DNA of 64,000 nt from Pirellulales bacterium (lineage in GTDB: Bacteria > Planctomycetota > Planctomycetia > Pirellulales > Thermoguttaceae), in contig JAFGDS010000042.1 of assembly GCA_016931995.1 (NCBI GenBank), positions 186,001 to 250,000 on the forward strand. Reading direction: 5' to 3'. Of this stretch, positions 1 to 64,000 are shown piece by piece. Every line of letters begins with the position of its first letter. Position 1 is the first letter of the stretch. A program made the translations under genes and the position numbers. A model generated the notes under the pieces. It did no database searches. It had not been told where the DNA came from and saw nothing but the letters and a program-made list of their open reading frames with translations.

Positions 1-827
1 AACCGTTCGACCACGACGAATTGCTCGCCAAGGTCCGAATCCACTTTCGGCTCCGCGCAACGATGAAGGAACTATGGCTGGCCAACCAACGGATCCAGGA
101 ATTCAACTCGGAACTCGAAGAGCTCGTGGAACAGCGCTCCAGCGAGGTGATTGCCACCCGCGACGTGGCCATCTTCGCCCTGGCCAAACTGGCCGACTCG
201 CGCGATCCAGAGACCGGCGAACACCTCGAACGCATGCGCAACTACTCCCGGCTCCTGGCCGAGGAAATCAGCCTTGCCGGACCCTTCGCCGAAGACGTGG
301 ACCAACAGTTCATCGAAAACATCTACCAGTCCGCCCCCCTGCACGACATCGGCAAGGTGGGCATCCCGGACGCCATCCTGCTCAAGCCGGGGCGCCTCAC
401 TCCCGAGGAGTTCGAGGTCATGAAGGAACACACGCTCATCGGCGCCGACGCGCTCAAGGAAGCCACCGAGCAGGGTATCTGCGGCGGGTTCCTGGACATG
501 GCGGCCATCATCGCCCGATCGCACCACGAGCGGTTCGACGGCACCGGATATCCGGACGGCCTGGTTGGTTTGGATATTCCCCTGGCCGCCCGGATCGCGG
601 CCCTGGCCGACGTCTACGACGCCCTCACCTCGCCCCGCGTTTACAAACCGGCCTACGATCTGGACGTCGCGCGGCAGATGATCGTCGAGGAAAAGGGAAA
701 ACACTTCGATCCCGTCCTGGTCGACGCCTTCCTGGCGCGCGAGGGCGAATTCCGCGAAATCGCCCGAGCCGGCGCGCAACCCGAGGTCGAAATGGCCGCG
801 GCCGCCGCCCCGGACGCCGACGCTTAA
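1..827 (+). CDS. HD-GYP domain response regulator, 5' truncated by window edge
   Basis: Probable cyclic-di-GMP phosphodiesterase output protein. The reading frame is open from the first bases; the first codons read PFDHDELLAKVRIHFRLR, the usual end of a receiver domain, so the true start lies outside the window and the TTG at 21 is not a start. After a short coiled coil comes an HD-GYP domain: LHDIGK with the metal-binding HD pair (codons at about 342-347), then HHERFDGTGYP (about 522-554), which carries the GYP signature. HD-GYP proteins hydrolyse c-di-GMP to pGpG or GMP in the cytoplasm. A histidine kinase follows 54 bases later on the same strand and may be its partner. The family assignment is firm; activity is inferred. 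Confidence 0.9.
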   Translation, partial: PFDHDELLAKVRIHFRLRATMKELWLANQRIQEFNSELEELVEQRSSEVIATRDVAIFALAKLADSRDPETGEHLERMRNYSRLLAEEISLAGPFAEDVDQQFIENIYQSAPLHDIGKVGIPDAILLKPGRLTPEEFEVMKEHTLIGADALKEATEQGICGGFLDMAAIIARSHHERFDGTGYPDGLVGLDIPLAARIAALADVYDALTSPRVYKPAYDLDVARQMIVEEKGKHFDPVLVDAFLAREGEFREIARAGAQPEVEMAAAAAPDADA

Positions 828-881
828 CCCCGGACTTTCCCATGCTCGCCGCCGGCCCATGCCGGCTAGAGGACATCACGA

Positions 882-2363
882 ATGATCCGTCGCTTCGTCC
901 GCCTGTTCGCCTGGTCCCTCGCGATGGCCGGGGTAACGCCCTGCGCCGGCGCGTGCGCGACAAGCTCCGCGTCGACGGCGGGTCAGGTGGGCGTCGCCTC
1001 CGGACATTTCGGTTTCGCGCCGCTGTTGGCCCACGCCTGGGGACCCGCCCACCTCGCCCTCATCGGCGTGATCATCGGCGGCTTCGTGCTGATGGTCTTC
1101 CTGAACCGCTGGTTCGCCCGGCGGGAGTTGAACGAGATCCGAACCCGGCTGGCGCTAAGCCGGCAGAAGGAACGCGAGCTCCGTCAATCGGAATCCTGGT
1201 ACCGCGGCCTCTACGAATGCAGTCGAGACGCCGTCATGCTGCTCGACGAGCGAGGTTTCCTCGACTGCAACACCGCCACGCTCTCGTTGTTCGGCTGCGC
1301 CGACCGCGAGGAGTTCATCGCGTGCCATCCCAGCGAATTGTCGACGGCAACCCAACCGGACGGCCGCGAATCGCGCGAATCGGCCGACGAAAAAATCGCC
1401 ACGGCCATCCAGGAGGGAACCTGCAGCTTCGAGTGGCGGCACCAACGCGTCGACGGCACGCCCTTCATGGCCGAGGTGCTCCTCAGCCGCATCGAACATC
1501 AGGACCGGCACGTCCTCCTGGCCCTCGTCCGCGATATCTCGGAGCGAAAACGCACGGAAGACGCCCTGCGCGCCGCCTCGCGCAACGCCACGGAGGCCAA
1601 CGAGGCCAAAACGACCTTCCTGGCAAACGTCTCCCACGAGCTGCGCACCCCCCTGCACGGCATCCTCAGCTTCGCCGCCTTCGGCATGAGGAGAACGGAA
1701 CTGCTCGGCGAAGGCGAATTGCACGAATACTTCGAATTGATCCGCCAGAGCGGCCATTCGCTCCTGGCGCTGGTGAACGACCTGCTCGATCTGTCGAAAT
1801 TCGAGACCGGCCAATCCGATCTCGTTCCCAACCGCGTCAACATGAACGCCCTGATCCTGCGCGTGATCGACGAGTGCCGCTCCATGGCGGCCCGGCGCGG
1901 GATCATGATCCGCCTGGCCGACGGCGACGCGGAATTGCCCGTCTGGTGCGACGAAAACCGCATGACCCAGGTCGTGCGGAACCTGATGCGCAACGCCATC
2001 AAGTTCTCCAACGACGGCGGCGCCGTTCACGTCGTCGTCGTGGCCAACCCCCGCGAAATGACCGTCTCCATCACCGACCACGGCGTCGGCATCCCCGAAA
2101 ACGAACTCGATAAGGTCTTCAACAAGTTCTTCCGGTCAAGCAAGACGCGCAACGACCACGGCGGAACCGGCCTCGGGCTGGCCATCTGCCGCGAGATCGT
2201 CGAGGCCCACGGCGGCCGCATCTGGGCCGAAGGCCGCCCCGGCGGCGGCACCTCCCTCGTCTTCCAAATCCCCGTCGCCGCCCAAAGCGATTCCCTCTCG
2301 CCGCCTCCCATCGAGGTCCCCGCCGACGCCTCCTCGACCGCGGACCCCGCCGCGTTGTTCTAA
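882..2363 (+). CDS. PAS-domain sensor histidine kinase
   Basis: Membrane sensor kinase of 493 residues. The N-terminus has a hydrophobic, possibly signal-like stretch (about 5-25) and a clear membrane segment (about 54-76). A PAS domain follows (about 104-220, ending in DISERKR, the usual PAS/PAC end), then a HisKA domain with phospho-acceptor His252 in SHELRTPLHG. The ATPase domain shows the N box around NLMRNAIKFS, G1 at DHGVGIP and G2 at GGTGLGLAI. All catalytic boxes are intact. An AGAGGA-like ribosome binding site precedes the ATG. It carries no receiver domain. The HD-GYP regulator immediately upstream is a plausible partner. The signal is unknown. Confidence 0.93.
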   Translation: MIRRFVRLFAWSLAMAGVTPCAGACATSSASTAGQVGVASGHFGFAPLLAHAWGPAHLALIGVIIGGFVLMVFLNRWFARRELNEIRTRLALSRQKERELRQSESWYRGLYECSRDAVMLLDERGFLDCNTATLSLFGCADREEFIACHPSELSTATQPDGRESRESADEKIATAIQEGTCSFEWRHQRVDGTPFMAEVLLSRIEHQDRHVLLALVRDISERKRTEDALRAASRNATEANEAKTTFLANVSHELRTPLHGILSFAAFGMRRTELLGEGELHEYFELIRQSGHSLLALVNDLLDLSKFETGQSDLVPNRVNMNALILRVIDECRSMAARRGIMIRLADGDAELPVWCDENRMTQVVRNLMRNAIKFSNDGGAVHVVVVANPREMTVSITDHGVGIPENELDKVFNKFFRSSKTRNDHGGTGLGLAICREIVEAHGGRIWAEGRPGGGTSLVFQIPVAAQSDSLSPPPIEVPADASSTADPAALF

Positions 2364-2419
2364 ATTGTGTGGCGATACGGCGGTTTATTCTCCCGACGCG
2401 GGCCGAGTCCGAGCCACAC

Positions 2420-2490
2420 CTCCGCGTTTCCGCGCCTCCGCGCGAGAAAATAATGCGTCCGATGATCCTCGCGCGGAGACGCGAAGACAC
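2420..2490. repeat. intergenic inverted repeat (CGCGGAGACGCGAAGAC family)
   Basis: In the 183-base gap between two convergent genes, CTCCGCGTTTCCGCGCCTCC on the left faces CTCGCGCGGAGACGCGAAG on the right. The same words recur at about 26110-26170. This looks like a dispersed intergenic palindrome rather than a gene-specific terminator. Confidence 0.6.
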
Positions 2491-2546
2491 AGAGAAAACG
2501 GCATTCCTCGGGATGTAACGCGATGGCGTTACGTCCAGAGAAAGCG

Positions 2547-3584
2547 TTAATGAGATGGAGCCTGTCCACCCGTATTGCGAGACGGTCTCTTCGGCAGCGG
2601 GCGCGAAACGAGCAGAAGGAACGAAATCACGAAAAGCGGCAAACCCACCACGTTGTCCCAGCGGATCCGCTCGACCACCGGCGGTGGATCCGGCTGCCCC
2701 TCGACGTCGTCGAAATCCACCGGCTTGGGACCGTCGATCCGGAGCAAGTCCGCCAATGTCTCTGGCAACACACGGCCCGAGAGATAGTGAATAGAGCCGT
2801 CGGCCAGCAGAACGTAGCCGCTTTGGCCCCGGCGCACGACGCGGAAGTACTCCTCCGAAACGTTGTGGCGGGTTGTGATCGCCCCGGCCAGCCCATCGAC
2901 GTCGGCGAGAACTTCGTCGATCGCGAGATCGCGAGGTTGCATCCAATGAAAGTCCGAACCGTCCACTTCGACCAAGAGGATGGTATTCGCGGGATCGTTG
3001 ATTTGACCCAAGCCAATGCCCGTGTCACCCGGCCACGCCGTGCCGGGGCCAACAATAGCCACATAGCTGGTCGCGGATGGATTGGCCTCGACAGGTTGAC
3101 TGGGGCATCGAAAGACGCCCGACATCGACGCGGCCAACGTCCGGTTGTGCGGACCGTCCCACGGCTCGTCAAAACGATACTTGTCGTAGAGATCCTGTTC
3201 TTCGAGAAATGGAAGGATGAGCACCCGCCAACTGTGCATCGGCCGACCCTGGGCGTCGGCCACAAACGCTGGCGGAAAACAGCCGTAGGCGCTGTGGTAG
3301 TTCTGCAATGCGAAGCCGATTTGCCTAAGATTGTTGGCGCATACGACACGCCGTGCCGCCGCTCTCGCACTTGAAACCCCCGGCAAAAAGCAAGGGCAAA
3401 CGGGCAGGGCCAACGCGCAAGCCACGAGGAACGCCGTCGTGCTTCGCCAGGCAATCGCGATCCGTATGCTCATCACCAGCGCCGCGAGCCACGGCGCGAT
3501 GAGGAACCCCGCCGGTCCAAACGCGGCGAACGCCGAGGCCATCACGAAGAACACCAGGAACAACGTCCGCAGTCGGAATTGCAC
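2547..3584 (-). CDS. DUF1559 domain protein with N-terminal membrane helices
   Basis: Planctomycete DUF1559 family protein of 345 residues. After two or three hydrophobic N-terminal segments comes the family core: CANNLRQIGFALQNYHSAYG, PMHSWRVLILPFLEE, DEPWDGPHN and FRCPSQ, with the closing VLLADGSIHYLSG element. Most DUF1559 proteins carry a type IV pilin-like N-terminus ([14 protein letters not shown]); this one does not and is instead anchored by several helices, with a last helix near the C-terminus (NVVGLPLFVISFLLLVS). I chose the GTG at 3584, giving MQFRLRTLFLVFF, a common planctomycete start; the ATG at 3641 lies inside an intergenic repeat. The function of the family is unknown. Confidence 0.8.
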   Translation of the reverse strand: MQFRLRTLFLVFFVMASAFAAFGPAGFLIAPWLAALVMSIRIAIAWRSTTAFLVACALALPVCPCFLPGVSSARAAARRVVCANNLRQIGFALQNYHSAYGCFPPAFVADAQGRPMHSWRVLILPFLEEQDLYDKYRFDEPWDGPHNRTLAASMSGVFRCPSQPVEANPSATSYVAIVGPGTAWPGDTGIGLGQINDPANTILLVEVDGSDFHWMQPRDLAIDEVLADVDGLAGAITTRHNVSEEYFRVVRRGQSGYVLLADGSIHYLSGRVLPETLADLLRIDGPKPVDFDDVEGQPDPPPVVERIRWDNVVGLPLFVISFLLLVSRPLPKRPSRNTGGQAPSH

Positions 3585-3605
3585 AACGGGTCCGCCAGAC
3601 GATTT

Positions 3606-3697
3606 GGACAGGATTGACAAGATCAACACGATTGAAGGCAATCCCCGTCATCTTGTCAATCGTGTTAATCCTGTCCTTTCTCCCGCGAATCCTGTCC
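3606..3697. repeat. ACAGGATTGACAAGAT-type inverted repeat
   Basis: GGACAGGATTGACAAGATC on one side and the reverse-complement modules (CTTGTCAATCGTG, AATCCTGTCC) on the other form a modular inverted repeat upstream of the DUF1559 gene, with one further AATCCTGTCC copy at its end. Confidence 0.6.
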
Positions 3698-3826
3698 CTT
3701 CCCCCGCCCATGCCGGGCTTGCCCGGTGGGGGGCCGGATGGTAAGGTATAAGGGGCACGGTGGCGGGGGGCTATACAGCAGCTATCGATCCTGCCGCCGC
3801 AACCCATCTAACCCGTTGGGTGCCAC

Positions 3827-3844
3827 GTCCACACTTGCGTGGAC
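3827..3844. repeat. GTCCAC-hairpin repeat, copy 1
   Basis: GTCCAC and GTGGAC flank a six-base loop. The surrounding GGGTGCCACGTCCAC is shared with the copy at 7359-7382. It lies just before trpE and shows that an upstream GTG at 3839 is inside a repeat and not the trpE start. Confidence 0.55.
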
Positions 3845-3871
3845 ACGCAAAACACGTATGGTGCGACGCCC

Positions 3872-5416
3872 ATGACCACCCCCCCGACGCCGCATCTGCC
3901 CGACTTCGACGCCTTTGCCCGGCTGGCCAAGGACGCCGACCTCGTGCCCGTCTACCGCCGCCTGGTCAGCGATTCGCTCACGCCGGTCTCCGCGTTCCAC
4001 AAGATCGACGCCGGCCGGTGCGCGTGCTTCTTCGAAAGCGTGATCGGCGGCGAGAAGGTCGGACGGTACAGCTTCCTCGCCACCGAGCCGTATCTCGAAA
4101 TCGAAGCCTACGGCCATCGCGTCACGATCAACGACACCTCGGGCGTGTCGGCCTCCGGCGCGCCGATCCTGCGCACCCGGCAGTTCGAGTCGGACGATCC
4201 CTTGGACGAACTCCGCCGCCGCGTCGAGTCGGTCCGCGAGGCCCGGCTGCCGGGGTTGCCGCCGTTTGTCAGCGGCGCGGTGGGCTACGCCGGCTACGAC
4301 GTCGTCCGCTGGGCCGAGCACCTGCCCCACGCCCCGGCCGACGACCGCCAGGTGCCCGATCTGGCCTTCGCCTTCTACGACCAGATGGTCGTCTTCGACA
4401 ACGTCACCAAGACGCTCGTCGTCGTGGCCATGGCCCGGCTCGACCGGCCGGGCGTCGACCTCCGCCGCGCCTACGACGACGCCTGCCGCCGCGTGGATGC
4501 CCTGGTGGCCCAACTGGCCGACAAGCCCTCGGCCCTCAAGCCCGTCGATATCCGCGCCGACGCGCCGGTGACGCTGCCCTACCAGTCGAATTTCACCCGC
4601 GAAGGCTTCGAGCAGGCCGTCGGGCGGTGCGTCGAGTACATCCGCGCCGGCGACGTCTTCCAAGTGGTCCTCAGCCAGCGACTGGAAGTGCCCCTGCGGG
4701 CGCATCCATTCGAGATCTACCGAACGCTCCGCGTCGTCAATCCCAGCCCGTTCATGTTCTACGTCCGCACGCCGAGCGTCACGCTCGTGGGCAGCTCGCC
4801 CGAGGTCATGGTTCGGGTGGACGACGGGCTGGTGACGGTCCGCCCCCTGGCGGGCACCCGCCGCCGCGGCCCCGACGAACAAGAGGACCGCCGCCTGGCC
4901 GAGGAGCTTCTGGCCGATCCCAAGGAGCGGGCCGAGCACGTCATGCTCGTGGACCTGGGCCGCAACGACGTCGGCCGCGTCGCCCAATTCCAAAGCGTCC
5001 ACCTCTCCGACGTGATGACCATCGAGCGGTACTCGCACGTAATGCACATCACCTCGAACGTGACCGGCCGCCTGCGCGACGACAAGACCGCGTTTGACGC
5101 CCTCCAGGCGTGCCTGCCCGCCGGAACCGTTTCCGGCGCGCCCAAGGTCCGTGCGATGGAAATCATCGACGAACTGGAGCCGCACCGCCGCGGGCCGTAC
5201 GCCGGCGCCGTCGGCTACGTCGATTTCAACGGCAACATGAGCACGTGCATCGCCCTGCGGACGATCGTCATCCAGGAGAACAAGGCGTACGTCCAGGCCG
5301 GCGCCGGCATCGTGGCCGACAGCGTGCCGGCCAACGAGTACCAGGAAACGCTCAACAAAGCCCGAGGGCTCCTGGCCGCCATCGAGATCACCGAGAGCCG
5401 CGTCGGGCGGGACTGA
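3872..5416 (+). CDS. trpE: anthranilate synthase component I
   Basis: Converts chorismate and ammonia (from the TrpG glutaminase) to anthranilate, the first step of tryptophan synthesis. The 514-residue length is normal. The C-terminal chorismate-binding domain is complete: [68 protein letters not shown] and [16 protein letters not shown]. The order and wording fit TrpE rather than PabB. I start at ATG 3872 ([13 protein letters not shown]) because the GTG at 3839 sits in a dispersed repeat. No trpG or other trp gene is adjacent; trpD lies 21 kb away on the other strand, so the pathway genes are scattered in this genome. Confidence 0.95.
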
Positions 5417-5445
5417 GCCGCGCCAGCTTCACCGCGAGCCGTATC

Positions 5446-7317
5446 ATGGAAGGATCCCGGATCGTGAGAGTCGTCCTCGCGGCGGCGCTGGGCGTGCCCC
5501 TGCTGGCTTGCCCCGCGCTGCTTCGCGCGGGAGATCCGTCGGGCGCCGCTGGAGAAGCCCGCAGCGCCGCCCCCGCGAACGACGCGCCCTTGGACGATGC
5601 CGTCGCGCGGTTGGGCGTCCTGGCCACTCGCGGGCCGCGGCAGTGCCAGGAGAAATGGGAGCCCACGGTCCGGTATCTCTCGGCCACGATTCCCGGCCAC
5701 ACGTTCACCCTCCGCCCGCTCGCCTACGACGAGGTCGGCCCCGCCACGGCCCGCGGCGAGCTGGATTTCGTCCTGACCAACCCCTCCCTGTACGTCGAGC
5801 TCGAACGGCTCCACGGCGCGGTGCGGATCGCGACGCTTCAGAATCTGCATGAAGGGAAGCCCTACTCCGTCTATGCCGCCGCCGTGTTCCGCCGATCGGA
5901 TCGCGAGGACCTCCGCGGACTGGCGGACCTGAGGGGCAAAACCCTGATGGCCGTCGAGGAGTGGTCGCTGGGCGGCTGGCAAATGGCCTGGCGCGAAATG
6001 AAGGACCGCGGCATCGATCCCTACCGCGATCTTGCGCGGCTGGAGTTTGCCGACACGCACGACGCCGTGGTCCATGCCGTCCGCGATGGCGTGGTCGACG
6101 CCGGCGTGGTCCGCGCCGACGTCCTGCCCCGAATGGCCGCCGAGAACAAGATCCGCCCGGAAGACTACCGCGTGCTCGATCCACGCGAAGGCGCCGACGC
6201 ACCCCTGCCTTTTCCCTGTTCGACGCGGGCGTATCCGGAATGGCCGCTGGCCAAGACGCGGGCCACGTCGGACGAGCTCGCGCGCAAAGTGGCCATTGCC
6301 CTGCTGGAGATGCCGTCGGACGCCCCGGCGGCCCAGGCGGCCGGAATCGCCGGCTGGGGCATTCCGCGGAACTACCAGCCGGTCCACGAATGCCTGAAAT
6401 CGCTCCAGATTGGGCCGTACGCGGACGTCGGAAAAGTGACGTTCACCGCGGCTGTAAGGCAGTACTGGCCGTGGCTGGCGGGGTTTGCGATGGCGCTGAT
6501 CGCGACGGCCGGCGTCTCGGCGTACGTGGTGCGGCTCAACCGTCGGCTTGGGCAGGCGGTCGTGCGCTACCAAAGCGAATCCGCCGAGCGTGCCCGGGCG
6601 GAAGAGGGATTGCGCAGGAGCGAGCAGCTTCGTGCCACGTCGGAGAAACTCGCCGCGGTGGGGCGTCTCGCCGCCGGCGTTGCCCACGAAATCAACAACC
6701 CCCTGACGGGCGTCCTGACGTTCGGCCATCTCCTGGCGGAAAGACCGAACCTGACGGACCAGGATCGGCGGGACCTGGACGTTGTGATTCGCGAGACGAC
6801 CCGCGCCGGCGATATCGTTCGCAACCTGCTCGATTTTGCCCGCGAGCGGCCCGTCGAGCGTCGCCCCGTCGCGATTCACGACGTCATCCGCCGGGCCGTG
6901 CGGTTGCTGCACGGACAGAAGGCGTTTGGACGGATCGCGCTGGTCGAGCGGTTCGCCGAGAGCTTGCCCGAAGTCGAAGGAGACGAAAACCAGCTTCAAC
7001 AAGTTGTATTGAATCTGCTGCTGAACGCCTGCGCCGCCATGCCGCGGGGCGGAACGCTCGCCGTCGGAACGGCGGCGCGCGACGGCAACGTGCTCGTCAC
7101 CGTTGCCGACACGGGCACGGGCATCAAGCCCGAATACATCCCCCGGATCTTCGAGCCTTTCTTCACAACGCAAGAGATCGGCAAGGGAACCGGCCTGGGG
7201 CTAAGCGTCAGCTACGGCATCGTCCAACAACACGGCGGCACGATTGAGGTGGAGAGCACGGAAGGAAAGGGAACCACGTTCACCATCCTCTTGCCCGGCA
7301 AATCGACGTCAGCCTGA
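5446..7317 (+). CDS. TtrS-like sensor histidine kinase with PhnD-type binding domain
   Basis: A 623-residue membrane kinase. A signal peptide (about 6-28) leads into a periplasmic phosphonate-binding-protein-like domain (about 54-315; ARLGVLATRGPRQCQEKWEP and FVLTNPSLYVELE are close to the wording of the tetrathionate sensor TtrS). A membrane helix (about 342-362), a short coiled coil and a kinase core follow, with His414 in GVAHEINNPL, the N box NLLLNACAAM, and ADTGTGIKPEYIPRIFEPFF plus GTGLGLSVSYGIV. An NtrC-type regulator follows 106 bases downstream, forming a two-component pair. The ligand is unknown: TtrS binds tetrathionate, but PhnD-type sensors vary. The hydrogenase operon next door makes a redox or H2-related signal plausible. 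Confidence 0.9.
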   Translation: MEGSRIVRVVLAAALGVPLLACPALLRAGDPSGAAGEARSAAPANDAPLDDAVARLGVLATRGPRQCQEKWEPTVRYLSATIPGHTFTLRPLAYDEVGPATARGELDFVLTNPSLYVELERLHGAVRIATLQNLHEGKPYSVYAAAVFRRSDREDLRGLADLRGKTLMAVEEWSLGGWQMAWREMKDRGIDPYRDLARLEFADTHDAVVHAVRDGVVDAGVVRADVLPRMAAENKIRPEDYRVLDPREGADAPLPFPCSTRAYPEWPLAKTRATSDELARKVAIALLEMPSDAPAAQAAGIAGWGIPRNYQPVHECLKSLQIGPYADVGKVTFTAAVRQYWPWLAGFAMALIATAGVSAYVVRLNRRLGQAVVRYQSESAERARAEEGLRRSEQLRATSEKLAAVGRLAAGVAHEINNPLTGVLTFGHLLAERPNLTDQDRRDLDVVIRETTRAGDIVRNLLDFARERPVERRPVAIHDVIRRAVRLLHGQKAFGRIALVERFAESLPEVEGDENQLQQVVLNLLLNACAAMPRGGTLAVGTAARDGNVLVTVADTGTGIKPEYIPRIFEPFFTTQEIGKGTGLGLSVSYGIVQQHGGTIEVESTEGKGTTFTILLPGKSTSA

Positions 7318-7358
7318 GCGCGGCGAAGGATCTCGTGGACGGTGAAGAAGCTGGGTGC

Positions 7359-7382
7359 CATGTCCACGCTTGCCTGGACATG
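7359..7382. repeat. GTCCAC-hairpin repeat, copy 2
   Basis: CATGTCCA and TGGACATG flank an eight-base loop between the kinase and regulator genes. The preceding GGGTGCCATGTCCACGCTTG matches copy 1 before trpE. Confidence 0.55.
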
Positions 7383-7423
7383 CCGCCCGCACCCGATTAG
7401 GGATCAACCAGAAGGCGACGCGC

Positions 7424-8842
7424 ATGACCATCTCCCAAACGGAGTCGAACGCCCCCGCGATCGGCCAGCGGATCCTCGTCATCGACGACGAGCCCGTGGT
7501 CGGTGAAAGCTGCCGACGCGGACTCGCCGCCGACGGACACGACGTGGACGTGTCCGCCGATCCCCGCGCCGGATTGCATGCGGCTCTGTCGGGTGAATAC
7601 GACCTGCTCCTCGTCGATCTGATGATGCCCGATATCGACGGGTTCGAGGTGCTCAAACAGGTCAAGGCCGCCGGCGTCGCCTGCGAGGTGGTGATCATCA
7701 CGGGCTATTCGACGGTGGAGTCGGCCGTCGAGGCCATGCGGCAAGGCGCCGCGGACTATCTGAGCAAGCCGTTCTCGCCCAACCAACTCCGCATGGTGAT
7801 CCAGAAGGTCGCCCAGCGATCCGCCCTGATCCGCGAGAATGGCCGGCTTCGCCAGGAATTGCAGTTGCACCAGGGATTCGAAGGCATCCTCGGCGAAAGC
7901 CGCGCCATGGAGCAGGTCTTCTCCTTGATCCGGCGCGCCGCCCCCACCAACGGGACGGTGCTCATCTCCGGCGAGTGCGGCACGGGCAAGGAACGGGTCG
8001 CCCGAGCCGTCCATCGCTTGAGCCGCCGCAAGGACGGCCCCTTTGAAAACCTCGACTGCGCCGCGTTGGCCCCCGCCGCCGTGGAACGCGAACTGTTCGG
8101 CGAGCCCGGAACGACAAGGCAAGGCCTCTTCGACGCCGCGCGCGGCGGCACCGTCTTTCTCGACGACGTGAGCCGTCTCGGCCTCGAAGCGCAAGGCGCG
8201 CTTCTGCATTTCCTCGAAACGGGCGGCTCGACCCGATCGCCAAACGCCGCGGAACGACCCCAAGACGTTCGCGTCATCGCCGCCGCGAACCGCGACCTGA
8301 CCGCGATGATCGACGAGGGGGAGTTCCGCAAGGAGTTGTATTATCAGCTCAATGTGGTGCCGATCTACCTCCCGCCGCTGCGGGAGCGATCCGGCGACGT
8401 TCCGCTTCTGGCCGTGGCGTTCCTTGATCGCTTTTGTCAAAAAAACGGCGTCGAGCCCAAGACCTTCTCGCCCGAGGCCCTGGCGAGGATGGAAAGCTAC
8501 CGCTGGCCCGGCAACGTCCGCGAGTTGCGCAACGTCATCGAGCGGATCGCGATTCTCTGCGAGTCGAATCGGATCGACCTTGGCCACCTGCCGCCGGAGG
8601 TCCGCCAGACGCCTCCGCGATCGCCCGGCGTGCCGCTGCCGGCCAGTTGGGAGGAGTTCAAGCGCCTCAAACAGCAGGTCCGCGACGCCGCCGTGCAAGA
8701 AATGGAGCGCCGGTTCCTGATCGACGCGCTGCGCCGATCCGGCGGCAACGTCAGCCGCGCCGCCGAGGACGTGGGCATGCAGCGGACCAATTTCCACGCC
8801 TTGCTGCGGAAATACGGACTCAGCTCGGATCTCGATCCATAG
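7424..8842 (+). CDS. NtrC-family response regulator without GAFTGA loop
   Basis: Likely partner of the TtrS-like kinase. The 472-residue protein has a receiver (DD at 21-22, phospho-acceptor Asp65 in LLLVDLMMPDIDG, Lys115), an AAA+ domain with Walker A GECGTGKE (183-190) and Walker B GGTVFLDDV (241-249), and a Fis-type helix-turn-helix at the end (GGNVSRAAEDVGMQRTNFHALL). The sigma54-contacting GAFTGA segment, expected after ELFG, is missing: the sequence runs ELFGEPGTTRQGLFDAARGG. HupR of Rhodobacter capsulatus, a hydrogenase regulator of this family, works with sigma70 polymerase, so a similar mode is possible here. Start ATG 7424 is chosen because it begins just before the receiver; the longer frame enters a repeat. 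Confidence 0.92.
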   Translation: MTISQTESNAPAIGQRILVIDDEPVVGESCRRGLAADGHDVDVSADPRAGLHAALSGEYDLLLVDLMMPDIDGFEVLKQVKAAGVACEVVIITGYSTVESAVEAMRQGAADYLSKPFSPNQLRMVIQKVAQRSALIRENGRLRQELQLHQGFEGILGESRAMEQVFSLIRRAAPTNGTVLISGECGTGKERVARAVHRLSRRKDGPFENLDCAALAPAAVERELFGEPGTTRQGLFDAARGGTVFLDDVSRLGLEAQGALLHFLETGGSTRSPNAAERPQDVRVIAAANRDLTAMIDEGEFRKELYYQLNVVPIYLPPLRERSGDVPLLAVAFLDRFCQKNGVEPKTFSPEALARMESYRWPGNVRELRNVIERIAILCESNRIDLGHLPPEVRQTPPRSPGVPLPASWEEFKRLKQQVRDAAVQEMERRFLIDALRRSGGNVSRAAEDVGMQRTNFHALLRKYGLSSDLDP

Positions 8843-8846
8843 CCCC

Positions 8847-8900
8847 GTGTGCCACTAACTCCGCCAGTGCCTGGCCGTGTGCCACCGGCTCCGCCAGTGC
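8847..8900. repeat. CACTGGC/GCCAGTG repeat, two tandem copies
   Basis: Two directly repeated units, GTGTGCCACTAACTCCGCC (8847 on) and GTGTGCCACCGGCTCCGCC (8877 on), each ending in AGTGC. They belong to the dispersed palindromic family found at 13682, 36816, 38862, 42926, 57636, 59771, 60602 and 60892. Unlike most other sites, the two units here point the same way. Confidence 0.75.
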
Positions 8901-9251
8901 CGCGCCCCGGCGCCAGGCGAAGCGTTCTCTTCGCTACCTCCTGGCTTCGCGATCACGCGGATTAAGAGCCTATCCGAAAACCCATGTGGCAAAGCCCGAG
9001 GCACGCATGCGATCGCGAGTGACTTCCCCAAGAACACCACATAAAACGCTGTATGGGCGCGTCATACACCGTGCGTCGCGTCCGTACACACACCCGCTTG
9101 GACGACGTCGCTCGCTTCATACGCGATGAAGAATCGTCACGGTCGCGCGTGCGCGGTTCCTTCGCGAAGGGGGATAGCGCGCCCCGATGCCTTTTGGGCG
9201 AAAAAAACTCCCGCCACTTCTTTCGCGCCGACCTACGTTTCCCTGGACACC

Positions 9252-9274
9252 CCCGAACCCCGTTTCGGGTTTTT
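9252..9274 (+). terminator. terminator-like hairpin upstream of hydrogenase
   Basis: CCCGAA (9252-9257) pairs with TTCGGG (9264-9269) over a six-base loop and is followed directly by five T. It has the form of a short intrinsic terminator. It could end transcription from the regulator gene or act as an attenuator in the hydrogenase leader. Confidence 0.5.
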
Positions 9275-9280
9275 GGACAC

Positions 9281-9306
9281 GACGGACCAAAGGGATTTGG
9301 TCCGTC
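9281..9306. promoter_or_regulatory. perfect 11-bp inverted repeat in hydrogenase leader
   Basis: GACGGACCAAA (9281-9291), loop GGGA, TTTGGTCCGTC (9296-9306): every base of the two 11-base arms pairs. It starts 12 bases after the first hairpin's base and ends 77 bases before the large-subunit ATG. It is not a member of the dispersed repeat families seen elsewhere in the window, which favours an operon-specific role such as operator, RNA hairpin or attenuator. Confidence 0.55.
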
Positions 9307-9383
9307 CGTCCAAATTATTTCCACGCGAAGGGACGTTCGACAAACCAACCGCTTCCGACGCGATTGAATCGAGGAGCACGCGC

Positions 9384-10913
9384 ATGACCCGTACGGTATC
9401 TCTCAGCCCGTTGAACCGCATCGAGGGCCATCTCTCGGTGCACACCGACACGGAGCCCATCGACGGCGGCAAGTCCTGCCGCGTGAGCGAGGCGCGTTGC
9501 GAGGGCGAGATGTTCCGCGGCATCGAGGGCATCCTGACCGGCCGCGATCCCTTGGACGCCCAGCAGATCACGCAGCGGATCTGCGGCGTGTGCCCCATCT
9601 CGCACGGCACCGCGTCCGTCCGCGCCCAGGAGATGGCCTACGGCATCGCGCCGACGCACAACGGCCGGCTCCTTCAAAACCTGATCTTCGCGGCCAATCA
9701 GCTCCATTCGCACATCCTGCACTTCTACCACCTGGCCGCGCTCGATTTCACCGACGTCAAGGCGATTCTCAAATACTCGGGAAAAGACCGCACGCTTCTG
9801 GCGTTTCAGGCCTGGGCCAAGAATGCCGTGGAATCGAAGGACGTGTTCCCCGCGGCCCCCTTCCTGCCGCAATGGGACGGCAACTACGCCGAGGACGTGG
9901 ATTTCAACGTCAGCCTGATCGCCCACTATATCGAGGCCCTGGAGATCCGCCGCACGTGTCACGAGATGGGCGCCGTGTTCGGAGCGCGGCTTCCGCACTC
10001 GACCGCCCTGGTGCCCGGTGGATGCACCCAGACGCCCACGCTGGAGCGGATCCTCGCGTACTCGTCTCGGTTGAAGCGGGTATTCGCGTTCATCCGCGAC
10101 GTGTACGTGCCCGACCTCTTGCAGGTGGCCAAGGAGTTTCCGCAGTACTTCGAGATCGGACGCGGCTGCGGCAATTTCCTTTGCTTCGGCGTGTTTCCGA
10201 TGGACAACGCCGGCAACAAACACGTCCGTCCCGGCGTGGTGATCGACGGCCGCTGGGAATCGCTCGACCCGTCGAAGATTTCCGAGGAGATCGGCCGGTC
10301 GCGTTACGCCGCCGGCCCGCCCAGCCATCCCTTCCAAGGCCGCACCGAGCCGGAACCGAACAAGAGCGGCGCGTACAGTTGGATCAAGGCCCCGCGCTAC
10401 GACGGCCACGTCATGGAGGTCGGTCCCCTGGCCCGGATGATGGCCAACTACCACGACCCAAGCGACACGCCGCTGAAGAAAGAGCTGACCGCGTTCCTCG
10501 CGTCGCAAAACCTGACCCCGGACAAAATGGCGTCCGTCCTGGGCCGGCATGCCGCGCGAGGGCTGGAGTCGCTCTGGATGGCCCGCCAAGCCGGCCAGTG
10601 GCTCGACGAACTCCGCGCGGACGAACCGCCCGCGCAAGATTTCGAGATTCCCAAGCAGGCATCCGGCTTCGGCCTGACCGAGGCGCCCCGCGGCGCGTTG
10701 GGCCACTGGATCACCATCGAAAACTACCGCATCAAACACTATCAGTGCGTCGTACCCACCACGTGGAACTGCTCGCCGCGCGACGACAAGGGAAACCCCG
10801 GCGCCGTGGAGCAGGCCCTGGCGGGCATCACCATCGAGAATCCCCAACAGCCAATCGAAATCGGCCGCGTGGTCCGCTCGTTCGACCCGTGCCTTGCCTG
10901 CGCGGTTCATTAG
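9384..10913 (+). CDS. [NiFe]-hydrogenase large subunit lacking C-terminal extension
   Basis: Catalytic subunit of an H2-oxidising or H2-sensing enzyme, 509 residues. Both pairs of Ni-Fe ligands are present: L1 motif RICGVCPISH (Cys67, Cys70, His74) and L2 motif DPCLACAVH (Cys503, Cys506). The protein ends on the His of the L2 motif. Most large subunits carry a further peptide there that a specific protease removes after nickel insertion; its absence is a hallmark of regulatory H2 sensors (HoxC/HupV). Start ATG 9384 (MTRTVSLSPLNRIEGH) follows a GAGGAG site; the longer frame runs back through the hairpin leader. The large subunit precedes the small subunit, opposite to the usual order. No maturation genes (hyp) are in the window. 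Confidence 0.95.
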   Translation: MTRTVSLSPLNRIEGHLSVHTDTEPIDGGKSCRVSEARCEGEMFRGIEGILTGRDPLDAQQITQRICGVCPISHGTASVRAQEMAYGIAPTHNGRLLQNLIFAANQLHSHILHFYHLAALDFTDVKAILKYSGKDRTLLAFQAWAKNAVESKDVFPAAPFLPQWDGNYAEDVDFNVSLIAHYIEALEIRRTCHEMGAVFGARLPHSTALVPGGCTQTPTLERILAYSSRLKRVFAFIRDVYVPDLLQVAKEFPQYFEIGRGCGNFLCFGVFPMDNAGNKHVRPGVVIDGRWESLDPSKISEEIGRSRYAAGPPSHPFQGRTEPEPNKSGAYSWIKAPRYDGHVMEVGPLARMMANYHDPSDTPLKKELTAFLASQNLTPDKMASVLGRHAARGLESLWMARQAGQWLDELRADEPPAQDFEIPKQASGFGLTEAPRGALGHWITIENYRIKHYQCVVPTTWNCSPRDDKGNPGAVEQALAGITIENPQQPIEIGRVVRSFDPCLACAVH

Positions 10914-10970
10914 TCCATTCACAACATCTCCAAGAACGGGCGCTCCTCGCGCCTCGTGGGAGTATCCATC

Positions 10971-11930
10971 ATGCAAAACTGCAATCGAAGAGACGTTCTC
11001 CGCATGGGGGCGAGCCTGGCGGCGGGCATGGGCCTCTCGGCGTGGCACGGCGACATCTTCGCCAAAGGGCTCGACGAAATCGCCGCCGGACGCGCCAAGG
11101 TGCTTTGGCTGGAGGGCATGTCCTGCAGCGGGTGCTCCGTCTCGCTCCTGAACGCCGAGGATCCCGGCCCCGTCGAGGTCCTCACCGAATTGATTTCGCT
11201 CGTGTACCACCCCGTGCTCTCGGCCATCCAGGGCGCCGACGCCGTCGAGGTGATCCACAAACAAGTGGAAGGAGGCGACTACCTCCTCGCTTTCGAAGGC
11301 GCGATCCCGACCACCATGCCCGGCGCCTGCCTCATGGAAGGCAAGCCCTTGGCCGAAATCCTGCCGGCGGCCCTTCGCGGCGCGAAAGCCGTCGTGGCCG
11401 TGGGCACGTGCGCCTCGTTCGGCGGTATTCCCGCCGCAGAGGGAAATCTGACCGGCGCCGTTTCCGTCCGCCAATTCATGGAGCAGCAGGGGCTGCCCGT
11501 CGAGGGACGCCTGGTCAATTGCCCAGGCTGTCCCACCCACCCACAATCGCTCCTGGGCACGGTCGCCTACGTGGCGGCCAAGGGCTATCCCCCGGTCGAT
11601 CCCACGCTGCTGACCCCCAACATGTTCTACGCCCACTCCGTGCACGACGAATGCCCCCGGTTCCACTACTGGGAAAAACGCGTCTTCGCGGAAAAGTTCG
11701 GCGACGAAGGCTGCCTGTTCAAACTCGGCTGCCTGGGGCCCTTAAGCCATACAAACTGCCCTCGGTCGCAATGGAACAGCGGCGCGAACTGGTGCATTCG
11801 GGCGGGCGCGCCCTGCACCGCGTGCACCAGCGAGAATTTCGCCCGAAAACGCGATTTCCCCTTCTACCGGAAATGTGAAACCTACTACACGGCAAGCTAT
11901 ACCGAAGCGGATCGACAAGGGGTCTCATGA
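10971..11930 (+). CDS. [NiFe]-hydrogenase small subunit with Tat-like signal
   Basis: Iron-sulfur electron-transfer subunit, 319 residues. The N-terminus [17 protein letters not shown] (5-21) resembles a twin-arginine signal, suggesting export with the large subunit. Proximal cluster ligands are CSGC (52, 55), Cys147 in VGTCASFGG and Cys184 in NCPGC (Cys187 is also there). Distal ligands are His225, Cys228, Cys248 and Cys254. The medial site has Cys263, Cys282 and Cys285 plus a fourth Cys275, where standard group 1 enzymes have Pro; this suggests a [4Fe-4S] rather than [3Fe-4S] medial cluster. There is no C-terminal membrane anchor. ATG 10971 is preferred over the GTG at 10956. Its stop overlaps the start of the chemotaxis receptor. 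Confidence 0.94.
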
Positions 11931-13624
11931 TGAAAATCAACGTTCACAGCCTGGCCACCCGCATCGGTGGCGCTATCCTGTCGGTGTTCGTCCTGGTAAC
12001 CCTGGCCCTCTCCGGACTGCAACAATACCTGTATCAGCGGAACATCGACGGCGTTCTGACCGAGGTCAACCAGTCCGTGTCGGAACTGAAACGCCAGGAC
12101 GCCCTCGACTTGCTCCACGAGGTCAAGCTGGCCACCAAAGGATCACTCGAGCGCGGCGAATACGCCAAGTTCACGTCCTACGCCCAGGAGCAGGCCAAAC
12201 TGAAGGAGATCCGCGAGTTCTCCTTCATCGGCGCGAACCAGAAGGTCGAACTCTCGTCCAAGCCCGATCGGGTCGGCGCCGCGCTCGACGGCGAACTCTG
12301 GCACAACATCGTGGCCAGCGACAAGCTCGTGGTCCGCGAATCCGACGACGCGTTTTGCTTCTACGATCCCCTTCGGGTGGACGCCGACATGCACCGGCTC
12401 TATCCCAACCGGAAGGTGGGCAACGTCTACGGAGTGCTCTATCTCGATTTCTCGAAAGAACGGATCAAGGAAATGCTGGCCACGGCCCGCGCCCACTGCG
12501 ACGCCTCGACCCGCAAGTCGATGGGCCTTTGGGCCGCGTTCGCCGCGGTCGCGTCCTTGGGCGTCGTCGCCGTCGCCTGGTTCGTCTCCCGGCGGATCAC
12601 CAAACCGATCGCCCAGGGCGTGGCCTTCGCCCAAAAAATGGCCAACGGCGACCTCACCCAAACGCTCGCCACGCGGGGTAAGGACGAAATTGCCCAGCTC
12701 GGCACGGCGCTGAACCACATGGGCTCAAGTTTGCGGACCATGTTCGGCAAAATCCGCGACGCCGCCGCCTCGCTGGGCGAATCGTCCAATCAGCTCTCGG
12801 CCACCTCCACGCAAATGGCCGCCGGCGCCGAGGAAACCACCACCCAGTCCGGTAGCGTCGCCGCCGCCGCCGAGGAACTCTCCCTGACGATGCAACGCAT
12901 GGCCGACGCCACCGAGCAGATGACGGCCAACGTCCGGTCCGTTGCCGCCGCCGCCGAGGAAATGACCACGAGCATCGCCGAGGTGACCCAAAGCGCCGAT
13001 CAGGCCGCGCGCGTCGCCGGCGACGCCAACCAACTCGCCCTGGCCAGCAACGAACGCATCGGCGAACTCAGCGCGTCGGCCGAGAAGATCGGCCAAGTGG
13101 TGGGCATCATCCAGGACATCGCCGAGCAGACGAATCTCCTGGCCCTGAACGCCACCATCGAGGCCGCCCGCGCCGGCGACGCCGGCAAGGGCTTCGCCGT
13201 CGTGGCCACCGAGGTCAAGGACCTGGCCAAACAGACCGCGACCGCCACCGAGGACATCGGCCGACAAATCGAGGAAAACCGGAAATCCATCGTCGCCGCC
13301 GTTCACGCGATCCGCGAAATCAGCGAGATCATCGAGCAGGTCAACGGCGTCTCGACGACCATCGCCACGGCCGTCGGCGGGCAGCGGGCCATGACCCAGG
13401 AAATCGCCCAGAATATCGCGCAGACTTCAACCATGGCGGAGTCCGTGTCGGAGAGCATCGTCCAGTCGGCCTCCTCCAGCCAGGAGATCAGCCAAACCGT
13501 GACCCACGTCGATACGGCCGCGAAGCAAACGGCCCAAGGCGCCGCCCACACCCAATTGGCCGGCCAACAGCTCGCCCAACTGGCCGAACAGCTCCAGTCC
13601 ATGGTCGCCCAATTCCAGGTCTGA
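11927..13624 (+). CDS. methyl-accepting chemotaxis protein coupled to hydrogenase
   Basis: Membrane chemoreceptor of 565 residues: first helix about 13-35, a periplasmic domain of about 165 residues, second helix about 199-221, HAMP (about 221-275), then a long coiled-coil signalling domain whose conserved tip ([18 protein letters not shown], about 401-418) binds CheA and CheW. The periplasmic domain is the size of a single Cache or helical-bundle sensor; I do not recognise a specific ligand motif. The ATG overlaps the small-subunit stop as ATGA, so the two are almost certainly translated together. This pairing suggests that the receptor reads the state of the hydrogenase. No che genes are nearby. 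A GC-rich hairpin at 13638-13663 follows. Confidence 0.95.
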
Positions 13625-13637
13625 TCGCCGCGCAGCT

Positions 13638-13663
13638 CCCCTCTCCCGCTCGCGGGAGAGGGG
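13638..13663. repeat. CCCTCTCCCGC/GCGGGAGAGGG palindrome
   Basis: A near-perfect GC-rich palindrome 14 bases after the receptor stop. A related sequence (CCCCTCTCCCGCAAGCGGG) lies at about 36910-36930, so it is a dispersed element; it has no T run but could still help end transcription. Confidence 0.55.
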
Positions 13664-13681
13664 TCGCGCGGTGAGGGGACG

Positions 13682-13746
13682 GTGTGCCACTGGCTTTGCC
13701 AGTGTTGAATTCTCGGGATCCTCAAGCACTGGTAACGCCCGTGGCA
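13682..13746. repeat. CACTGGC/GCCAGTG repeat pair
   Basis: GTGTGCCACTGGCTTTGCC on the left and GCACTGGTAACGCCCGTGG on the right face each other across about 22 bases. Member of the dispersed palindromic family; the right unit is degenerate. Confidence 0.65.
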
Positions 13747-13850
13747 CTTGGAGAGCCCGTGGCGGCCGGCGCGTGACGTGGTACAATGGCAACCCGTCGC
13801 CGGCCTCGCGCCGGCGCGTGCCATCCATTCCGCCACGCCCTGGGCGCCCC

Positions 13851-14972
13851 ATGAAGATCGACGCCATCGACCTGTACCACTTGGCCCTCCCGCTTGCCCG
13901 ACCGATCCGCGCCGGCGACGGGAAGCAGCCCTGGGAGCGACTGGAAACGGTGCTCGTCCGGATCCGAGGCGGCGCGGTGGCCGGTTGGGGCGAGGCCAGC
14001 CCCGGCACGTCGCCCACCGCCAGCGGTCAATGGGCCGCCGGCGCGTTTGTTTGCCTGCGCGATTGGCTCGCGCCCACCCTTGTTGGCCGCGACGTTGCCA
14101 GCGGCGACGCGCTTCAAGAACATCTCGCCGCGTTCCGCGGCAACCAAGAAGCCAAGGCCGCCCTGGACGTGGCCTGGTGGGACCTTTCAACCCGCCTGCA
14201 AGATCGGCCATTGCAAGACGCCCTGGGCGGTCGCCGCAACGCAATCGAGGTGGGCCGATGCCTCGATCAGATGGATTCGATCGAGGAGTTCCTTTCGACC
14301 GCCCGGCAACTCGCGAGGGATGGTTTCTCGCGGCTGGAACTCAAGTTCCGCCCCGGCTGGGACTTCGCCATGCTCAACCGTATTCGCCAGGAATTGCCCG
14401 AGCACGCGCTGCACATCGACTGCGAGGCCGGCATGAACCTGGGCCACATGGAGCTGTTCTGCCGGATGGACGACTTTGGGCTGGCCATGGTCGAGCAGCC
14501 GCTGCCGGCCGACGACCTGGTGGGACACGCCATGGTCCGCCAGACGATCCGCACGCCCGTCTGCCTCGACGAGAGCATCGCCTCGCCCGCCCAGGCCGAA
14601 ATGGCCCTCGACCTGCAAAGCGGCGGCTGGGTAAACGTCAAGATCGGCCGCGTCGGCGGAATCACGCCCGCCGTGGCCATCCACGATCTGTGCCACGAGG
14701 CATGCGTCCCCTGCTGGGTAGGATCGCTGCTGGCGACGTCGATCGCCGCTCGGGCCGCCATGGCCTTGGCCGCGAAGGAGAACTTCTCTTACCCCGCCGA
14801 TTTTCCGCCGGCCGAAGGCTATCTTGCCCCCGAGCACGACCCCGCCGCGCCGCCCGAACTGGCGCTCGACGACGGCAAGCAAAAAGTCCGCCTCTGGAGC
14901 GAGCCCGGCCTGGGCGTCGAGCCGGATATGGAGCGTATCGAGCGATTCTGCGTGGCCCACGCCGCGCTATGA
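13851..14972 (+). CDS. enolase-superfamily enzyme, OSBS/N-succinylamino acid racemase type
   Basis: Metal-dependent enzyme of 373 residues in the muconate-lactonising subgroup of the enolase superfamily. Metal ligands are Asp190, Glu215 (MVEQPL) and Asp240 (CLDES). The catalytic lysines are Lys165 in RLELKFRPGWD and Lys264 in NVKIGRVGG. The usual KxK of o-succinylbenzoate synthase is ExK here, with the second, catalytic lysine kept. The wording around FRPGWD fits the OSBS/NSAR branch, whose members make o-succinylbenzoate for menaquinone or racemise N-succinyl amino acids. No other menaquinone gene is near, so I leave the reaction open. The ATG at 13851 is chosen because the longer frame runs into a repeat. 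Confidence 0.85.
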   Translation: MKIDAIDLYHLALPLARPIRAGDGKQPWERLETVLVRIRGGAVAGWGEASPGTSPTASGQWAAGAFVCLRDWLAPTLVGRDVASGDALQEHLAAFRGNQEAKAALDVAWWDLSTRLQDRPLQDALGGRRNAIEVGRCLDQMDSIEEFLSTARQLARDGFSRLELKFRPGWDFAMLNRIRQELPEHALHIDCEAGMNLGHMELFCRMDDFGLAMVEQPLPADDLVGHAMVRQTIRTPVCLDESIASPAQAEMALDLQSGGWVNVKIGRVGGITPAVAIHDLCHEACVPCWVGSLLATSIAARAAMALAAKENFSYPADFPPAEGYLAPEHDPAAPPELALDDGKQKVRLWSEPGLGVEPDMERIERFCVAHAAL

Positions 14973-15022
14973 ATCCGCCAGCCAAAGAAGCCGCTTGCGG
15001 CTTCGCGGATGCAGCGACCGCC

Positions 15023-15964
15023 CTACTCCGGCACGACGACGCTCTCGATCAATCGCGCCACCAGCGTCTCGACCGTATCCCGCTGTCCGCCGTGTTGGTA
15101 GCCCTTGGGAATGACCCGATGGGCAAGCACCGGCACGCCGAGGCTCTTCACGTCGTCGGGCACGACGTACCGACGGCCTTCCACCAGCGCGGCCGCCTGG
15201 CTCGCCCGATACCACGCCAGCGCCCCGCGGATGCTCACGCCCACGTGCAGCTCGTCGCTCGTCCGCGTGGCGGCCACCATGTCGAGCAGATACCGGTCGA
15301 TCGCCTCGTCCACCGCAACCTGACGAACCGCCTCCTGCAAGGCGACCACCTGCTGGCAGGCCAGCACGGGCGCGAGCCCCTCGACCGGCTCGCCCTCGCG
15401 GTGCGTCCGAAGCACCTCGAGCTCCGCCGGCCGGTCCGGATAGCCGACGGAAACCCGCATGAGGAACCGGTCCAACTGGCTTTCGGGCAAGGGGTACGTC
15501 CCCTCGAACTCCAGAGGGTTCTGCGTGGCAATAACCATGAACGGCCGTGGCAGCGGATACGTCTGCCCGTCGGACGACACCTGTCCCTCGCTCATCGCCT
15601 CCAACAGCGCGCTTTGGGTCCGCGGCGTCGTGCGGTTGATTTCGTCGGCCAGAACAATGTTGGCGAACACCGGTCCGGGATCAAAAGAAAACTCGCCGGC
15701 CTGGGCGTGGTAGATGTTGCCGCCGGTGATGTCGGTGGGCAGCAGGTCGGGCGTGAACTGCACGCGGTGGAAACTGCCCGACACGCTCCGCGCCAGCGCC
15801 TTGCCCAGAAGCGTCTTGCCCACCCCCGGCACGTCCTCCAGCAGGACGTGCTCGCCGGCCAACAAGGCCACGACGCACAGCCGCACCGCCTCCTCCTTGC
15901 CCAGCACCACGCGGCCGATGTTCGCCCGCAGTTGCGCGATTAGATCGAGGGTTTCGTCGGGCAT
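15023..15964 (-). CDS. MoxR-family AAA+ ATPase
   Basis: Cytoplasmic chaperone-like ATPase of 313 residues, the typical MoxR length. Walker A is EDVPGVGKT (43-51), followed by RVQFTPDLLPTDITGG, the Walker B NIVLADEINR, and sensor-type motifs VIATQNPLEFEGTYPLPE. MoxR proteins usually help mature or regulate von Willebrand factor domain proteins and are encoded next to DUF58 and VWA genes; none is seen here. It is convergent with the enolase-superfamily gene. Downstream of its promoter side lies a 454-base gap filled by a composite repeat. Confidence 0.93.
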   Translation of the reverse strand: MPDETLDLIAQLRANIGRVVLGKEEAVRLCVVALLAGEHVLLEDVPGVGKTLLGKALARSVSGSFHRVQFTPDLLPTDITGGNIYHAQAGEFSFDPGPVFANIVLADEINRTTPRTQSALLEAMSEGQVSSDGQTYPLPRPFMVIATQNPLEFEGTYPLPESQLDRFLMRVSVGYPDRPAELEVLRTHREGEPVEGLAPVLACQQVVALQEAVRQVAVDEAIDRYLLDMVAATRTSDELHVGVSIRGALAWYRASQAAALVEGRRYVVPDDVKSLGVPVLAHRVIPKGYQHGGQRDTVETLVARLIESVVVPE

Positions 15965-16034
15965 GGGAAGTATCTCAAGGGCTATGGCAATCCCCTCAGC
16001 GTAACGTCATCCGGGTCCCGGAGCAAGCGACCCC

Positions 16035-16260
16035 TTGGAGTGCGGCGACTTGTCGCCGCTTTTCAATCTCTTCACAATGGAAGGTAATGTCTTGACTATA
16101 GGAGGCGACTCCCGTCGCCGATACAGCCCGGGGCGAGAAACGATCAGCGACGGGAGTCGCCTCCCACAGACCACATTATAGAAGTCAAAGCCCATCACCA
16201 CAGGTCGAATCGCGATTGACATGACGGCCAAAAAGCGGCGACAAGTCGCCGCACTCCAAA
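16035..16260. repeat. composite nested palindromic element
   Basis: Four hairpin-forming units are nested: GCGGCGACTTGTCGCCGC (16042-16059), GGAGGCGACTCCCGTCGC (16101-16118), its exact reverse complement at 16147-16164, and GCGGCGACAAGTCGCCGC (16235-16252), the reverse complement of the first. Outer flanks TTGGAGTGCG and GCACTCCAA also pair. Single copies of the outer unit occur at 47142-47159 and 56886-56903. Confidence 0.8.
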
Positions 16261-16312
16261 GCCCCTTGGCAACCCGGTTCTCGGGGCCTCTGGCTGCCTC
16301 TCCCTCCCCCGC

Positions 16313-16341
16313 TTGCCCTGGGCCCGACCCTTCGCTACACT
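16313..16341 (+). promoter_or_regulatory. possible sigma70-type promoter
   Basis: TTGCCC, a 17-base spacer and TACACT, 78 bases before the ATG of the squalene-cyclase-like gene. The spacing is right and both boxes match four or more consensus bases. Sequence match only. Confidence 0.35.
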
Positions 16342-16418
16342 GATAGATGGTGAGGTTGTGCGCCGGCGAAAGGTTTGGCGCGGTTCCGCGCCGGGGAGGC
16401 GGAACAGAGACGTCCCAA

Positions 16419-18317
16419 ATGACCTCGTCCGATACCTTCTCTTCGAGCGACCTAGGCATCGTGCCCGCGGCCGAAGGCGCGATCTGGCTCGACGGCGACG
16501 TGCTGGCCTGCGCGTGTCCCGACTGCGGCGCCCCGATGTCGATCCGCCTGTGGCTCCTGGTGGCCGACTGTTTCCGTTGCGGCGCAAGCATCGAGCTCAC
16601 CTACGAACAAGAGGCCCTTGCCCGACGCCTGCTCGACCAGCGCGAGGCCCAGCGGACCCAGGCCGCCCGCGAAGCCGCCGCGACGATCCGGCCGACCGCC
16701 GCCCGGACGCCGACGCGTCCGCTCCCCGCTCCGCCGCCCCGCCCGAGCGCGCCCGCCGTTGCGCCGGCGCCTCGACCCGCCGACGCCCCGCCGACGCCGC
16801 GGCGCGTGCCGGCGGCGCTGGCTCATCGCGGTCCCCGGGCGAGGATCCGCCGGCTCTACCAGAAGGGTCCCGTCGGCGTCCTTTGGGGTGACGTGCTGAA
16901 GAATTTGCCCGCCTGGCTCGTGAGCCTCGTGCTGCACCTGATCGCCATGCTGCTCCTGGGCCTTTGGGCGGTCGAGCCGCCGGAGCGTCCGCGGGGAATC
17001 TTCCTCTCCACCGCCGTGAGCTACCAGGATCTGGCGGGGCAATCGGGCGAACCGGACGAGCCGTCCCCCGACGCCTTCGAGTTTGACGAGCCCGGCGGCG
17101 TGGAACTGGTCACCGCGCTGGACACCCCGGGCGCCGCCGAGGAGCCGCTGCCCGCCACGCGACTCGACCCCAGCCCGCCAATCTCCGTCGGCACGATGCC
17201 CAGCCTGACGCCCCCGTCCACCTACAACATTGATCCGCCCGCGCCGGGTCGCATGTTCCGCGGACGCGACCCCGAGCTTCGGGCGAATATGGTCGAGCGC
17301 GAAGGCGGCACGTCGTTCACCGAGGCCGCCGTCGCCCGCGGACTCGAATGGCTCGCCCGGCACCAAAACGAAAACGGTAGCTGGAGCCTGCACGCCTTTG
17401 CCGACGCCCCGGGCTGCCGCGGTCAGTGCGGCGGGGCCGGCGGAGTCCGCAGCGACGTCGCCGCCACCGCCCTGGCCCTGCTGCCCATGCTCGGCGCCGG
17501 CCAAACGCACACGCAGGGCCCGTATCGCGACGCCGTCTTCCGCGGGCTGCACTGGCTGGTCGACCAGCAGCGGTCCGACGGTGACCTGCGTGGCCAAGGC
17601 GAGGGCCGCATGTACGCCCACGGCCAGGCGGCCATCGTCCTGTGCGAAGCCTACGGCCTGACCGGCGACGATCAGCTTCGCGAGCCGGCCCAAAAGGCCC
17701 TCGATTTCATCGTCTGGGCGCAGCACCGCCGCGGCGGCTGGCGCTACGAGCCGCGCGAGCCGGCCGACACGAGCGTGGTGGGCTGGCAGCTCATGGCCCT
17801 GCGGAGCGGCGACGTGGCCGGCCTCAACGTGCCCTCGCCGGTTTACGGCAACACGAGCGAGTACCTCGACCGCGCCCAGACCGATCGCCGGGGCGGCTAC
17901 TACGCCTACATGCCCGGCCAACCGCCCACCCACGTGATGACGGCCGAAGCCCTGTTGTGCCGGCAGTATCTCGGCTGGCCCAAGGATCATCCGGGCCTGG
18001 CCGTCGGCATCGAGTACCTGATGAACCACCCACCCAGCCGGCGCCAGCCCAACGTGTACTACTGGTACTACGCCTCGCAGGTCCTGCATCACGTCGGCGG
18101 CAAGGACTGGAACGAGTGGAACGGCAAGATGCGCGTCCTCCTGGCCGACATGCAAGAAACAAAGGGCCACGAAGCCGGCAGTTGGGCCCCCGTGGGTGAC
18201 TTCTCCGCCGCCGGAGGCCGCCTCTACATGACCTCTCTGGCCATCTGCACCCTCGAAGTCTACTACCGCCACCTGCCGCTGTATCGCGAGGACGTGCTGG
18301 GGTTGGGAATGCAGTAG
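16419..18317 (+). CDS. squalene-cyclase-like repeat protein with N-terminal CxxC pairs
   Basis: A 632-residue protein seen mainly in planctomycetes. The N-terminus has a zinc-ribbon-like pair of cysteine motifs (CPDCG and CFRCG), then a proline-rich and basic linker, one membrane helix (PAWLVSLVLHLIAMLLLGLW) and a long extracytoplasmic part. The C-terminal half carries alpha-alpha repeats of prenyltransferase/squalene-cyclase type (ARGLEWLARHQNENGSW, VFRGLHWLVDQQRSDG, ALDFIVWAQHRRGGWRYEP). The catalytic DxDD of true squalene-hopene cyclases is not visible, so an enzymatic cyclase role is doubtful; a binding or scaffold role is equally likely. ATG 16419 was chosen over an earlier in-frame GTG/ATG at 16347 because the upstream residues look non-coding. 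Confidence 0.82.
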   Translation: MTSSDTFSSSDLGIVPAAEGAIWLDGDVLACACPDCGAPMSIRLWLLVADCFRCGASIELTYEQEALARRLLDQREAQRTQAAREAAATIRPTAARTPTRPLPAPPPRPSAPAVAPAPRPADAPPTPRRVPAALAHRGPRARIRRLYQKGPVGVLWGDVLKNLPAWLVSLVLHLIAMLLLGLWAVEPPERPRGIFLSTAVSYQDLAGQSGEPDEPSPDAFEFDEPGGVELVTALDTPGAAEEPLPATRLDPSPPISVGTMPSLTPPSTYNIDPPAPGRMFRGRDPELRANMVEREGGTSFTEAAVARGLEWLARHQNENGSWSLHAFADAPGCRGQCGGAGGVRSDVAATALALLPMLGAGQTHTQGPYRDAVFRGLHWLVDQQRSDGDLRGQGEGRMYAHGQAAIVLCEAYGLTGDDQLREPAQKALDFIVWAQHRRGGWRYEPREPADTSVVGWQLMALRSGDVAGLNVPSPVYGNTSEYLDRAQTDRRGGYYAYMPGQPPTHVMTAEALLCRQYLGWPKDHPGLAVGIEYLMNHPPSRRQPNVYYWYYASQVLHHVGGKDWNEWNGKMRVLLADMQETKGHEAGSWAPVGDFSAAGGRLYMTSLAICTLEVYYRHLPLYREDVLGLGMQ

Positions 18318-18450
18318 GGCGCGTGCTTGCACACACTAAAACCATTGACGAAAAAGGGATTGGCGCGTGCGAGCACGCATCCTACGTGACTCGGAGTGGT
18401 CGAATCCGTCAACCCCGAAACCATCCGCCAGACGCTTAAGGAGACGGAGA

Positions 18451-19150
18451 ATGACAAATCGAGGCCCATTCGGCAGGCGGCGATCCTCGGACACGGGCAC
18501 CCGTCGGCCGTTGCTCGATGACGGCATGCTCGCTCGTACCGCCAATCGCGTGCCAGGAGTGCTTGGAAGGGTCGATCGCAACACCGCCAAGTCCGAGGTG
18601 CATTCACTGGAGCCGCGTAAAAGCTTTAGCGACCATGCTGTCGAGAGAATGCTCTTTTTGCGAAACCCGGATCATGCGCGCGACATGGTTGGAAGCCAGA
18701 GCGGCGTCGCAAAATCACCTGAATTCGTGACAGACTGCATAACCAATGCCATTCGCGTATTGAGTTTCGCCTTTGAGAAAACGGACCAAATGGCCGTCGC
18801 CGAGCGCGTGCGTAAGCTGGGTGCGCGAGGTACGGATCTTGCGGCCTATCTCGTGAATGAAAACGGTTGGACCGCCGCACTATCAAAACCATTGGGGAAT
18901 GTCGAAGGAAGAAACGAAGAAGGACGTCGCCAATCTGGACGTGATCAAGAAAGTCAAGTTCGCGTATGGGTTGTCGCGCGGCGGCATGCACACTTGGCTG
19001 TATTCCCATGGGCGCGTCCACGAGGTGCATTGGGATCAGACGGGAGTCAACCTTTACGACAGTTCACCGTTGGAGAGCTACTCCTGGCTGTCCAGTCTGA
19101 TCGTCATTCCGCCTGACGCGGCGCCAGAGGGCCTGCAGGATTTGTTTTAA
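18451..19150 (+). pseudogene. hypothetical protein gene with an apparent frameshift
   Basis: A good ribosome binding site (AAGGAGA, about 18438-18444) precedes ATG 18451. The first frame reads sensibly to about 18868 (LAAYLVNENGWT). The second frame then continues as PHYQNHWGMSKEETKKDV and GLSRGGMHTWLYSHGRVHEV to a stop at 19150. Skipping one base near 18870 joins them into one protein of about 232 residues. Base composition is clearly less GC-rich than in the neighbours, with more A-ending codons, which hints at transfer. I recognise no domain. It may be a pseudogene, a sequencing error or, less likely, programmed frameshifting. Confidence 0.55.
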
Positions 19151-19238
19151 CGCCCGCGCAAACCCGGGAATAGCGCGGACCGACGCACCCATTGGCCAAA
19201 ACGGGCAATCGTGGGCCACGTGTGCCCAGCGCCGCGAT

Positions 19239-19364
19239 CCACTTCGCCCCCGACGCGCGGACGACGAGATTGTCCCGTTCTTCGTCGTTCTCGCGGTCTA
19301 CGTACTCCTTCGCCCCGTCGTCCTTGCCGATGACGCCAACGCCGTACGGAAGAACAACGCGGAT
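19239..19364 (-). pseudogene. fragment matching the C-terminus of the 23172-24833 protein
   Basis: The minus-strand frame reads YGVGVIGKDDGAKEYVD and then RDNLVVRASGAKW. The protein at 23172-24833 ends YSVGVNGRDDGAKSYKDG and DDLVVRVRAAEPK. The match covers about 40 residues and nothing upstream supports a whole gene, so this is a decayed end of a second family member. Confidence 0.55.
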
Positions 19365-19467
19365 AAGCCCAATTGTCTTCGCGTCGCTTGCGTCACGCGG
19401 GAGAAAGAAGAAAAATAAACAGACGGGACATTCTGCGTTTTTGCCGCGGGTGGCCACGATAGCTTTA

Positions 19468-19872
19468 TCATCGGAGGACCAAAGGCCTAGGCGATCGCCG
19501 TCGCCGCCAAGCGCAACCCAGCAGGTTGCCAGCGCCCATGCCGAGAAGAACGAGCGTGGAGGGTTCGGGGACGGAATAGACGTCAACCACGTCGCTTCGC
19601 GCGAAGGCCACCTCGCCGCCGGCGAAGAAAGCGGCGTTTCCCAGGGAGGTCGCGCCCAGATACCTTCGGCCCACCGACAACGTGTCGGCGCTCCACGAAT
19701 CGGTAAACGGATTGTGGATCGTCACCGCGTCGGTAACGCCGACGTCGTCCACGCCTCCGGCGAACAACGCGTAATCTCCAATCGAGGCGGCGGCCGCGCT
19801 GCGGGCGTTGACGGCTCCAAGTGCGCGACGTCGGACGAGAATACGTCCATTCTCGACAGGTTTCCTTTGTGG
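19468..19872 (-). pseudogene. truncated Kelch-repeat PEP-CTERM protein
   Basis: The frame opens after a stop at 19873 and reads two Kelch-like repeats (GDYALFAGGVDDVG; TDSWSADTLSVGRRYLGA; NAAFFAGGEVAF), then a PEP-CTERM tail: VPEPSTLVLLGMGAG, a hydrophobic stretch and WRRRR. PEP-CTERM tails send exported proteins to exosortase. A signal peptide and most of a Kelch propeller are missing, so this is the 3' end of a broken surface-protein gene. An intact PEP-CTERM gene starts 380 bases away on the other strand. Confidence 0.7.
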
Positions 19873-20098
19873 CTACCCGCGGAAACCCGGGCGGCCCCAA
19901 TCCAAGGGAGGGGTTTCTTGAGGCGTCTGCCGGACCGTTCCATCCGTCGCCGCCGAGATTCCCCCCTCTGCTGCGGGAGTTCTTGCTAAAGAATCTCCGG
20001 AATCTCCGCGAGGCCGGCCCGACCTTCCTCCGAGGACGTCTGCTTTGGGAAACCGGCCCCAGATCGCGGCTTTCTCTCCCTGGCCAGGGCGAGCCTGG

Positions 20099-20126
20099 TT
20101 GACTCGCTCCCGCGCGCCCCTACAAT
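20099..20126 (+). promoter_or_regulatory. sigma70-type promoter for PEP-CTERM gene
   Basis: TTGACT, a 16-base spacer and TACAAT, with the coding start 122 bases downstream. Five of six bases match in each box, the best housekeeping-type promoter in the window by eye. Confidence 0.5.
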
Positions 20127-20248
20127 CAGGCTTGCACTCTTCAGAATACTCGCGCGGCGTCGGCCCGGGGGGGCCGGCGGCCGCGAACGATTCGTCCGGC
20201 GCGCGTCGGGGCTGTTCTTTTCCTTTTGTGCCTTGGGGAGGTCGTCTC

Positions 20249-21184
20249 ATGAACCGATCCATCCGGAGATCCATTTCGGCAAGGGTCTTGTGCGGCGTCG
20301 CGTTGGCCGCCGCGTGGGCGTTTTCTTCCGCGGCATACGCCGACGGGCTGTTTGAGAACTACATCGCCAAGGCAACGTACGACGCGAGGATATTCGATAA
20401 CGGTGGAATCGTGTACAAGTCCAGCGATCAGCCCGACGACATGGACGTGTCTTGGAGCGACACTTACGTGCCCCTCGACGGCATCAGTTTCGATCGCAGT
20501 TTCATGGCCGAGACGCACAAGACGGGACCGTGGTGCTGGACGTCGGGAGCCATGGGAGGCCATATCAGCATAGAGAATTTTTACTCCTACCACACCATGC
20601 ACGCCACAACCGACATCCGGTATGAGATCATCGTCTACAACGTCAACGGCACGGCAACACCGCAGTTGGTGCCGATCGAGTTCGAGGAAATCCTGTCCGC
20701 CCAGTTCGATTCCATGGGCACTCCCGACTATGTGGAAGGAAACGCGGTCGCCGCCTTGTGGGTCTCCACGAACGATTGGCAGACGTCGCTCCTCTCCGAC
20801 AGAATCGAGGCATACTACCGCAATTCCGCCGAACGCGAAGCCTCCCAAAAGTTTGAGGGAAGCACGACCCTCTACGTGCAGGTGGGAAGCGCCCCGTTGG
20901 CGTACACCAAGCTGCAGGTAAGACTCGTGGCCGCGTGCAACGCCACGGTGCGCGTGCAGCGGTCCTTCGACAAGGTCCGCGAGGGCGCGTGTTCCTTCAC
21001 CGCGTTGGCCGACCCAATGGTCTCCATCGACCCGACATGGGAGTACGCCGACCAATTCGGCCTGGTCTTCAGCCCCGGCGTCGTGCCGGCGTTGGTCCCC
21101 GAGCCGGGGATCTGGGTCCTGCTTTGCGCGGGAGGAGCGTCCTGGTTGTTTCTCCTCGTCCGACGTCGCAAGGCCGTCGCCTGA
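20249..21184 (+). CDS. PEP-CTERM exported protein of unknown function
   Basis: A 311-residue secreted protein. It has a long basic signal peptide (MNRSIRRSISARVLCGVALA to the AYADG cleavage region) and a C-terminal sorting signal VPEPGIWVLLCAGGASWLF followed by VRRRK. PEP-CTERM proteins are thought to be processed by exosortase and sent to the envelope or matrix; no exosortase is in the window. The mature part is rich in beta-type sequence and aromatic residues and I recognise no domain. GGGGAGG just before ATG 20249 supports the start, which shortens the open frame by 68 codons. Confidence 0.85.
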   Translation: MNRSIRRSISARVLCGVALAAAWAFSSAAYADGLFENYIAKATYDARIFDNGGIVYKSSDQPDDMDVSWSDTYVPLDGISFDRSFMAETHKTGPWCWTSGAMGGHISIENFYSYHTMHATTDIRYEIIVYNVNGTATPQLVPIEFEEILSAQFDSMGTPDYVEGNAVAALWVSTNDWQTSLLSDRIEAYYRNSAEREASQKFEGSTTLYVQVGSAPLAYTKLQVRLVAACNATVRVQRSFDKVREGACSFTALADPMVSIDPTWEYADQFGLVFSPGVVPALVPEPGIWVLLCAGGASWLFLLVRRRKAVA

Positions 21185-21303
21185 CCGAGACCCGGCCGGC
21201 GCTGGACGCGGCGAAGCGCGGGGGCGCGCCCCCATGGTCTTCGCGCGGCGCGCGTTCCGCACGTCCGATCCATGGAACCATCCCTTTTCCGCTCCCCGCG
21301 TTT

Positions 21304-22566
21304 CTACTCGATATCGGCTGCCTCCGGCCCCCCGTCGTCCGATTCTCGCTTCGTGGGCGTTGCCGGCGGTTTTCCGCCGATGCCCAGGCCGATCAGCGAG
21401 GACGTTGGGATTTTGGGCATGAGCATCATCGCCCCGATGAAGAAGCCCAGCGCTTCGATGGTCAGCAACACGCCTTGAAGCGGCGTCCAAATGGCCGCGA
21501 CCAGCGTGATGGACATGATGGCGGCCGCGGGCAGGACGATCCCGCCGATCGCCAGGCCCGGCCGCATCAGCGTGATCGCGCGGACGCCGATGATGCCGAT
21601 CGCGACGGCGGCGGACGCCACGACGGCCGGCCCCAGCGAGATGTACTCCTGGGCGAAGTACATCAAGGGATAGGCCCCGGCGAACGTGCCCACGGTGAGC
21701 ACGAGCATCCACCGATCAAACCGGGGCACCTGCGCCGCGTTCACCACCAGGCCGACCAAGAGGCCAAACGCGATCACGCTGATCGGACCGAGCCAGGTCA
21801 GCTCGCCGAGCCGGTCGATGGGGGCGATCCCCAACACGTCCAGCCGCAGCGGCCGGGCGAACAAAAGGCGTTTGTATTCCCATTTGTACGTCGTGGTTCC
21901 GCCCGCGCGGGCCAGGTCCGTCGGCTGGAGCGACAGCTCCAAGAGCCGCACGTCCGAACCTTGGGCCACCAGCGACACCTCGAAGCGGTCCAGGATCTTG
22001 CCCGGCGGAACCGACAGATCGTACAGCCCCTTGCCCATGGCCGTGTACGTCACGTTCAACAGCGTGGGCTCGTTGGTGAGCGTGCCGCGCCACACGAGCT
22101 TGCCGTTGCGAATGGCGACCTTTTCGCTCGGCTGGCCCGCGGCCGTGATCGAAAGATCGGCCAGGGAAATGATCTGCGGCGGCAGCGGCAGCGCGAGTTC
22201 GCAGTCGCCGTCTTTGTCTCCTTGGCCGCGCACGGCTTCAATCTTGCCGGTGAACCGCGCCTCGTAGATCGATTCGGCCGTGGCCGTGCCCACGCTCAGC
22301 CGCGGGGTGAGCACCACGTCGGCCGCGAACGCCTGGACGCTCGCCGGGGGCAGCGGGGTCTCCGCCTGGTCGGGCGCGCCGGCGCCGTTTTCGGTGTCCG
22401 CCGGTTCGCCGCCGCAAGAGAACATGCCTGCCTTGTACGCCGACCGCCGCGCCGCCTCGCGCGACGACTGCACCGCCGGCAGCAACAGCGCGATGAGCAC
22501 GCCGATAATGATAACGACGACCAACAACTCGACGAGGGTGAACGCGGCACGTGTGGAGCGAAACAT
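21304..22566 (-). CDS. pilin-like N-terminus fused to polytopic membrane protein
   Basis: A 420-residue protein of unusual build. The first 40 residues are a classic type IV prepilin-like start ([19 protein letters not shown], then [16 protein letters not shown]) as in DUF1559 proteins. The DUF1559 body does not follow. After a Pro/Gly-rich linker comes a soluble domain (about 90-235) with a CreD-like look ([40 protein letters not shown]) and then about six membrane helices (from [18 protein letters not shown] on), ending in a charged tail. CreD-type inner-membrane proteins have a related order of soluble and membrane parts; that comparison is tentative. ATG 22566 replaces a TTG six codons earlier. 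Confidence 0.75.
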
Positions 22567-22978
22567 GGGAAACCCCCGATTCAAGAGAAGACGCGGCCAA
22601 TTCGGCGCGCTAGGTCGCGTTGGGCGACCTACGACTCAACTGCGACAACCATTAATATAAGGCGCCGCGGACTGTCCCGCAAGTGGGGGGCAGCCGGCGC
22701 CGGCGGAAATCACGACAAGATTCTGGGACGAGCGCGGACGAGACGCAATGAGAACGGGCGGAAAGGAACCGCGGATGAATGCGGATGGACGCAAATGATA
22801 CTTTGGATCGGGCGCCTGGCAACGGCAAACGAAAGACGAGAAGGAACCACGGATGCACACGGATGAACGAGCTGGCAGGCAAGTCTCTCCGCACAACCGT
22901 TCGCGTTCATTCGCGTTGATTCGCGGTTCCTTTCGTTGCCCGGTTCCGCGAGAACCGCTCGCCGCGCGGCTCATTTTG
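22567..22978. repeat. intergenic region with GGATGAACGCGGATG-type repeats
   Basis: No gene seen. The right half holds three copies of a loose dispersed word: GGAACCGCGGATGAATGCGG (from about 22766), GGAACCACGGATGCACACGG (about 22841) and, inverted, TTCATTCGCGTTGATTCGCG (about 22906). The word recurs at about 26019-26055. Confidence 0.55.
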
Positions 22979-23171
22979 GGTTCATCCGACAGAAGGGTGT
23001 GCTACCACAAGTCGTGAGGCGGGTGCGGCTTCGCCGCAGGATTTTTTCAGGCATGGCTCCGGTGTCCAATGGGCGTGGACGCGACACGGCCATTGGACAC
23101 CGGAGTCATGCCTCCCAAAATCTCGGGGGCCCGGGGGCAGAGCCCCCGCGCATTCTTGTGTCGGATGAACC
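22979..23171. repeat. 193-base nested inverted-repeat element, MITE-like
   Basis: The ends are perfect 13-base inverted repeats, GGTTCATCCGACA (22979-22991) and its reverse complement (23159-23171). Inside, a 24-base arm (23049-23072) pairs with 23090-23113 with one mismatch. Two further small hairpins are present: GCGGCTTCGCCGC followed by a T run (about 23026-23046) and a GGGGGC/GCCCCC pair near 23130-23150. The element abuts the stop codon of the minus-strand gene that ends at 23172. No transposase is in it. Confidence 0.75.
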
Positions 23172-24833
23172 TCATTTCGGTTCGGCCGCCCGCACGCGGA
23201 CAACGAGGTCGTCGTAGCCGTTCTCCTTCGGACCGTCCTTGTAACTCTTCGCCCCGTCGTCGCGGCCGTTGACGCCGACGCTGTAGAGCACGAACCCGTC
23301 GCCTTCCGTGCGGTAATGCGGCTCGCCGTCGGTGAAAAGGTCCTTGGGCACCTCCGCCACGTACTTGGGAACAAGGTCGGTCAGCTTGGCCGGGTAGGCG
23401 CCGCGATTGGCGCGGTACGCGGCCAGGGCGAAGCCGAGTTCGTTCAATTCGGAACGCATCGTTTGGCGATCGTCCGCGCCGGCGGTCGAAGGGAAGTCGT
23501 CGATGAACATGACCAACAGCACCTGGCCAAGCCGCTCGGAAAGGGCCTTGCGCGGGTCGGCGGCAATCAGTTTGTCCAACGACTCCGCGTCCTCCGCGGT
23601 GCGCCGAAGCGCGGCCAGGTCATCGGTGAGCTTCCGCAGAGCTTCGCGCCGCTGGGCCCGCGTGGGCTGGCGATAGGCGCCGGCGATCCAGTCGTACCAC
23701 GAATTGCCCAGGCGAAGGACGACGTCCCAGTCGATCTCCGTGCCGGCGCCGTGGCGGACGAGCGAGTGGATGGTCTTTTTAAGACCTTTCCACTCCGATA
23801 ACTCCAACGTACTCCCATCGGGCAACTTCACCATATCGGGCACCTGGCCTAGCGACGCGAGCCCCTCGCGGGAGCAGACAAACACGTTGTCGAGATACGT
23901 GAACCGTTCGGCAGAGTCGATCTTGTCGGCCCTCGCGGGCATCGCGGGCAGCCGGTCGAGATCCTCGCGGATCCGGGCAAGCTGGCCCGGCGCGAGCCGA
24001 GCGTGTTGAAGGAGGGCTTGGTCCGCGGCACACGCCATTTCCTCAACGGAGGTTGCCACTAGGGCATCGACCAGCGTAGGGCCTTGCCCGACAAGTCGGG
24101 CAAGCCGGTGAACGCTCAACAGGTCCCGCCAGGCGTCGTCCACCCGGCCCTCGTCGAGCCGCAACATCGCCCGAGCGCACAACGCCAGGGCGACGTTCCT
24201 GTAATGCTGGATCGCCGGCAGGAGCACGGCAATAAGCGGTATGCCCTCGCTGCAACAAAGCGGATCGTATCGCCGCGGACGCTTCGACGCCTCGACCACC
24301 AACGCAAGCGGCGCGTCGTTCGCCGCAAGCCACTCGGCAAGCGCCGGGAACTCCCGCGACGACCACGGCCGGCTCTTGGCCTCGTCCAACTGGCTCCACG
24401 CGTCGTCCCGCGCTTTGGTCTCGGGGCCTGCCGCCGCCGGCTTCGCGCCGGTCGTCCGATTCGGAGCGAGCTGCCGGAGATCGAAGAAGTAATCCCCGCT
24501 CTCCGGTAGCGGCGGGATGCCGAGCATCTCGAAGTACTTGTCGCGGTACTCCGGCAAGATTTCCTCCGGCCCCATGGCCTTCCAGAACGGCACGGCCGCG
24601 TTGTTCTCGGGCGTCACGCCCTCGCTCGATCGTTTGTTGAGCGCGGCCACGTAATCCACATAGCCGTCCTTCCGCAACGGCTCGGTGAGGTAGGTGGTTT
24701 CCTTGGAGATCGTGAAAGGCGGCTTCCCGTCCGCGGCCTGGCTGAAACCAGATGCCGAGATCCCGACGAGCCAAGCCGCCGCCAAAACGCGGAGCCCACG
24801 CGGGTCAACAAGCGGCAAGCGATACCGTGCCAT
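23172..24833 (-). CDS. secreted hypothetical protein, planctomycete type
   Basis: A 553-residue exported protein. Start ATG 24833 gives MARYRLPLVDPRGLRVLAAA and a signal peptide ending near FSQAADG; the longer frame adds residues with no coding look. The mature protein is mostly helical and hydrophilic (GPEEILPEYRDKYFEMLGIP, ALALCARAMLRLDEGRVDDAW) and closes with YSVGVNGRDDGAKSYKDG and DDLVVRV, a C-terminal pattern also seen in pseudopilin-like planctomycete proteins that end in a small beta motif (FVLYSVG.NG.DDGG). A broken relative lies at 19239-19364. I know no function for it. Confidence 0.8.
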   Translation of the reverse strand: MARYRLPLVDPRGLRVLAAAWLVGISASGFSQAADGKPPFTISKETTYLTEPLRKDGYVDYVAALNKRSSEGVTPENNAAVPFWKAMGPEEILPEYRDKYFEMLGIPPLPESGDYFFDLRQLAPNRTTGAKPAAAGPETKARDDAWSQLDEAKSRPWSSREFPALAEWLAANDAPLALVVEASKRPRRYDPLCCSEGIPLIAVLLPAIQHYRNVALALCARAMLRLDEGRVDDAWRDLLSVHRLARLVGQGPTLVDALVATSVEEMACAADQALLQHARLAPGQLARIREDLDRLPAMPARADKIDSAERFTYLDNVFVCSREGLASLGQVPDMVKLPDGSTLELSEWKGLKKTIHSLVRHGAGTEIDWDVVLRLGNSWYDWIAGAYRQPTRAQRREALRKLTDDLAALRRTAEDAESLDKLIAADPRKALSERLGQVLLVMFIDDFPSTAGADDRQTMRSELNELGFALAAYRANRGAYPAKLTDLVPKYVAEVPKDLFTDGEPHYRTEGDGFVLYSVGVNGRDDGAKSYKDGPKENGYDDLVVRVRAAEPK

Positions 24834-24976
24834 GGTGTTATCTCCCCATGAAAGGAGCCCGTTCGGGTTCTCTCGACCGGGCCACAAATCAAAGACAGTG
24901 TACCCACCCCCAAGCGACGGCGTCCAGTCCCTCTGAATAGCGAGGGCGAGGTCCCATCGCGGCCCGGAGTGCCGGC

Positions 24977-25885
24977 TCAGAACCAAATCCGCACGCCGGC
25001 CACGAGGCTATTCGCGTGGAAGCGGTCGATGCTTTGGAATTCGTAGCCGGTGTAGGTTTCGATGCCGTGGAGGGCGACGCCGGCGGTCGTGGCCAGGCGG
25101 AAGCGCTGGGCGCTGCCTAGCGTGCCCCAGTCCAGCGTGGTCGAGAGGACCCAGGGGCGACGGGGAAAGAAATCGAAACCGTAGGTCAGGTTCACGCCGA
25201 AGTCGGTGTCGAAGCGGTCGTCGAGCCAATTCAGCCCGACGCCGCCGCGCCACTGCCAATGCTCGCTTTGGGCAAAGCGGAAGACGAGGTTCGCGTCGCC
25301 CAGCCAGAGCGTGTCGTGCCGGCCGGAGGCCAGCCGCTCTTCAAAGTGCGTCGCGCGGAGGTCCAGCCCCCAGCGAGACGTGGTTTCCAGCAGGAGCCGT
25401 CCGCCGGCGTGTTCGAGACGGTCGAAGTCGTCGCGGAACTCGGCCTGAAACCTGCCCGCCCACCACCGTGCCCGGGGCGACCAATTGTCGACGAGCATGT
25501 AGCCGGGCGTGTGATCGTAGGGGAAGCGGGGGAACTCGGCCTCGATGGCGAAATCGTCGCCCATGAGGCCATGAGGGACCCAGATCGGCGACGCCGCGAG
25601 GACGAGGCCCACCGCCGCGCCGGAGGTGGCAAGGGGAGTGGCAAGTGTCTCCCAGAAGCCGGTATCGTCCTCGTCCGATTTGCCAAACTCGTCCGAATAC
25701 CGGTATTCGGCCGAGGCGGTGTCGGGGCCGGGCACCGCGTTGTCGGACGGGGGCTTTGTCCGGGGCGAACGGACGTCCCGCCGGATCAGATCGAGTTGCC
25801 CCTCTTGAGCCCCAGCGGGCCCGGCGGATAAGACCATCGCGGCGGCCATCGCGCCCGCAAGCCAACGCAGCACGTCGCGTCGCAT
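24977..25885 (-). CDS. outer-membrane beta-barrel-like protein
   Basis: A 302-residue exported protein. ATG 25885 gives MRRDVLRWLAGAMAAAMVLS, a signal peptide cut near GPAGAQ. A short hydrophobic stretch (ATSGAAVGLVLAASPIWVPHG) follows an acidic linker. The remainder alternates polar and aromatic residues as membrane beta strands do (WWAGRFQAEFRDDFDRLEH, LDLRATHFEERLA, NLVFRFAQSEHWQWRGGVG) and ends in a terminal aromatic, VAGVRIWF, as outer-membrane barrels do. The family is not one I can name. It is transcribed away from trpD across a 315-base gap. Confidence 0.78.
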   Translation of the reverse strand: MRRDVLRWLAGAMAAAMVLSAGPAGAQEGQLDLIRRDVRSPRTKPPSDNAVPGPDTASAEYRYSDEFGKSDEDDTGFWETLATPLATSGAAVGLVLAASPIWVPHGLMGDDFAIEAEFPRFPYDHTPGYMLVDNWSPRARWWAGRFQAEFRDDFDRLEHAGGRLLLETTSRWGLDLRATHFEERLASGRHDTLWLGDANLVFRFAQSEHWQWRGGVGLNWLDDRFDTDFGVNLTYGFDFFPRRPWVLSTTLDWGTLGSAQRFRLATTAGVALHGIETYTGYEFQSIDRFHANSLVAGVRIWF

Positions 25886-26200
25886 CGGAATCCCTCCCGC
25901 GTTTGGCGCTCCTTGGGAAAGGCGCGGCCCGGCTTCTCGCGAAAACGGGGTGGCAAAATAGGGTATTTGGCCGGGCGGGTCAAGACGAGTTCGGGGCCTC
26001 GTCGGCAATCCAGAGGAGAAACCGCGGAGGGACGCCGATGAACGCGGATCGGAGAAGACAAAAAAGGCCAATGGGGTGTTTCAGGACAGGGCCGAAACGA
26101 AGTCCATCTCCGCGTCTTTGCGCGAGAATTCCCGTTGTTTCCATTCCTCGCGCGGAGGCGCGCAGCCGCGCGCCCGGTTAATTGGACTTGTCACCCTTTT
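25886..26200. other. 315-base intergenic region with dispersed repeats
   Basis: No gene seen. AACCGCGGAGGGACGCCGAT (about 26020) and CTCCGCGTCTTTGCGCGAG (about 26111), with CTCGCGCGGAGGCGCGCAG (about 26149), belong to repeat families also found at 2420-2490 and 22763-22935. Confidence 0.5.
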
Positions 26201-27211
26201 TCACGCGTTGGTCCGCTCGACCAGCTTGGCCAGGAGTTCCGCGACGGCTTGGCTTTCGATCGCCTCGCGGGCGACCGCGGCGCAGGCGGCGACGGAAGGA
26301 TCGCGCCCCGCGGTCCAGAGAGCCGCGGCCGCGTTGGCGATGACGACGTCGGTGGCCGGGCCGGCCCGCCCCTGAAGGACTCCGCGAACCCGCTGGGCGC
26401 TCTGTTCGGCGTCCTCGACGCGCAGGGCATCCAATTCGGCTCGCTCGAGTCCAAAATCCTCGGGAGTCCAGTCGAACGCCCGCTGGTTGCCCTGGGCCAC
26501 CTCCCTCACGTGGGTGGTATCACCCAAGGTGACCTCGTCCAACCCATCCGCTCCATGCACGACGACGGCTCGTTCCGTTCCCAGCAGGACGAGCACGTCC
26601 GACATGACCTCCTGAAGTTCGGGCCGCGATACCCCCACTAACTGAAGCGAGGCGCCCGCCGGATTGGCCAGGGGACCCAGCACGTTGAACAGCGTCGGGG
26701 TACCAAGCTTCTGGCGGATGGGCGCGACGTGTTTCATCGCCTTGTGCAACAACGGCGCGAAGCAGAAGCAGATGCCTAACTCGTCGAGACAGGCCTCGAC
26801 CACGGGCACGTCCGCCTCGATGTTCACACCCAACTCGGCCAGGACATCGGCCGAGCCGCACCGGCCGGTCATCGCCCGATTGCCGTGTTTGGCGACGGGT
26901 ACCCCGGCGGCGGCAGTAACCAAGGCGGCGGTCGTGCTGATATTGAACGTGCCGGAGCCGTCCCCACCAGTTCCCACAACGTCGATCACCCCCGTACGAT
27001 GGGTGCGGATGGGGGTCATGCGTTGGCGAAGGGCTTGGGCGGCGCCGGCGATCTCCTCGACGGTCTCACCCTTGCTGTGCAGCGCCACCAGGAGCCGCGC
27101 AACCTGATCCTCGGTTGCCTGGCCCTCCATGATAATGCCGATGATCTCGGCCATCTTCTCGACGCTCAGGCTCTGGCCGGCCTCGACGCATTGCAGGCTC
27201 GATTCGATCAT
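26201..27211 (-). CDS. trpD: anthranilate phosphoribosyltransferase
   Basis: Second step of tryptophan synthesis: transfers phosphoribose from PRPP to anthranilate in the cytoplasm. The 336-residue length is normal. The PRPP/anthranilate site shows DVVGTGGDGSGTFNIST, VAKHGNRAMTGRCGSADVL (the KHGNR loop), LHKAMKHVAPIRQKLGTPTL and FNVLGPLANPA. ATG 27211 (MIESSLQCVEAGQ) gives the usual N-terminal helix; the frame extends 21 codons further without family resemblance. It stands alone on the minus strand, 21 kb from trpE. There is no leader peptide or attenuator visible in the upstream gap. Confidence 0.95.
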   Translation of the reverse strand: MIESSLQCVEAGQSLSVEKMAEIIGIIMEGQATEDQVARLLVALHSKGETVEEIAGAAQALRQRMTPIRTHRTGVIDVVGTGGDGSGTFNISTTAALVTAAAGVPVAKHGNRAMTGRCGSADVLAELGVNIEADVPVVEACLDELGICFCFAPLLHKAMKHVAPIRQKLGTPTLFNVLGPLANPAGASLQLVGVSRPELQEVMSDVLVLLGTERAVVVHGADGLDEVTLGDTTHVREVAQGNQRAFDWTPEDFGLERAELDALRVEDAEQSAQRVRGVLQGRAGPATDVVIANAAAALWTAGRDPSVAACAAVAREAIESQAVAELLAKLVERTNA

Positions 27212-27552
27212 GTTCTCAGAGCCTTTTGAAAAAGAGTCACGGGAAGAGACGTTCAGCCTGCGGAACCGCCGCAACCCGAGACCTCTCGGGCTATTGGACC
27301 AACCGGTCCCGGCGGTACCGGGATGGTCATTGTATCATCCGCGTCTCCTTCCCGATAGTCTTGGGATTGGCCGGATGGTTCTAACGGGTGGTTTTATGGG
27401 GAATCCTGCCTTGGTAGGATGATGGCTCACTTTGCAGGCACTGGTCTATCCCCCCGCCGTGTCGGCGGATTCCTCTTGCCTCTCCTCGGGAGGGTCTCTA
27501 AAATCGCCAAGCGTTGGAAGCCGTTGGGAAGCCTTGTCTTGCGAGGAGTCGG
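27212..27552. other. 341-base intergenic region between divergent genes
   Basis: Holds the start regions of trpD (minus) and the nucleoside hydrolase (plus). I see no convincing gene, and no strong hairpin beyond small palindromes such as ACCGGTCCCGGCGGTACCGG near 27302. Promoters for both genes are expected here but none is clear. Confidence 0.4.
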
Positions 27553-28491
27553 ATGCCCAAAAAGGTGATCCTGGATGTGGATCCAGGCTTCGACGACGCG
27601 ATCGCCTTGTGCATCGCTTTGTTCGAACCGACGCTGGACGTGATCGCCGTTACATCGGTGGGGGGGAACTGCCCACCCGACCAAGCCACGCGAAACGTCC
27701 AAGCGATCGTGGAGCAGCTTGATCCGCCGCGATGGCCGCGGATTGGGGCCGCCTCGCCGCCGGATTGTCCGTTGCCGGCGGACGGCCGGTATCAGTTCGG
27801 CGAGGACGGCCTGGGCGGGGCGAATCTGGACGTGGCGGAACTCCGCGCCCGCCACCCGTCCGAAAAGGTCATCGCCGACGCGGTCCGCGCGGAGCCCAAC
27901 TCCGTGACCATCATCGCCCTCGGTCCGCTGACCAACATCGCCCGCGTCTTCCAGCGCGACCCGGAGTTGACCTCTCTGGTGGGCGAGTTGGTCATGATGG
28001 GGGGAACGATCGACGGGCCGGGCAATATCACGCCCGCCGCCGAGTTCAACATCTACTGCGATCCGGAGGCGGCCAGAACCGTCTTCCTCTCGCCCTCCAC
28101 GAAGACGTTGATCCCGCTGGACGTCACCAACCAGGTCATCCTGAGTTTCGACCTCTTCAACCGCCTGCCCGATGCTTCGACCAATGTGGGAAAACTCCTC
28201 CACGCGATCCTTCCACCCGCGTTTCGGGCGTACCGGCAGCGGTTTGGGCTGGAGGGCATCCACGTCCACGACTCGGTCGCCCTGATGGCCGCCATTCATC
28301 CCGAACTCTTCACCATGCGGGAGATGGCCGTCGACGTGGAGACCGTGGGCGAATTGACCCGCGGCGCGACGATCTTCGACCGTCGTCGCGTGCCCGCCTG
28401 GCGGCACAACATCGCCGTGGCCACGGGCATGGACAAGGCGACGGTGATCGAGGCCATGATCGCCGGTCTGGCCACCGCGGCGAAGAGATGA
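27553..28491 (+). CDS. inosine/uridine-preferring nucleoside hydrolase
   Basis: Cleaves the N-glycosidic bond of ribonucleosides to give ribose and a base. The 312-residue protein opens with the signature VILDVDPGFDDAIAL (Ca2+-binding aspartates), and has the VGGNCPPDQATRNV loop, ALGPLTNIA, LVMMGGTIDGPGNITPAAEFN and the closing HDSVALMAAIHPELF. These match the IU-NH family. Substrate preference cannot be told. ATG 27553 is immediately before the signature and leaves off 13 upstream codons. The gene ends 9 bases before the stop of the convergent HtrA-type gene. Confidence 0.92.
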   Translation: MPKKVILDVDPGFDDAIALCIALFEPTLDVIAVTSVGGNCPPDQATRNVQAIVEQLDPPRWPRIGAASPPDCPLPADGRYQFGEDGLGGANLDVAELRARHPSEKVIADAVRAEPNSVTIIALGPLTNIARVFQRDPELTSLVGELVMMGGTIDGPGNITPAAEFNIYCDPEAARTVFLSPSTKTLIPLDVTNQVILSFDLFNRLPDASTNVGKLLHAILPPAFRAYRQRFGLEGIHVHDSVALMAAIHPELFTMREMAVDVETVGELTRGATIFDRRRVPAWRHNIAVATGMDKATVIEAMIAGLATAAKR

Positions 28492-28500
28492 GCGGCGTCC

Positions 28501-29658
28501 TTACGGGTCGGCCATCTCGGCCAGCCGGGCTTTGAGCTGGAGTTCCTTCCCGTCGCGATACACCACCATCGTGACGTCCTTGCCGATGGGCGTAACGCTC
28601 ACCAGGTTCACCAGGTGGGCGTCGTCTTCGATGGGCGCGTCGTCAAGCTGAAGGATCACGTCGTTGATCCGCAGGCCGGCGGCGCGAGCGGGCGAGTCGT
28701 CGGCAATGCTCGTGATGCGGGCGCCCATCGGCCGGGGTAGCCCCACTTCGGCCGCCATCGCCGGGCCGAAACGGGAGTCGATCGTCACGCCCAGGTACGC
28801 GCGGGCGACCTTGCCCTTGTCGATCAACTGCCCGGCGACGTTCATGAACATCGAGATGGGAATGGCGAATCCAATGCCTTCGTTGCCGCCGCTGCTGCTG
28901 GCAATGGCCGTGTTGATGCCGATCACTTCCCCGCGGAGATTGATCAAGGGGCCGCCGCTGTTGCCCGGGTTGATCGCCGCGTCCGTCTGGATGAAGTTCT
29001 GGAATTTCAGACTCGTCCCGCCCAGTTGCAGGTCGCGGCGGTTTTTGGCGCTAACGATGCCAAACGTGACCGAATGACTCAGCCCAAACGGGCTGCCGAC
29101 GGCCAAAACGAAATCCCCGATCTCGAGCGTGTCGCTTTGGCCCAGCCGCGCATCGACCAGATGGGGCGCGTCGACCGCCATCACGGCCACGTCGGTGGGC
29201 GGATCTTCCCAGATGCGCAAGGGACGAATCAGACGCCGGTCGGCAAGATGGATCCGGACGCGGTCGGGCGTGGCCCCGCGGATGACGTGGCGGTTGGTCA
29301 GCACGTAGTCCTTTCCCGCTCGGCGGATAATCACGCCCGAGCCGGCCTCTTCCACCCGTCCCGCCTGGCCGTGCTGCAGGCTTCTCCGCGTGGCAACGTC
29401 CGCCTCGATGTGGACGACGGCCGGACCAACGAGCTTTGCCACGGTCTTGATGACGGCCGCCTGCTTCTGGAGAAACTCCGTCTGGCTCTCGAGCTGGCGG
29501 TAGAGATCATCGCGGCCTTCGGGCGAGAGCGCGCCTTGGACTTGCGAGGTTAACAGGGCCGATTGGCCCGCCGCCTCGGAATGGCCCAATCCCAAAAGGA
29601 GAAGGACCCCGGCAAGAACGGTCCAGACGCGGAAAGAGCGACAAGGCGGTCGATACAT
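28501..29658 (-). CDS. HtrA/DegP-type serine protease with one PDZ domain
   Basis: Periplasmic quality-control protease of 385 residues. It has a signal peptide or signal anchor (TVLAGVLLLLGLGHSEA), a helical segment, then a trypsin-like domain with the triad His in LTNRHVIRG, Asp in PPTDVAVMAVD and Ser in NPGNSGGPLINL. A single PDZ domain follows (GARITSIADDSPARAAGLR, INDVILQLDDAPI). This is the DegS-like layout of one PDZ. ATG 29658 is chosen because it starts just before the signal sequence. No lid loop typical of DegP is obvious. Confidence 0.93.
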   Translation of the reverse strand: MYRPPCRSFRVWTVLAGVLLLLGLGHSEAAGQSALLTSQVQGALSPEGRDDLYRQLESQTEFLQKQAAVIKTVAKLVGPAVVHIEADVATRRSLQHGQAGRVEEAGSGVIIRRAGKDYVLTNRHVIRGATPDRVRIHLADRRLIRPLRIWEDPPTDVAVMAVDAPHLVDARLGQSDTLEIGDFVLAVGSPFGLSHSVTFGIVSAKNRRDLQLGGTSLKFQNFIQTDAAINPGNSGGPLINLRGEVIGINTAIASSSGGNEGIGFAIPISMFMNVAGQLIDKGKVARAYLGVTIDSRFGPAMAAEVGLPRPMGARITSIADDSPARAAGLRINDVILQLDDAPIEDDAHLVNLVSVTPIGKDVTMVVYRDGKELQLKARLAEMADP

Positions 29659-29758
29659 CACGTCCGGCTCCTGACCGTAAGACAACCGCACCCCACGACA
29701 ACGCGGCGCCACGCGGACTTATTGGGGGCACGAGACTACCGAGATCGTACGAAATCGG

Positions 29759-30208
29759 TCAGGAGACGTCCAGTTCCAGGTCGCTGGCCGAAAGGTCCGC
29801 GTCCTGGGACCCGTCGTCCAGCAGTCGACTCCAATTGGCGCCGGTGTCGGACCCCAAGCCCTCATGCTCCGCCTCGCGCTGGCACTTGATGCACAGCGTG
29901 GCATACGGCAGGGCCATGAGCCGGGCCATGGGAATGTTGCAGCCGCAGCCTTCACATACGCCGTATTGGCCCTCCCGCATCCGTTCCAAGGCGTTTTCCG
30001 TCCGGGCCAACTCGCGGCTTTCCACCTCGGCCAACTGGGAGCTGATTTCATCCTGGACCGTGTCCAAGGCGGCGTCCACCACGTCGCCGGACGCCTGGCC
30101 TTTCAGTTCCTTCAACGAGCTCAAGTCACCGGCCAACACCCGACGCAGCGCGTCGCGGCGTTTGATCAAGACTTCTCGGAGATTCAGGATCGCTTCTTTG
30201 CGGGACAT
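29759..30208 (-). CDS. DksA/TraR-type C4 zinc-finger protein
   Basis: Small cytoplasmic regulator-like protein of 149 residues: a coiled-coil part (AILNLREVLIKRRDALRRVL to ENALERMREG) and a C-terminal zinc finger CEGCGCN ... CIKCQ, with the CxxC pairs 17 residues apart. DksA-type proteins bind the secondary channel of RNA polymerase with ppGpp. True DksA has an aspartate pair at the coiled-coil tip, which I do not see clearly, so function as a polymerase factor is uncertain. ATG 30208 was chosen from two in-frame options; the other is 19 codons upstream. Confidence 0.82.
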   Translation of the reverse strand: MSRKEAILNLREVLIKRRDALRRVLAGDLSSLKELKGQASGDVVDAALDTVQDEISSQLAEVESRELARTENALERMREGQYGVCEGCGCNIPMARLMALPYATLCIKCQREAEHEGLGSDTGANWSRLLDDGSQDADLSASDLELDVS

Positions 30209-30891
30209 AGCTTTCACCTTGGTGTCCGACCCTGGCCGCGCTGAAGGATGCCCCCCTTCAGACAAGCCTCCGGCGAACCCCTTTCACTTCTACTCGGTTC
30301 CGAACAAGGACCACGACATTGCGCCCCACGGCCCGCGCCCCGCAAGTGCGGACGGGTCTGGAGGACGGATCAGGACGCGCTGGCGGTGGTGAACACAACC
30401 GCTAAGATCACCAACCAAACTATAGTACGCAACAAGGCCGGGGGGGTTCAAAAAAACAAAGAATCCCGCCGATTCACCAACGGCCACAAGCGTCGGTACG
30501 TAAAGGTTTCTCGTCTAATGACTTATATCGCAGCAAGGCTGCCCGACTTGGCCCACCCGTCGGGCCTTGCCAGGGCAGGCGATCGGGACACTTCCGCACC
30601 CGCGCGCCCGACCCTCGCTGCCCAGTCAGGCGGCCCCGACGCCCGGCCGAAAGCCGCTAACGGATAATCGACAAAACCAGCACGGATATGCAGCGGATTT
30701 TGATGAACCGCAGGTGGGGGCAAGGCCATCGGCCCGGCATCTTTGACTTCATAATTCTCGCAAGCTAAACACTTTAGGGAATATGGAGACTGTCCCCGAC
30801 GCCGGCGGTACCGCCATGCGAGGGCTGCCTGCGGCGGTCTGGCCGGCATGACGACGATCCCGCTGCCTTGCTCTCCCCTAGGGAAACCGCC
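30209..30891. other. 683-base intergenic region
   Basis: No credible gene in either strand; the frames open here are short and compositionally odd. It is less GC-rich than its surroundings in the middle (about 30400-30530 and 30750-30785). A hairpin GCCCGAC/GTCGGGC lies at 30541-30565. It divides the divergent zinc-finger and FHA genes and probably carries promoters for both. Confidence 0.45.
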
Positions 30892-33105
30892 ATGGTACTC
30901 GCCGGTCCCGCAACCGTCGCCACCAGTGCCGCCACTGGTTCCGACGCGCCCGTCGGTCCTCTGGTTCTCCGCATCCGCGGGACCAGCCGGGACGGCCAAC
31001 TGGTGCGAATCCGCTCGCGGAAGTGCACGATCGGGTCCGCGCCGGATTGCACGCTTCGACTGGATGCCTATGGCGTTGGACCCCTTCATTGCCTCATCCT
31101 CCGTGGCCGGCGCACGACCCTCGTTCGCCGTTGGGGCCCCGATACCTTGCTCAACGGAAGCACGTTCGCCGATGCCGAACTGCGGCCCGGCGACCGGCTG
31201 CGGGTCGGACCGGTCGAGCTGGAGGTGCTGCAGACTACCGGAGTGACGCGGTCCACGCAAGCCGTGCAGACTGTGATTTCCAGGGAATCCCCTGAGTTCA
31301 CCCAGCTTTCCAGACGGCTCCAGATCGCCAACCGGCAGGGGCGGCAGCGGGCTCGCGGGGTATTGGCCGCCCTTCGGGCAGCCCGTCGGGAGATCGCCCG
31401 ACTCGAATCGCTCCACCGCGGTGCGCCAAAGGCCGGCTCGGCAGCCGTCGGCGGCTCCGAGACGAAACGGCCCCAGGCCCAGGCTCGGCTGGACGCCCAA
31501 AAGGACGACCTCGCCCGGCGGGTCCAACAACACGACGCCGCGACCAAGGAACTCCAGGCGGGACGCGCCGCCCTCGAAGCCGAGGTCCGCACGCTCCGGA
31601 CCGACCAGGCGGCAATCGAGAAGGATCGGAAGAACCTGGACGCCGCGCGTGCCGCGTTTCAAACCGCGCAACGACAATGGCAAGCCCAACAGGACGCGGC
31701 GAAGTCGGAAGCGACCGCCTTGCGGGACCAGCTGGAAACGGCGCAGGCCGAATGGAATGCCCGCATCGAGGCCCTTCGGGAGGAGCGGGAGAGCTGGGCA
31801 CGGGAGCGCGAGGCCGAGCAGACCAATCTTCGCCGCCGGCAGCAGGAGCTGGACGCCCGTCAGGCCCAGCTCGATGCCCAGGCCAAGAAGCTCGACACTC
31901 AGGCCAAGAAGGTCGCGTCGGAGGCGGGCAACAACGAGCTTCTCAAGGAAAGGCAGCTCTGGGCCAAGAAACGGGAGAGTGAAGAGGCCGATCTTCGCCG
32001 CCGGCAAAAGGAGCTGGACGCCCTGAAAGCGAATCTCGACGCGCGGTTTGAAGAACTGGACGCCCAGCAGACGCGGATCAAGGACGTTGCGGCGGGGCAC
32101 GAGGCCGACGCGAACGAACTGCAAGCCCAGCGGAAGGCGTTCCAAACCGAGCAACAGCAGTGGAACGCCACTCGGCAGCAGCACGAGCAGCAATGGCGCG
32201 AGCGGCAAGCCGCCTGGCAGAAAGAGCAAGCCGCCTGGCACGAGGCGCGGCGGGCGGGCCAGCCGGTGGCCGGCGGCGCCGAATCGTCGCCGGTGAGCGC
32301 GGCAGGCGCCCCGATTGACGTTCAGGACGCGCTGGGCCGTCTCGGGACCGTGTCGTTGGTGCCCGACGAAAACGAATCGCCGCCGCCACGGAGGGAGTCT
32401 TCCCCAGCATCGAAAGCGCCGGCCGCGACAGGATCCCCATCCTCCAAGGCTCGGCCGCCTTCTCCTCGTGGGGAGGATGACGCCGACGACTCGATCGACG
32501 CCTACATGGCGCGGCTGATGGAGCGGGTTCGCTCGGTGGCGGGCGAATCAACGTCGGAGAAGCCGGCTGCTTCCGAGCCCGCTCGACCGCGGGCGGTCGA
32601 GGCTGCCGAAACGGCTCTGCCCTCGCCCGAGGTCGCCGCGCCTCCAAAAGAAGCCTCTGGACCGGTCGACCTTTCGCCGCGACGATCCGCTCCGGAGAAC
32701 GTGGAGCGGCTCTCGGTGATGCGGCAGTTGGCTTCTGGGGCGGCCTACACGGCCCTGGACCAACACGCCCGCAAGATGCTCCGCCGCGCCATCCGCGATA
32801 AGCTGCTCATCGCGATTGTCGCGACGGTGTGCGGCGCGGGCCTCATCGCGGGCTGGTCCGTTTGGGGATTGGGTAACGTGAGCTACTATGCGGGGCTGGT
32901 CTGCATCCTGCTGGCGGTCGTCTGGGGCACGCACTATGCCGTGCTCACGGGCCGGTTGATCCTCCGGCGCAGCCGCAAGAACCCGTGGGCCGAACTGCTC
33001 GACGCGGCCTTGGCCGAATCGCAACCGGCCGATGCCGTCGCTGAGCCGGCCGCCAACGAGCCCGACCCGGCCGCCGCAGCGGATCCAGTCGGGCCGGCGG
33101 ACTGA
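30892..33105 (+). CDS. FHA domain protein with long coiled coil and C-terminal membrane helices
   Basis: A 737-residue protein. Residues about 20-105 form an FHA domain (KCTIGSAPDCTLRL, PLHCLILRGR, TLLNGSTFADAELRPGDRL) that should bind phosphothreonine peptides. A coiled coil of about 360 residues follows, rich in Gln, Glu, Ala and Arg with repeated blocks such as EADLRRRQKELDA (two near copies). A Pro/Ser/Ala-rich linker leads to two membrane helices near the end (LLIAIVATVCGAGLIAG, YYAGLVCILLAVVWGTHYAV). It looks like a membrane-tethered scaffold reading Ser/Thr kinase signals; no kinase is next to it. The sigma-factor gene on the other strand converges with it. ATG 30892 is preferred over TTG 30868. 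Confidence 0.85.
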   Translation: MVLAGPATVATSAATGSDAPVGPLVLRIRGTSRDGQLVRIRSRKCTIGSAPDCTLRLDAYGVGPLHCLILRGRRTTLVRRWGPDTLLNGSTFADAELRPGDRLRVGPVELEVLQTTGVTRSTQAVQTVISRESPEFTQLSRRLQIANRQGRQRARGVLAALRAARREIARLESLHRGAPKAGSAAVGGSETKRPQAQARLDAQKDDLARRVQQHDAATKELQAGRAALEAEVRTLRTDQAAIEKDRKNLDAARAAFQTAQRQWQAQQDAAKSEATALRDQLETAQAEWNARIEALREERESWAREREAEQTNLRRRQQELDARQAQLDAQAKKLDTQAKKVASEAGNNELLKERQLWAKKRESEEADLRRRQKELDALKANLDARFEELDAQQTRIKDVAAGHEADANELQAQRKAFQTEQQQWNATRQQHEQQWRERQAAWQKEQAAWHEARRAGQPVAGGAESSPVSAAGAPIDVQDALGRLGTVSLVPDENESPPPRRESSPASKAPAATGSPSSKARPPSPRGEDDADDSIDAYMARLMERVRSVAGESTSEKPAASEPARPRAVEAAETALPSPEVAAPPKEASGPVDLSPRRSAPENVERLSVMRQLASGAAYTALDQHARKMLRRAIRDKLLIAIVATVCGAGLIAGWSVWGLGNVSYYAGLVCILLAVVWGTHYAVLTGRLILRRSRKNPWAELLDAALAESQPADAVAEPAANEPDPAAAADPVGPAD

Positions 33106-33139
33106 ACGTCCCGCCCATCTCGGCGCGCCACCGACGATC

Positions 33140-33775
33140 TCAAGTCTCTTGGTCCGTCGGGACGATGCGGGCGGTCTCGTCGCCGAATTGCTCGGCCAGG
33201 CGGAGGCGGAGCAGGCGGCGGGCGCGCAGCAGGCGAACCTTCACCGTACCGGGGCGGATGTCCAGCACCTCGGCGGTTTCGCGGGTAGAGAGCCCCTCCA
33301 AATCGCGGAGCACGAACACCATCGCGTATTTCAGGTCCAGCCGGTCGAGGGTTTCGGTGAGGAGCTGACGGAGCTCCTGGTGTTGGGCGATTTGCTCGGG
33401 CGTCTCGCGCCATCGCGCGACGAGGTCGGAAAGGGGCACGTCCTTGCCGTCGTTGCCTTCGGTTCGGTCGGTCCAGGCCACGGCGGGACGCGTTACCCGC
33501 CGACGGAGCACCGAGAGCCCATGGTTCGTGGCAATTCGCAGAAGCCACGTGGCAAAGGCCGACTGGCCGCGGAAGTCGCGCAGATGCTCCACCAGACTCA
33601 GGAAGGTCTGCTGGACGACCTCGTCGGCGTCGTCGCGCCGGCCGACGATCCGCATGGCCAGCCGAAACACCCGCTGCTGGTACTTGGCCACCAACGACTC
33701 GACCGCAGCGGCGGCGCCCGAGCGAGCCAATTCGATTGCCTGTCGGTCCGGGTCCAGCGGCTGGGAGTCTCCCAC
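33140..33775 (-). CDS. ECF-type RNA polymerase sigma factor
   Basis: A 211-residue sigma70-family factor of the extracytoplasmic-function type. Region 2 is SLVAKYQQRVFRLAMRIVG and DADEVVQQTFLSLVEHL; region 4 is LDLKYAMVFVLRDLEGLSTR and AEVLDIRPGTVKVRLLRARR, a helix-turn-helix. The start is GTG 33775. ECF factors are usually held by an anti-sigma factor from the next gene; none is visible in this window, and the short open stretch upstream encodes nothing recognisable. Its regulon is unknown. Confidence 0.93.
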   Translation of the reverse strand: MGDSQPLDPDRQAIELARSGAAAAVESLVAKYQQRVFRLAMRIVGRRDDADEVVQQTFLSLVEHLRDFRGQSAFATWLLRIATNHGLSVLRRRVTRPAVAWTDRTEGNDGKDVPLSDLVARWRETPEQIAQHQELRQLLTETLDRLDLKYAMVFVLRDLEGLSTRETAEVLDIRPGTVKVRLLRARRLLRLRLAEQFGDETARIVPTDQET

Positions 33776-34108
33776 GCGATACTCCTAGCGGGGGGTGTCC
33801 TTTTGGGCGTGGGCGGCACGGATGCGTTCCATCACCGGGGCAATATGGGGCGCTCGGCAAGATCCTGTCAAGAAGCGATTACAGAAACTACCACGAAGAG
33901 ATGCACCGAGGATAACACGGAAGGATTGTTTAGCGGCATCATACACCCGTCGCCACCCGAACAATCTTCGCGATCTGGAAGAATCACCCAATCCTGCATC
34001 CTTACGCAGACTTCGCCGACTAATTATATTAGTAGGTTTCCGCACGATCGGCCGGAAGAACTTTGTTTTGAAGGCGGGCCTACCGCGTCGCGTATTAAGG
34101 AGTCCGTT
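33776..34108. other. 333-base intergenic region, AT-richer
   Basis: Separates the divergent sigma-factor and acyl-CoA synthetase genes. The stretch about 33880-34080 is clearly more AT-rich than the rest (for example TAATTATATTAGTAGG near 34021). I see no gene. It ends in the AAGGAG site for the GTG start at 34109. Confidence 0.5.
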
Positions 34109-36799
34109 GTGACGATTGAGAACCTGGACAAGATTTTTGACCCCACCCGCGTCGCCGTGATCGGGGCCAGCGATACCCCCAGCAGCGTCGGCTTCACGGT
34201 GCTGCGGAATCTGATTGGGTCGGGATTCCGCGGCGTCGTCTACCCCGTCAATCCAAAGCGGGAGTCCGTGCAAGGCATTCAGGCGTTTCGCGACATCGAG
34301 AGCCTGCCGCATCCGCCGGATCTGGCCGTGATTTGCACGCCGGCGCCGACCGTGCCGGGCATCATTCGCTGCTGCGGCGAGGCGGGCACGCGCGGGATTG
34401 TCATCATCTCGGCCGGTTTTCGCGAGATCGGCGGCGAGGGCAAACAGCTTGAGCGGGCGGTGCTGGAGGAGCAAGCCAAGTTTCCGGGAATGCGGATCCT
34501 TGGGCCGAACTGCCTCGGCCTCATCGTGCCGGGCATCCATCTGAACGCCAGCTTCGCCGCGACCACGCCGCCGAAGGGCCACATCGGTTTCATTTCCCAG
34601 TCCGGCGCCCTGTGCACCTCGGTGCTCGATTGGGCAATGGAAGAAGGGATCGGGTTCTCCTACTTCGTGTCGGTGGGCAACATGCTCGACGTGAGCATGG
34701 GCGATTTGATCGACTACTTCGGGTCGGCGACGGAGACGCAGTCGATCATCCTCTACATCGAGTCGATCAGCGAAGCCCGCGAGTTCATGTCGGCGGCGCG
34801 GGCATTCGCCCGGACCAAGCCGATCGTGGCGTACAAAGCCGGCCGGTTTGCCGAATCGGCGCAGGCGGCGGCGTCGCACACGGGGGCGATGGCCGGCGTG
34901 GACGCCGTGTACGAAGCCGCGTTCCAACGCGCCGGCATCGTGCGGATCTTCGAGGTGGACGACATGTTCGACTGCGCCGAGCTCTTGGCGCGGCAGGAAC
35001 CGCCCCGGGGCGGACGGTTGGCCATCGTCACCAACGCCGGCGGGCCGGGCGTGATGACGACGGACATCCTGATCGAGCGCGAGGGCAAGCTGGCCACCCT
35101 TTCCGACGAAACGGTCTCCAGACTGAACGACATATTGCCCAAATTCTGGTCGCACGGCAACCCAGTCGACGTGCTCGGGGACGCGCCGGCGGAACGATAC
35201 GCCAAGGCGTTGGAAATCGTGCTGAAGGACAAGGGCGTCGACGCGGTGCTCGTGATCCTCACGCCGCAGGCCATGACCGATCCGACGGCCACGGCCAAGG
35301 CCGTTGCCGAAGCGGCGGCCAAGACGCACAAGCCGGTGTTGGCCGCGTGGATGGGAGGGCTGATGGTTCGCGACGGGATCCAGGTTCTTTCGGACGCGGG
35401 CGTTCCCACGTACACGGCGCCGGAGAAGGCCGTCCGCGCGTTCATGCACCTGGTCTCGTACGCCCGGAACCTCGAGGTGCTTCACGAGACGCCCCGCGAC
35501 ATCCCGCTGGAGTTCACGCTCGACCGTCGGCGTCTGCGCGGCGTGTTCGACACGATTTTGACCGAGGGCAACGAGATCTTGTCGGAGAACGTGTCGAAGG
35601 CGTTTCTCGAGGCGTACGAGATTCCCGTCACGAAGCCGCACCTGGCCCGCTCGGCCGACGAGGCCGTCGAGGTGGCGCAATTGTGCGGCTATCCGGTCGT
35701 GTTGAAGATCCATTCGCCCGACATCACCCACAAAACGGACGTCGGCGGCGTGATACTCGGCCTGGGTAGCGACGAGGCGGTCCGCCGGGCGTACGACAAG
35801 ATGATCCAGGCGGCCGCCGAGCACCGGCCGGACGCCCGGATCCTCGGCGCGACCGTCCAGCCCATGATCAACGAGCCCCACGCCTTCGAGCTGATCGTCG
35901 GGACGAAGAAGGACCCGGTGTTCGGGTCGGTTATCATGGTCGGCATGGGCGGCGTGGCCGCCGAGGTGTTCCGCGACCGGGCGTTGGCCATGCCGCCTCT
36001 GAACGAGTCGCTCGCCCGCCGCATGCTCGAATCGCTCAAGTCTTGGCCGCTTCTGCGGGGCTACCGCGGCAAGCCGGGGGCCAACATCGATCGGCTCGTC
36101 GAAATCTTGATGCGGTTTTCGTATCTCGTGGCGGATTATCCCGAGATCAAGGAATTCGACGTCAATCCGCTTTTGGTGACGCACGACGACGTGGTGGCGT
36201 TGGACGCGCGGGTGGTCGTGGACCGGGACCTCGTGGTCCATTCGCCGCGGCCCTACGCCCACCTGGCCATCCGTCCTTATCCCGAGGAGTTCGTCGCCGA
36301 GCGGACCCTTCGCGACGGCGAGCCGGTCATCCTGAGGCCGATCAAGCCGGAGGACGAGCCCATGTGGCACGATCTCCTGGCCAGTTGCTCGACCGAGTCG
36401 ATCCGCTTCCGCTTCAGCTACCTCTTCAAGCAGACGACGCACGAGATGGCCTCGCGGTATTGCTTCATCGACTACGACCGCGAGATGGGCATCGTCGCCG
36501 AGGTGCGGGAGGACGGCCAGCGGAAGCTCGTCGGCGTGGGCCGGCTCGTGGCCGACATGAATCACGACGCCGCCGAGTACGCCGTGCTCGTCGCCGACCG
36601 CTGGCACGGCCACGGACTGGGCGGCCTGCTGACCGACTACTGCCTCGAAATCGCCAAGCGATGGGGCGTGCAGCGGGTCGTGGCCGAAACCACCAAGGAC
36701 AACCACCGCATGCTCGACACCTTCCGCAAACGCGGCTTCGAGTTGGACGACGAGAGCGAGGAGGACGTCGTCCTGGTGAGCAAAACGGTTACCGGGTAA
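34109..36799 (+). CDS. acyl-CoA synthetase (NDP-forming)/GNAT acetyltransferase fusion, Pat-like
   Basis: An 896-residue fusion: CoA-binding and succinyl-CoA-ligase-like domains (about 1-450; VAVIGASDTPSSVGF, GIVIISAGFREIG), an ATP-grasp domain (about 480-690; VVLKIHSPDITHKTDVGG) and a GNAT domain (about 740-890; acetyl-CoA loop at WHGHGLGG). This is the layout of protein lysine acetyltransferase Pat/YfiQ, which often modifies acetyl-CoA synthetase. The phospho-accepting His of ADP-forming acetyl-CoA synthetases is kept (His257 in SHTGAMAG), so the synthetase part may be active, unlike in Salmonella Pat. AAGGAG precedes GTG 34109; the longer frame upstream is not coding. Confidence 0.9.
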   Translation: MTIENLDKIFDPTRVAVIGASDTPSSVGFTVLRNLIGSGFRGVVYPVNPKRESVQGIQAFRDIESLPHPPDLAVICTPAPTVPGIIRCCGEAGTRGIVIISAGFREIGGEGKQLERAVLEEQAKFPGMRILGPNCLGLIVPGIHLNASFAATTPPKGHIGFISQSGALCTSVLDWAMEEGIGFSYFVSVGNMLDVSMGDLIDYFGSATETQSIILYIESISEAREFMSAARAFARTKPIVAYKAGRFAESAQAAASHTGAMAGVDAVYEAAFQRAGIVRIFEVDDMFDCAELLARQEPPRGGRLAIVTNAGGPGVMTTDILIEREGKLATLSDETVSRLNDILPKFWSHGNPVDVLGDAPAERYAKALEIVLKDKGVDAVLVILTPQAMTDPTATAKAVAEAAAKTHKPVLAAWMGGLMVRDGIQVLSDAGVPTYTAPEKAVRAFMHLVSYARNLEVLHETPRDIPLEFTLDRRRLRGVFDTILTEGNEILSENVSKAFLEAYEIPVTKPHLARSADEAVEVAQLCGYPVVLKIHSPDITHKTDVGGVILGLGSDEAVRRAYDKMIQAAAEHRPDARILGATVQPMINEPHAFELIVGTKKDPVFGSVIMVGMGGVAAEVFRDRALAMPPLNESLARRMLESLKSWPLLRGYRGKPGANIDRLVEILMRFSYLVADYPEIKEFDVNPLLVTHDDVVALDARVVVDRDLVVHSPRPYAHLAIRPYPEEFVAERTLRDGEPVILRPIKPEDEPMWHDLLASCSTESIRFRFSYLFKQTTHEMASRYCFIDYDREMGIVAEVREDGQRKLVGVGRLVADMNHDAAEYAVLVADRWHGHGLGGLLTDYCLEIAKRWGVQRVVAETTKDNHRMLDTFRKRGFELDDESEEDVVLVSKTVTG

Positions 36800-36815
36800 A
36801 GACGAGCCGCCGCGC

Positions 36816-36879
36816 GTGCCACTGGCTCCGCCAGTGCACGACTCACGGTATCCCACGGCACTGGCAAAGCCAGTGGCAC
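36816..36879. repeat. CACTGGC/GCCAGTG repeat pair
   Basis: Two inverted units: CACTGGCTCCGCCAGTG (inside 36816-36837) and CACTGGCAAAGCCAGTG (inside 36858-36879), each itself a hairpin, joined by about 20 bases. Lies 17 bases after the acyl-CoA synthetase stop. Confidence 0.8.
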
Positions 36880-36948
36880 TTCACGCGGATCCCCTCACCC
36901 CCGACCCCTCTCCCGCAAGCGGGAAAGGGGAGTGTCGTTGGAACCGCG

Positions 36949-38847
36949 TCACGTGCGGCGCAAGACGAGCACGGTGGCGTCGTCGGGTAGGTCACCGTTG
37001 CTGAAGTCGCTGGCCGCCTGGATCACCTGTTGGCAGATTTCTGCCACGGGACTGCCGGCTGAGGCTGCCAACAGCCGTTCGAGCCGCTCCTCGCCGAACA
37101 GCCCGCTCTGGGCGGCGCCAGCCTCCGTTACGCCGTCGGTGAAGAGAACCAAGAGCTCGCCCGCGGCAAGCCGGCATTGGCCCTGCTCGAAGGCGGCCTC
37201 GGGAAACGGCGCGACCAGCGGGCCAGTGGGCTCCAGGGTCTCCAGCGCGCCGTTGGTCCGCACCACATACGGCGGATTGTGGCCCGCGTTCACGTAGGTC
37301 AGGTCGCCTTCGATTACGTCGTAGTAGCCGAAGAACAGGGTGACGAACATGCCGCGATCGTTCTCGCGGGCGAGGCAGCGGTTCACCTCGGCGACGATTT
37401 GGGCGGGCGTTTTGTCGGGCGAGGCGAAGTCGCGAAGTTGCGTGCGGACCACGGCCATGTACATCGCGGCCGGCACGCCCTTGCCCGACACGTCGGCCAT
37501 CACCAGCGCCAGCCGCCGCGGGTCCACCTGGAAGAAATCGAAGAAGTCGCCCGCCACGGATCGGGCCGGCGCGTTGACCGCGTGGAGCGTGAACCCACGA
37601 TCCGGATCGCTCGGCAGCATGGCGGGCAGGAGCGACGACTGGATCTCGCGGGCGGCCTTGAGCTCGCCTTCCACCTTTTTTCGCGCGGCCTCTTCCGAAA
37701 TCCGCCCCTCCACGTTCGTCTTCAGGTCGGAAACCATCGTATTGAACGTCCGTGCCAGCCGGGCGATCTCGTCGCCCCCTGTCGCGCCGACGACGCGGGC
37801 GTCCAAGTTACCCCGGGCCAGCGACTCCGCCGCCTCGACCAGCCGGCCGATGGGCCGCGTCGCCCGCTCGGACACGAGCATCACGATCAGCAGAATCCCG
37901 GCCAAGCCGCCCAGCAGAATCGCGATCGAGCGGGCGAGGCGCTCGTACATGGGGGCCATCACCTCGCTTTCGGAAACGATCGCCGCCAGCGACCAGCCTG
38001 TCGATTTCACCGGCGCGTACACCATCCACTTCGCGTCGCCCGTCCGGTAATCGTGTATCCGGCACACTCCCTCCTTGCCTTCGGTCATGCGGGCGGCGGC
38101 GCTGGCCAGCTCGTCCAAGCCGTGCTGCCGCGCAAGGCTGGCGACGGACTCGCGCATGACGAGCGACGCGTCGGGATGGGAAATGAACGTCCCCTTCCGG
38201 CTGGTCAATATGCAATAGCCCGACCCGATCCGCGTCCGTTCGATGTCGGTCAACAGATCGTCCGAGAGAACGTCGGCCGTGACCAGGCCGCGGAAGCGAC
38301 CTTCTTGGACCACCGGCGCCGTGCATGTGCACATGATCCGCTCGCCAATGCCGGTGTCGAAGTACGGTTCCGTCCAGAAGGGCTTCTTGGCCGTCCTCGC
38401 CGGGCGGTACCAGTCGAGTTCCGTGAAGCCCGGGATGGTCTCGGCGATGTCCACGTAGCGAAGCCCGCCGCTGCCGTCGCGGCAGTAATACGGGGCAAAC
38501 CGCTCGGCCCGGCCCGGCAGCGCCCCGGGCTCGAAGGCCATGCACATGCCGAACACTTTGGGGTTCTTCTCCAGGCTGTCCCGCACCAATGCCCGGGCCC
38601 GATCGGCGGAGAGATCGGGCGACGCGGCCACCAGCGTGGCCAGCGTCTGGGCGAGTTGCTCGGCCGAGGCAAGTTGCGAATCCAGCTCCGCGGCTCGTCG
38701 CGCCACAAGCTCGGTGAGATGCGTTCGCATCATCGCGAGCGCCTCTCGCTTGCCCAGGCGGAACTCCAAAACCGTCATCCCGGCGTACGCCGCCAGAAGC
38801 GGAACGCCGATGGCCAGAACGAGTTTGGTGCGGATCGACAGGTTCAC
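36949..38847 (-). CDS. membrane SpoIIE/PP2C-type phosphatase with Cache-like sensor and HAMP
   Basis: Sensor phosphatase of 632 residues. A first helix (TKLVLAIGVPLLAAYAGMTV), a periplasmic Cache-like domain (ETIPGFTELDWYRPARTAKK and PYFDTGIGERIMCTCTAPVV are typical), a second helix (SIAILLGGLAGILLIVMLV) and HAMP lead to a SpoIIE-type phosphatase domain with metal-binding aspartates in SVAGDFFDFF, MADVSGKGVPAAMYM and LLVLFTDGVTEA. Such enzymes dephosphorylate anti-sigma antagonists of STAS type; a STAS gene lies 1.7 kb away at 40589. I start at GTG 38847 (MNLSIRTKLVLAIG), since earlier codons lie in a dispersed repeat. Confidence 0.9.
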   Translation of the reverse strand: MNLSIRTKLVLAIGVPLLAAYAGMTVLEFRLGKREALAMMRTHLTELVARRAAELDSQLASAEQLAQTLATLVAASPDLSADRARALVRDSLEKNPKVFGMCMAFEPGALPGRAERFAPYYCRDGSGGLRYVDIAETIPGFTELDWYRPARTAKKPFWTEPYFDTGIGERIMCTCTAPVVQEGRFRGLVTADVLSDDLLTDIERTRIGSGYCILTSRKGTFISHPDASLVMRESVASLARQHGLDELASAAARMTEGKEGVCRIHDYRTGDAKWMVYAPVKSTGWSLAAIVSESEVMAPMYERLARSIAILLGGLAGILLIVMLVSERATRPIGRLVEAAESLARGNLDARVVGATGGDEIARLARTFNTMVSDLKTNVEGRISEEAARKKVEGELKAAREIQSSLLPAMLPSDPDRGFTLHAVNAPARSVAGDFFDFFQVDPRRLALVMADVSGKGVPAAMYMAVVRTQLRDFASPDKTPAQIVAEVNRCLARENDRGMFVTLFFGYYDVIEGDLTYVNAGHNPPYVVRTNGALETLEPTGPLVAPFPEAAFEQGQCRLAAGELLVLFTDGVTEAGAAQSGLFGEERLERLLAASAGSPVAEICQQVIQAASDFSNGDLPDDATVLVLRRT

Positions 38848-38861
38848 GGGCGTTTGAATGG

Positions 38862-38966
38862 GTGCCACGGGCTCTGCCAGTGCATGAGTTACCGCATTCT
38901 TTTGCCGATGGGCAAAAGTGCTGGTTTGTCCAGGACGCCTTCCCACACTGGCGGAGCCAGTGGCAC
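38862..38966. repeat. CACTGGC/GCCAGTG repeat pair with long spacer
   Basis: GTGCCACGGGCTCTGCCAG (from 38862) and CACTGGCGGAGCCAGTGG (to about 38963) face each other over roughly 60 bases, between two divergent genes. A smaller hairpin, CTTTTGCC and GGCAAAAG, lies in the spacer (about 38899-38919). Confidence 0.75.
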
Positions 38967-39133
38967 TCCTGTTGCCACAAGCATACCTTGATCGTCCCGG
39001 GCCGGTTAGGGCGGCGGAAACGATTGTGCGGATTTGCCGCCGGCGCGACGGCGACCTATCCTTCAGCCGAGCGACCCCGCGGGTGCGCGTTCGGGGGGAG
39101 CAATTCTTTCAGTACTCTATCGGAGGAACGGGC

Positions 39134-40576
39134 GTGGAACAAGCTACCATGGCCGTGCGGCCCAGCGTGGACGAGTATTTCCGGCGAGCCAGCGCGGCGG
39201 CGGCCGTGTTTAGCCAATTCTCGCAGGAGCAGACGGATCGGGTGGTCAAGGCGGTCCACGAGGCGGCGTTCGCCCACCGCGTCCGCCTGGCCAAGCTCGC
39301 CCGGGAGGAGACCGGTCTGGGCCGCTGGCAAGACAAGGTGATCAAGAACGTCGTGGCCAGCCAGTTCGTCTATGACGACATCAAGGATCTCAAGACGGTT
39401 GGGATCTTGAGCGACGATCCGTTGACCGGGATCGTCGAGATCGCCCAGCCGGTGGGACCGATTTTGGGCATCATTCCCGTGACGAATCCCACGTCCACGA
39501 CGATCTTCAAGATCCTCATCGCGCTAAAGACCCGCAACCCGATCCTCATCAGTCCTTCGCCGAAGGCGAAGCGGTGTAGCGACGAGGCAGCGCGGATCTG
39601 TTACGAGGCGGCCCTGGCGGCCGACGCCCCCGAGCACTGCGTGCAATGGCTTTCGGAGTGTTCGATCGAACTGACGCAGGCGATGATGTCGCACGAATCG
39701 TTGGCGTTGATCCTGGCCACGGGCGGGGCGGGGCTGGTCAAAAGCGCGTACAGCTCCGGCACGCCGGCCATCGGCGTCGGCGCCGGCAACGTGCCCGTCT
39801 ATATTGAGCAGTCGGCCGATCCCGCGTTCGCCGTCGAACAGATCATGATCTCGAAGCTGTTCGACTACGGCACCATCTGCGCGAGCGAACAGGCCGTCGT
39901 GGTCGAAAAGGCCAACGCCCATGCGGTGGCCGAGGAGTTCCGCCGGCGCAAGGCGCACTTCCTTTCCGAAGAGGAAGTGGCCAAAGTGGAACGCCTTGTC
40001 TACGATGCCGACCGTGGCGCGAAGAATCCGGCCGTCGTGGGGCAGCCAGCCGCGCGGATCGCCGAGATGGCGGGCTTGAGCCTGCCGGACGACGTGCAGC
40101 TTCTTCTGGCCCCGCTCGACGGCGTGGGGCCCGAGTGGCCCTTGTCCTCCGAGGTGCTTGCCCCGATCCTGGCCTGGTACGTCGCCGACGATTTTTCCAG
40201 CGCCGTCAACCTCTGCATCGACCTGAACTACTACGGCGGCACGGGCCACACGGTGAGCATCTTTTCCAACAACGACGCCCGGATCAAGGGCTTCGCCGCG
40301 ATGATGAACGCGGGCAGGATCGTGGTCAATACGCCCTCGTCGCAGGGGGCCGTGGGCGGCATCCACAACATGCTGCACCCGTCGTTCACGCTGGGTTGCG
40401 GCACCGGCGGGCGGAACATCACCACGGACAACGTCACGGCTTCGCACTTGCTCAACGTCCAGCGGATCGCCCGGCGCCGCGACAACCAGCGGTTGGCCAA
40501 GTTCAACCTCGACCTGTACTTCGACGAATCCCTGGATGCCAAGACCGTCGCGGCGGCTTTCAACCGGAACTTTTAG
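39134..40576 (+). CDS. CoA-acylating aldehyde dehydrogenase
   Basis: Interconverts an aldehyde and acyl-CoA with NAD, like the N-terminal half of AdhE or EutE/PduP. The 480-residue protein has the family motifs EIAQPVGPILGIIPVTNPTS, GAGLVKSAYSSGTPAIGVG, and the nucleophile Cys249 in DYGTICASEQ, then GTGHTVSIFSNN and NTPSSQGAVGGI. No alcohol dehydrogenase half follows. GGAGGA (39122-39127) precedes GTG 39134; ATG 39149 is an alternative. The STAS gene follows 12 bases later, suggesting cotranscription. Its aldehyde is unknown; no microcompartment shell gene is in the window. Confidence 0.92.
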   Translation: MEQATMAVRPSVDEYFRRASAAAAVFSQFSQEQTDRVVKAVHEAAFAHRVRLAKLAREETGLGRWQDKVIKNVVASQFVYDDIKDLKTVGILSDDPLTGIVEIAQPVGPILGIIPVTNPTSTTIFKILIALKTRNPILISPSPKAKRCSDEAARICYEAALAADAPEHCVQWLSECSIELTQAMMSHESLALILATGGAGLVKSAYSSGTPAIGVGAGNVPVYIEQSADPAFAVEQIMISKLFDYGTICASEQAVVVEKANAHAVAEEFRRRKAHFLSEEEVAKVERLVYDADRGAKNPAVVGQPAARIAEMAGLSLPDDVQLLLAPLDGVGPEWPLSSEVLAPILAWYVADDFSSAVNLCIDLNYYGGTGHTVSIFSNNDARIKGFAAMMNAGRIVVNTPSSQGAVGGIHNMLHPSFTLGCGTGGRNITTDNVTASHLLNVQRIARRRDNQRLAKFNLDLYFDESLDAKTVAAAFNRNF

Positions 40577-40588
40577 CGAGGAAAGGCG

Positions 40589-40885
40589 ATGCCCATGCTT
40601 GAAACCCACGCCACGCAAGAAACGATTGTCATCGCGTTCGAGGGCAGCCTCGACACCGCCCGGTGCGAGGAACTGGACGCGGAGATCCGCGCCGCGGTCG
40701 CCTCGCCGGCCGGGCCGGTTGTGTTCGACCTCGATAAGGTGGACTTCATCGCCTCGTCGTTCCTGCGGCTGTGCATCCACGCGCAGCGGCAGGCCGGCGG
40801 CCAGGGATTCCACGTGGTCAACGAGAGCCCGTTGATCAAGCGGGTGTTCAAGATCGCCGGCCTGGACGCCATGCTCAAGGCCTAA
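40589..40885 (+). CDS. STAS-domain anti-sigma factor antagonist
   Basis: A 98-residue single STAS domain (IVIAFEGSLDTARCEELD, then VFDLDKVDFIASSFLRLC). The serine pair in IASSFLR is where anti-sigma kinases phosphorylate such proteins. In partner switching, the unphosphorylated form binds a serine kinase anti-sigma factor and a SpoIIE-type phosphatase resets it; the phosphatase at 36949-38847 could be that partner. It is 12 bases downstream of the aldehyde dehydrogenase gene with GAGGAAAGG before the ATG. Its last 11 bases overlap the 3' end of the convergent dockerin gene. Confidence 0.88.
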   Translation: MPMLETHATQETIVIAFEGSLDTARCEELDAEIRAAVASPAGPVVFDLDKVDFIASSFLRLCIHAQRQAGGQGFHVVNESPLIKRVFKIAGLDAMLKA

Positions 40886-41675
40886 CGCGGCCGCGGATCC
40901 ACCGCACGAGCCAGGCGGCCAAGAGACCGACGACGAGCACGGCCGCCGTCGGCTCGGGCACCGCCGCGCCGGCCGGCTGGCCGGGCGACCAGTTGGCCGC
41001 GAGAACGGCCAGATCCAGGTCGTCCACCTTGGTGTCGCCGTTGAAATCGCCGTCGCCCCAAGACGCGCCGCTTTGCTGCAGCCAATGGGCGGCCAGGATG
41101 GCGGCGTCGGCCGCGTTCACGAAACCGTCTCCGTCGGCGTCGCCCGGCACGGCCAACTGGATCGAGCCGTTGGTGATTTGGGCGTCAACGCCGGCGAAAT
41201 CGGTGTCGTACCCGCCCAGGCCCGGCAACACGCCCGAAAGGAGAAGCGGCCACGTGCCACTGGTGAAGCCGGTGGTGTCCACGGTGAGCGTGGCCAGCAG
41301 GCCGTCGGCCAGGATGTATGTGCCGGGCTCCTCCAGCGCGATACCCCACAGGGCGACCTGGGGTATGCTGCCCAAATCGAACGGCTCGCCCGGCAGGCTT
41401 TGGAAGATCGTGCCGGTCTTCAGATCGACGGCGGTGATGCTCGGCCCGTCGGTACCGGCGGGCAGGCCGTAGTCGGCCAACTCGGGTCCGCCGTCGCCAA
41501 TCTGGGCGTACAGGTTCGCACCGGCCACCTGGTCCGTGCCCGTCACGTAGAGCGCGAGCGATTGCCCGGGCGTGTCCGGCGCGAGATAGCGCGTGCCGAC
41601 GACGATGGTTGCCGCTTGCGAGCCCAAGGGCAGACCAACCAGCAAAACAGCCAGCACGGCCAACGTGCGCGACAT
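40875..41675 (-). CDS. dockerin and PEP-CTERM surface protein
   Basis: A 266-residue exported protein. The signal peptide is MSRTLAVLAVLLVGLPLGSQ. A beta-rich domain (about 20-165) of unknown kind precedes a type I dockerin pair with Ca2+-binding aspartates (PGDADGDGFVNAADAAILAA; DGDFNGDTKVDDLDLAVLA). The C-terminus is a PEP-CTERM sorting tail, VPEPTAAVLVVGLLAAW followed by RGR. In planctomycetes dockerins often occur outside cellulosomes, and this protein likely attaches to the envelope through exosortase processing. It converges with the STAS gene. Confidence 0.87.
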   Translation of the reverse strand: MSRTLAVLAVLLVGLPLGSQAATIVVGTRYLAPDTPGQSLALYVTGTDQVAGANLYAQIGDGGPELADYGLPAGTDGPSITAVDLKTGTIFQSLPGEPFDLGSIPQVALWGIALEEPGTYILADGLLATLTVDTTGFTSGTWPLLLSGVLPGLGGYDTDFAGVDAQITNGSIQLAVPGDADGDGFVNAADAAILAAHWLQQSGASWGDGDFNGDTKVDDLDLAVLAANWSPGQPAGAAVPEPTAAVLVVGLLAAWLVRWIRGRVRP

Positions 41676-41810
41676 CGGTGTGTGCTCCCAAATGCAGGTG
41701 GGTCAACCGACCCGTGTTCTCTTCCCGTGGACAACGCCTTTGTCGCTTGCGCGAGAAAAAAGCCACTCTCCTCGTTCCGTCCCCTCTGAAAGAGGGGGCA
41801 AGCGGCGATC

Positions 41811-42902
41811 CTACCCCTTTCCCTTATTCTCCCAACGCCACAAGGTCGCGTCAATCAATTCGTGGGGGTTGTTGGTCGAGTCCTCAGGCATTGTGGAAAG
41901 GGGTAACCACCCGCCAAAGGGGAGTTCTCCCGACCGGCGGGGCGCGTCCAGCCGCGCGGCCATCGCGCGGCCGGGTGTGGATGGGACGGTCGGTTGCCGC
42001 GGCGCGTGGGCGACAACGCGTCCATCGCTCCCGGCGGCAATCGCGACAATCGCGTCCCCGGCGTGGACGTGCTGCCCGGGCCAACAGTAAACCTGGTTGA
42101 TGATTCCGCCGATCGGCGCCCGGATCTCCAACGCCGCGATCCGCCGAGCGGCCGCGTCCAAGGTCGACTCCTGCGCGGCAATCCGCGCGTGCAACGGCGC
42201 GAAACGCCGGAAGACTTCGGCATGTCGGGAGCCGATCGCCGCCAGACGCGCTTGGGTGGCGTTCACCTCCGTCCGCGCGTTTTCGAGGGCTTTCCGGTTT
42301 TCTCTGATCCGCCGGATCACCTGGTCGCGGAGGACCATTTGTTCGTCCAGGTCGTTTGCCGGGATGTTGCTCGTCTTGACCAAGGGTTTCAGGTAGTCGA
42401 TGCGGCGTTGGTGGAATCGGGCCTGAACCCGATCGTTCTCGATACATACCCAATGGTCCAGCGCGTCCAGCCGACGGCGTTCCAGTTCCCAGGCCAACCG
42501 CGCGGCGTCGCGTCGCTCTTCGGGCGGACCACCGGTCGGGTCGGGCGTCTCCACTTCCTCCGCGTCGCCCAGCTCTTCCTTCAGCTGGTTTATCTCCAAC
42601 CGCACCGCGCGGATGGCATCGCGCGTGGGGCGGTCGTCGAGCTGGGCAATCATCTCGCCTTTTCCGACCACGTCGGACACCGCCCAGGGCCCCCGCGGCG
42701 GCGCGACGAGCACGCCGTCGGCGGCGGCGGCCACGTCGAGCCGCACGACCTCGCCGGGTGTTTCCGGCATTTCCGCCTGGCAGTGCCAGAGCCAAAGCGT
42801 TAGCGCAACACAGAAACCGAAGCTCACCGGCGGCAGCAGACCACAACGGAAGCAGTGCCACCGCTTCATCAACGGGATGGGGATCGGCTTGGCGTTTGCC
42901 AT
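41811..42902 (-). CDS. HlyD-type membrane fusion (periplasmic adaptor) protein
   Basis: A 363-residue adaptor: N-terminal membrane helix (LPPVSFGFCVALTLWLWHC), a split biotinyl-lipoyl domain (AAAADGVLVAPPRGPW early; IRAPIGGIINQVYCWPGQHV late) and a long helical hairpin between them (about 95-240; EINQLKEELGDAEEVE, RRIRENRKALENARTEVN). These proteins link inner-membrane pumps to outer-membrane channels. No transporter gene is adjacent, and it is followed by nothing on the same strand within 100 bases. It is also unlike the HlyD-like part of the gene at 61992 in sequence. The Cys-rich N-terminus (RWHCFRCG) is odd. Confidence 0.85.
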   Translation of the reverse strand: MANAKPIPIPLMKRWHCFRCGLLPPVSFGFCVALTLWLWHCQAEMPETPGEVVRLDVAAAADGVLVAPPRGPWAVSDVVGKGEMIAQLDDRPTRDAIRAVRLEINQLKEELGDAEEVETPDPTGGPPEERRDAARLAWELERRRLDALDHWVCIENDRVQARFHQRRIDYLKPLVKTSNIPANDLDEQMVLRDQVIRRIRENRKALENARTEVNATQARLAAIGSRHAEVFRRFAPLHARIAAQESTLDAAARRIAALEIRAPIGGIINQVYCWPGQHVHAGDAIVAIAAGSDGRVVAHAPRQPTVPSTPGRAMAARLDAPRRSGELPFGGWLPLSTMPEDSTNNPHELIDATLWRWENKGKG

Positions 42903-42925
42903 CGGTGGGGGGGCGTGGTTGGATC

Positions 42926-43020
42926 GTGTGCCACTGGCTCCGCCAGCGCGTGTGTGCCGCTGGCTGTGCCAGTGCGTGAAACGCGACGTCTTTTGGCGCC
43001 GTTGGAGCCAGTGGCACGCG
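42926..43020. repeat. CACTGGC/GCCAGTG repeat cluster, three units
   Basis: Two units in one direction (CACTGGCTCCGCCAGCG, 42926 on; CGCTGGCTGTGCCAGTG, 42952 on) and one partial inverted unit (TTGGAGCCAGTGGCACG, ending at 43020). The rest of the gap to 43127 shows nothing clear. Confidence 0.75.
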
Positions 43021-43127
43021 CGAAGGATCTAGCGAACACCCCCCCAGGGTTGGATACTTCGCTTCGTGCGGCCTAACGGCGTTCCCTAGTCATCGGAAGA
43101 GGCGATCACCCTCGATTCCTTAAATCT

Positions 43128-43823
43128 TCAGATCTCCGATTCATCCTCCCTGAGGAAGAGCGAGATGTTTTCGACGCCCTCGGTTTGCCGGAGGGCCCAT
43201 TGTAGTTCGTCGCTGCGGGCCGGATCGCGCAGAAGCAGCCGCCAGGACAGGTCCAGGCCCTCGTCGGACAGCCTCCGTTCGTTGGCCAGGTGCGTCCGAA
43301 TACTGTGTTGGCGCAGAATCTTCTTGAGCGAGGCCACGCCGTGGCCCAAATCGCCGGTGAGTCGCAACGAGAGGACGGCGTCGTAGCGATGCCGGCTGCC
43401 GAAGGCCGTCACGCGAAGGTACAAAAGGACGGCGGCCACGCCCAGCGCGCCGACGATCGAGGTGGAGTACCGCATCGTCCCGACGCCTAGCCCCTCCATG
43501 ATGGCCCAGAGGATGAACGTCGTGTCGCGGGTGTCCTTGAGGACGTTGCGGAAGCGGACCACGGCGAAGACGGCCAGGAGTCCGAAGGCGACGATGATGC
43601 TCCCGGCCATCAGGATCATCATGATCGCGACGATGACGGGGATGACCACCAGCGACGCGACAAAGGCTTGGGAGTAGGAAAGGCCCTTGTGGGTCCACAT
43701 GTAGATCCAGCCCACGAAATGGCCGATCACGAAGGCCAGGAGAATGATGAAGCAGACCGTTTCCGGCCCGCCGGTCGCGGTCGCGAAGTCGCCCTCGAAG
43801 AGCAGGGTCATCCAGTTGCTCAT
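43128..43823 (-). CDS. DUF4956 family membrane protein
   Basis: A 231-residue membrane protein with four or five helices (ETVCFIILLAFVIGHFVGWI, FVASLVVIPVIVAIMMILM, SIIVAFGLLAVFAVVRF, IVGALGVAAVLLYLRV) around the family core VRFRNVLKDTRDTTFILWA, then a soluble C-terminal domain of about 90 residues. DUF4956 proteins are repeatedly found beside VTC-domain proteins, as here: the start ATG 43823 overlaps the stop of the upstream VTC gene by four bases. A role in polyphosphate handling is therefore likely but not proven. Confidence 0.87.
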   Translation of the reverse strand: MSNWMTLLFEGDFATATGGPETVCFIILLAFVIGHFVGWIYMWTHKGLSYSQAFVASLVVIPVIVAIMMILMAGSIIVAFGLLAVFAVVRFRNVLKDTRDTTFILWAIMEGLGVGTMRYSTSIVGALGVAAVLLYLRVTAFGSRHRYDAVLSLRLTGDLGHGVASLKKILRQHSIRTHLANERRLSDEGLDLSWRLLLRDPARSDELQWALRQTEGVENISLFLREDESEI

Positions 43824-44611
43824 CGGCCGATCCCCTGCGCGACGTACCGCCATTGGCCCGGCCGAAAACCGAGCGCTTCGACGCAGTAGCAGTACTTGGC
43901 GACCGAGCGCCGCTGGATGTTGAACGTTTCGACGAGGTCGCGCATCCAGTCGGGGAATCGGTCGGTGAATTTCATCTCGAGTACAACGCCGTTGAGCTCG
44001 GGAAAGACGCCGGTGCGCGGCATGGACAGTTCGACGCGGGGGTCGAACGGCGCGCCCATCAGCTCGCGATCGAACGTCACGCGAATTTGGTCGCTGTTCG
44101 GCGAGACGTAGGCCTCGCGCATGTAACAAACGTAGGCCACGCCTTCGGCGCCGATGTGTCGGCAGAGCCTCCAGAATCGCTGCAGGGCCGCGGCGGACTT
44201 GTTGCTTCCGTCGTTGTTGTTGCCCATCAAATGCGCATGGCCCGGCGTGTCGCCCGCCAGAAACCGACGCACGCCCTCGCGGGTCACGCAGGCCCGCTCC
44301 TTGCGGATCACGTCGGTTTCGCGGGCTTTGATTTCCATGAAGGCGGGGCCGTCGGGCCGGTCGTCGTAAAATCGGATCCGAAGCTTGAAGCGGTTCTTCA
44401 TGCCGCCAAGCGTCTGCCCGTAAAGCGCAAGCGCCGGCGTGTCCAGGTAGAGGCTCGCAATGCGGTACGCGCAGTGCGGCGCGGCGGGGTCGGCGTGCTC
44501 ATCCAGCTCGAGGTAGCTGCCGACGAAATCCCGGATGTTATGCGCGAGGGTTTCGTCAATCAGATACTTCAACTCGAATCGACTTGATTGCAGTCGATGA
44601 TGGAAGGGCAT
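43820..44611 (-). CDS. VTC-domain (polyphosphate polymerase-like) protein
   Basis: A 263-residue protein of the VTC superfamily, the catalytic fold of the yeast vacuolar polyphosphate polymerase Vtc4, within the triphosphate-tunnel group. The N-terminus RFELKYLIDETLAHNIRD, RIASLYLDTPALALYG, RFKLRIRFYDDRPDGPAFME and FMEIKARETDVIRKER supply the basic and acidic tunnel residues; VLEMKFTDRFPDWMRDLV and RRSVAKYCYCVEAL close the family. Translationally coupled (ATGA) to the DUF4956 gene. ATG 44611 is placed just before the first strand; the open frame runs 40 codons further without similarity. Confidence 0.88.
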   Translation of the reverse strand: MPFHHRLQSSRFELKYLIDETLAHNIRDFVGSYLELDEHADPAAPHCAYRIASLYLDTPALALYGQTLGGMKNRFKLRIRFYDDRPDGPAFMEIKARETDVIRKERACVTREGVRRFLAGDTPGHAHLMGNNNDGSNKSAAALQRFWRLCRHIGAEGVAYVCYMREAYVSPNSDQIRVTFDRELMGAPFDPRVELSMPRTGVFPELNGVVLEMKFTDRFPDWMRDLVETFNIQRRSVAKYCYCVEALGFRPGQWRYVAQGIGR

Positions 44612-45241
44612 GGCCGGTCGCCTCGCGCCTCGTTCCCAATCCGCCACAAGCAGGCGCAATCGTCCACCTCGACGTTGCTCGCCGTTTTGGGCAGGCCCTG
44701 GCAACGGGACGTTCGGGCGCGGCAGGCGCAAAGACGCCCTCCTCTATCCCGACCTATCCAGATTGCCTCTCCCGACGGGCTGCCGGCGTCGTCGCAAAGT
44801 CTTGGGACAACGTCTGCTCGTGCGTTTCTCGCGTTCCCCCGGCACCACGTTCCAATGTAGTCACGTCGTCGCGACGATTCAATCATTTCCCGGCGAGTCC
44901 ACCCTTATGGGTCATGTGGGCCCGGCCGAGGGTTGCGTCCTCTGCGTTGCAGGCGATACAGGCCGAATCCCCAACGCCGTGCCACGGCCGTGTCCCAAAC
45001 GCCCGTGGGCCTCCGCGTCCGCGGGTTGTCGGCCGGTGCCGGTACCCGGTCCGGCGTCCGCCGACGGCTCGGCAGGGCCTGCGGCGACTCCATCGCCAGA
45101 CGGTATTCGCCTGATGCGGGACCGCATATTCCCGATCCATCCGTCGCACCCTGCCCGCGCGGGCGCGTCTGTCTGGCCCGGACATCTCCCGGTAGACTGT
45201 GGGGATGCGACCATCCCTTACAGGGCCCGGTGGGAGCCATC
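44612..45241. other. 630-base intergenic region upstream of murA
   Basis: Divergent promoters for the VTC pair and murA should lie here. Several open frames cross it but none has the codon usage or content of a protein. A palindrome GTCGTCGCGACGA sits near 44867. I do not recognise a structured RNA. Confidence 0.4.
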
Positions 45242-46507
45242 ATGGGCCATCTTGAGATTTTGGGCGGCCCGGCCTTGTCGGGCACGGTCCGCGTCGGCGG
45301 GGCGAAGAACGCGGCGCTGCCGATCATGGCGGCCGCCTTGCTGGCCCCCCAGCCCGTCGAACTCCGCGGCGTGCCCCGGCTGGGCGACGTGGATACCCTG
45401 AGCCGGCTTCTCGAATCACTCGGAGTGCGCGTCTCGCGCCAGGACGACCGCGCGCGGCTCGAAACGGTCGATCCCACGCCCGTGAAGGCCGATTACGAGT
45501 TGGTGCGCCGGATGCGGGCGAGTTTTTGCGTGTTGGGGCCGCTTCTGGCCCGGCGGGGCTCGGCCGTGGTCGCCCTGCCTGGCGGGTGCGCGATTGGCGA
45601 CCGGCCGGTCGATCTGCACCTATCGGGGCTTCGGGCGTTGGGCGCCGAACTGACCACGGAGCACGGCTACGTGGTGGCGCGTGCCCCGCGGCTGGTCGGC
45701 GCGACGATGGACCTGACCGGCCCGCGCGGTCCCAGCGTCACGGCAACGGCCAATGTGATGAGCGCCGCCGTTTTGGCCGAGGGGCTCACGACGGTCGCCG
45801 GCGCCGCGGTCGAGCCGGAGGTGGTCGATCTGGGCCGGTTCCTCGTGGCGTTGGGAGCCAAGATCGAGGGGCTAGGCACGCCCACGCTTCGCATCCATGG
45901 GCCCGCCACGCTGGGCGGCGCCGCGCACGCGATCATCCCCGACCGGATCGAGGCGGCGACCCTGCTCTTGGCGGCGGCGATCACCGGCGGAGACGTCCGC
46001 GTCGAGGGAGTCCGGCCGGAACACCTGGGCAAGGTGCTGGCGGTCTTGAAAGCCATCGGGCGCCGCGTGGAGACGGGCTCCAATTGGGCGCGCGTCCGCG
46101 GCGGTGACCGGCCGAAGGCGATCGACGTCACGGCCCGTCCCTATCCAGGCGTCCCGAGCGACCTGCAGGCGCAGTGGATGGCCGTGCTTTCGCTGGCCGA
46201 CGGTCGCGGCGTCGTCCGCGACATGGTTTTCCCCGGGCGGTTCATGCACGTCGCCGAGTTGAAGCGGCTGGGGGCGCGGATCGAGGTGGTAAACGGGGCC
46301 GCCCACGTGACCGGCGTCGAGCGGCTCGGCGGCGCGGACGTCGCGGCAACCGACTTGCGCGCCGGGGCCGCGCTGGCGCTGGCCGGCCTGGCCGCCCACG
46401 GGCGCACCAACGTGTTCGGTCTGGAACATCTCGACCGCGGTTACGAACGGCTCGACGAGAAACTGGCCGCGCTGGGCGCCCGCGTGCGGCGCGTGCCCCT
46501 TGCGTGA
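45242..46507 (+). CDS. murA: UDP-N-acetylglucosamine 1-carboxyvinyltransferase
   Basis: First committed step of peptidoglycan synthesis: transfers enolpyruvate from PEP to UDP-GlcNAc. The 421-residue length is standard. Motifs: VRVGGAKNAALPIMAAAL (Lys-Asn pair that binds the substrates), catalytic Cys116 in LPGGCAIGDRPVDLH (the fosfomycin target), ATANVMSAAVLAEGLT, AIIPDRIEAAT, and TDLRAGAALALAGLA with the C-terminal arginine. All key residues are present. ATG 45242 gives the expected N-terminus; a longer frame upstream is non-coding. It supports the presence of peptidoglycan in this planctomycete. Confidence 0.96.
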   Translation: MGHLEILGGPALSGTVRVGGAKNAALPIMAAALLAPQPVELRGVPRLGDVDTLSRLLESLGVRVSRQDDRARLETVDPTPVKADYELVRRMRASFCVLGPLLARRGSAVVALPGGCAIGDRPVDLHLSGLRALGAELTTEHGYVVARAPRLVGATMDLTGPRGPSVTATANVMSAAVLAEGLTTVAGAAVEPEVVDLGRFLVALGAKIEGLGTPTLRIHGPATLGGAAHAIIPDRIEAATLLLAAAITGGDVRVEGVRPEHLGKVLAVLKAIGRRVETGSNWARVRGGDRPKAIDVTARPYPGVPSDLQAQWMAVLSLADGRGVVRDMVFPGRFMHVAELKRLGARIEVVNGAAHVTGVERLGGADVAATDLRAGAALALAGLAAHGRTNVFGLEHLDRGYERLDEKLAALGARVRRVPLA

Positions 46508-46575
46508 CGGGGGCGTTGCGATTACTAACGATCATATGGCGGTCAAACCCCTTTCCCCAAAACCCAGACGATTTC

Positions 46576-46647
46576 GTCATGCCGAGCGAAGCGAAGCATC
46601 TCGACTCGTGCGGCGTCAACGAGATCCTTCGCCGCGCTCGGGATGAC
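46576..46647. repeat. GTCATCCTGAGCG-type inverted repeat
   Basis: GTCATGCCGAGCGAAGCGAA (from 46576) pairs with the reverse-oriented TTCGCCGCGCTCGGGATGAC (to 46647) across a spacer. Same family as 54029-54097. Confidence 0.7.
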
Positions 46648-46708
46648 GCGGGGACGCGGAACGGGCTTTGGAACAGGCGGCTTCGCTGACTCTTCAGGCG
46701 CCACTTCC

Positions 46709-47125
46709 ATGCTGATTGTCAACGCGCGGCTCAAGATTCCACTCGCCGAGTTCACGTTCACGTTTGCCCGAAGCCCTGGGCCCGGCGGGCAAAACGTGAA
46801 CAAGGTAAACACGAAGGCGCAGCTCCGTTGGGCGATCGGCCGGAGCCCAAGCCTGCCCGAGACCGTGCGGCAGCGGTTTCTGGCCAAGCATGCCAACCGC
46901 GTCACGAGCCAAGGCGATCTCTTGATCACGAGCAGTCGGTATCGCGACGCGGGCCGGAACGTGGCGGACTGCCTGGAGAAGCTCCGCGCGATGCTGGCCG
47001 AGGCAGCCGTCGCGCCGCGTCCCCGCCGCGCGACCCGTCCGACGGCCGGCTCCGTCCGCCGCCGCCTGGACGCCAAACGGCGGCAATCCGAGAAGAAGCG
47101 CCGTCGCACCACCCCGGGCGAGTAG
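46709..47125 (+). CDS. arfB: peptidyl-tRNA hydrolase ArfB-type ribosome rescue factor
   Basis: A 138-residue protein of the YaeJ/ArfB kind, which releases the nascent chain on stalled ribosomes without a stop codon. The catalytic GGQ is in SPGPGGQNVNKVNTKAQLRW near the start, with the family's SLPETVRQRFL and VTSQGDLLITSSRYR. The C-terminal tail is strongly basic (RRRLDAKRRQSEKKRRRT), the part that enters the empty mRNA channel. It lacks the codon-recognition domains of RF1/RF2. ATG 46709 leaves off 22 upstream codons of repeat origin. Confidence 0.93.
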   Translation: MLIVNARLKIPLAEFTFTFARSPGPGGQNVNKVNTKAQLRWAIGRSPSLPETVRQRFLAKHANRVTSQGDLLITSSRYRDAGRNVADCLEKLRAMLAEAAVAPRPRRATRPTAGSVRRRLDAKRRQSEKKRRRTTPGE

Positions 47126-47141
47126 GCCGCCCCTTTGGAGC

Positions 47142-47159
47142 GCGGCGACTCGTCGCTGC
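47142..47159. repeat. GCGGCGAC/GTCGCCGC hairpin, degenerate single copy
   Basis: GCGGCGACTCGTCGCTGC, one mismatch from a full palindrome, with TTGGAG before it as in the composite element at 16035-16260. Confidence 0.65.
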
Positions 47160-47186
47160 TTTCTCCCGCGTTGCCCAATCGCGTTC

Positions 47187-49724
47187 TCAGTTGGTGGGAG
47201 GCCGAGGTTCCGGCCGAGCCGCGTTACCTCGGAATTGTCGCGCGACGCCGTGCAGCACGGCCACAATCACGAAGACGAGCAGCAGCGTGACGGAGGCGTC
47301 GAAGACCGTGTAGGAGACGCGGGTAAGGGTATCGATGGCGGGGATTTTCAGGAAGATCAGCAGACCGGCCGCCCCGGCGGCGACCAAGCTAATCAACAAA
47401 CCCAATGTCGTCACGATGCCGAAGACGCCGCGGCGCTGGCCATGATCCGAAATCCATTGCCGCAGTTCCCACAGCAAGGCGATCAGGCCGGCCAGCATCA
47501 CGCCGGCCGCCACGAGGAAGTGGTTGGCGTCCAGCCACATGGGCGTGGGAAGCATGTACTCCAGCAAGGCCGGTTGCAGCATCAGCATCGCCGCTCCAAT
47601 CGTGGCCGCCACGGCAATTGCCAACGGAATCCAACGAACGGCCGTGGGGATGCGGCGTTTCCCAAAAACCCATTTAACGCCCGAACCGCCCGCCAGCGCG
47701 ACGATCGCACAGGGGAAGAAGAGCATCAGCCCGTACAGCCCCGGCTTGACGCAGGCTTGGCACCATGCGGTGAGCGTCACGGCGCTTTGGCTTAGGCCCA
47801 GCCGCCGGTATTGCGGCTCGACGACCGGCTTGCCCGATTCATCGAACCGATGCACCAGCGCCGGCGCGTAAAAGAACCCCGAGCCGGGGTGGTGGCAGTC
47901 GGCGCAGCCGTTGGCCCCCAGCGCCGCCTTGGCGGGATAGATGTCGTGGTTGTACTTGTGGACGTTGGCGTAAGGCGACGCCTCCCACTCCTGTTTCTCC
48001 ACGACCCGATACTTGGTTCCCGAGCTATAAACCCGCTCGTCCACGACCCAGACGACGCGCTTCTTCTCCATCGGATACTTAATGTCGGCCAACAATTGCG
48101 AAACGGAATGGATCAAAGCGTCGATTTCCTCGGGCCGATTGACCTCGGGGACGCCGTCGCCGTTGTCGTCCACGATCTTCGCCAGTTCGGGATACTTTCC
48201 GGCCGGGTCCGCGCGGTGCGCGGTCCACATCTTCACGATGTCGCCCATCTTGGGTTGCATTAAGGCCGTCTCGCCTTCGATTTCGATTCCCGGCCAGGCG
48301 CTGTGAATCTGATTGGCCGGATAAATCTTGCCCTTGTAGCGCGCCAGTTTCGGCCGGAACCGCTCGGTGGGCTTGTCGTCGTAGCCCATCATCCGCAAGT
48401 AGCCGTAATGGTTGCGGTAGTTGCCGTCCGGCCCGTAAAACGTCCAGAGCCTTTTGCCGGGCGACGGAATTCTGGGAGCCGGGTTGAACACGTCGCTTGC
48501 CTGCACCTCGATCGGCATGACGGCCCTTTCGGGGATGTGGCAGGTCTGACAGGCAATCGCGTCCAGGTGCAACGGGGGCAGCCAGAGATGCTTGGCCACC
48601 GGCGCGCCCATCCGGCCCGTGTCGTGGCAATCCGAGCAACCGACCATCGTGTCGTCCAAGTCGTCGCGGACCAGTCCGCCGGGGTCATCGCCCTTGCCGA
48701 ACTGGTGTTCCTCCTTGCCACGGATGCGCGGGTCGGCGGCCTCGCTGCCGGCTGGATGACAATCCACGCACTTTAGTCCAGCCCGCAAATGCACATCCGT
48801 GCGCGGCGAGAAATTGGCCCCGCGTTTCTTCCAACTCGGTTGGGCATGGCAACCCAAGCAAGCCTCGTTGCGCGGCTCGCGGATGATGTGCGGTTCAAGG
48901 GTTCCATCTGGGTTGAACAGTTCTTTATCATAGGCGACTTCGACCGGCTCGCCCTTTTCGATCGAGCCTTTGATCCGTGCGAACTTGGAACCGGCGGTTG
49001 CCGCCCAGCGGAAATTCATCGCGGTAAGTTGCTTGTTGCGCTGGGCCAGATCGTACTGGGGCATGTGGCAAAGCAGGCAGTCGGCCTCCAACACGCCCGT
49101 TTCACTCCAGCGCGCCTGATGGTAGTCTCCGTCGAATCGGTTTTCGCCGCCGGGCGAAAAGCCGCTTTTGGCGTCCTTCATCCAATGGTCGTACCGCTTG
49201 CCGTCGCGGTCGAACTCCATCGGCCCGCCGCCCGGATGACAGCTTGCGCACCCCTTGGTGATGAACGTGAACGAGGTCAAGTCCACCGTCTTCGCGCTGT
49301 CGTTGTGCTTGGGCGAGAGATAGGAATACAGCGGGGCGGGCGAGCACCAGTTGCCGCCGTAGTTGCCCGGCGTCAAGGCCCAGAGACATCGGGCAGCCTG
49401 TTCCGCCGTGGGCTTCTCGCCCATGCCCTGCGTGAAATGAAAGCCCTTGGTGATCTTCTCGTAATCGTGGCATTTCCCGCAGGTCTGCTTCGGAGAATAG
49501 GGTTTGTCGGCGTTCTCGCCCGTCACCGGGTTGATGAGGTGGCCGTCTTCATCGCGGAGGTGAAACGGCGGGCACACGCCGGCCAGCACGGACTTGGCCG
49601 TCGACATGTCCAAATCCCTTGGCGTGGGTTCGCCGGCGTTTTGCTCGGCGGGGACTCCGAAAACCGTCGCCAGAACCATGCCCGCCGCGACGGCAACGCC
49701 TCGGATTCTTGCCCTTGCGTTCAC
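47187..49724 (-). CDS. octaheme cytochrome c with C-terminal membrane domain
   Basis: Exported multiheme cytochrome, 845 residues. Behind a signal peptide (RIRGVAVAAGMVLATVFG) I count eight CXXCH haem sites: CGKCH, CASCH, CLLCH, CLGCH, CVDCH, CSDCH, CQTCH and CADCH. A ninth-like CQAC lacks its His. After residue 660 come five membrane helices (first LYGLMLFFPCAIVALAG, last FDASVTLLLVFVIVAVLHG). The layout suggests electron transfer between the quinone pool and periplasmic acceptors, as in tetrathionate or nitrite-type octahaem enzymes, but I cannot assign a substrate. GTG start at 49724 with GAGGAG before it. The promoter region upstream is packed with palindromes. No cytochrome-maturation genes are adjacent. 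Confidence 0.9.
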   Translation of the reverse strand: MNARARIRGVAVAAGMVLATVFGVPAEQNAGEPTPRDLDMSTAKSVLAGVCPPFHLRDEDGHLINPVTGENADKPYSPKQTCGKCHDYEKITKGFHFTQGMGEKPTAEQAARCLWALTPGNYGGNWCSPAPLYSYLSPKHNDSAKTVDLTSFTFITKGCASCHPGGGPMEFDRDGKRYDHWMKDAKSGFSPGGENRFDGDYHQARWSETGVLEADCLLCHMPQYDLAQRNKQLTAMNFRWAATAGSKFARIKGSIEKGEPVEVAYDKELFNPDGTLEPHIIREPRNEACLGCHAQPSWKKRGANFSPRTDVHLRAGLKCVDCHPAGSEAADPRIRGKEEHQFGKGDDPGGLVRDDLDDTMVGCSDCHDTGRMGAPVAKHLWLPPLHLDAIACQTCHIPERAVMPIEVQASDVFNPAPRIPSPGKRLWTFYGPDGNYRNHYGYLRMMGYDDKPTERFRPKLARYKGKIYPANQIHSAWPGIEIEGETALMQPKMGDIVKMWTAHRADPAGKYPELAKIVDDNGDGVPEVNRPEEIDALIHSVSQLLADIKYPMEKKRVVWVVDERVYSSGTKYRVVEKQEWEASPYANVHKYNHDIYPAKAALGANGCADCHHPGSGFFYAPALVHRFDESGKPVVEPQYRRLGLSQSAVTLTAWCQACVKPGLYGLMLFFPCAIVALAGGSGVKWVFGKRRIPTAVRWIPLAIAVAATIGAAMLMLQPALLEYMLPTPMWLDANHFLVAAGVMLAGLIALLWELRQWISDHGQRRGVFGIVTTLGLLISLVAAGAAGLLIFLKIPAIDTLTRVSYTVFDASVTLLLVFVIVAVLHGVARQFRGNAARPEPRPPTN

Positions 49725-49791
49725 GATTCTCCTCGTCGAAATGCGGAGCGAGGGCGTTGGCTTCGATCGGGATTGCCAGCGTCCACCAATG

Positions 49792-49855
49792 TTGCCATAT
49801 TGGCCAAATAGGCAATTCTAGCTAGAATCTTCCTACTTACACGGTCCCGTGTCAA
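49792..49855 (-). promoter_or_regulatory. palindrome-rich promoter of the octaheme cytochrome gene
   Basis: Read on the minus strand: TTGACA (49855-49850), 17 bases, GAAGAT (49832-49827) as weak -10. Three inverted repeats overlap it: ACACGG/CCGTGT (49839-49852) at the -35, the perfect ATTCTAGCTAGAAT (49815-49828) at the -10, and an imperfect TTGCC..TTGGCCAA..GGCAA palindrome (49792-49815) in the start region. These look like operators. The binding proteins are unknown. Confidence 0.5.
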
Positions 49856-50012
49856 GACGCGCAATTGCCGGCCGAGGTCGGTGAATGGCTCGCGTGGTCT
49901 CGCCCTTGCCCAACTTCACACCTGGCGCTCTGGGGAACGCGCCAAAAACTGGCCCTTTCTCGGCGGCCAGGCATATAATGCGATTGGGCAAGCGTTAAGT
50001 GGGAAACCTGCC

Positions 50013-50771
50013 ATGACTCGCCGACGGGACGTGGATGACGCGATGCGCGGCTGGCCGTTTCGGCCGGGGTCGGTGTCCGCGCGGCTGGTGCGGGCGAGAG
50101 ACGGCCGCGAGATCGTCCAGATGCGGATCGACCTGGGGGTGCTCCAGATGGAGGTGGACGGCCGGCCCGACGGCGAGCGGCCCGGCGGCATGTCCACGTA
50201 CCTCGACTATCTCGCCAGTCTTGCCATCGGGCAGGGCGACTCGTTCGAGATCAACCAGGCCCAGAGCGTCGAGGTGGACCGCGAGTTCCAGCAATATTAC
50301 CAACGCCGGCTGTGTTGGCTCGCGCTGCACGAGTTCCGACGGGCGCTGTCCGACGCGGATCACACCCTCGCCTTGATGGATTTCGTCGCCACCCACGCGA
50401 ATCATCCCGCCTGGATCGCCGCGCACGAGCGGTATCGTCCCTTCGTGCTCTTCCACCGCACTCAAGCGGCGGCCTTGGCCGCGGTGGGATACGCCGGGCC
50501 CGAGGTGGCGTTGGCCGAAATCGAGGACGGCCTGCGGCGGATTCGCCTGGCCGGGATGACTTGGCCCGACGATGCGGACGAGGACGCCGCCGAAGAGCAG
50601 GAGGAGATGATCGGCCAGTTGCTCGAGTTGAAGGAGTGGATCCGAAGCCACTACCGGATGGGCCAGACGCTGGCCGAGCAACTGGCCGACGCCGTGGCCT
50701 CGGAGCGCTACGAACTGGCCGCGCGGCTTCGCGACGAAATCGCCCGACGACGACGCAGCCGGTCGGTCTGA
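50013..50771 (+). CDS. UVR-motif protein of unknown function
   Basis: A 252-residue cytoplasmic protein. Most of it is helical and not a family I recognise: MRGWPFRPGSVSARLVRARD and VQMRIDLGVLQMEVDGRPDG begin it, then an all-helical part (EFQQYYQRRLCWLALHEFRR). The last 40 residues (LAEQLADAVASERYELAARL, then RDEIARR) form a UVR motif like that joining UvrB and UvrC or found in McsA and ClpC. The start, ATG 50013, sits downstream of the cytochrome promoter region and is the first good in-frame ATG; an earlier frame opening at 49881 lies in non-coding sequence. Confidence 0.82.
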   Translation: MTRRRDVDDAMRGWPFRPGSVSARLVRARDGREIVQMRIDLGVLQMEVDGRPDGERPGGMSTYLDYLASLAIGQGDSFEINQAQSVEVDREFQQYYQRRLCWLALHEFRRALSDADHTLALMDFVATHANHPAWIAAHERYRPFVLFHRTQAAALAAVGYAGPEVALAEIEDGLRRIRLAGMTWPDDADEDAAEEQEEMIGQLLELKEWIRSHYRMGQTLAEQLADAVASERYELAARLRDEIARRRRSRSV

Positions 50772-50857
50772 CCGGTCCTCCAGGCCGCCCAACGGGGACT
50801 CCCCCTTGAACAGGCCAAAACGTCCCCCCCTGCTTCCCTTCCCGTTCCCCCCGTGCG

Positions 50858-50886
50858 TTGCACGCGCCGGGGGCGTGTGCTAGATT
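50858..50886 (+). promoter_or_regulatory. sigma70-type promoter of the GH116 gene
   Basis: TTGCAC, 17 bases, TAGATT, with the coding start 70 bases on. Correct spacing and four matches or more per box. Confidence 0.4.
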
Positions 50887-50955
50887 CGTTTCGTGGAGGA
50901 AAACCGGGAAAACCTGCATCCGCGCATACCTTGGGAACAAAGATTGGAGATCGCG

Positions 50956-53900
50956 ATGAACGATCGAGCGAACGTGGGGCGTCGGAGCGTGTTGGGGTGC
51001 TTGCTGGTTGCCTTGGCGTGCGGCGCGGCGATGGCCGCGGCAAGGGAGGACCGGGCGTTCAACGGGCCCTACACGGGCGAGCATCTCAACAGGGTCGCCT
51101 TCCCAATCGGTGGAATGGGGGCGGGCATGTACTGCATCGAGGGAACGGGCGCCATCTCCCACATGTCCGTTCGACACACGATGGAGTTTTTCAACGAGCC
51201 CACCGCCTTCGCCACGCTCTGCGTCCTGGGCCAGGACGGCAAGGAGAACGTCGCCCGCGTGGTCGAGGGGCCGATTCCCGAGTGGAAGTATTTCGGAATG
51301 CCCGGCACGGGCAATGGCTCGGGGAACCGGACCTACGGTTTCCCGCGATTCCGCCAGGCCGAGTTTCTCGCCCGATTCCCCTTTGCCACGATCTCGCTGG
51401 CCGACGTGGCCGTGCCGCTGGCCGCGCGGATCACCGGCTGGAGCCCTTTCACGCCGCCGGACGCCGACGCGTCGAGTCTGCCGGCCGGGGCGCTGGAGTA
51501 CGAGTTCCACAACACCTCGGACCGGCCGCAAAAGGCCGTTTTTGGATTCAACACCCGCAACTTCATGGGCCGCGAGGGTTCGATCGGTCCAATCGAAAAC
51601 GGATTCGTGCTTTACGCCGCGACGGGCACCGAGCGGGATCGCAAGGGCGCTTTCGCGTTTTACGTCGACGGCGACGAAGCGGTCGTCGATCACTGCTGGT
51701 TCCGCGGCGGCTGGTTCGACGCGATGACGGTCGCGTGGGACAACGTCCAAAGCGGCCGGCTGGTCAGCAATCCGCGGCAACCGGGTAATGCCCCGGGGGC
51801 GTCGCTCTTCGTGCCGTTTGAGCTGGCGCCGGGCGAGAAAAAGACGATCCGGCTGATGACCGTGTGGTACGTGCCCGAGTCGTCGCTTAGGGTTTCGACG
51901 CCCGCCCCGGGCGTGGCCTTCGGAAAGACGCCCTCGAAGGGCACGGCCAAGGATCAGCAGCCGGTGAGTGGTTTTGTGGGCAAGGGCCTCGTGAACACGT
52001 ACGACCCGGCGGGCGACGACTCCACGGGCACGCTCACCTCGCCCGCGTTCGTCGCGAACAAGCGCTATCTCCACTTCCTCATCGGCGGCGGAAAGACCGC
52101 CGGTCGGACCTGCGTCAACCTGCTGGTCGACGGAAAACCGGTCCATTCCGCCGTGGGCAAGGAGAGCGAATCGCTCGCCTGGGCCACGTTCGATCTCGGC
52201 GACGTCCAAGGCAAGGAAGTCCAGATTCAACTGGTCGATCGCGCGAAGGGCGCCTGGGGGCATTTGCTGGCCGACCACTTCGTCTTGAGCGACGAGCCGA
52301 TCGACAAGCTCCTCACAGGCCAGGGCAATGCGATCACGGACGACGCCGAGCGCGTGACCCTCGCGCAGGATTTCGAGGGCGAGGACTATATCCCTTGGGT
52401 GGCCGACCCGCCGACCGACGGTTGCGCGTGCGAGGGCGGCCAATGCGAGTTTGACCCCAATCCGCCGAAGAACTTCGTCCCGTGGTACGCCACGAAGTAT
52501 CAGAGCGTCCAGGCCGTGGCGGCCGATTGGAGCCAGCGCTACGACGAGCTCCGCCGCCGCAGCGAGCAGTTCCGCGACGCCTTCTACGACTCCACGCTTC
52601 CGCCCGAGGTGGTCGAGGCCGCGGCGGCCAACCTGACCATCATCAAGTCGCCCACGGTGCTGCGACAGCACGACGGCCGGCTGTGGTGCTGGGAAGGCTG
52701 CTGCGACGACCGTGGCTGCTGCGCCGGTTCGTGCACCCACGTGTGGAACTACGCCCAGGCCATTTGCCACGTGTTCCCGTCGATGGAGCGCTCGCTGCGG
52801 CGCAACGAGTTCTTCGAGGGCCAGGACGCGACCGGCCGCCAGGCCTTCCGCGGCAACCTGCCCATCACGCCTGGTGGCTACGCCTTCGACGCTTCCGACG
52901 GACAGCTCGGCGGCGTGATGAAGGCCTACCGCGAGTGGCGCATTTCGGGCGACAAGAAGTGGCTCGCCGCGTTTTGGCCGCGGATCAAACAAGGCATGGA
53001 CTACATGATTGCCAAGTGGGATCCCCGCCACACGGGCTTGCTGGAGGAGGACCACCACAACACGTACGACATCAACTACTTCGGGCCCGACGGCCACTGC
53101 GGGAGCTTCTATCTCGGCGCGCTGGCCGCGGCGATCAAGATGGGCGAGGAGATGGGCGACGACGTGTCGCTCTATCGCGAGCTTCTTGCCAGGGGACGCG
53201 AGCGGATGGAGAAGGAACTCTACAACGGCGAATACTTCATCCAGATCGTGCAGAAGACCGGCCTGGATCACAACTTCCAGCCCATCAACCCCAACGACCA
53301 GAGCCCCGCCTACCGCGACATTGCCCAGCGGGTCAACGAGCAGGGGCCCAAGTATCAATACGGCACCGGCTGCCTGTCCGACGGCGTCTTGGGGCTGTGG
53401 ATGGCCGCCGTGTGCGGACTGGACGACGAAATCATCGACACCCAGAAGGTCCGCAGCCACCTCGTGGCCATCCACAAGTACAACCTCAAGGAGGACCTCT
53501 CGACGCACGCCAACCCGCAGCGGCCCACCTTTGCCATGGGCGACGACGGCGGGCTGCTCCTGTGCACGTGGCCCCGCGGCGGCCAGCCCTTGTTGCCGTT
53601 CGTCTACAGCAACGAAGTCTGGACGGGCATCGAGTACCAGGTGGCCTCGCATCTGATGCTTCTGGGCTGCGTGGACGAAGGGCTCGACGTGGTCCGCGCC
53701 TGCCGCAAACGCTACGACGGCACGCGCCGCAATCCGTTCAACGAGTACGAATGCGGCCACTGGTACGCCCGGGCGATGTCGGCCTACGGCCTTCTGCAGG
53801 GCATGACCGGCGTCCGCTACGACGCGGTGACCAAGACCCTGTACGCCAACGCCCAAAACGGCGACTTCCGCGCCTTCCTCTCCACCGCCACCGGCTTCGG

Positions 53901-53988
53901 CACCGTCGAGCTGAAAAACGGCAAGGTCGCGCTCGACGTCAAATCGGGCACGATCCCCGTCGAGAAGACGGTCGTGGCGAGGCGGTAG
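50956..53988 (+). CDS. GH116-type secreted glycosidase (GBA2-like)
   Basis: A 1010-residue exported enzyme. A twin-arginine-like signal (GRRSVLGCLLVALACGAA) is followed by the N-terminal beta domain of GH116 (LNRVAFPIGGMGAGMYCIEG, a hallmark of the family) and the (alpha/alpha)6 catalytic barrel: CAGSCTHVWNYAQAICHVFP, DHHNTYDINYFGPDGHCGSF and GCLSDGVLGLWMAAVCGL, the last two in the regions of the nucleophile and acid/base. GH116 contains beta-glucosidases, beta-xylosidases and glucosylceramidases. An insert at about 345-480 resembles a jelly-roll sugar-binding domain. ATG 50956 was chosen for the signal; the frame opens 21 codons earlier. Substrate is not known. Confidence 0.88.
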   Translation: MNDRANVGRRSVLGCLLVALACGAAMAAAREDRAFNGPYTGEHLNRVAFPIGGMGAGMYCIEGTGAISHMSVRHTMEFFNEPTAFATLCVLGQDGKENVARVVEGPIPEWKYFGMPGTGNGSGNRTYGFPRFRQAEFLARFPFATISLADVAVPLAARITGWSPFTPPDADASSLPAGALEYEFHNTSDRPQKAVFGFNTRNFMGREGSIGPIENGFVLYAATGTERDRKGAFAFYVDGDEAVVDHCWFRGGWFDAMTVAWDNVQSGRLVSNPRQPGNAPGASLFVPFELAPGEKKTIRLMTVWYVPESSLRVSTPAPGVAFGKTPSKGTAKDQQPVSGFVGKGLVNTYDPAGDDSTGTLTSPAFVANKRYLHFLIGGGKTAGRTCVNLLVDGKPVHSAVGKESESLAWATFDLGDVQGKEVQIQLVDRAKGAWGHLLADHFVLSDEPIDKLLTGQGNAITDDAERVTLAQDFEGEDYIPWVADPPTDGCACEGGQCEFDPNPPKNFVPWYATKYQSVQAVAADWSQRYDELRRRSEQFRDAFYDSTLPPEVVEAAAANLTIIKSPTVLRQHDGRLWCWEGCCDDRGCCAGSCTHVWNYAQAICHVFPSMERSLRRNEFFEGQDATGRQAFRGNLPITPGGYAFDASDGQLGGVMKAYREWRISGDKKWLAAFWPRIKQGMDYMIAKWDPRHTGLLEEDHHNTYDINYFGPDGHCGSFYLGALAAAIKMGEEMGDDVSLYRELLARGRERMEKELYNGEYFIQIVQKTGLDHNFQPINPNDQSPAYRDIAQRVNEQGPKYQYGTGCLSDGVLGLWMAAVCGLDDEIIDTQKVRSHLVAIHKYNLKEDLSTHANPQRPTFAMGDDGGLLLCTWPRGGQPLLPFVYSNEVWTGIEYQVASHLMLLGCVDEGLDVVRACRKRYDGTRRNPFNEYECGHWYARAMSAYGLLQGMTGVRYDAVTKTLYANAQNGDFRAFLSTATGFGTVELKNGKVALDVKSGTIPVEKTVVARR

Positions 53989-54028
53989 GCAAGGCATCGT
54001 AAAAGAATATCGGGACCGAATGGAACGA

Positions 54029-54097
54029 GTCATCCTGAGCGCAGCGAAGGATCTCGTCCGAGAATCAAAGGAGATTCTTCGCTGCGCTCAGAATGAC
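54029..54097. repeat. GTCATCCTGAGCG-type inverted repeat
   Basis: GTCATCCTGAGCGCAGCGAA (from 54029) and its near reverse complement TTCGCTGCGCTCAGAATGAC (to 54097) flank a 15-base centre. Second copy of the family at 46576-46647. Confidence 0.75.
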
Positions 54098-54139
54098 AAA
54101 TGCGCAAGTCGTGCCTTTCGACTTCGGGGCAACAATCAC

Positions 54140-54180
54140 GGGTCAGAACGGTTTGTCAAAGGACCGTTCTGACCCTTTTT
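54140..54180 (+). terminator. strong intrinsic terminator
   Basis: GGGTCAGAACGGT (54140-54152) pairs perfectly with ACCGTTCTGACCC (54163-54175) over a 10-base loop, followed by five T. It sits 152 bases after the GH116 stop and 91 before the next gene, so it probably separates two transcription units. Confidence 0.75.
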
Positions 54181-54270
54181 CGTGTCTTCTTGATATCGCT
54201 CCGCCTGCCACGCCCTTCTTTCCTCGGGTGGCCACACAGTCTCCCTCAATCCCCACCAGGAGGCTCTTCC

Positions 54271-56622
54271 ATGCGATGCACGGTATCCGCCGTTCTGACG
54301 TTTGTGGTTGTGGCGTCGGCGCTGGCCGCGGACGACGCGGCGCTGCGGGCGTATCCCGACCCCGTGCCGGAGGACGTGGCCTTCGACGACGTGGTCCGGG
54401 GCGACCCATTCCCGCGGATGAAGTATCCGGTGCCCATCGTCGGCGCGAGAGTTCATCCGGAGGAGATCCACGTCACGCCCTCCGGCGAATTGATCTTCCC
54501 GCAAGGGGCGAACTGGTCGGGCCCCTGCGTGGCAATGTGGATCGGCTCGCGTCCGGCAGGGCAGGAAGGGGCGAAGGAGATATCGCTGGGTATGCCGCCG
54601 GCGGACGAGGTCCGCTCGCGACTGACGGACGGCTACTTGCCGGCGGTCGAGAACCAATGGACGGTGGACGATCTGGAGATCGGGCAACTCGCGTTCGCCG
54701 TGGAGGGCGACGGCTTCGAGCCGGTCCACGGACAGAAACCCCTGCTCGGCCTGGTTCGTTACACCGTCAAGAACAAGTCCTCCGCGCCGCGCGAGACCGT
54801 GCTGGCGATCCAGTTCGGTCGGGCGGAGCTCAACATGAGCGTCAAGGCGGCGCCGCCGGCCTCGCCGGCGAAGCTCTCCTTCGAGCCGCCCTTCGTCCGA
54901 GCGGAAGACGGCTCCATCGTCGCGTGTCTTTTGACCGGCGAGCCAAAGGCCGCGTTCAAGTCGCTCTCCGCGCCGAGCGTCCCCACCGGGAGCGTGCTGT
55001 GGATGGAATGCGCCCTGGCCCCGGGCGAATCGAAGACGGTCGAAATGGCAGTGCCGTATTTCCCGCTTCCCGCCGAGTCCGGGCGGCGGCTCGAAGCGTT
55101 GCGCCTCAATGACGAATTGGGCCGGTTCCGCGCGTTCTGGACCCGCGAGCTTGACCGCAACGCCCAGTTCATCGTGCCCGAGGAGCGAATCCGCGACGGC
55201 TACCGGGCCTGTTTGGCGAACAACCTTTTGTTGATCGACCGCGACGCGGCGTCCGGCGCGTTGATGCCCCACCCGGATGCCAAGGCGTACGAGGCGGTTT
55301 GGGCCGGCGACGGCTCGGTAAGCATCCAGGCGATGGACCGCATGGGCTTCCACAAAGAAGCCGAGAGCATGCTCGAATACTTCCTCGCCCGGCAGGGAAA
55401 GGACCAGCCCGAGGGCGACGTCTCCTCCGCCGAAGGCTTCTTCAACGGCGACGTGGGCCTGAAGTGGATGAATCAAAACGGCTTCGTGCTCTGGGCGATG
55501 GCCGAGCACTACAAGCTCACCCGCGACGAAAAGTGGCTCCGCCGCGTGGCCGGGCAACTCATCGCGGGCTGCGACTGGATCGCCCGCGAGCGGGCGCGAA
55601 CGAAACTCACGGAGAACGGCCAAAAGGTCAAGCACTTCGGCCTTCTGCCCAAGGGCCGGCCGTCCGATCTGTACATCTGGGACAACTGGTACTGGACCGA
55701 CGCCTACTCGTACATGGGTCTGCGGGGCGTGGCCGACGCGCTGGCGGCGATTGGCATGAAGGACGAGGCGTCGCGTCTGGCCGCCGAAGCCGACGACTAC
55801 AAGGCCTGCATCGTCCAGTCGGTCGAGCGGTCGGTCGATCCGAACGTCAAGCCGCCGTTTCTGCCGCCGTCGCCGTATCGCACGGGCCCGCCGAGCTTCG
55901 ATTTCTTCAAGGAAAACTGGTACACGTTGTGCAGTCCCGTCTACATGGTCGAGGCGGGCCTCTTGGACGCGGGCGACGAGAAGATCGGCGGCACCTGCCA
56001 TTGGCTGGAGAAATACGGCTTGTACAGCGGCATGCCGAATTTCGAACCCGGCACGATCGATCCCTACTACGTGTACAACCAGTCGCTCGCGCAGCTCCTG
56101 CGCGGCGAAAGCGCCAAGTTCGCATGGACGCTCTACAGCATCTCGGCCTTCGCGATGGGGCCGGGCACGTTCGCCACGATCGAGTGCCACAATCTGGTGA
56201 CCGGCTGCAACAGCGAAGCCTGGGACGTCAACTGCCAGCCCCACATGCACTCCAACAGCCGGTACATCGACCTCGTGCGGATCGCGCTGGTGCTGGAAGA
56301 CCGCAACACGCTGCACCTCATGGCCGGAGCGCCGCGCGGGTGGCTGGCCGACGGACAAACCATCGAGGTCCGCCGCGCCCCCAGCTACTTCGGCCCGGTG
56401 AACTACACCGCCCGATCGCGGGTCGCCTCGGGCGAGATTGCCATCCAGATCGAACCGCTCGCGCAGCCGTCGCCCGAGGTCGTCCTGCACGTTCGGCCGC
56501 CGACGAAACACGGCTCGATCAAAAGCGTCAAGGTCGACGGCGAGGAATGGACACAACACGACGGTGAGTCGGTTCGGCTCCCCCGCTTGGACAAGAAGAC
56601 AAACGTCATCTGCGTCTTCTGA
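54271..56622 (+). CDS. secreted six-hairpin glycosidase-like protein
   Basis: A 783-residue exported protein. AGGAGG (54258-54263) precedes ATG 54271 and a signal peptide (RCTVSAVLTFVVVASALAAD). An N-terminal beta domain (about 25-280) leads into an alpha/alpha barrel (about 300-690) with glycoside-hydrolase-like segments: AYEAVWAGDGSVSIQAMDRM, WMNQNGFVLWAMAEHYKLTR, IWDNWYWTDAYSYMGLRGVA and MPNFEPGTIDPYYVYNQSLA. A small C-terminal beta domain closes. It is distantly like the six-hairpin GH15/GH63/GH65/GH78-type enzymes, but I cannot fix the family. It is placed after the GH116 gene on the same strand and may act with it. Confidence 0.78.
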   Translation: MRCTVSAVLTFVVVASALAADDAALRAYPDPVPEDVAFDDVVRGDPFPRMKYPVPIVGARVHPEEIHVTPSGELIFPQGANWSGPCVAMWIGSRPAGQEGAKEISLGMPPADEVRSRLTDGYLPAVENQWTVDDLEIGQLAFAVEGDGFEPVHGQKPLLGLVRYTVKNKSSAPRETVLAIQFGRAELNMSVKAAPPASPAKLSFEPPFVRAEDGSIVACLLTGEPKAAFKSLSAPSVPTGSVLWMECALAPGESKTVEMAVPYFPLPAESGRRLEALRLNDELGRFRAFWTRELDRNAQFIVPEERIRDGYRACLANNLLLIDRDAASGALMPHPDAKAYEAVWAGDGSVSIQAMDRMGFHKEAESMLEYFLARQGKDQPEGDVSSAEGFFNGDVGLKWMNQNGFVLWAMAEHYKLTRDEKWLRRVAGQLIAGCDWIARERARTKLTENGQKVKHFGLLPKGRPSDLYIWDNWYWTDAYSYMGLRGVADALAAIGMKDEASRLAAEADDYKACIVQSVERSVDPNVKPPFLPPSPYRTGPPSFDFFKENWYTLCSPVYMVEAGLLDAGDEKIGGTCHWLEKYGLYSGMPNFEPGTIDPYYVYNQSLAQLLRGESAKFAWTLYSISAFAMGPGTFATIECHNLVTGCNSEAWDVNCQPHMHSNSRYIDLVRIALVLEDRNTLHLMAGAPRGWLADGQTIEVRRAPSYFGPVNYTARSRVASGEIAIQIEPLAQPSPEVVLHVRPPTKHGSIKSVKVDGEEWTQHDGESVRLPRLDKKTNVICVF

Positions 56623-56763
56623 GCCACGCAGCACGCGTGCCCGCGCGCCTGGAGTGTGCCCCAGAAGCCTCACCCAGACCGCGCGTCATCGTGGGCGAAG
56701 CGAAGGATCGGAGAGACAAGTCATCTAAGAACGTGTTTGGAAATGCGTTACGGCCGCCACGGG

Positions 56764-56864
56764 GGCGCCACTGCTGGCTTGTCCAGCAGTGTTTCTCCCC
56801 CGGAATCAGCCCTTTTCTCCCGCGGGATTCGGCGGGCACTGCTGGACAAGCCAGCAGTGGCGCC
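56764..56864. repeat. 28-base perfect inverted repeat
   Basis: Left arm 56764-56791 (beginning GGCGCCACTGCTGGCTTGTC) and right arm 56837-56864 are exact reverse complements over all 28 bases, around a 45-base centre. Each arm also folds alone (CACTGCTGG/CCAGCAGTG). A clear REPIN-type shape, though of a different word from the CACTGGC family. Confidence 0.8.
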
Positions 56865-56885
56865 CAACCACGATGCCGATTGAAA

Positions 56886-56903
56886 GCGGCGACAAATCGC
56901 CGC
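56886..56903. repeat. GCGGCGAC/GTCGCCGC hairpin, single copy
   Basis: GCGGCGACAAATCGCCGC followed by ACTCCAA, matching the outer unit of the composite element at 16035-16260 with one change. Confidence 0.7.
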
Positions 56904-56915
56904 ACTCCAAGGCAA

Positions 56916-57599
56916 TCACGGCACGCGGCGGATGGATTGGATCACCAGGGGTTCGACGGGCACGCGGTCCAGCGCGGCGCCATTGGGCGCCGTGACCTTG
57001 TGGACCGGCGCGGAGGCCAGCTTGTCGAGCACGTCCTGGCCCTCGATCACCTGGCCAAACACGCAGTAGCCGTAGCCTTCCGGCGTGGCGTCCTTGTGAT
57101 CGAGCTTCGCGTTGTCGGCCAGATTAATGAAGAACTGGCACGTCGCGCTGTCGATATCCGCGCCCCGGGCCATGGCGATCGTGCCGCGGACGTTCGTCAG
57201 TCCATTGTGGGCTTCGTTCCGGATGGCCACGCCAACGGGCTTCTCGGTGAGATCGGGATTGTACGAGCCGCCCACCACCGCGTAGCCCGGGGCCACGTCG
57301 TGGAAGATCGTCCCATCGTAGTGTTTTTGGTCGACGTAGTGGAGGAAGTTGTCCACGGTGAGCGGGGCCTTCTCGCCGTCGAGCCGTAGAACGATCTTGC
57401 CCAACGACGTGGCGATCTCGACGACGGGCTTGGTCGTATCGGCGCCCGGCTTGCCCGACTTGGATGCCCCGCCGATTGAGCCGGCCCAATCGCGATCGGG
57501 TTCTTCCGTCGGCGTGTCCGCCTGGCCGCCGCAGCCCACGGCCACCAGGAGAATAAGCATCCACGCCCACGCTCGCCTCGGGTCAAGTGCCCTGCGCAT
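56916..57599 (-). CDS. cyclophilin-type peptidyl-prolyl isomerase lipoprotein
   Basis: A 227-residue exported prolyl isomerase. The N-terminal helix MLILLVAVGCGG contains a lipobox-like cysteine, so it is probably a lipoprotein. The cyclophilin domain shows VDNFLHYVDQKHYDGTIFH, VVGGSYNPD, GTIAMARGADIDSATCQFFI and GYCVFGQVIEGQDVLDKL; the usual FHRVI is FHDVA here, so the catalytic arginine is not in its normal place. ATG 57599 lies after a GGGAGAAGACGG-type ribosome binding site. The gene is next to a repeat and precedes, with 115 bases between, the minus-strand end of the glycosyltransferase region. Confidence 0.88.
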   Translation of the reverse strand: MRRALDPRRAWAWMLILLVAVGCGGQADTPTEEPDRDWAGSIGGASKSGKPGADTTKPVVEIATSLGKIVLRLDGEKAPLTVDNFLHYVDQKHYDGTIFHDVAPGYAVVGGSYNPDLTEKPVGVAIRNEAHNGLTNVRGTIAMARGADIDSATCQFFINLADNAKLDHKDATPEGYGYCVFGQVIEGQDVLDKLASAPVHKVTAPNGAALDRVPVEPLVIQSIRRVP

Positions 57600-57635
57600 C
57601 CCGTCTTCTCCCTTTGAACGTCTGTCTCGACACGC

Positions 57636-57700
57636 GTGCCAATTGGCTCTGCCAGTGTGGGGTACGCCCTGTCCCGGGGCACGGGTAAAGCCCGTGGCAC
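57636..57700. repeat. CACTGGC/GCCAGTG repeat pair, degenerate
   Basis: GTGCCAATTGGCTCTGCC (from 57636) and GCACGGGTAAAGCCCGTGG (from 57679) face each other. The right unit has drifted to a CACGGG/CCCGTG core. Confidence 0.65.
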
Positions 57701-57714
57701 TCGATCCTGCCTCA

Positions 57715-59607
57715 TCAATGTTGACTATTGTCTCCGCGCCGCGCGGTCTGTGGAATCGTTTGGTCTTCTTGCCGCGCGAGGACGACCAGTTCACCACCGT
57801 CGAGGAACCGGGGTTGCCGCGTCAACACGCGAAACTGCCCCGGAAACGCCCCGCGCAGTTGCGCCTCGTGCTCGTCGGTCGTAATAACGAACGGCCGCTC
57901 GGTTCGGCGAAGGAACTTCTCGATTTCCTCGACCGAATCCAATTCGGCGACCGGTTCGCCGGAGTAGTAGACGAAACTCTGGCGGAAGAAACGGAACGAA
58001 GCCAGCTCGAGCCGACCGGGATTCGCCTCGCGCATGTGCGCGGCCAACACCGGGCTGGTTTGGTGGCGATCCACCCGGAGCACGGCCACGCCAAACGTGG
58101 CCACGAGGAACGCCACGCTGGCCGCGGCGAAGCTGACCATGGCCGGCATCGGCCGGCGCCGTTCGGAGAAAAACCACGCCGCCGCGCCGCCGGCCACGAG
58201 CGTCAAGCCGACCAGTCCGATCGCGCCTTCGCCGGGCAGCACCCAGGCGGCGACCAGCGGCAGCGCGACCACGATGCCCGCGCCCACGATGACGAGCGTG
58301 ATCGCCGCGTTACGCATCCACCAGCGGTTCATCCGCTCGTGTTCCGCGATCCACGTGTACACGAACGCGCCGGTCAGTAGGGCCAGGGCAGGATAGGCGG
58401 GCAGGACGTGGTGCGGCAGCTTCATGGCCACGGCCGACCAGAGGCCGATCACAAAAACGGCCCAACAGCCCGCGAGCACGTAGCCCAGCCGCCAAGGATG
58501 ATCGTCGCGGATGCGGCGCCACGCCTCGACCACGGTCGGCCCGAGGAAGACCGACCACGGAAAGAAGCCAACGAACACGAGCAGGATGTGGAAGAACCAC
58601 GGCCTCTCGTGGCCCATCAACGGCGCGTTGGTCGCCGCGCCGATGTTGTATTTGCCGAGGAACTCGATGAGCCACGCGTTGTCGGTCCGCAGGGACACGA
58701 GCACGTACCACGGCAGGGCCACCACCGCGAGCACGGCCAGGGCCGTCAGCGGTCGCAGTCGCCAGGTCGCCGTCAGAATCCGTCGCGGCGCAAGTCGGCC
58801 CAGAACGGTCCAAAGAGGACTAAGACGCCACGTCCAGCGCAATGCCGGCCACGGCAGCAACAGGCGCCCCGCCGCGCGACACGAGGCCCACCACCGAGCT
58901 AAAATGCCCTGAAATCGGCCCGGATCGTCCGCGGCCCGCGCGGACGGCCGGTGGACCATGAGCAGAAACAGCCCGATCGCGCCGGCGGGCATGATGAGCC
59001 CGACGGGCCCTTTGGCCAACACGGCCACGCCGATCAGGGCGTACATCACGGCGAATGCCAACGCGTGTCGCGGCACCAGCGCGGTCCACGAGGACTCGTC
59101 CGGCGCGTTGGCGTCAGAGACGTTTGTCGCCGCATTGCGCCGGGCGATTCCATCGGCCACGAACACCCAGATCGCCGCGGTGATGGCGAACGTCAGCGCC
59201 GAATCGACCGTGGCCGCCCGGGCGGATACGGTGAAGATGATCGACGTGGAGACGATCACGCCCGCCCATAGGCCGACCTCCGCGCGGAACAGTCGCCGGC
59301 CAATGTGGTACGTGGCCAGGGCCGTGCCGAGGGCGAACAGGGCCGAAGGGGCGCGTACGGCGAACTCCGTCGAGCCAAAAACGGCGGTTCCCAGCATCAT
59401 CAGCCAGAACATCAACGGCGGCTTGTCGGGGAACATCTGGCCGTTGAACCAGGGCACGACCCAATCACCGCGCTGAGCCATTTCGCGGGCGCACGAGGCG
59501 TAGAGGGCCTCGTCCATGTCAAAAAGGGCCGCCGCGCCGAGATTCCAGAAAAAGACCACCAAACCCACCACGACGATCCACGCCTGGTGTTTGAACATCG
59601 TGGACAT
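57715..59607 (-). CDS. ArnT-like lipid-linked sugar glycosyltransferase
   Basis: A 630-residue polytopic membrane protein of the GT-C fold (GT39/GT83). The first loop has the acidic motif FDMDEALYASCAREMAQRGD and FPDKPPLMFWL, the signature of ArnT and related PMT enzymes. About 11 to 13 helices follow (for example WAGVIVSTSIIFTVSARAAT, ITLVIVGAGIVVALPLVAAW) and a soluble periplasmic C-terminal domain of about 90 residues. These enzymes move a sugar from a polyprenyl phosphate donor to lipid A or proteins in the periplasm. No arn operon is adjacent, so the acceptor is not known. Confidence 0.88.
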   Translation of the reverse strand: MSTMFKHQAWIVVVGLVVFFWNLGAAALFDMDEALYASCAREMAQRGDWVVPWFNGQMFPDKPPLMFWLMMLGTAVFGSTEFAVRAPSALFALGTALATYHIGRRLFRAEVGLWAGVIVSTSIIFTVSARAATVDSALTFAITAAIWVFVADGIARRNAATNVSDANAPDESSWTALVPRHALAFAVMYALIGVAVLAKGPVGLIMPAGAIGLFLLMVHRPSARAADDPGRFQGILARWWASCRAAGRLLLPWPALRWTWRLSPLWTVLGRLAPRRILTATWRLRPLTALAVLAVVALPWYVLVSLRTDNAWLIEFLGKYNIGAATNAPLMGHERPWFFHILLVFVGFFPWSVFLGPTVVEAWRRIRDDHPWRLGYVLAGCWAVFVIGLWSAVAMKLPHHVLPAYPALALLTGAFVYTWIAEHERMNRWWMRNAAITLVIVGAGIVVALPLVAAWVLPGEGAIGLVGLTLVAGGAAAWFFSERRRPMPAMVSFAAASVAFLVATFGVAVLRVDRHQTSPVLAAHMREANPGRLELASFRFFRQSFVYYSGEPVAELDSVEEIEKFLRRTERPFVITTDEHEAQLRGAFPGQFRVLTRQPRFLDGGELVVLARQEDQTIPQTARRGDNSQH

Positions 59608-59770
59608 GCATCAGCCTCCGTGCTGGGCGAGATACCGTGCCCGAGCGTATCAAATGCCGGGATCTCCGGCAACGTCAGTTTTCCGCGAACCGCCCTAATT
59701 GCCTAGGCTACTGGTCTTTCCCGATCTTCCCTTTCCCGATATGATCCGCGGGCAGTTGGGTGATTGTCGA

Positions 59771-59834
59771 GTGCCACTGGCTTTGCCAGTGCCCTGGAAC
59801 GCGACTTCCCGCACTGGCGGAGCCAGTGGCACAC
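59771..59834. repeat. CACTGGC/GCCAGTG repeat pair
   Basis: CACTGGCTTTGCCAGTG (in 59771-59792) and CACTGGCGGAGCCAGTG (in 59811-59834), a clean inverted pair separated by about 20 bases, 24 bases before the PAP2 gene. Confidence 0.8.
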
Positions 59835-59857
59835 GCAAGTGGAGACCAGCCACAACC

Positions 59858-60601
59858 ATGGCCTTCTCGCACGATCCTCAAGACAAACACAACACCGACG
59901 CAAAGCCCGAGCGGGGTTCGGCGACGCCTCTGCCGCTCGCGCCGCGGACGCCGTTTGTCTTGGCGGCGGGGCTTCTGGCAGCGGCGTTGGCGGCGCTGGC
60001 CATCGACGTGCCCGTGGCCGTCTGGTGCCGCGAGGGTCGCGTGCCCGGCGATCTGGCCAAGGTGTTGACCTTTTCCGAAGCCTTTGGGCACGGCATCGGC
60101 GTGGTGATGCTGGCCGTGGCGGTGTTCGTGCTCGATCCCGGCCGTCGGGCGATGCTCCCTCGGGTGTTGGCCTGTTCGCTCGGTGCGGGAATGTGCGCCA
60201 ACGTGCTGAAGCTACTGGTGGCGCGGATGCGGCCTAGGGCGTTCGACCTTTCGGCCAGCGTGTTCGACTCGTTCACGCAGTTTCTGCCGCTGGGCGCCGG
60301 CGGCAGCGCCGCGCAGAGCTTCCCCTCGGCCCACGTGGCCACGGCCGTTGGCCTGGCGTTTGCCCTGGCCTGGCTCTATCCGCGGGGACGTGGCTACTTC
60401 GCCGTGCTGGCCGTGCTGGTTGGCGGGCAGCGGATTGAGAGCACCGCCCACTTCCCCAGCGACGTCTTTTTCGGCGCGGCGCTGGGCTGCCTTGCCGCGA
60501 CGGTCTGCCTGGGCGAGGGGCCCGTGGCGCGATGGTTCGCCCGGCACGAGTCGTCGCATTGGCGACGCCGAGCGCCACGGGCTTTGGCGGTGCGACGCTG
60601 A
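59858..60601 (+). CDS. PAP2-family membrane phosphatase
   Basis: A 247-residue membrane protein of the type-2 phosphatidic acid phosphatase family, which includes undecaprenyl-pyrophosphate and lipid phosphatases. All three catalytic motifs are there: KLLVARMRPR, SFPSAHVATA and QRIESTAHFPSD, with the two histidines and the arginines. Five or six helices flank them. The substrate cannot be told; the ArnT-like gene on the other strand suggests a lipid-linked sugar context. ATG 59858 leaves out a repeat that the longer frame would translate. The stop TGA at 60599-60601 runs into another repeat pair. Confidence 0.9.
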   Translation: MAFSHDPQDKHNTDAKPERGSATPLPLAPRTPFVLAAGLLAAALAALAIDVPVAVWCREGRVPGDLAKVLTFSEAFGHGIGVVMLAVAVFVLDPGRRAMLPRVLACSLGAGMCANVLKLLVARMRPRAFDLSASVFDSFTQFLPLGAGGSAAQSFPSAHVATAVGLAFALAWLYPRGRGYFAVLAVLVGGQRIESTAHFPSDVFFGAALGCLAATVCLGEGPVARWFARHESSHWRRRAPRALAVRR

Positions 60602-60666
60602 GTGCCCCTGGCTCCGCCAGTGCCCAGAAACACAGGCGACTCAACACTGGCGGAGCCAGTGGCACA
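60602..60666. repeat. CACTGGC/GCCAGTG repeat pair
   Basis: GTGCCCCTGGCTCCGCCAG (from 60602) and CACTGGCGGAGCCAGTGG (from 60645) face each other over about 21 bases, directly after the PAP2 stop codon. Confidence 0.8.
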
Positions 60667-60891
60667 CGCACGCGTCACCTATCGCCAGCGCGCGCCACCA
60701 CCACTATCACCGTAATTCGTTGACGTGCAATAACTTACGGCCCACCAAATCTCCTCTCCCCCCGGATGGGAATTCTCGCTACACTGTGCGGCCCGCCGGT
60801 TGGGCACGGGGCGACATGGTCCACGGATCGTGCTCACTGGCTGTTTCGCGCGACGTTGGCTTCGGCAGCGCCCGCGGCCACCAAGAATTGA

Positions 60892-60915
60892 GCACTGGCA
60901 TGGCCAGTGGCACAC
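60892..60915. repeat. CACTGGC/GCCAGTG repeat, single unit
   Basis: GCACTGGCATGGCCAGTGG then CACAC, a lone unit whose right end is seven bases before the DUF1207 start codon. Confidence 0.75.
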
Positions 60916-60921
60916 GCACCA

Positions 60922-61995
60922 ATGGATTACAAACGCGCTACGCTCGGATGGCTTGGCTGCCTCGTTGCGGTGACGGTCTCGTCGTCGTCGGCGCAGGAGT
61001 TGATCCGGGCGATGCCGCCCTCGGGCGTGATCGAGGAGGGTGTCTCGTCCGCGCCGTCGATCGCGCGCGAGCCGGCGATCTGGTCGTCGCCCAGCCGGAC
61101 CGCGCTTCTGGCGGACGACGCCGTGCGGGGGACTTCCGTTTTCGCGCCAGCGCCGGTGACTGTCCCCGTTTTCGCGCCAGCGAAAACGGGACTGTCCCCT
61201 TTGATTTCCGCCGACCCCGTCACGCCGGCGATCGAGCTCTGGTCGTGGCAAGTGTTGCCGGAAGGGCTGATGTACCGCTCCTATCTGGCCGGCGGGCGCG
61301 AGCCGCGCTTCGCGTCGCAGTGGGTCCACGAGCGGAATCGCGAGTGGTTTTGGGACGCGACGCTGGGTGGCCGCGTGGGGATGCTCCGCTGGGGCACGCT
61401 CGATCCGCTCTGGCCGGAAGGGTGGCAGATCGACATCGAAGGCGCCGCCTTCCCGCGGCTCACTCTGGACGAAGACCGCGATCTCGTGTCGGCCGACTTC
61501 CGCTTCGGCATCCCCATCACGATGCGCCAAGGCCGCTTCGAGTCGAAGTTTGGCTACTACCATCTCAGCTCGCACTTGGGCGACGAGTACAAGATCACGC
61601 ATCCGTGGCTGGAGCGGACGAACTTCGTCCGCGACGCGCTGGTGCTGGGCGTGGCCGTCTATCCGATGGCCGACGTGCGGACGTACGTCGAGGCGGCCTG
61701 GGCGTTTTCGTGCGACGGCGGGGCGAAGCCGTGGGAGTTCCAGTTCGGCCTGGACTACAGCCCGTTGGCGCCGAGTGGATTCTGGGGCGATCCGTTTTTC
61801 GCCGTCAACGGCCGGCTCCGCGAGGAGGTGGATTTCGGCGGCAACTTCACCCTGCAAACCGGCTGGCAATGGCGCGGCACGTCGGGCCGGCTCACCCGCC
61901 TGGGCATGCACTACTTCAATGGCCAAAGCGATCAATACCAGTTCTACCGCCGCCACGAGGAGCAAATTGGCGTCGGGCTTTGGTTTGATTATTAG
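60922..61995 (+). CDS. DUF1207 family outer-membrane protein
   Basis: A 357-residue exported protein of the planctomycete DUF1207 family. ATG 60922 gives MDYKRATLGWLGCLVAVTVS, a signal sequence ending near SSSAQ; an earlier GTG lies in a repeat. The family core begins with LPEGLMYRSYLAGGREPRFA and shows WDATLGGRVGMLRWGTLDP, GIPITMRQGRFESKFGYYHL, and a terminal aromatic in GVGLWFDY, consistent with a beta barrel. A palindromic repeat has been inserted in frame near the N-terminus (61137-61192). Its function is unknown. Its stop overlaps that of the convergent M50 gene by four bases. Confidence 0.85.
   Translation: MDYKRATLGWLGCLVAVTVSSSSAQELIRAMPPSGVIEEGVSSAPSIAREPAIWSSPSRTALLADDAVRGTSVFAPAPVTVPVFAPAKTGLSPLISADPVTPAIELWSWQVLPEGLMYRSYLAGGREPRFASQWVHERNREWFWDATLGGRVGMLRWGTLDPLWPEGWQIDIEGAAFPRLTLDEDRDLVSADFRFGIPITMRQGRFESKFGYYHLSSHLGDEYKITHPWLERTNFVRDALVLGVAVYPMADVRTYVEAAWAFSCDGGAKPWEFQFGLDYSPLAPSGFWGDPFFAVNGRLREEVDFGGNFTLQTGWQWRGTSGRLTRLGMHYFNGQSDQYQFYRRHEEQIGVGLWFDY
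61137..61192. repeat. palindromic repeat inside the DUF1207 coding region
   Basis: The 16-base word CGTTTTCGCGCCAGCG occurs directly at 61137-61152 and 61167-61182. The second copy is the left half of a hairpin, GTCCCCGTTTTCGC against GCGAAAACGGGAC (61162-61192). It is translated as repeated VFAPA words between the signal peptide and the DUF1207 core. Confidence 0.7.
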
Positions 61996-64000
61996 AGCTT
62001 AAACGTAATCACCTGGTTGAGCAAGCGCCAGGCGCGTTGGCCGAGGGTTTGCCAGCGGGTGTGGATCTTCGCGCGGCCGCGCAGACCGATGCGGAGAAGG
62101 CCCTCGGGGTCGTCGAGATACACCTTGGCCGGATAGGACGTGCTCATCGGGCGCTCGACGCCCGCCTCGTCCATTTTCGTGGGCAGGTCGCCGCCGGCCC
62201 GGGTGGAGAGGCGGTGGGGGCTGATCTTCGACTCGCTGGGCGACTTGTCGGCGATCGTGCCCGTAAATGTTTCGAAGGGCAGCTCGTCAAGCTTGATCTC
62301 GACGGTTTGGTCCCTGGCGACAAATTCGATGTCGCCCTGGTCGATGTAGAGGACGGCCTCCATCCGCGCCGGATCGCCCACGAGACAAAACGCGTCGCTC
62401 ACGTCCAGCGGCACGCCCACGTTCCGCGGTTCCAACGGCGTACCCCACCAAGAAGCCAACTGGCCTTCGACGCCGGGTTTGTGTGGTTTCCACGGCGGGG
62501 GCATGATCGTTCCCGACGCCGGCGCCCGCAAGATGAGTTTCTCCTTGTCCACCAGATGCTGCGCGATCTGTTCCTTGATCGACGCGAGGGCTTCGCGGAG
62601 TTCGCCCAGTTCGGCGGCGGCCTCGGGGTCGCTGTGGCTTTGGCGTTGTTGCTGTTCGATTCGGGTTTCGAGCTGCCGTTTTTTGCCATCCAACTCGGCG
62701 ATTTTGAAATCGATGTCCGGATTGGAGAGCCGGCCGAGGACCTGGCCCTCCTCCACCCGTTGACCGGGCTGGACGTCGCACGCTTCGAGCGTGCCCGGCA
62801 CGCGGACGAAGACGCGGTCGGGGTTGCGGGGTTGGACTTCGAGGCTGCACAGGACGCTGTGCGGCAGCGGCACGAACACGAACGCCAGAATGATTGCCCC
62901 CAGCCCGGCCAGACTCGCGTAAAGCCGTGGTTTTTTCACCTTGTACATCCTCCCCGGCGTGTAAAAGAATTTGCCGAGTTTGTATAGCGGCATGACCACA
63001 AGCCCAACCATCGACATGGCCACGATGACGTGCCCGATGATCGCCAGGCCGTACGGCTTGAACACCTGGTTCAGGAACCACAGGATGGACAGCACCACGA
63101 ACCACCGGTACACGGCCGCGGCGACGGAGTAGATGACGAAGAAAAATTGATTTCGTTCGGGCAAAAAGGGGTCTTCCTGCGGCTCGATGCCCAGAAACCA
63201 ATGCGCCGCCTTGCGGCTGAGGATCGTCGTGGCCTTCTGCCGGAGGTTGGGAATCTCCGTGAGGTCGGCCAGAATGTAATACCCGTCGTAACGCAAAAGC
63301 GGGTTCGCGTTGAACAGGATCGTGCTGACCGACGAGATGAAGATGACGTTCAGGCAGAGCATGTTCAGCAAGGTGGGCGGGTCGGACGACGTAAACCACC
63401 AGACGAACGTCGCGATGGAGGCGATGACCACCTCGACGTACATGCCGGCGGCGCCGATGGCGGCCCGCTGCCACTTGCTGGGCAGCATCCACGAGTCGGA
63501 CACGTTGCAGTACAGGCACGGCGTGAGCACGAGGATCATCACGCCCATCTCGTGGCATTCGCCGCCGTAGTGTTTGCAGGTGAGCCCGTGGCCGAATTCG
63601 TGCAGGACCTTGGTCAGCCCCAGCACGATGGCCAACCACAGGGCGTTGTGCGGGCTGAAAAACTGGTAGAAGCTCGGCAGCTTCGCGCGGAACTCGTCGA
63701 ACTGCACGATCACCAGCGACGCCGCGGAGATCATGAGGACAAGGCAAAGGCAAAACACGGGCGCGCTGTAGAGCCAGCGCGCCTTGGGGTAAAGCCAGTT
63801 GAGAAACCGTTCGGGATCGAAGCCCTTGAAGCGGATGCACAGGATATTGGCCAGCGCGCCGAGGATTTCCTTGCGTCGGCGGTCGAGTCGTCGCTGGCGG
63901 AGCTGTTTGCCCTGGCCGGGCACGTCGGCAATCACCAGCCCGCTGCGGTGCAACATGCCGATGAACTGCTGGAGCTCCTCGAGCGTGATTTTTTGCGGGG
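61992..64000 (-). CDS. M50 metallopeptidase fused to HlyD-like domain, 5' truncated
   Basis: Minus-strand gene that runs off the window; at least 669 residues. The first residues visible (PQKITLEELQQFIGML) precede the ATG at 63956 and look like a winged-helix end, so the true start lies outside. An M50 (site-2 protease-like) membrane domain follows: zinc site HEFGH in TKVLHEFGHGLTCKHYGG, and NPLLRYDGYYILAD, with several helices. The C-terminal 320 residues form a lipoyl-type adaptor with a coiled coil (IAELDGKKRQLETRIEQQQR; ILRAPASGTIMPPPW). Planctomycete proteins of this kind occur next to HlyD and RND/ABC genes and may process or export peptides; the role is unproven. Confidence 0.88.
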   Translation of the reverse strand, partial: PQKITLEELQQFIGMLHRSGLVIADVPGQGKQLRQRRLDRRRKEILGALANILCIRFKGFDPERFLNWLYPKARWLYSAPVFCLCLVLMISAASLVIVQFDEFRAKLPSFYQFFSPHNALWLAIVLGLTKVLHEFGHGLTCKHYGGECHEMGVMILVLTPCLYCNVSDSWMLPSKWQRAAIGAAGMYVEVVIASIATFVWWFTSSDPPTLLNMLCLNVIFISSVSTILFNANPLLRYDGYYILADLTEIPNLRQKATTILSRKAAHWFLGIEPQEDPFLPERNQFFFVIYSVAAAVYRWFVVLSILWFLNQVFKPYGLAIIGHVIVAMSMVGLVVMPLYKLGKFFYTPGRMYKVKKPRLYASLAGLGAIILAFVFVPLPHSVLCSLEVQPRNPDRVFVRVPGTLEACDVQPGQRVEEGQVLGRLSNPDIDFKIAELDGKKRQLETRIEQQQRQSHSDPEAAAELGELREALASIKEQIAQHLVDKEKLILRAPASGTIMPPPWKPHKPGVEGQLASWWGTPLEPRNVGVPLDVSDAFCLVGDPARMEAVLYIDQGDIEFVARDQTVEIKLDELPFETFTGTIADKSPSESKISPHRLSTRAGGDLPTKMDEAGVERPMSTSYPAKVYLDDPEGLLRIGLRGRAKIHTRWQTLGQRAWRLLNQVITFKL

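Follow-up and report, generated by a model that had tools for sequence, protein, structure and literature searches.

The stretch of DNA analysed here (64,000 nucleotides, "the window") harbours on its forward strand three consecutive genes which together make up one operon. hydL (9384-10913) codes for the large subunit of a [NiFe] hydrogenase, a protein of 509 residues which contains the motifs RICGVC and DPCLAC and is devoid of a C-terminal extension, as its translation ends in DPCLACAVH immediately before the stop codon. hydS (10971-11930) codes for the small subunit (319 residues), which carries a twin-arginine signal and an NWC motif as found in [NiFeSe] relatives. The third gene (11927-13624) encodes a chemoreceptor of 565 residues consisting of a first transmembrane helix (TM1), a periplasmic Cache domain, a second transmembrane helix (TM2), a HAMP domain and a signalling domain, with both helices assigned by eye. 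Translation bears out the initial annotation in that the hydS stop codon (11928-11930) and the receptor start codon (11927-11929) share the bases ATGA (11927-11930). A second possible ATG of the receptor is present at 11930, and AAGGGG at 11917-11922, read from the sequence, is a candidate for its Shine-Dalgarno site. The hydrogenase had been described as "fused" to the receptor, which is appropriate for the translational overlap but not for the proteins, as there is no protein fusion. A search for sigma-54 promoters yielded 22 matches across the window compared to 22.9 expected; none of them falls between 8842 and 9384, and such a promoter ahead of hydL was rejected.

Profile searches assign both subunits to [NiFe] families only, by which membership in [FeFe] group C2 is ruled out. 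hydL matches the Pfam family NiFeSe_Hases (PF00374) with 505.6 bits (cut-off 25.8) and NF033181 with 617.2 (cut-off 600), while its score of 519.5 against the NiFeSe-specific NF045518 is below the cut-off of 780. The Pfam matches of hydS are Oxidored_q6 and NiFe_hyd_SSU_C. The closest solved relatives by sequence of both subunits are periplasmic [NiFeSe] hydrogenases (PDB 5jsu and 1cc1), from which the enzyme of the window differs by a cysteine in place of selenocysteine, an extra hydS tail, the lack of the large-subunit extension and the linked receptor. A selenocysteine at the hydL active site is ruled out because DPCLAC is coded with an ordinary cysteine. Both the catalytic motifs and those of the Fe-S ligands seem complete. 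The Tat-like signal which the initial annotation had ascribed to the small subunit is indeed present as NRRDVLRMG, identified by pattern match; the signal region spans 10971-11066, its end being approximate. Judged by these sequence features, the hydrogenase is [NiFeSe]-like and predicted to be exported, unlike the cytoplasmic HoxBC. The fold model of hydS (mean pLDDT 53) was unusable.

The missing large-subunit extension is common to all 23 receptor-linked large subunits, in which the chain stops at the last histidine (0 extension residues in 23 of 23). In 16 extension-bearing relatives that were measured the extension comprises 13 to 22 residues; two distant hydrogenases of the window's own genome, with extensions of 28 and 38 residues, were set aside from this range. 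By tblastn, an MCP signalling domain is found at 20 of the 22 linked loci besides the window, the two misses being due to cuts at contig ends, and at none of 17 extension-bearing hydrogenase loci within the stretch read. The absence of the extension had been taken as a mark of H2-sensing enzymes. The extension is truly missing, but an extension-less large subunit is common to the groups 2b, 2d, 4c, 4e and 4g according to the part of the literature consulted (PMC7294309), so this trait alone is no proof of H2 sensing.

A further conspicuous feature is the C-terminal tail of hydS (residues 300-319; 11868-11927), a candidate for docking to the receptor. It is present in 20 of the 23 linked loci (partially in L062), including L043 where the receptor is located upstream, while it is absent from all four unlinked loci compared; in L054, L055 and L096 it is short or divergent. 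The 3' end of its coding sequence coincides in part with the probable ribosome site for the receptor, the terminal DRKG of the tail doubling as this site. The window has the RR motif of the Tat signal, and so do 20 of the 22 other linked small subunits. As to the two misses, L094 has the motif in the correct frame and L062 reads TRQD, the second arginine being gone.

The receptor itself is a full methyl-accepting chemotaxis protein, as had been claimed. Its HAMP domain (residues 219-270; 12581-12736) matches PF00672 with 45.6 bits and its signalling domain (residues 355-530; 12989-13516) PF00015 (MCPsignal) with 113.7 bits, and the linked gene proved to be an MCP in all 12 receptors scanned. 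The periplasmic sensor domain (about residues 35-200; 12029-12526) is single-Cache-like according to a fold model. No Pfam Cache family is matched by the window receptor at E 0.001, and among solved structures the best sequence match of the sensor has E 0.098 and is unrelated. On the fold model, which is of moderate confidence (mean pLDDT 66), Foldseek and VIA-align retrieve the sensor domains of WalK, KinD, DctB and CitA, the best VIA match having Z 12.9 and rmsd 3.4 over 131 residues. Structures of c-type heme Cache domains rank low against this model (Foldseek E 1e-3 and 5e-3) and do not appear among the 50 VIA matches listed.

Within this domain the loop DADMHRLYP (residues 152-160; 12380-12406) occupies the alignment columns where related domains have the heme motif CxxCH. 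In an ungapped alignment around the loop, the DADMxRxxP columns hold CxxCH in three unlinked receptors and in L096, an early-branching hydrogenase-linked receptor, while CxxCH is absent from the window receptor and from 20 of the 21 other linked receptors reaching the loop. A heme in the sensor of the window is thus rejected. The sCache_heme receptors GSU0935/GSU0582 and Tll0287 (PF11845) resemble the window sensor insofar as 3b42 and 5b82 are among its Foldseek matches, and differ from it by their CxxCH motif, which is given as conserved in 99% and 99.4% of sCache_heme members (PMC12889525). The L096 receptor does not match PF11845 at E 0.01.

The pairing of hydrogenase and receptor recurs in other genomes. 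Including the window, 23 loci in 22 genomes of several families have this hydrogenase next to a receptor whose periplasmic Cache domain is the same, the carriers being planctomycete genomes and one Lentisphaerae assembly. The search for the pairing in further genomes, set as a test beforehand, hence returned 22 additional loci, and the adjacency of the MCP is not limited to one assembly. The four-base stop/start overlap is found in 15 of the 23 loci, and in six the genes overlap by 11 bases or lie 2 to 82 bases apart. L043 retains the pair in a different order, with the receptor upstream of hydL, and in L095 the receptor frame is broken by an in-frame TAG. Sensor-domain matches adjoin hydL-hydS in 8 of 8 cases in the phylum (392 genomes), in 13 of 13 in one class (397 genomes, four of these carriers belonging to the phylum set as well) and in 4 of 5 in the family (119 genomes). 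In 387 genomes of the phylum of the Lentisphaerae assembly, one of four matches lies beside the hydrogenase, the other three being c-heme receptors elsewhere. As 11 linked receptors went into the sensor profile A2, these 11 match it by construction. No hydrogenase was seen beside the distant c-heme receptors of G785 and G794, one of which adjoins multiheme cytochromes with a b561-type domain. G090, which is outside the six genomes of the family having hydL at E 1e-40, possesses the receptor domain without an adjoining hydrogenase. Conversely, G026 (L049) has an extension-less hydrogenase within the clade, no downstream receptor and no sensor match genome-wide; its hydL begins at a contig end, so that the upstream side is unseen. 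Prior to counting, L046 was dropped (hydL cut by the contig end, receptor unseen), as were L047 and L048, which are the same loci as L039 and L040. G509, the genome of L041, was taken to be identical to G1213, the two sharing contig number and coordinates. The tree was calculated without L032, L036, L046 and L062 and included no group 2 sequences.

In the neighbour survey, from which the near copies L091, L093 and L053 were omitted, hydL, hydS and the receptor are the only genes common to all 20 loci within 9 kb either side (gene kinds assigned by eye), and the next commonest sense-strand family, response regulators, reaches 7 of 20. A conserved upstream two-component regulator was rejected, as related kinase frames lie near 4 and regulator frames near 7 of the 20 loci, those scanned being of other kinds; the kinase of the window (5110-7317) contains a phosphonate-binding-type domain. 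In G241, the order CheW-CheA-CheB-CheR-hydL-hydS-MCP-MCP is observed on a single strand. In L039, a solitary receiver-domain regulator precedes hydL by about 1 kb, and a divergent CheA-CheW-MCP-MCP cluster is present as well. In the window's own genome, the 25 kb preceding hydL contain CheA, CheW, CheR and two receptors, and the genome also has an FHIPEP (FlhA-family) gene and HypD.

These sequence comparisons lend strong support to a dedicated hydrogenase-chemoreceptor module, since linkage occurs in 23 loci, the sensor domain resides mostly beside this hydrogenase, one locus lies among che genes, and the window's own genome has che and FlhA-family genes. This part of the H2-sensing pair postulated by the initial annotation therefore stands, whereas steering towards H2 and contact of the two proteins are still inferred. 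Our preferred reading, to which we assign a probability of roughly two in three, is that of a dedicated sensory pair, in which the receptor reads the periplasmic hydrogenase by physical contact and reports H2 or turnover to CheA. After maturation in the cytoplasm, HydLS would be exported as a heterodimer via Tat on the small-subunit signal. In the periplasm it would dock on the Cache domain of the receptor with which it is co-translated, probably by means of the additional hydS tail. The docked complex may then be altered by the oxidation of H2 or by the redox state of the Fe-S chain, and this change would travel from TM2 via HAMP to the signalling domain to set CheA activity and, presumably, motility. 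The ancestral receptor probably bore a c-type heme able to accept hydrogenase electrons, which may have been lost later. Since a conserved protein loop replaces the heme site in the window's branch, a conformational readout appears more likely there. We tentatively extend this to a scenario, possible though rather doubtful in its entirety, in which the exported [NiFe] hydrogenase serves as ligand-reading subunit of the chemoreceptor, began by reducing a c-heme Cache receptor and, upon loss of the heme, came to be read by protein-protein contact via the DADMxRxxP loop together with the tail of hydS.

Alternatively, HydLS could work as a normal uptake hydrogenase of the periplasm while the receptor responds to some diffusible product of its activity such as local redox, a reduced carrier or protons, the operon only matching amounts. 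This would agree with the seemingly complete motifs, the periplasmic nature of the nearest solved relatives and the view of Cache domains as ligand-binding in the excerpted source (PMC12889525). We consider such energy taxis without contact unlikely, though, as within 9 kb either side nothing besides the three genes is common to all 20 loci, and both the hydS tail and the extension loss go along with the receptor. Still less probable is a receptor which senses something else, for instance a small acid, NO or O2, and shares merely its regulation with the hydrogenase. The modelled fold may resemble that of the ligand-binding Cache domains KinD, DctB and CitA, the same source ascribes NO-sensor properties to c-heme Cache domains that are joined to signalling modules (PMC12889525), and G090 keeps the receptor on its own; against this, domain matches lie mostly beside this hydrogenase, and L043 retains the pair despite its altered order. 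The named contigs among the relatives all stem from MAGs, yet with 22 further loci, several families and a conserved overlap, the chance that mere neighbourhood or an assembly artefact accounts for the pairing is negligible, and this explanation was rejected.

Among described systems, the group 2b hydrogenase HoxBC with its histidine kinase HoxJ is similar in that a two-subunit [NiFe] hydrogenase with extension-less large subunit is coupled to a signal transducer, as far as the consulted parts of the sources describe it (PMC7294309, PMC6978683). HoxBC, however, is cytoplasmic and acts with its kinase on transcription, while the pair of the window features a Tat signal, a [NiFeSe]-like sequence and a transmembrane chemoreceptor. 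Membership in the HoxBC-type regulatory hydrogenases is rejected by the Tat signal and by the partner, an MCP with no HoxJ-type kinase linked. [FeFe] group C2 is likewise proposed to act via methyl-accepting chemotaxis proteins, but it is an unrelated [FeFe] enzyme whose role is "undetermined" in the HydDB table, as opposed to the exported [NiFe] hydrogenase of the window (PMC5037454, in the part available). The earlier assertion that no such sensor pair had been described needs qualification as HydDB, in that same part, includes [FeFe] group C2 as putatively chemotactic (PMC5037454). For [NiFe] enzymes, no chemoreceptor-linked counterpart was found among the matches listed in the open-access literature.

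A methanogen is reported to show H2 taxis (Brileya et al. 2013, cited by PMC4266047). The hydrogenase and receptor described here constitute a defined two-part candidate for an H2 receptor whose tail and loop are amenable to testing. To our knowledge, no H2 receptor has been identified so far. If our reading is true, the module looks like a built-in sensor with which these uncultured planctomycete-like bacteria respond to hydrogen gas or to the activity of the enzyme. Hydrogenase-based sensing would then reach beyond the control of genes in the cytoplasm to behaviour governed from the periplasm, and the module would illustrate a route from a heme redox sensor to an enzyme-reading sensor.

The genes hydL (9384-10913) and hydS (10971-11930), for the large and small subunits of a [NiFe] hydrogenase, share a strand with the chemoreceptor gene (11927-13624), and translation confirms the four-base ATGA overlap between hydS end and receptor start proposed in the initial annotation. 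As a [NiFe] large subunit HydL is complete, scoring 617.2 bits against NF033181 (cut-off 600), and its nearest PDB entries are periplasmic [NiFeSe] enzymes. HydS carries a twin-arginine signal and an NWC motif whose cysteine, present also in the [NiFeSe] relative, we take to be the medial-cluster ligand. The receptor contains HAMP and MCPsignal domains, and the roughly 165 residues of its periplasmic portion match no Pfam family at E 0.001. CheA, CheW, CheR and two receptors are encoded within 25 kb before hydL; the genome also holds HypD and an FHIPEP (FlhA-family) gene, the latter suggesting flagella. Two additional, distant [NiFe] large subunits are present in it (G000:C117, G000:C39). Just 5' of hydL a sigma-54 activator (7355-8842) follows a histidine kinase (5110-7317) that contains a domain of the phosphonate-binding type; the regulators scanned at other loci differ in kind. 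The 16-base stretch TGCCACTGGCTTTGCC, perhaps a dispersed intergenic repeat, occurs at window positions 13685, 36863 and 59772, on both strands.

Homologues of hydL are found in 6 of 119 family genomes (E 1e-40) and 21 of 392 phylum genomes (E 1e-60), and also at nine named loci bearing the labels Pirellulales, Planctomycetota, Phycisphaerae, Phycisphaerales and Lentisphaerae. The genome search for the large-small-MCP order suggested initially did find the pairing: hydL and sensor-domain searches with inspection of neighbourhoods showed hydL and hydS together with this receptor domain at 23 loci in 22 genomes, including L041 and L042, whose receptors are cut by the contig end. L043 places the receptor upstream of hydL. 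L055 (G241) encodes CheW, CheA, CheB, CheR, hydL, hydS, MCP and a second MCP on one strand, and at L039 a divergent CheA-CheW-MCP-MCP cluster adjoins a stand-alone receiver-domain regulator situated about 1 kb before hydL. In L095 an in-frame TAG, reflecting decay or sequencing error, interrupts the receptor frame (8659-10150) beside hydS.

Searches with the receptor used genome samples that overlap partly. Its N-terminal 205 residues matched 8 times in 7 of 392 phylum genomes, always beside hydL. A sensor-domain profile, whose counts are qualified by its construction from 11 linked receptors, matched 13 times in 13 of 397 class genomes, again always beside hydL, and had matches in 5 of 119 family genomes (four beside hydL, one orphan in G090). 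In the phylum of the Lentisphaerae locus L045 it matched 4 times, in 3 of 387 genomes: a single match adjoins hydL, and the others are three c-heme receptors elsewhere. The orphan (L113, 8163-10220) shares the sensor domain; no hydrogenase lies near it.

The histidine of DPCxxCxxH is the last residue in all 23 linked large subunits and in L049 (G026), downstream of which no receptor is seen. Sixteen extension-bearing planctomycete relatives continue for 13 to 22 residues, and a seventeenth (L036/L106) for 19 when read past a stop; in this second hydrogenase (G326:C29) TGA replaces the Trp codon of relatives. A quick tree of 40 rows groups together all 23 that lack the extension (22 linked loci and L049; SH-aLRT 99), and within this group L096 branches first (remainder at 81), then L055 (remainder at 97). 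By tblastn the MCP signalling domain was detected at 20 of 22 linked loci, the misses L041 and L042 ending inside the receptor. At the 17 extension-bearing loci it was detected in none of the stretches read, some of which lie on contigs that are short or broken off near hydL (e.g. 3.1, 6.3 and 7.4 kb). Since excerpts of PMC7294309 report large subunits without extension for groups 2b, 2d, 4c, 4e and 4g, a Tat-exported [NiFeSe]-like case is unusual.

HydS residues 300-319 reach past the aligned end of [NiFeSe] small subunits. This tail is kept in 20 of 23 linked loci (L062 only in part); L054 and L096 have a short version, L055 a different one, and L049 and three unlinked relatives (L056-L058) none. 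Seven positions from Y299 onward are invariant among nine sequences compared. Because its end overlaps the likely ribosome site of the receptor, the terminal DRKG may be explained by nucleotide constraint; L043, with its upstream receptor, still keeps DRKG. In five linked loci the second cysteine of the HydS CxGC motif is replaced by Glu (L044, L089) or Asp (L051, L052, L053), which makes for an unusual Fe-S ligand set.

Across 11 aligned receptors the invariant residues fall in the first helices, in LSS, and within or next to the DADMxRxxP loop. The sensor-domain model (mean pLDDT 66, with 67 to 88 for ten-residue blocks of the core) finds its matches in Cache-type sensor domains; in Foldseek the c-heme sensors 3b42 and 5b82 rank lower, and they are not among the 50 VIA rows listed. 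CxxCH occupies the DADMxRxxP columns, ungapped there, in L096, which is linked to a hydrogenase, and in three unlinked receptors. The L096 receptor has no PF11845 match at E 0.01, so its assignment to sCache_heme is provisional. Since CxxCH-bearing L096 branches early, a heme receptor that later lost its heme would be the simplest history, with modest branching support. Elsewhere, a c-heme Cache-like chemoreceptor (L073, 8159-9739) adjoins two multiheme cytochromes with b561-type domains (9840-14453), perhaps a parallel redox-partner receptor.

A table in the HydDB paper (PMC5037454) gives [FeFe] C2 a putative chemotactic role; of the [NiFe] groups, it assigns H2 sensing to 2b and a putative sensor function to 2c. 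Among the open-access matches listed, titles and abstract openings name no [NiFe] hydrogenase-chemoreceptor pair. What the sequences show for the hydrogenase and receptor described here is gene linkage, motifs and domain kinship. In the inferred mechanism HydLS would dock on the receptor, the docked pair would undergo an H2-dependent change, and this change would control CheA and thereby taxis. In hydrogenases the small-subunit C-terminus is situated near the electron exit, which would agree with docking at that site.
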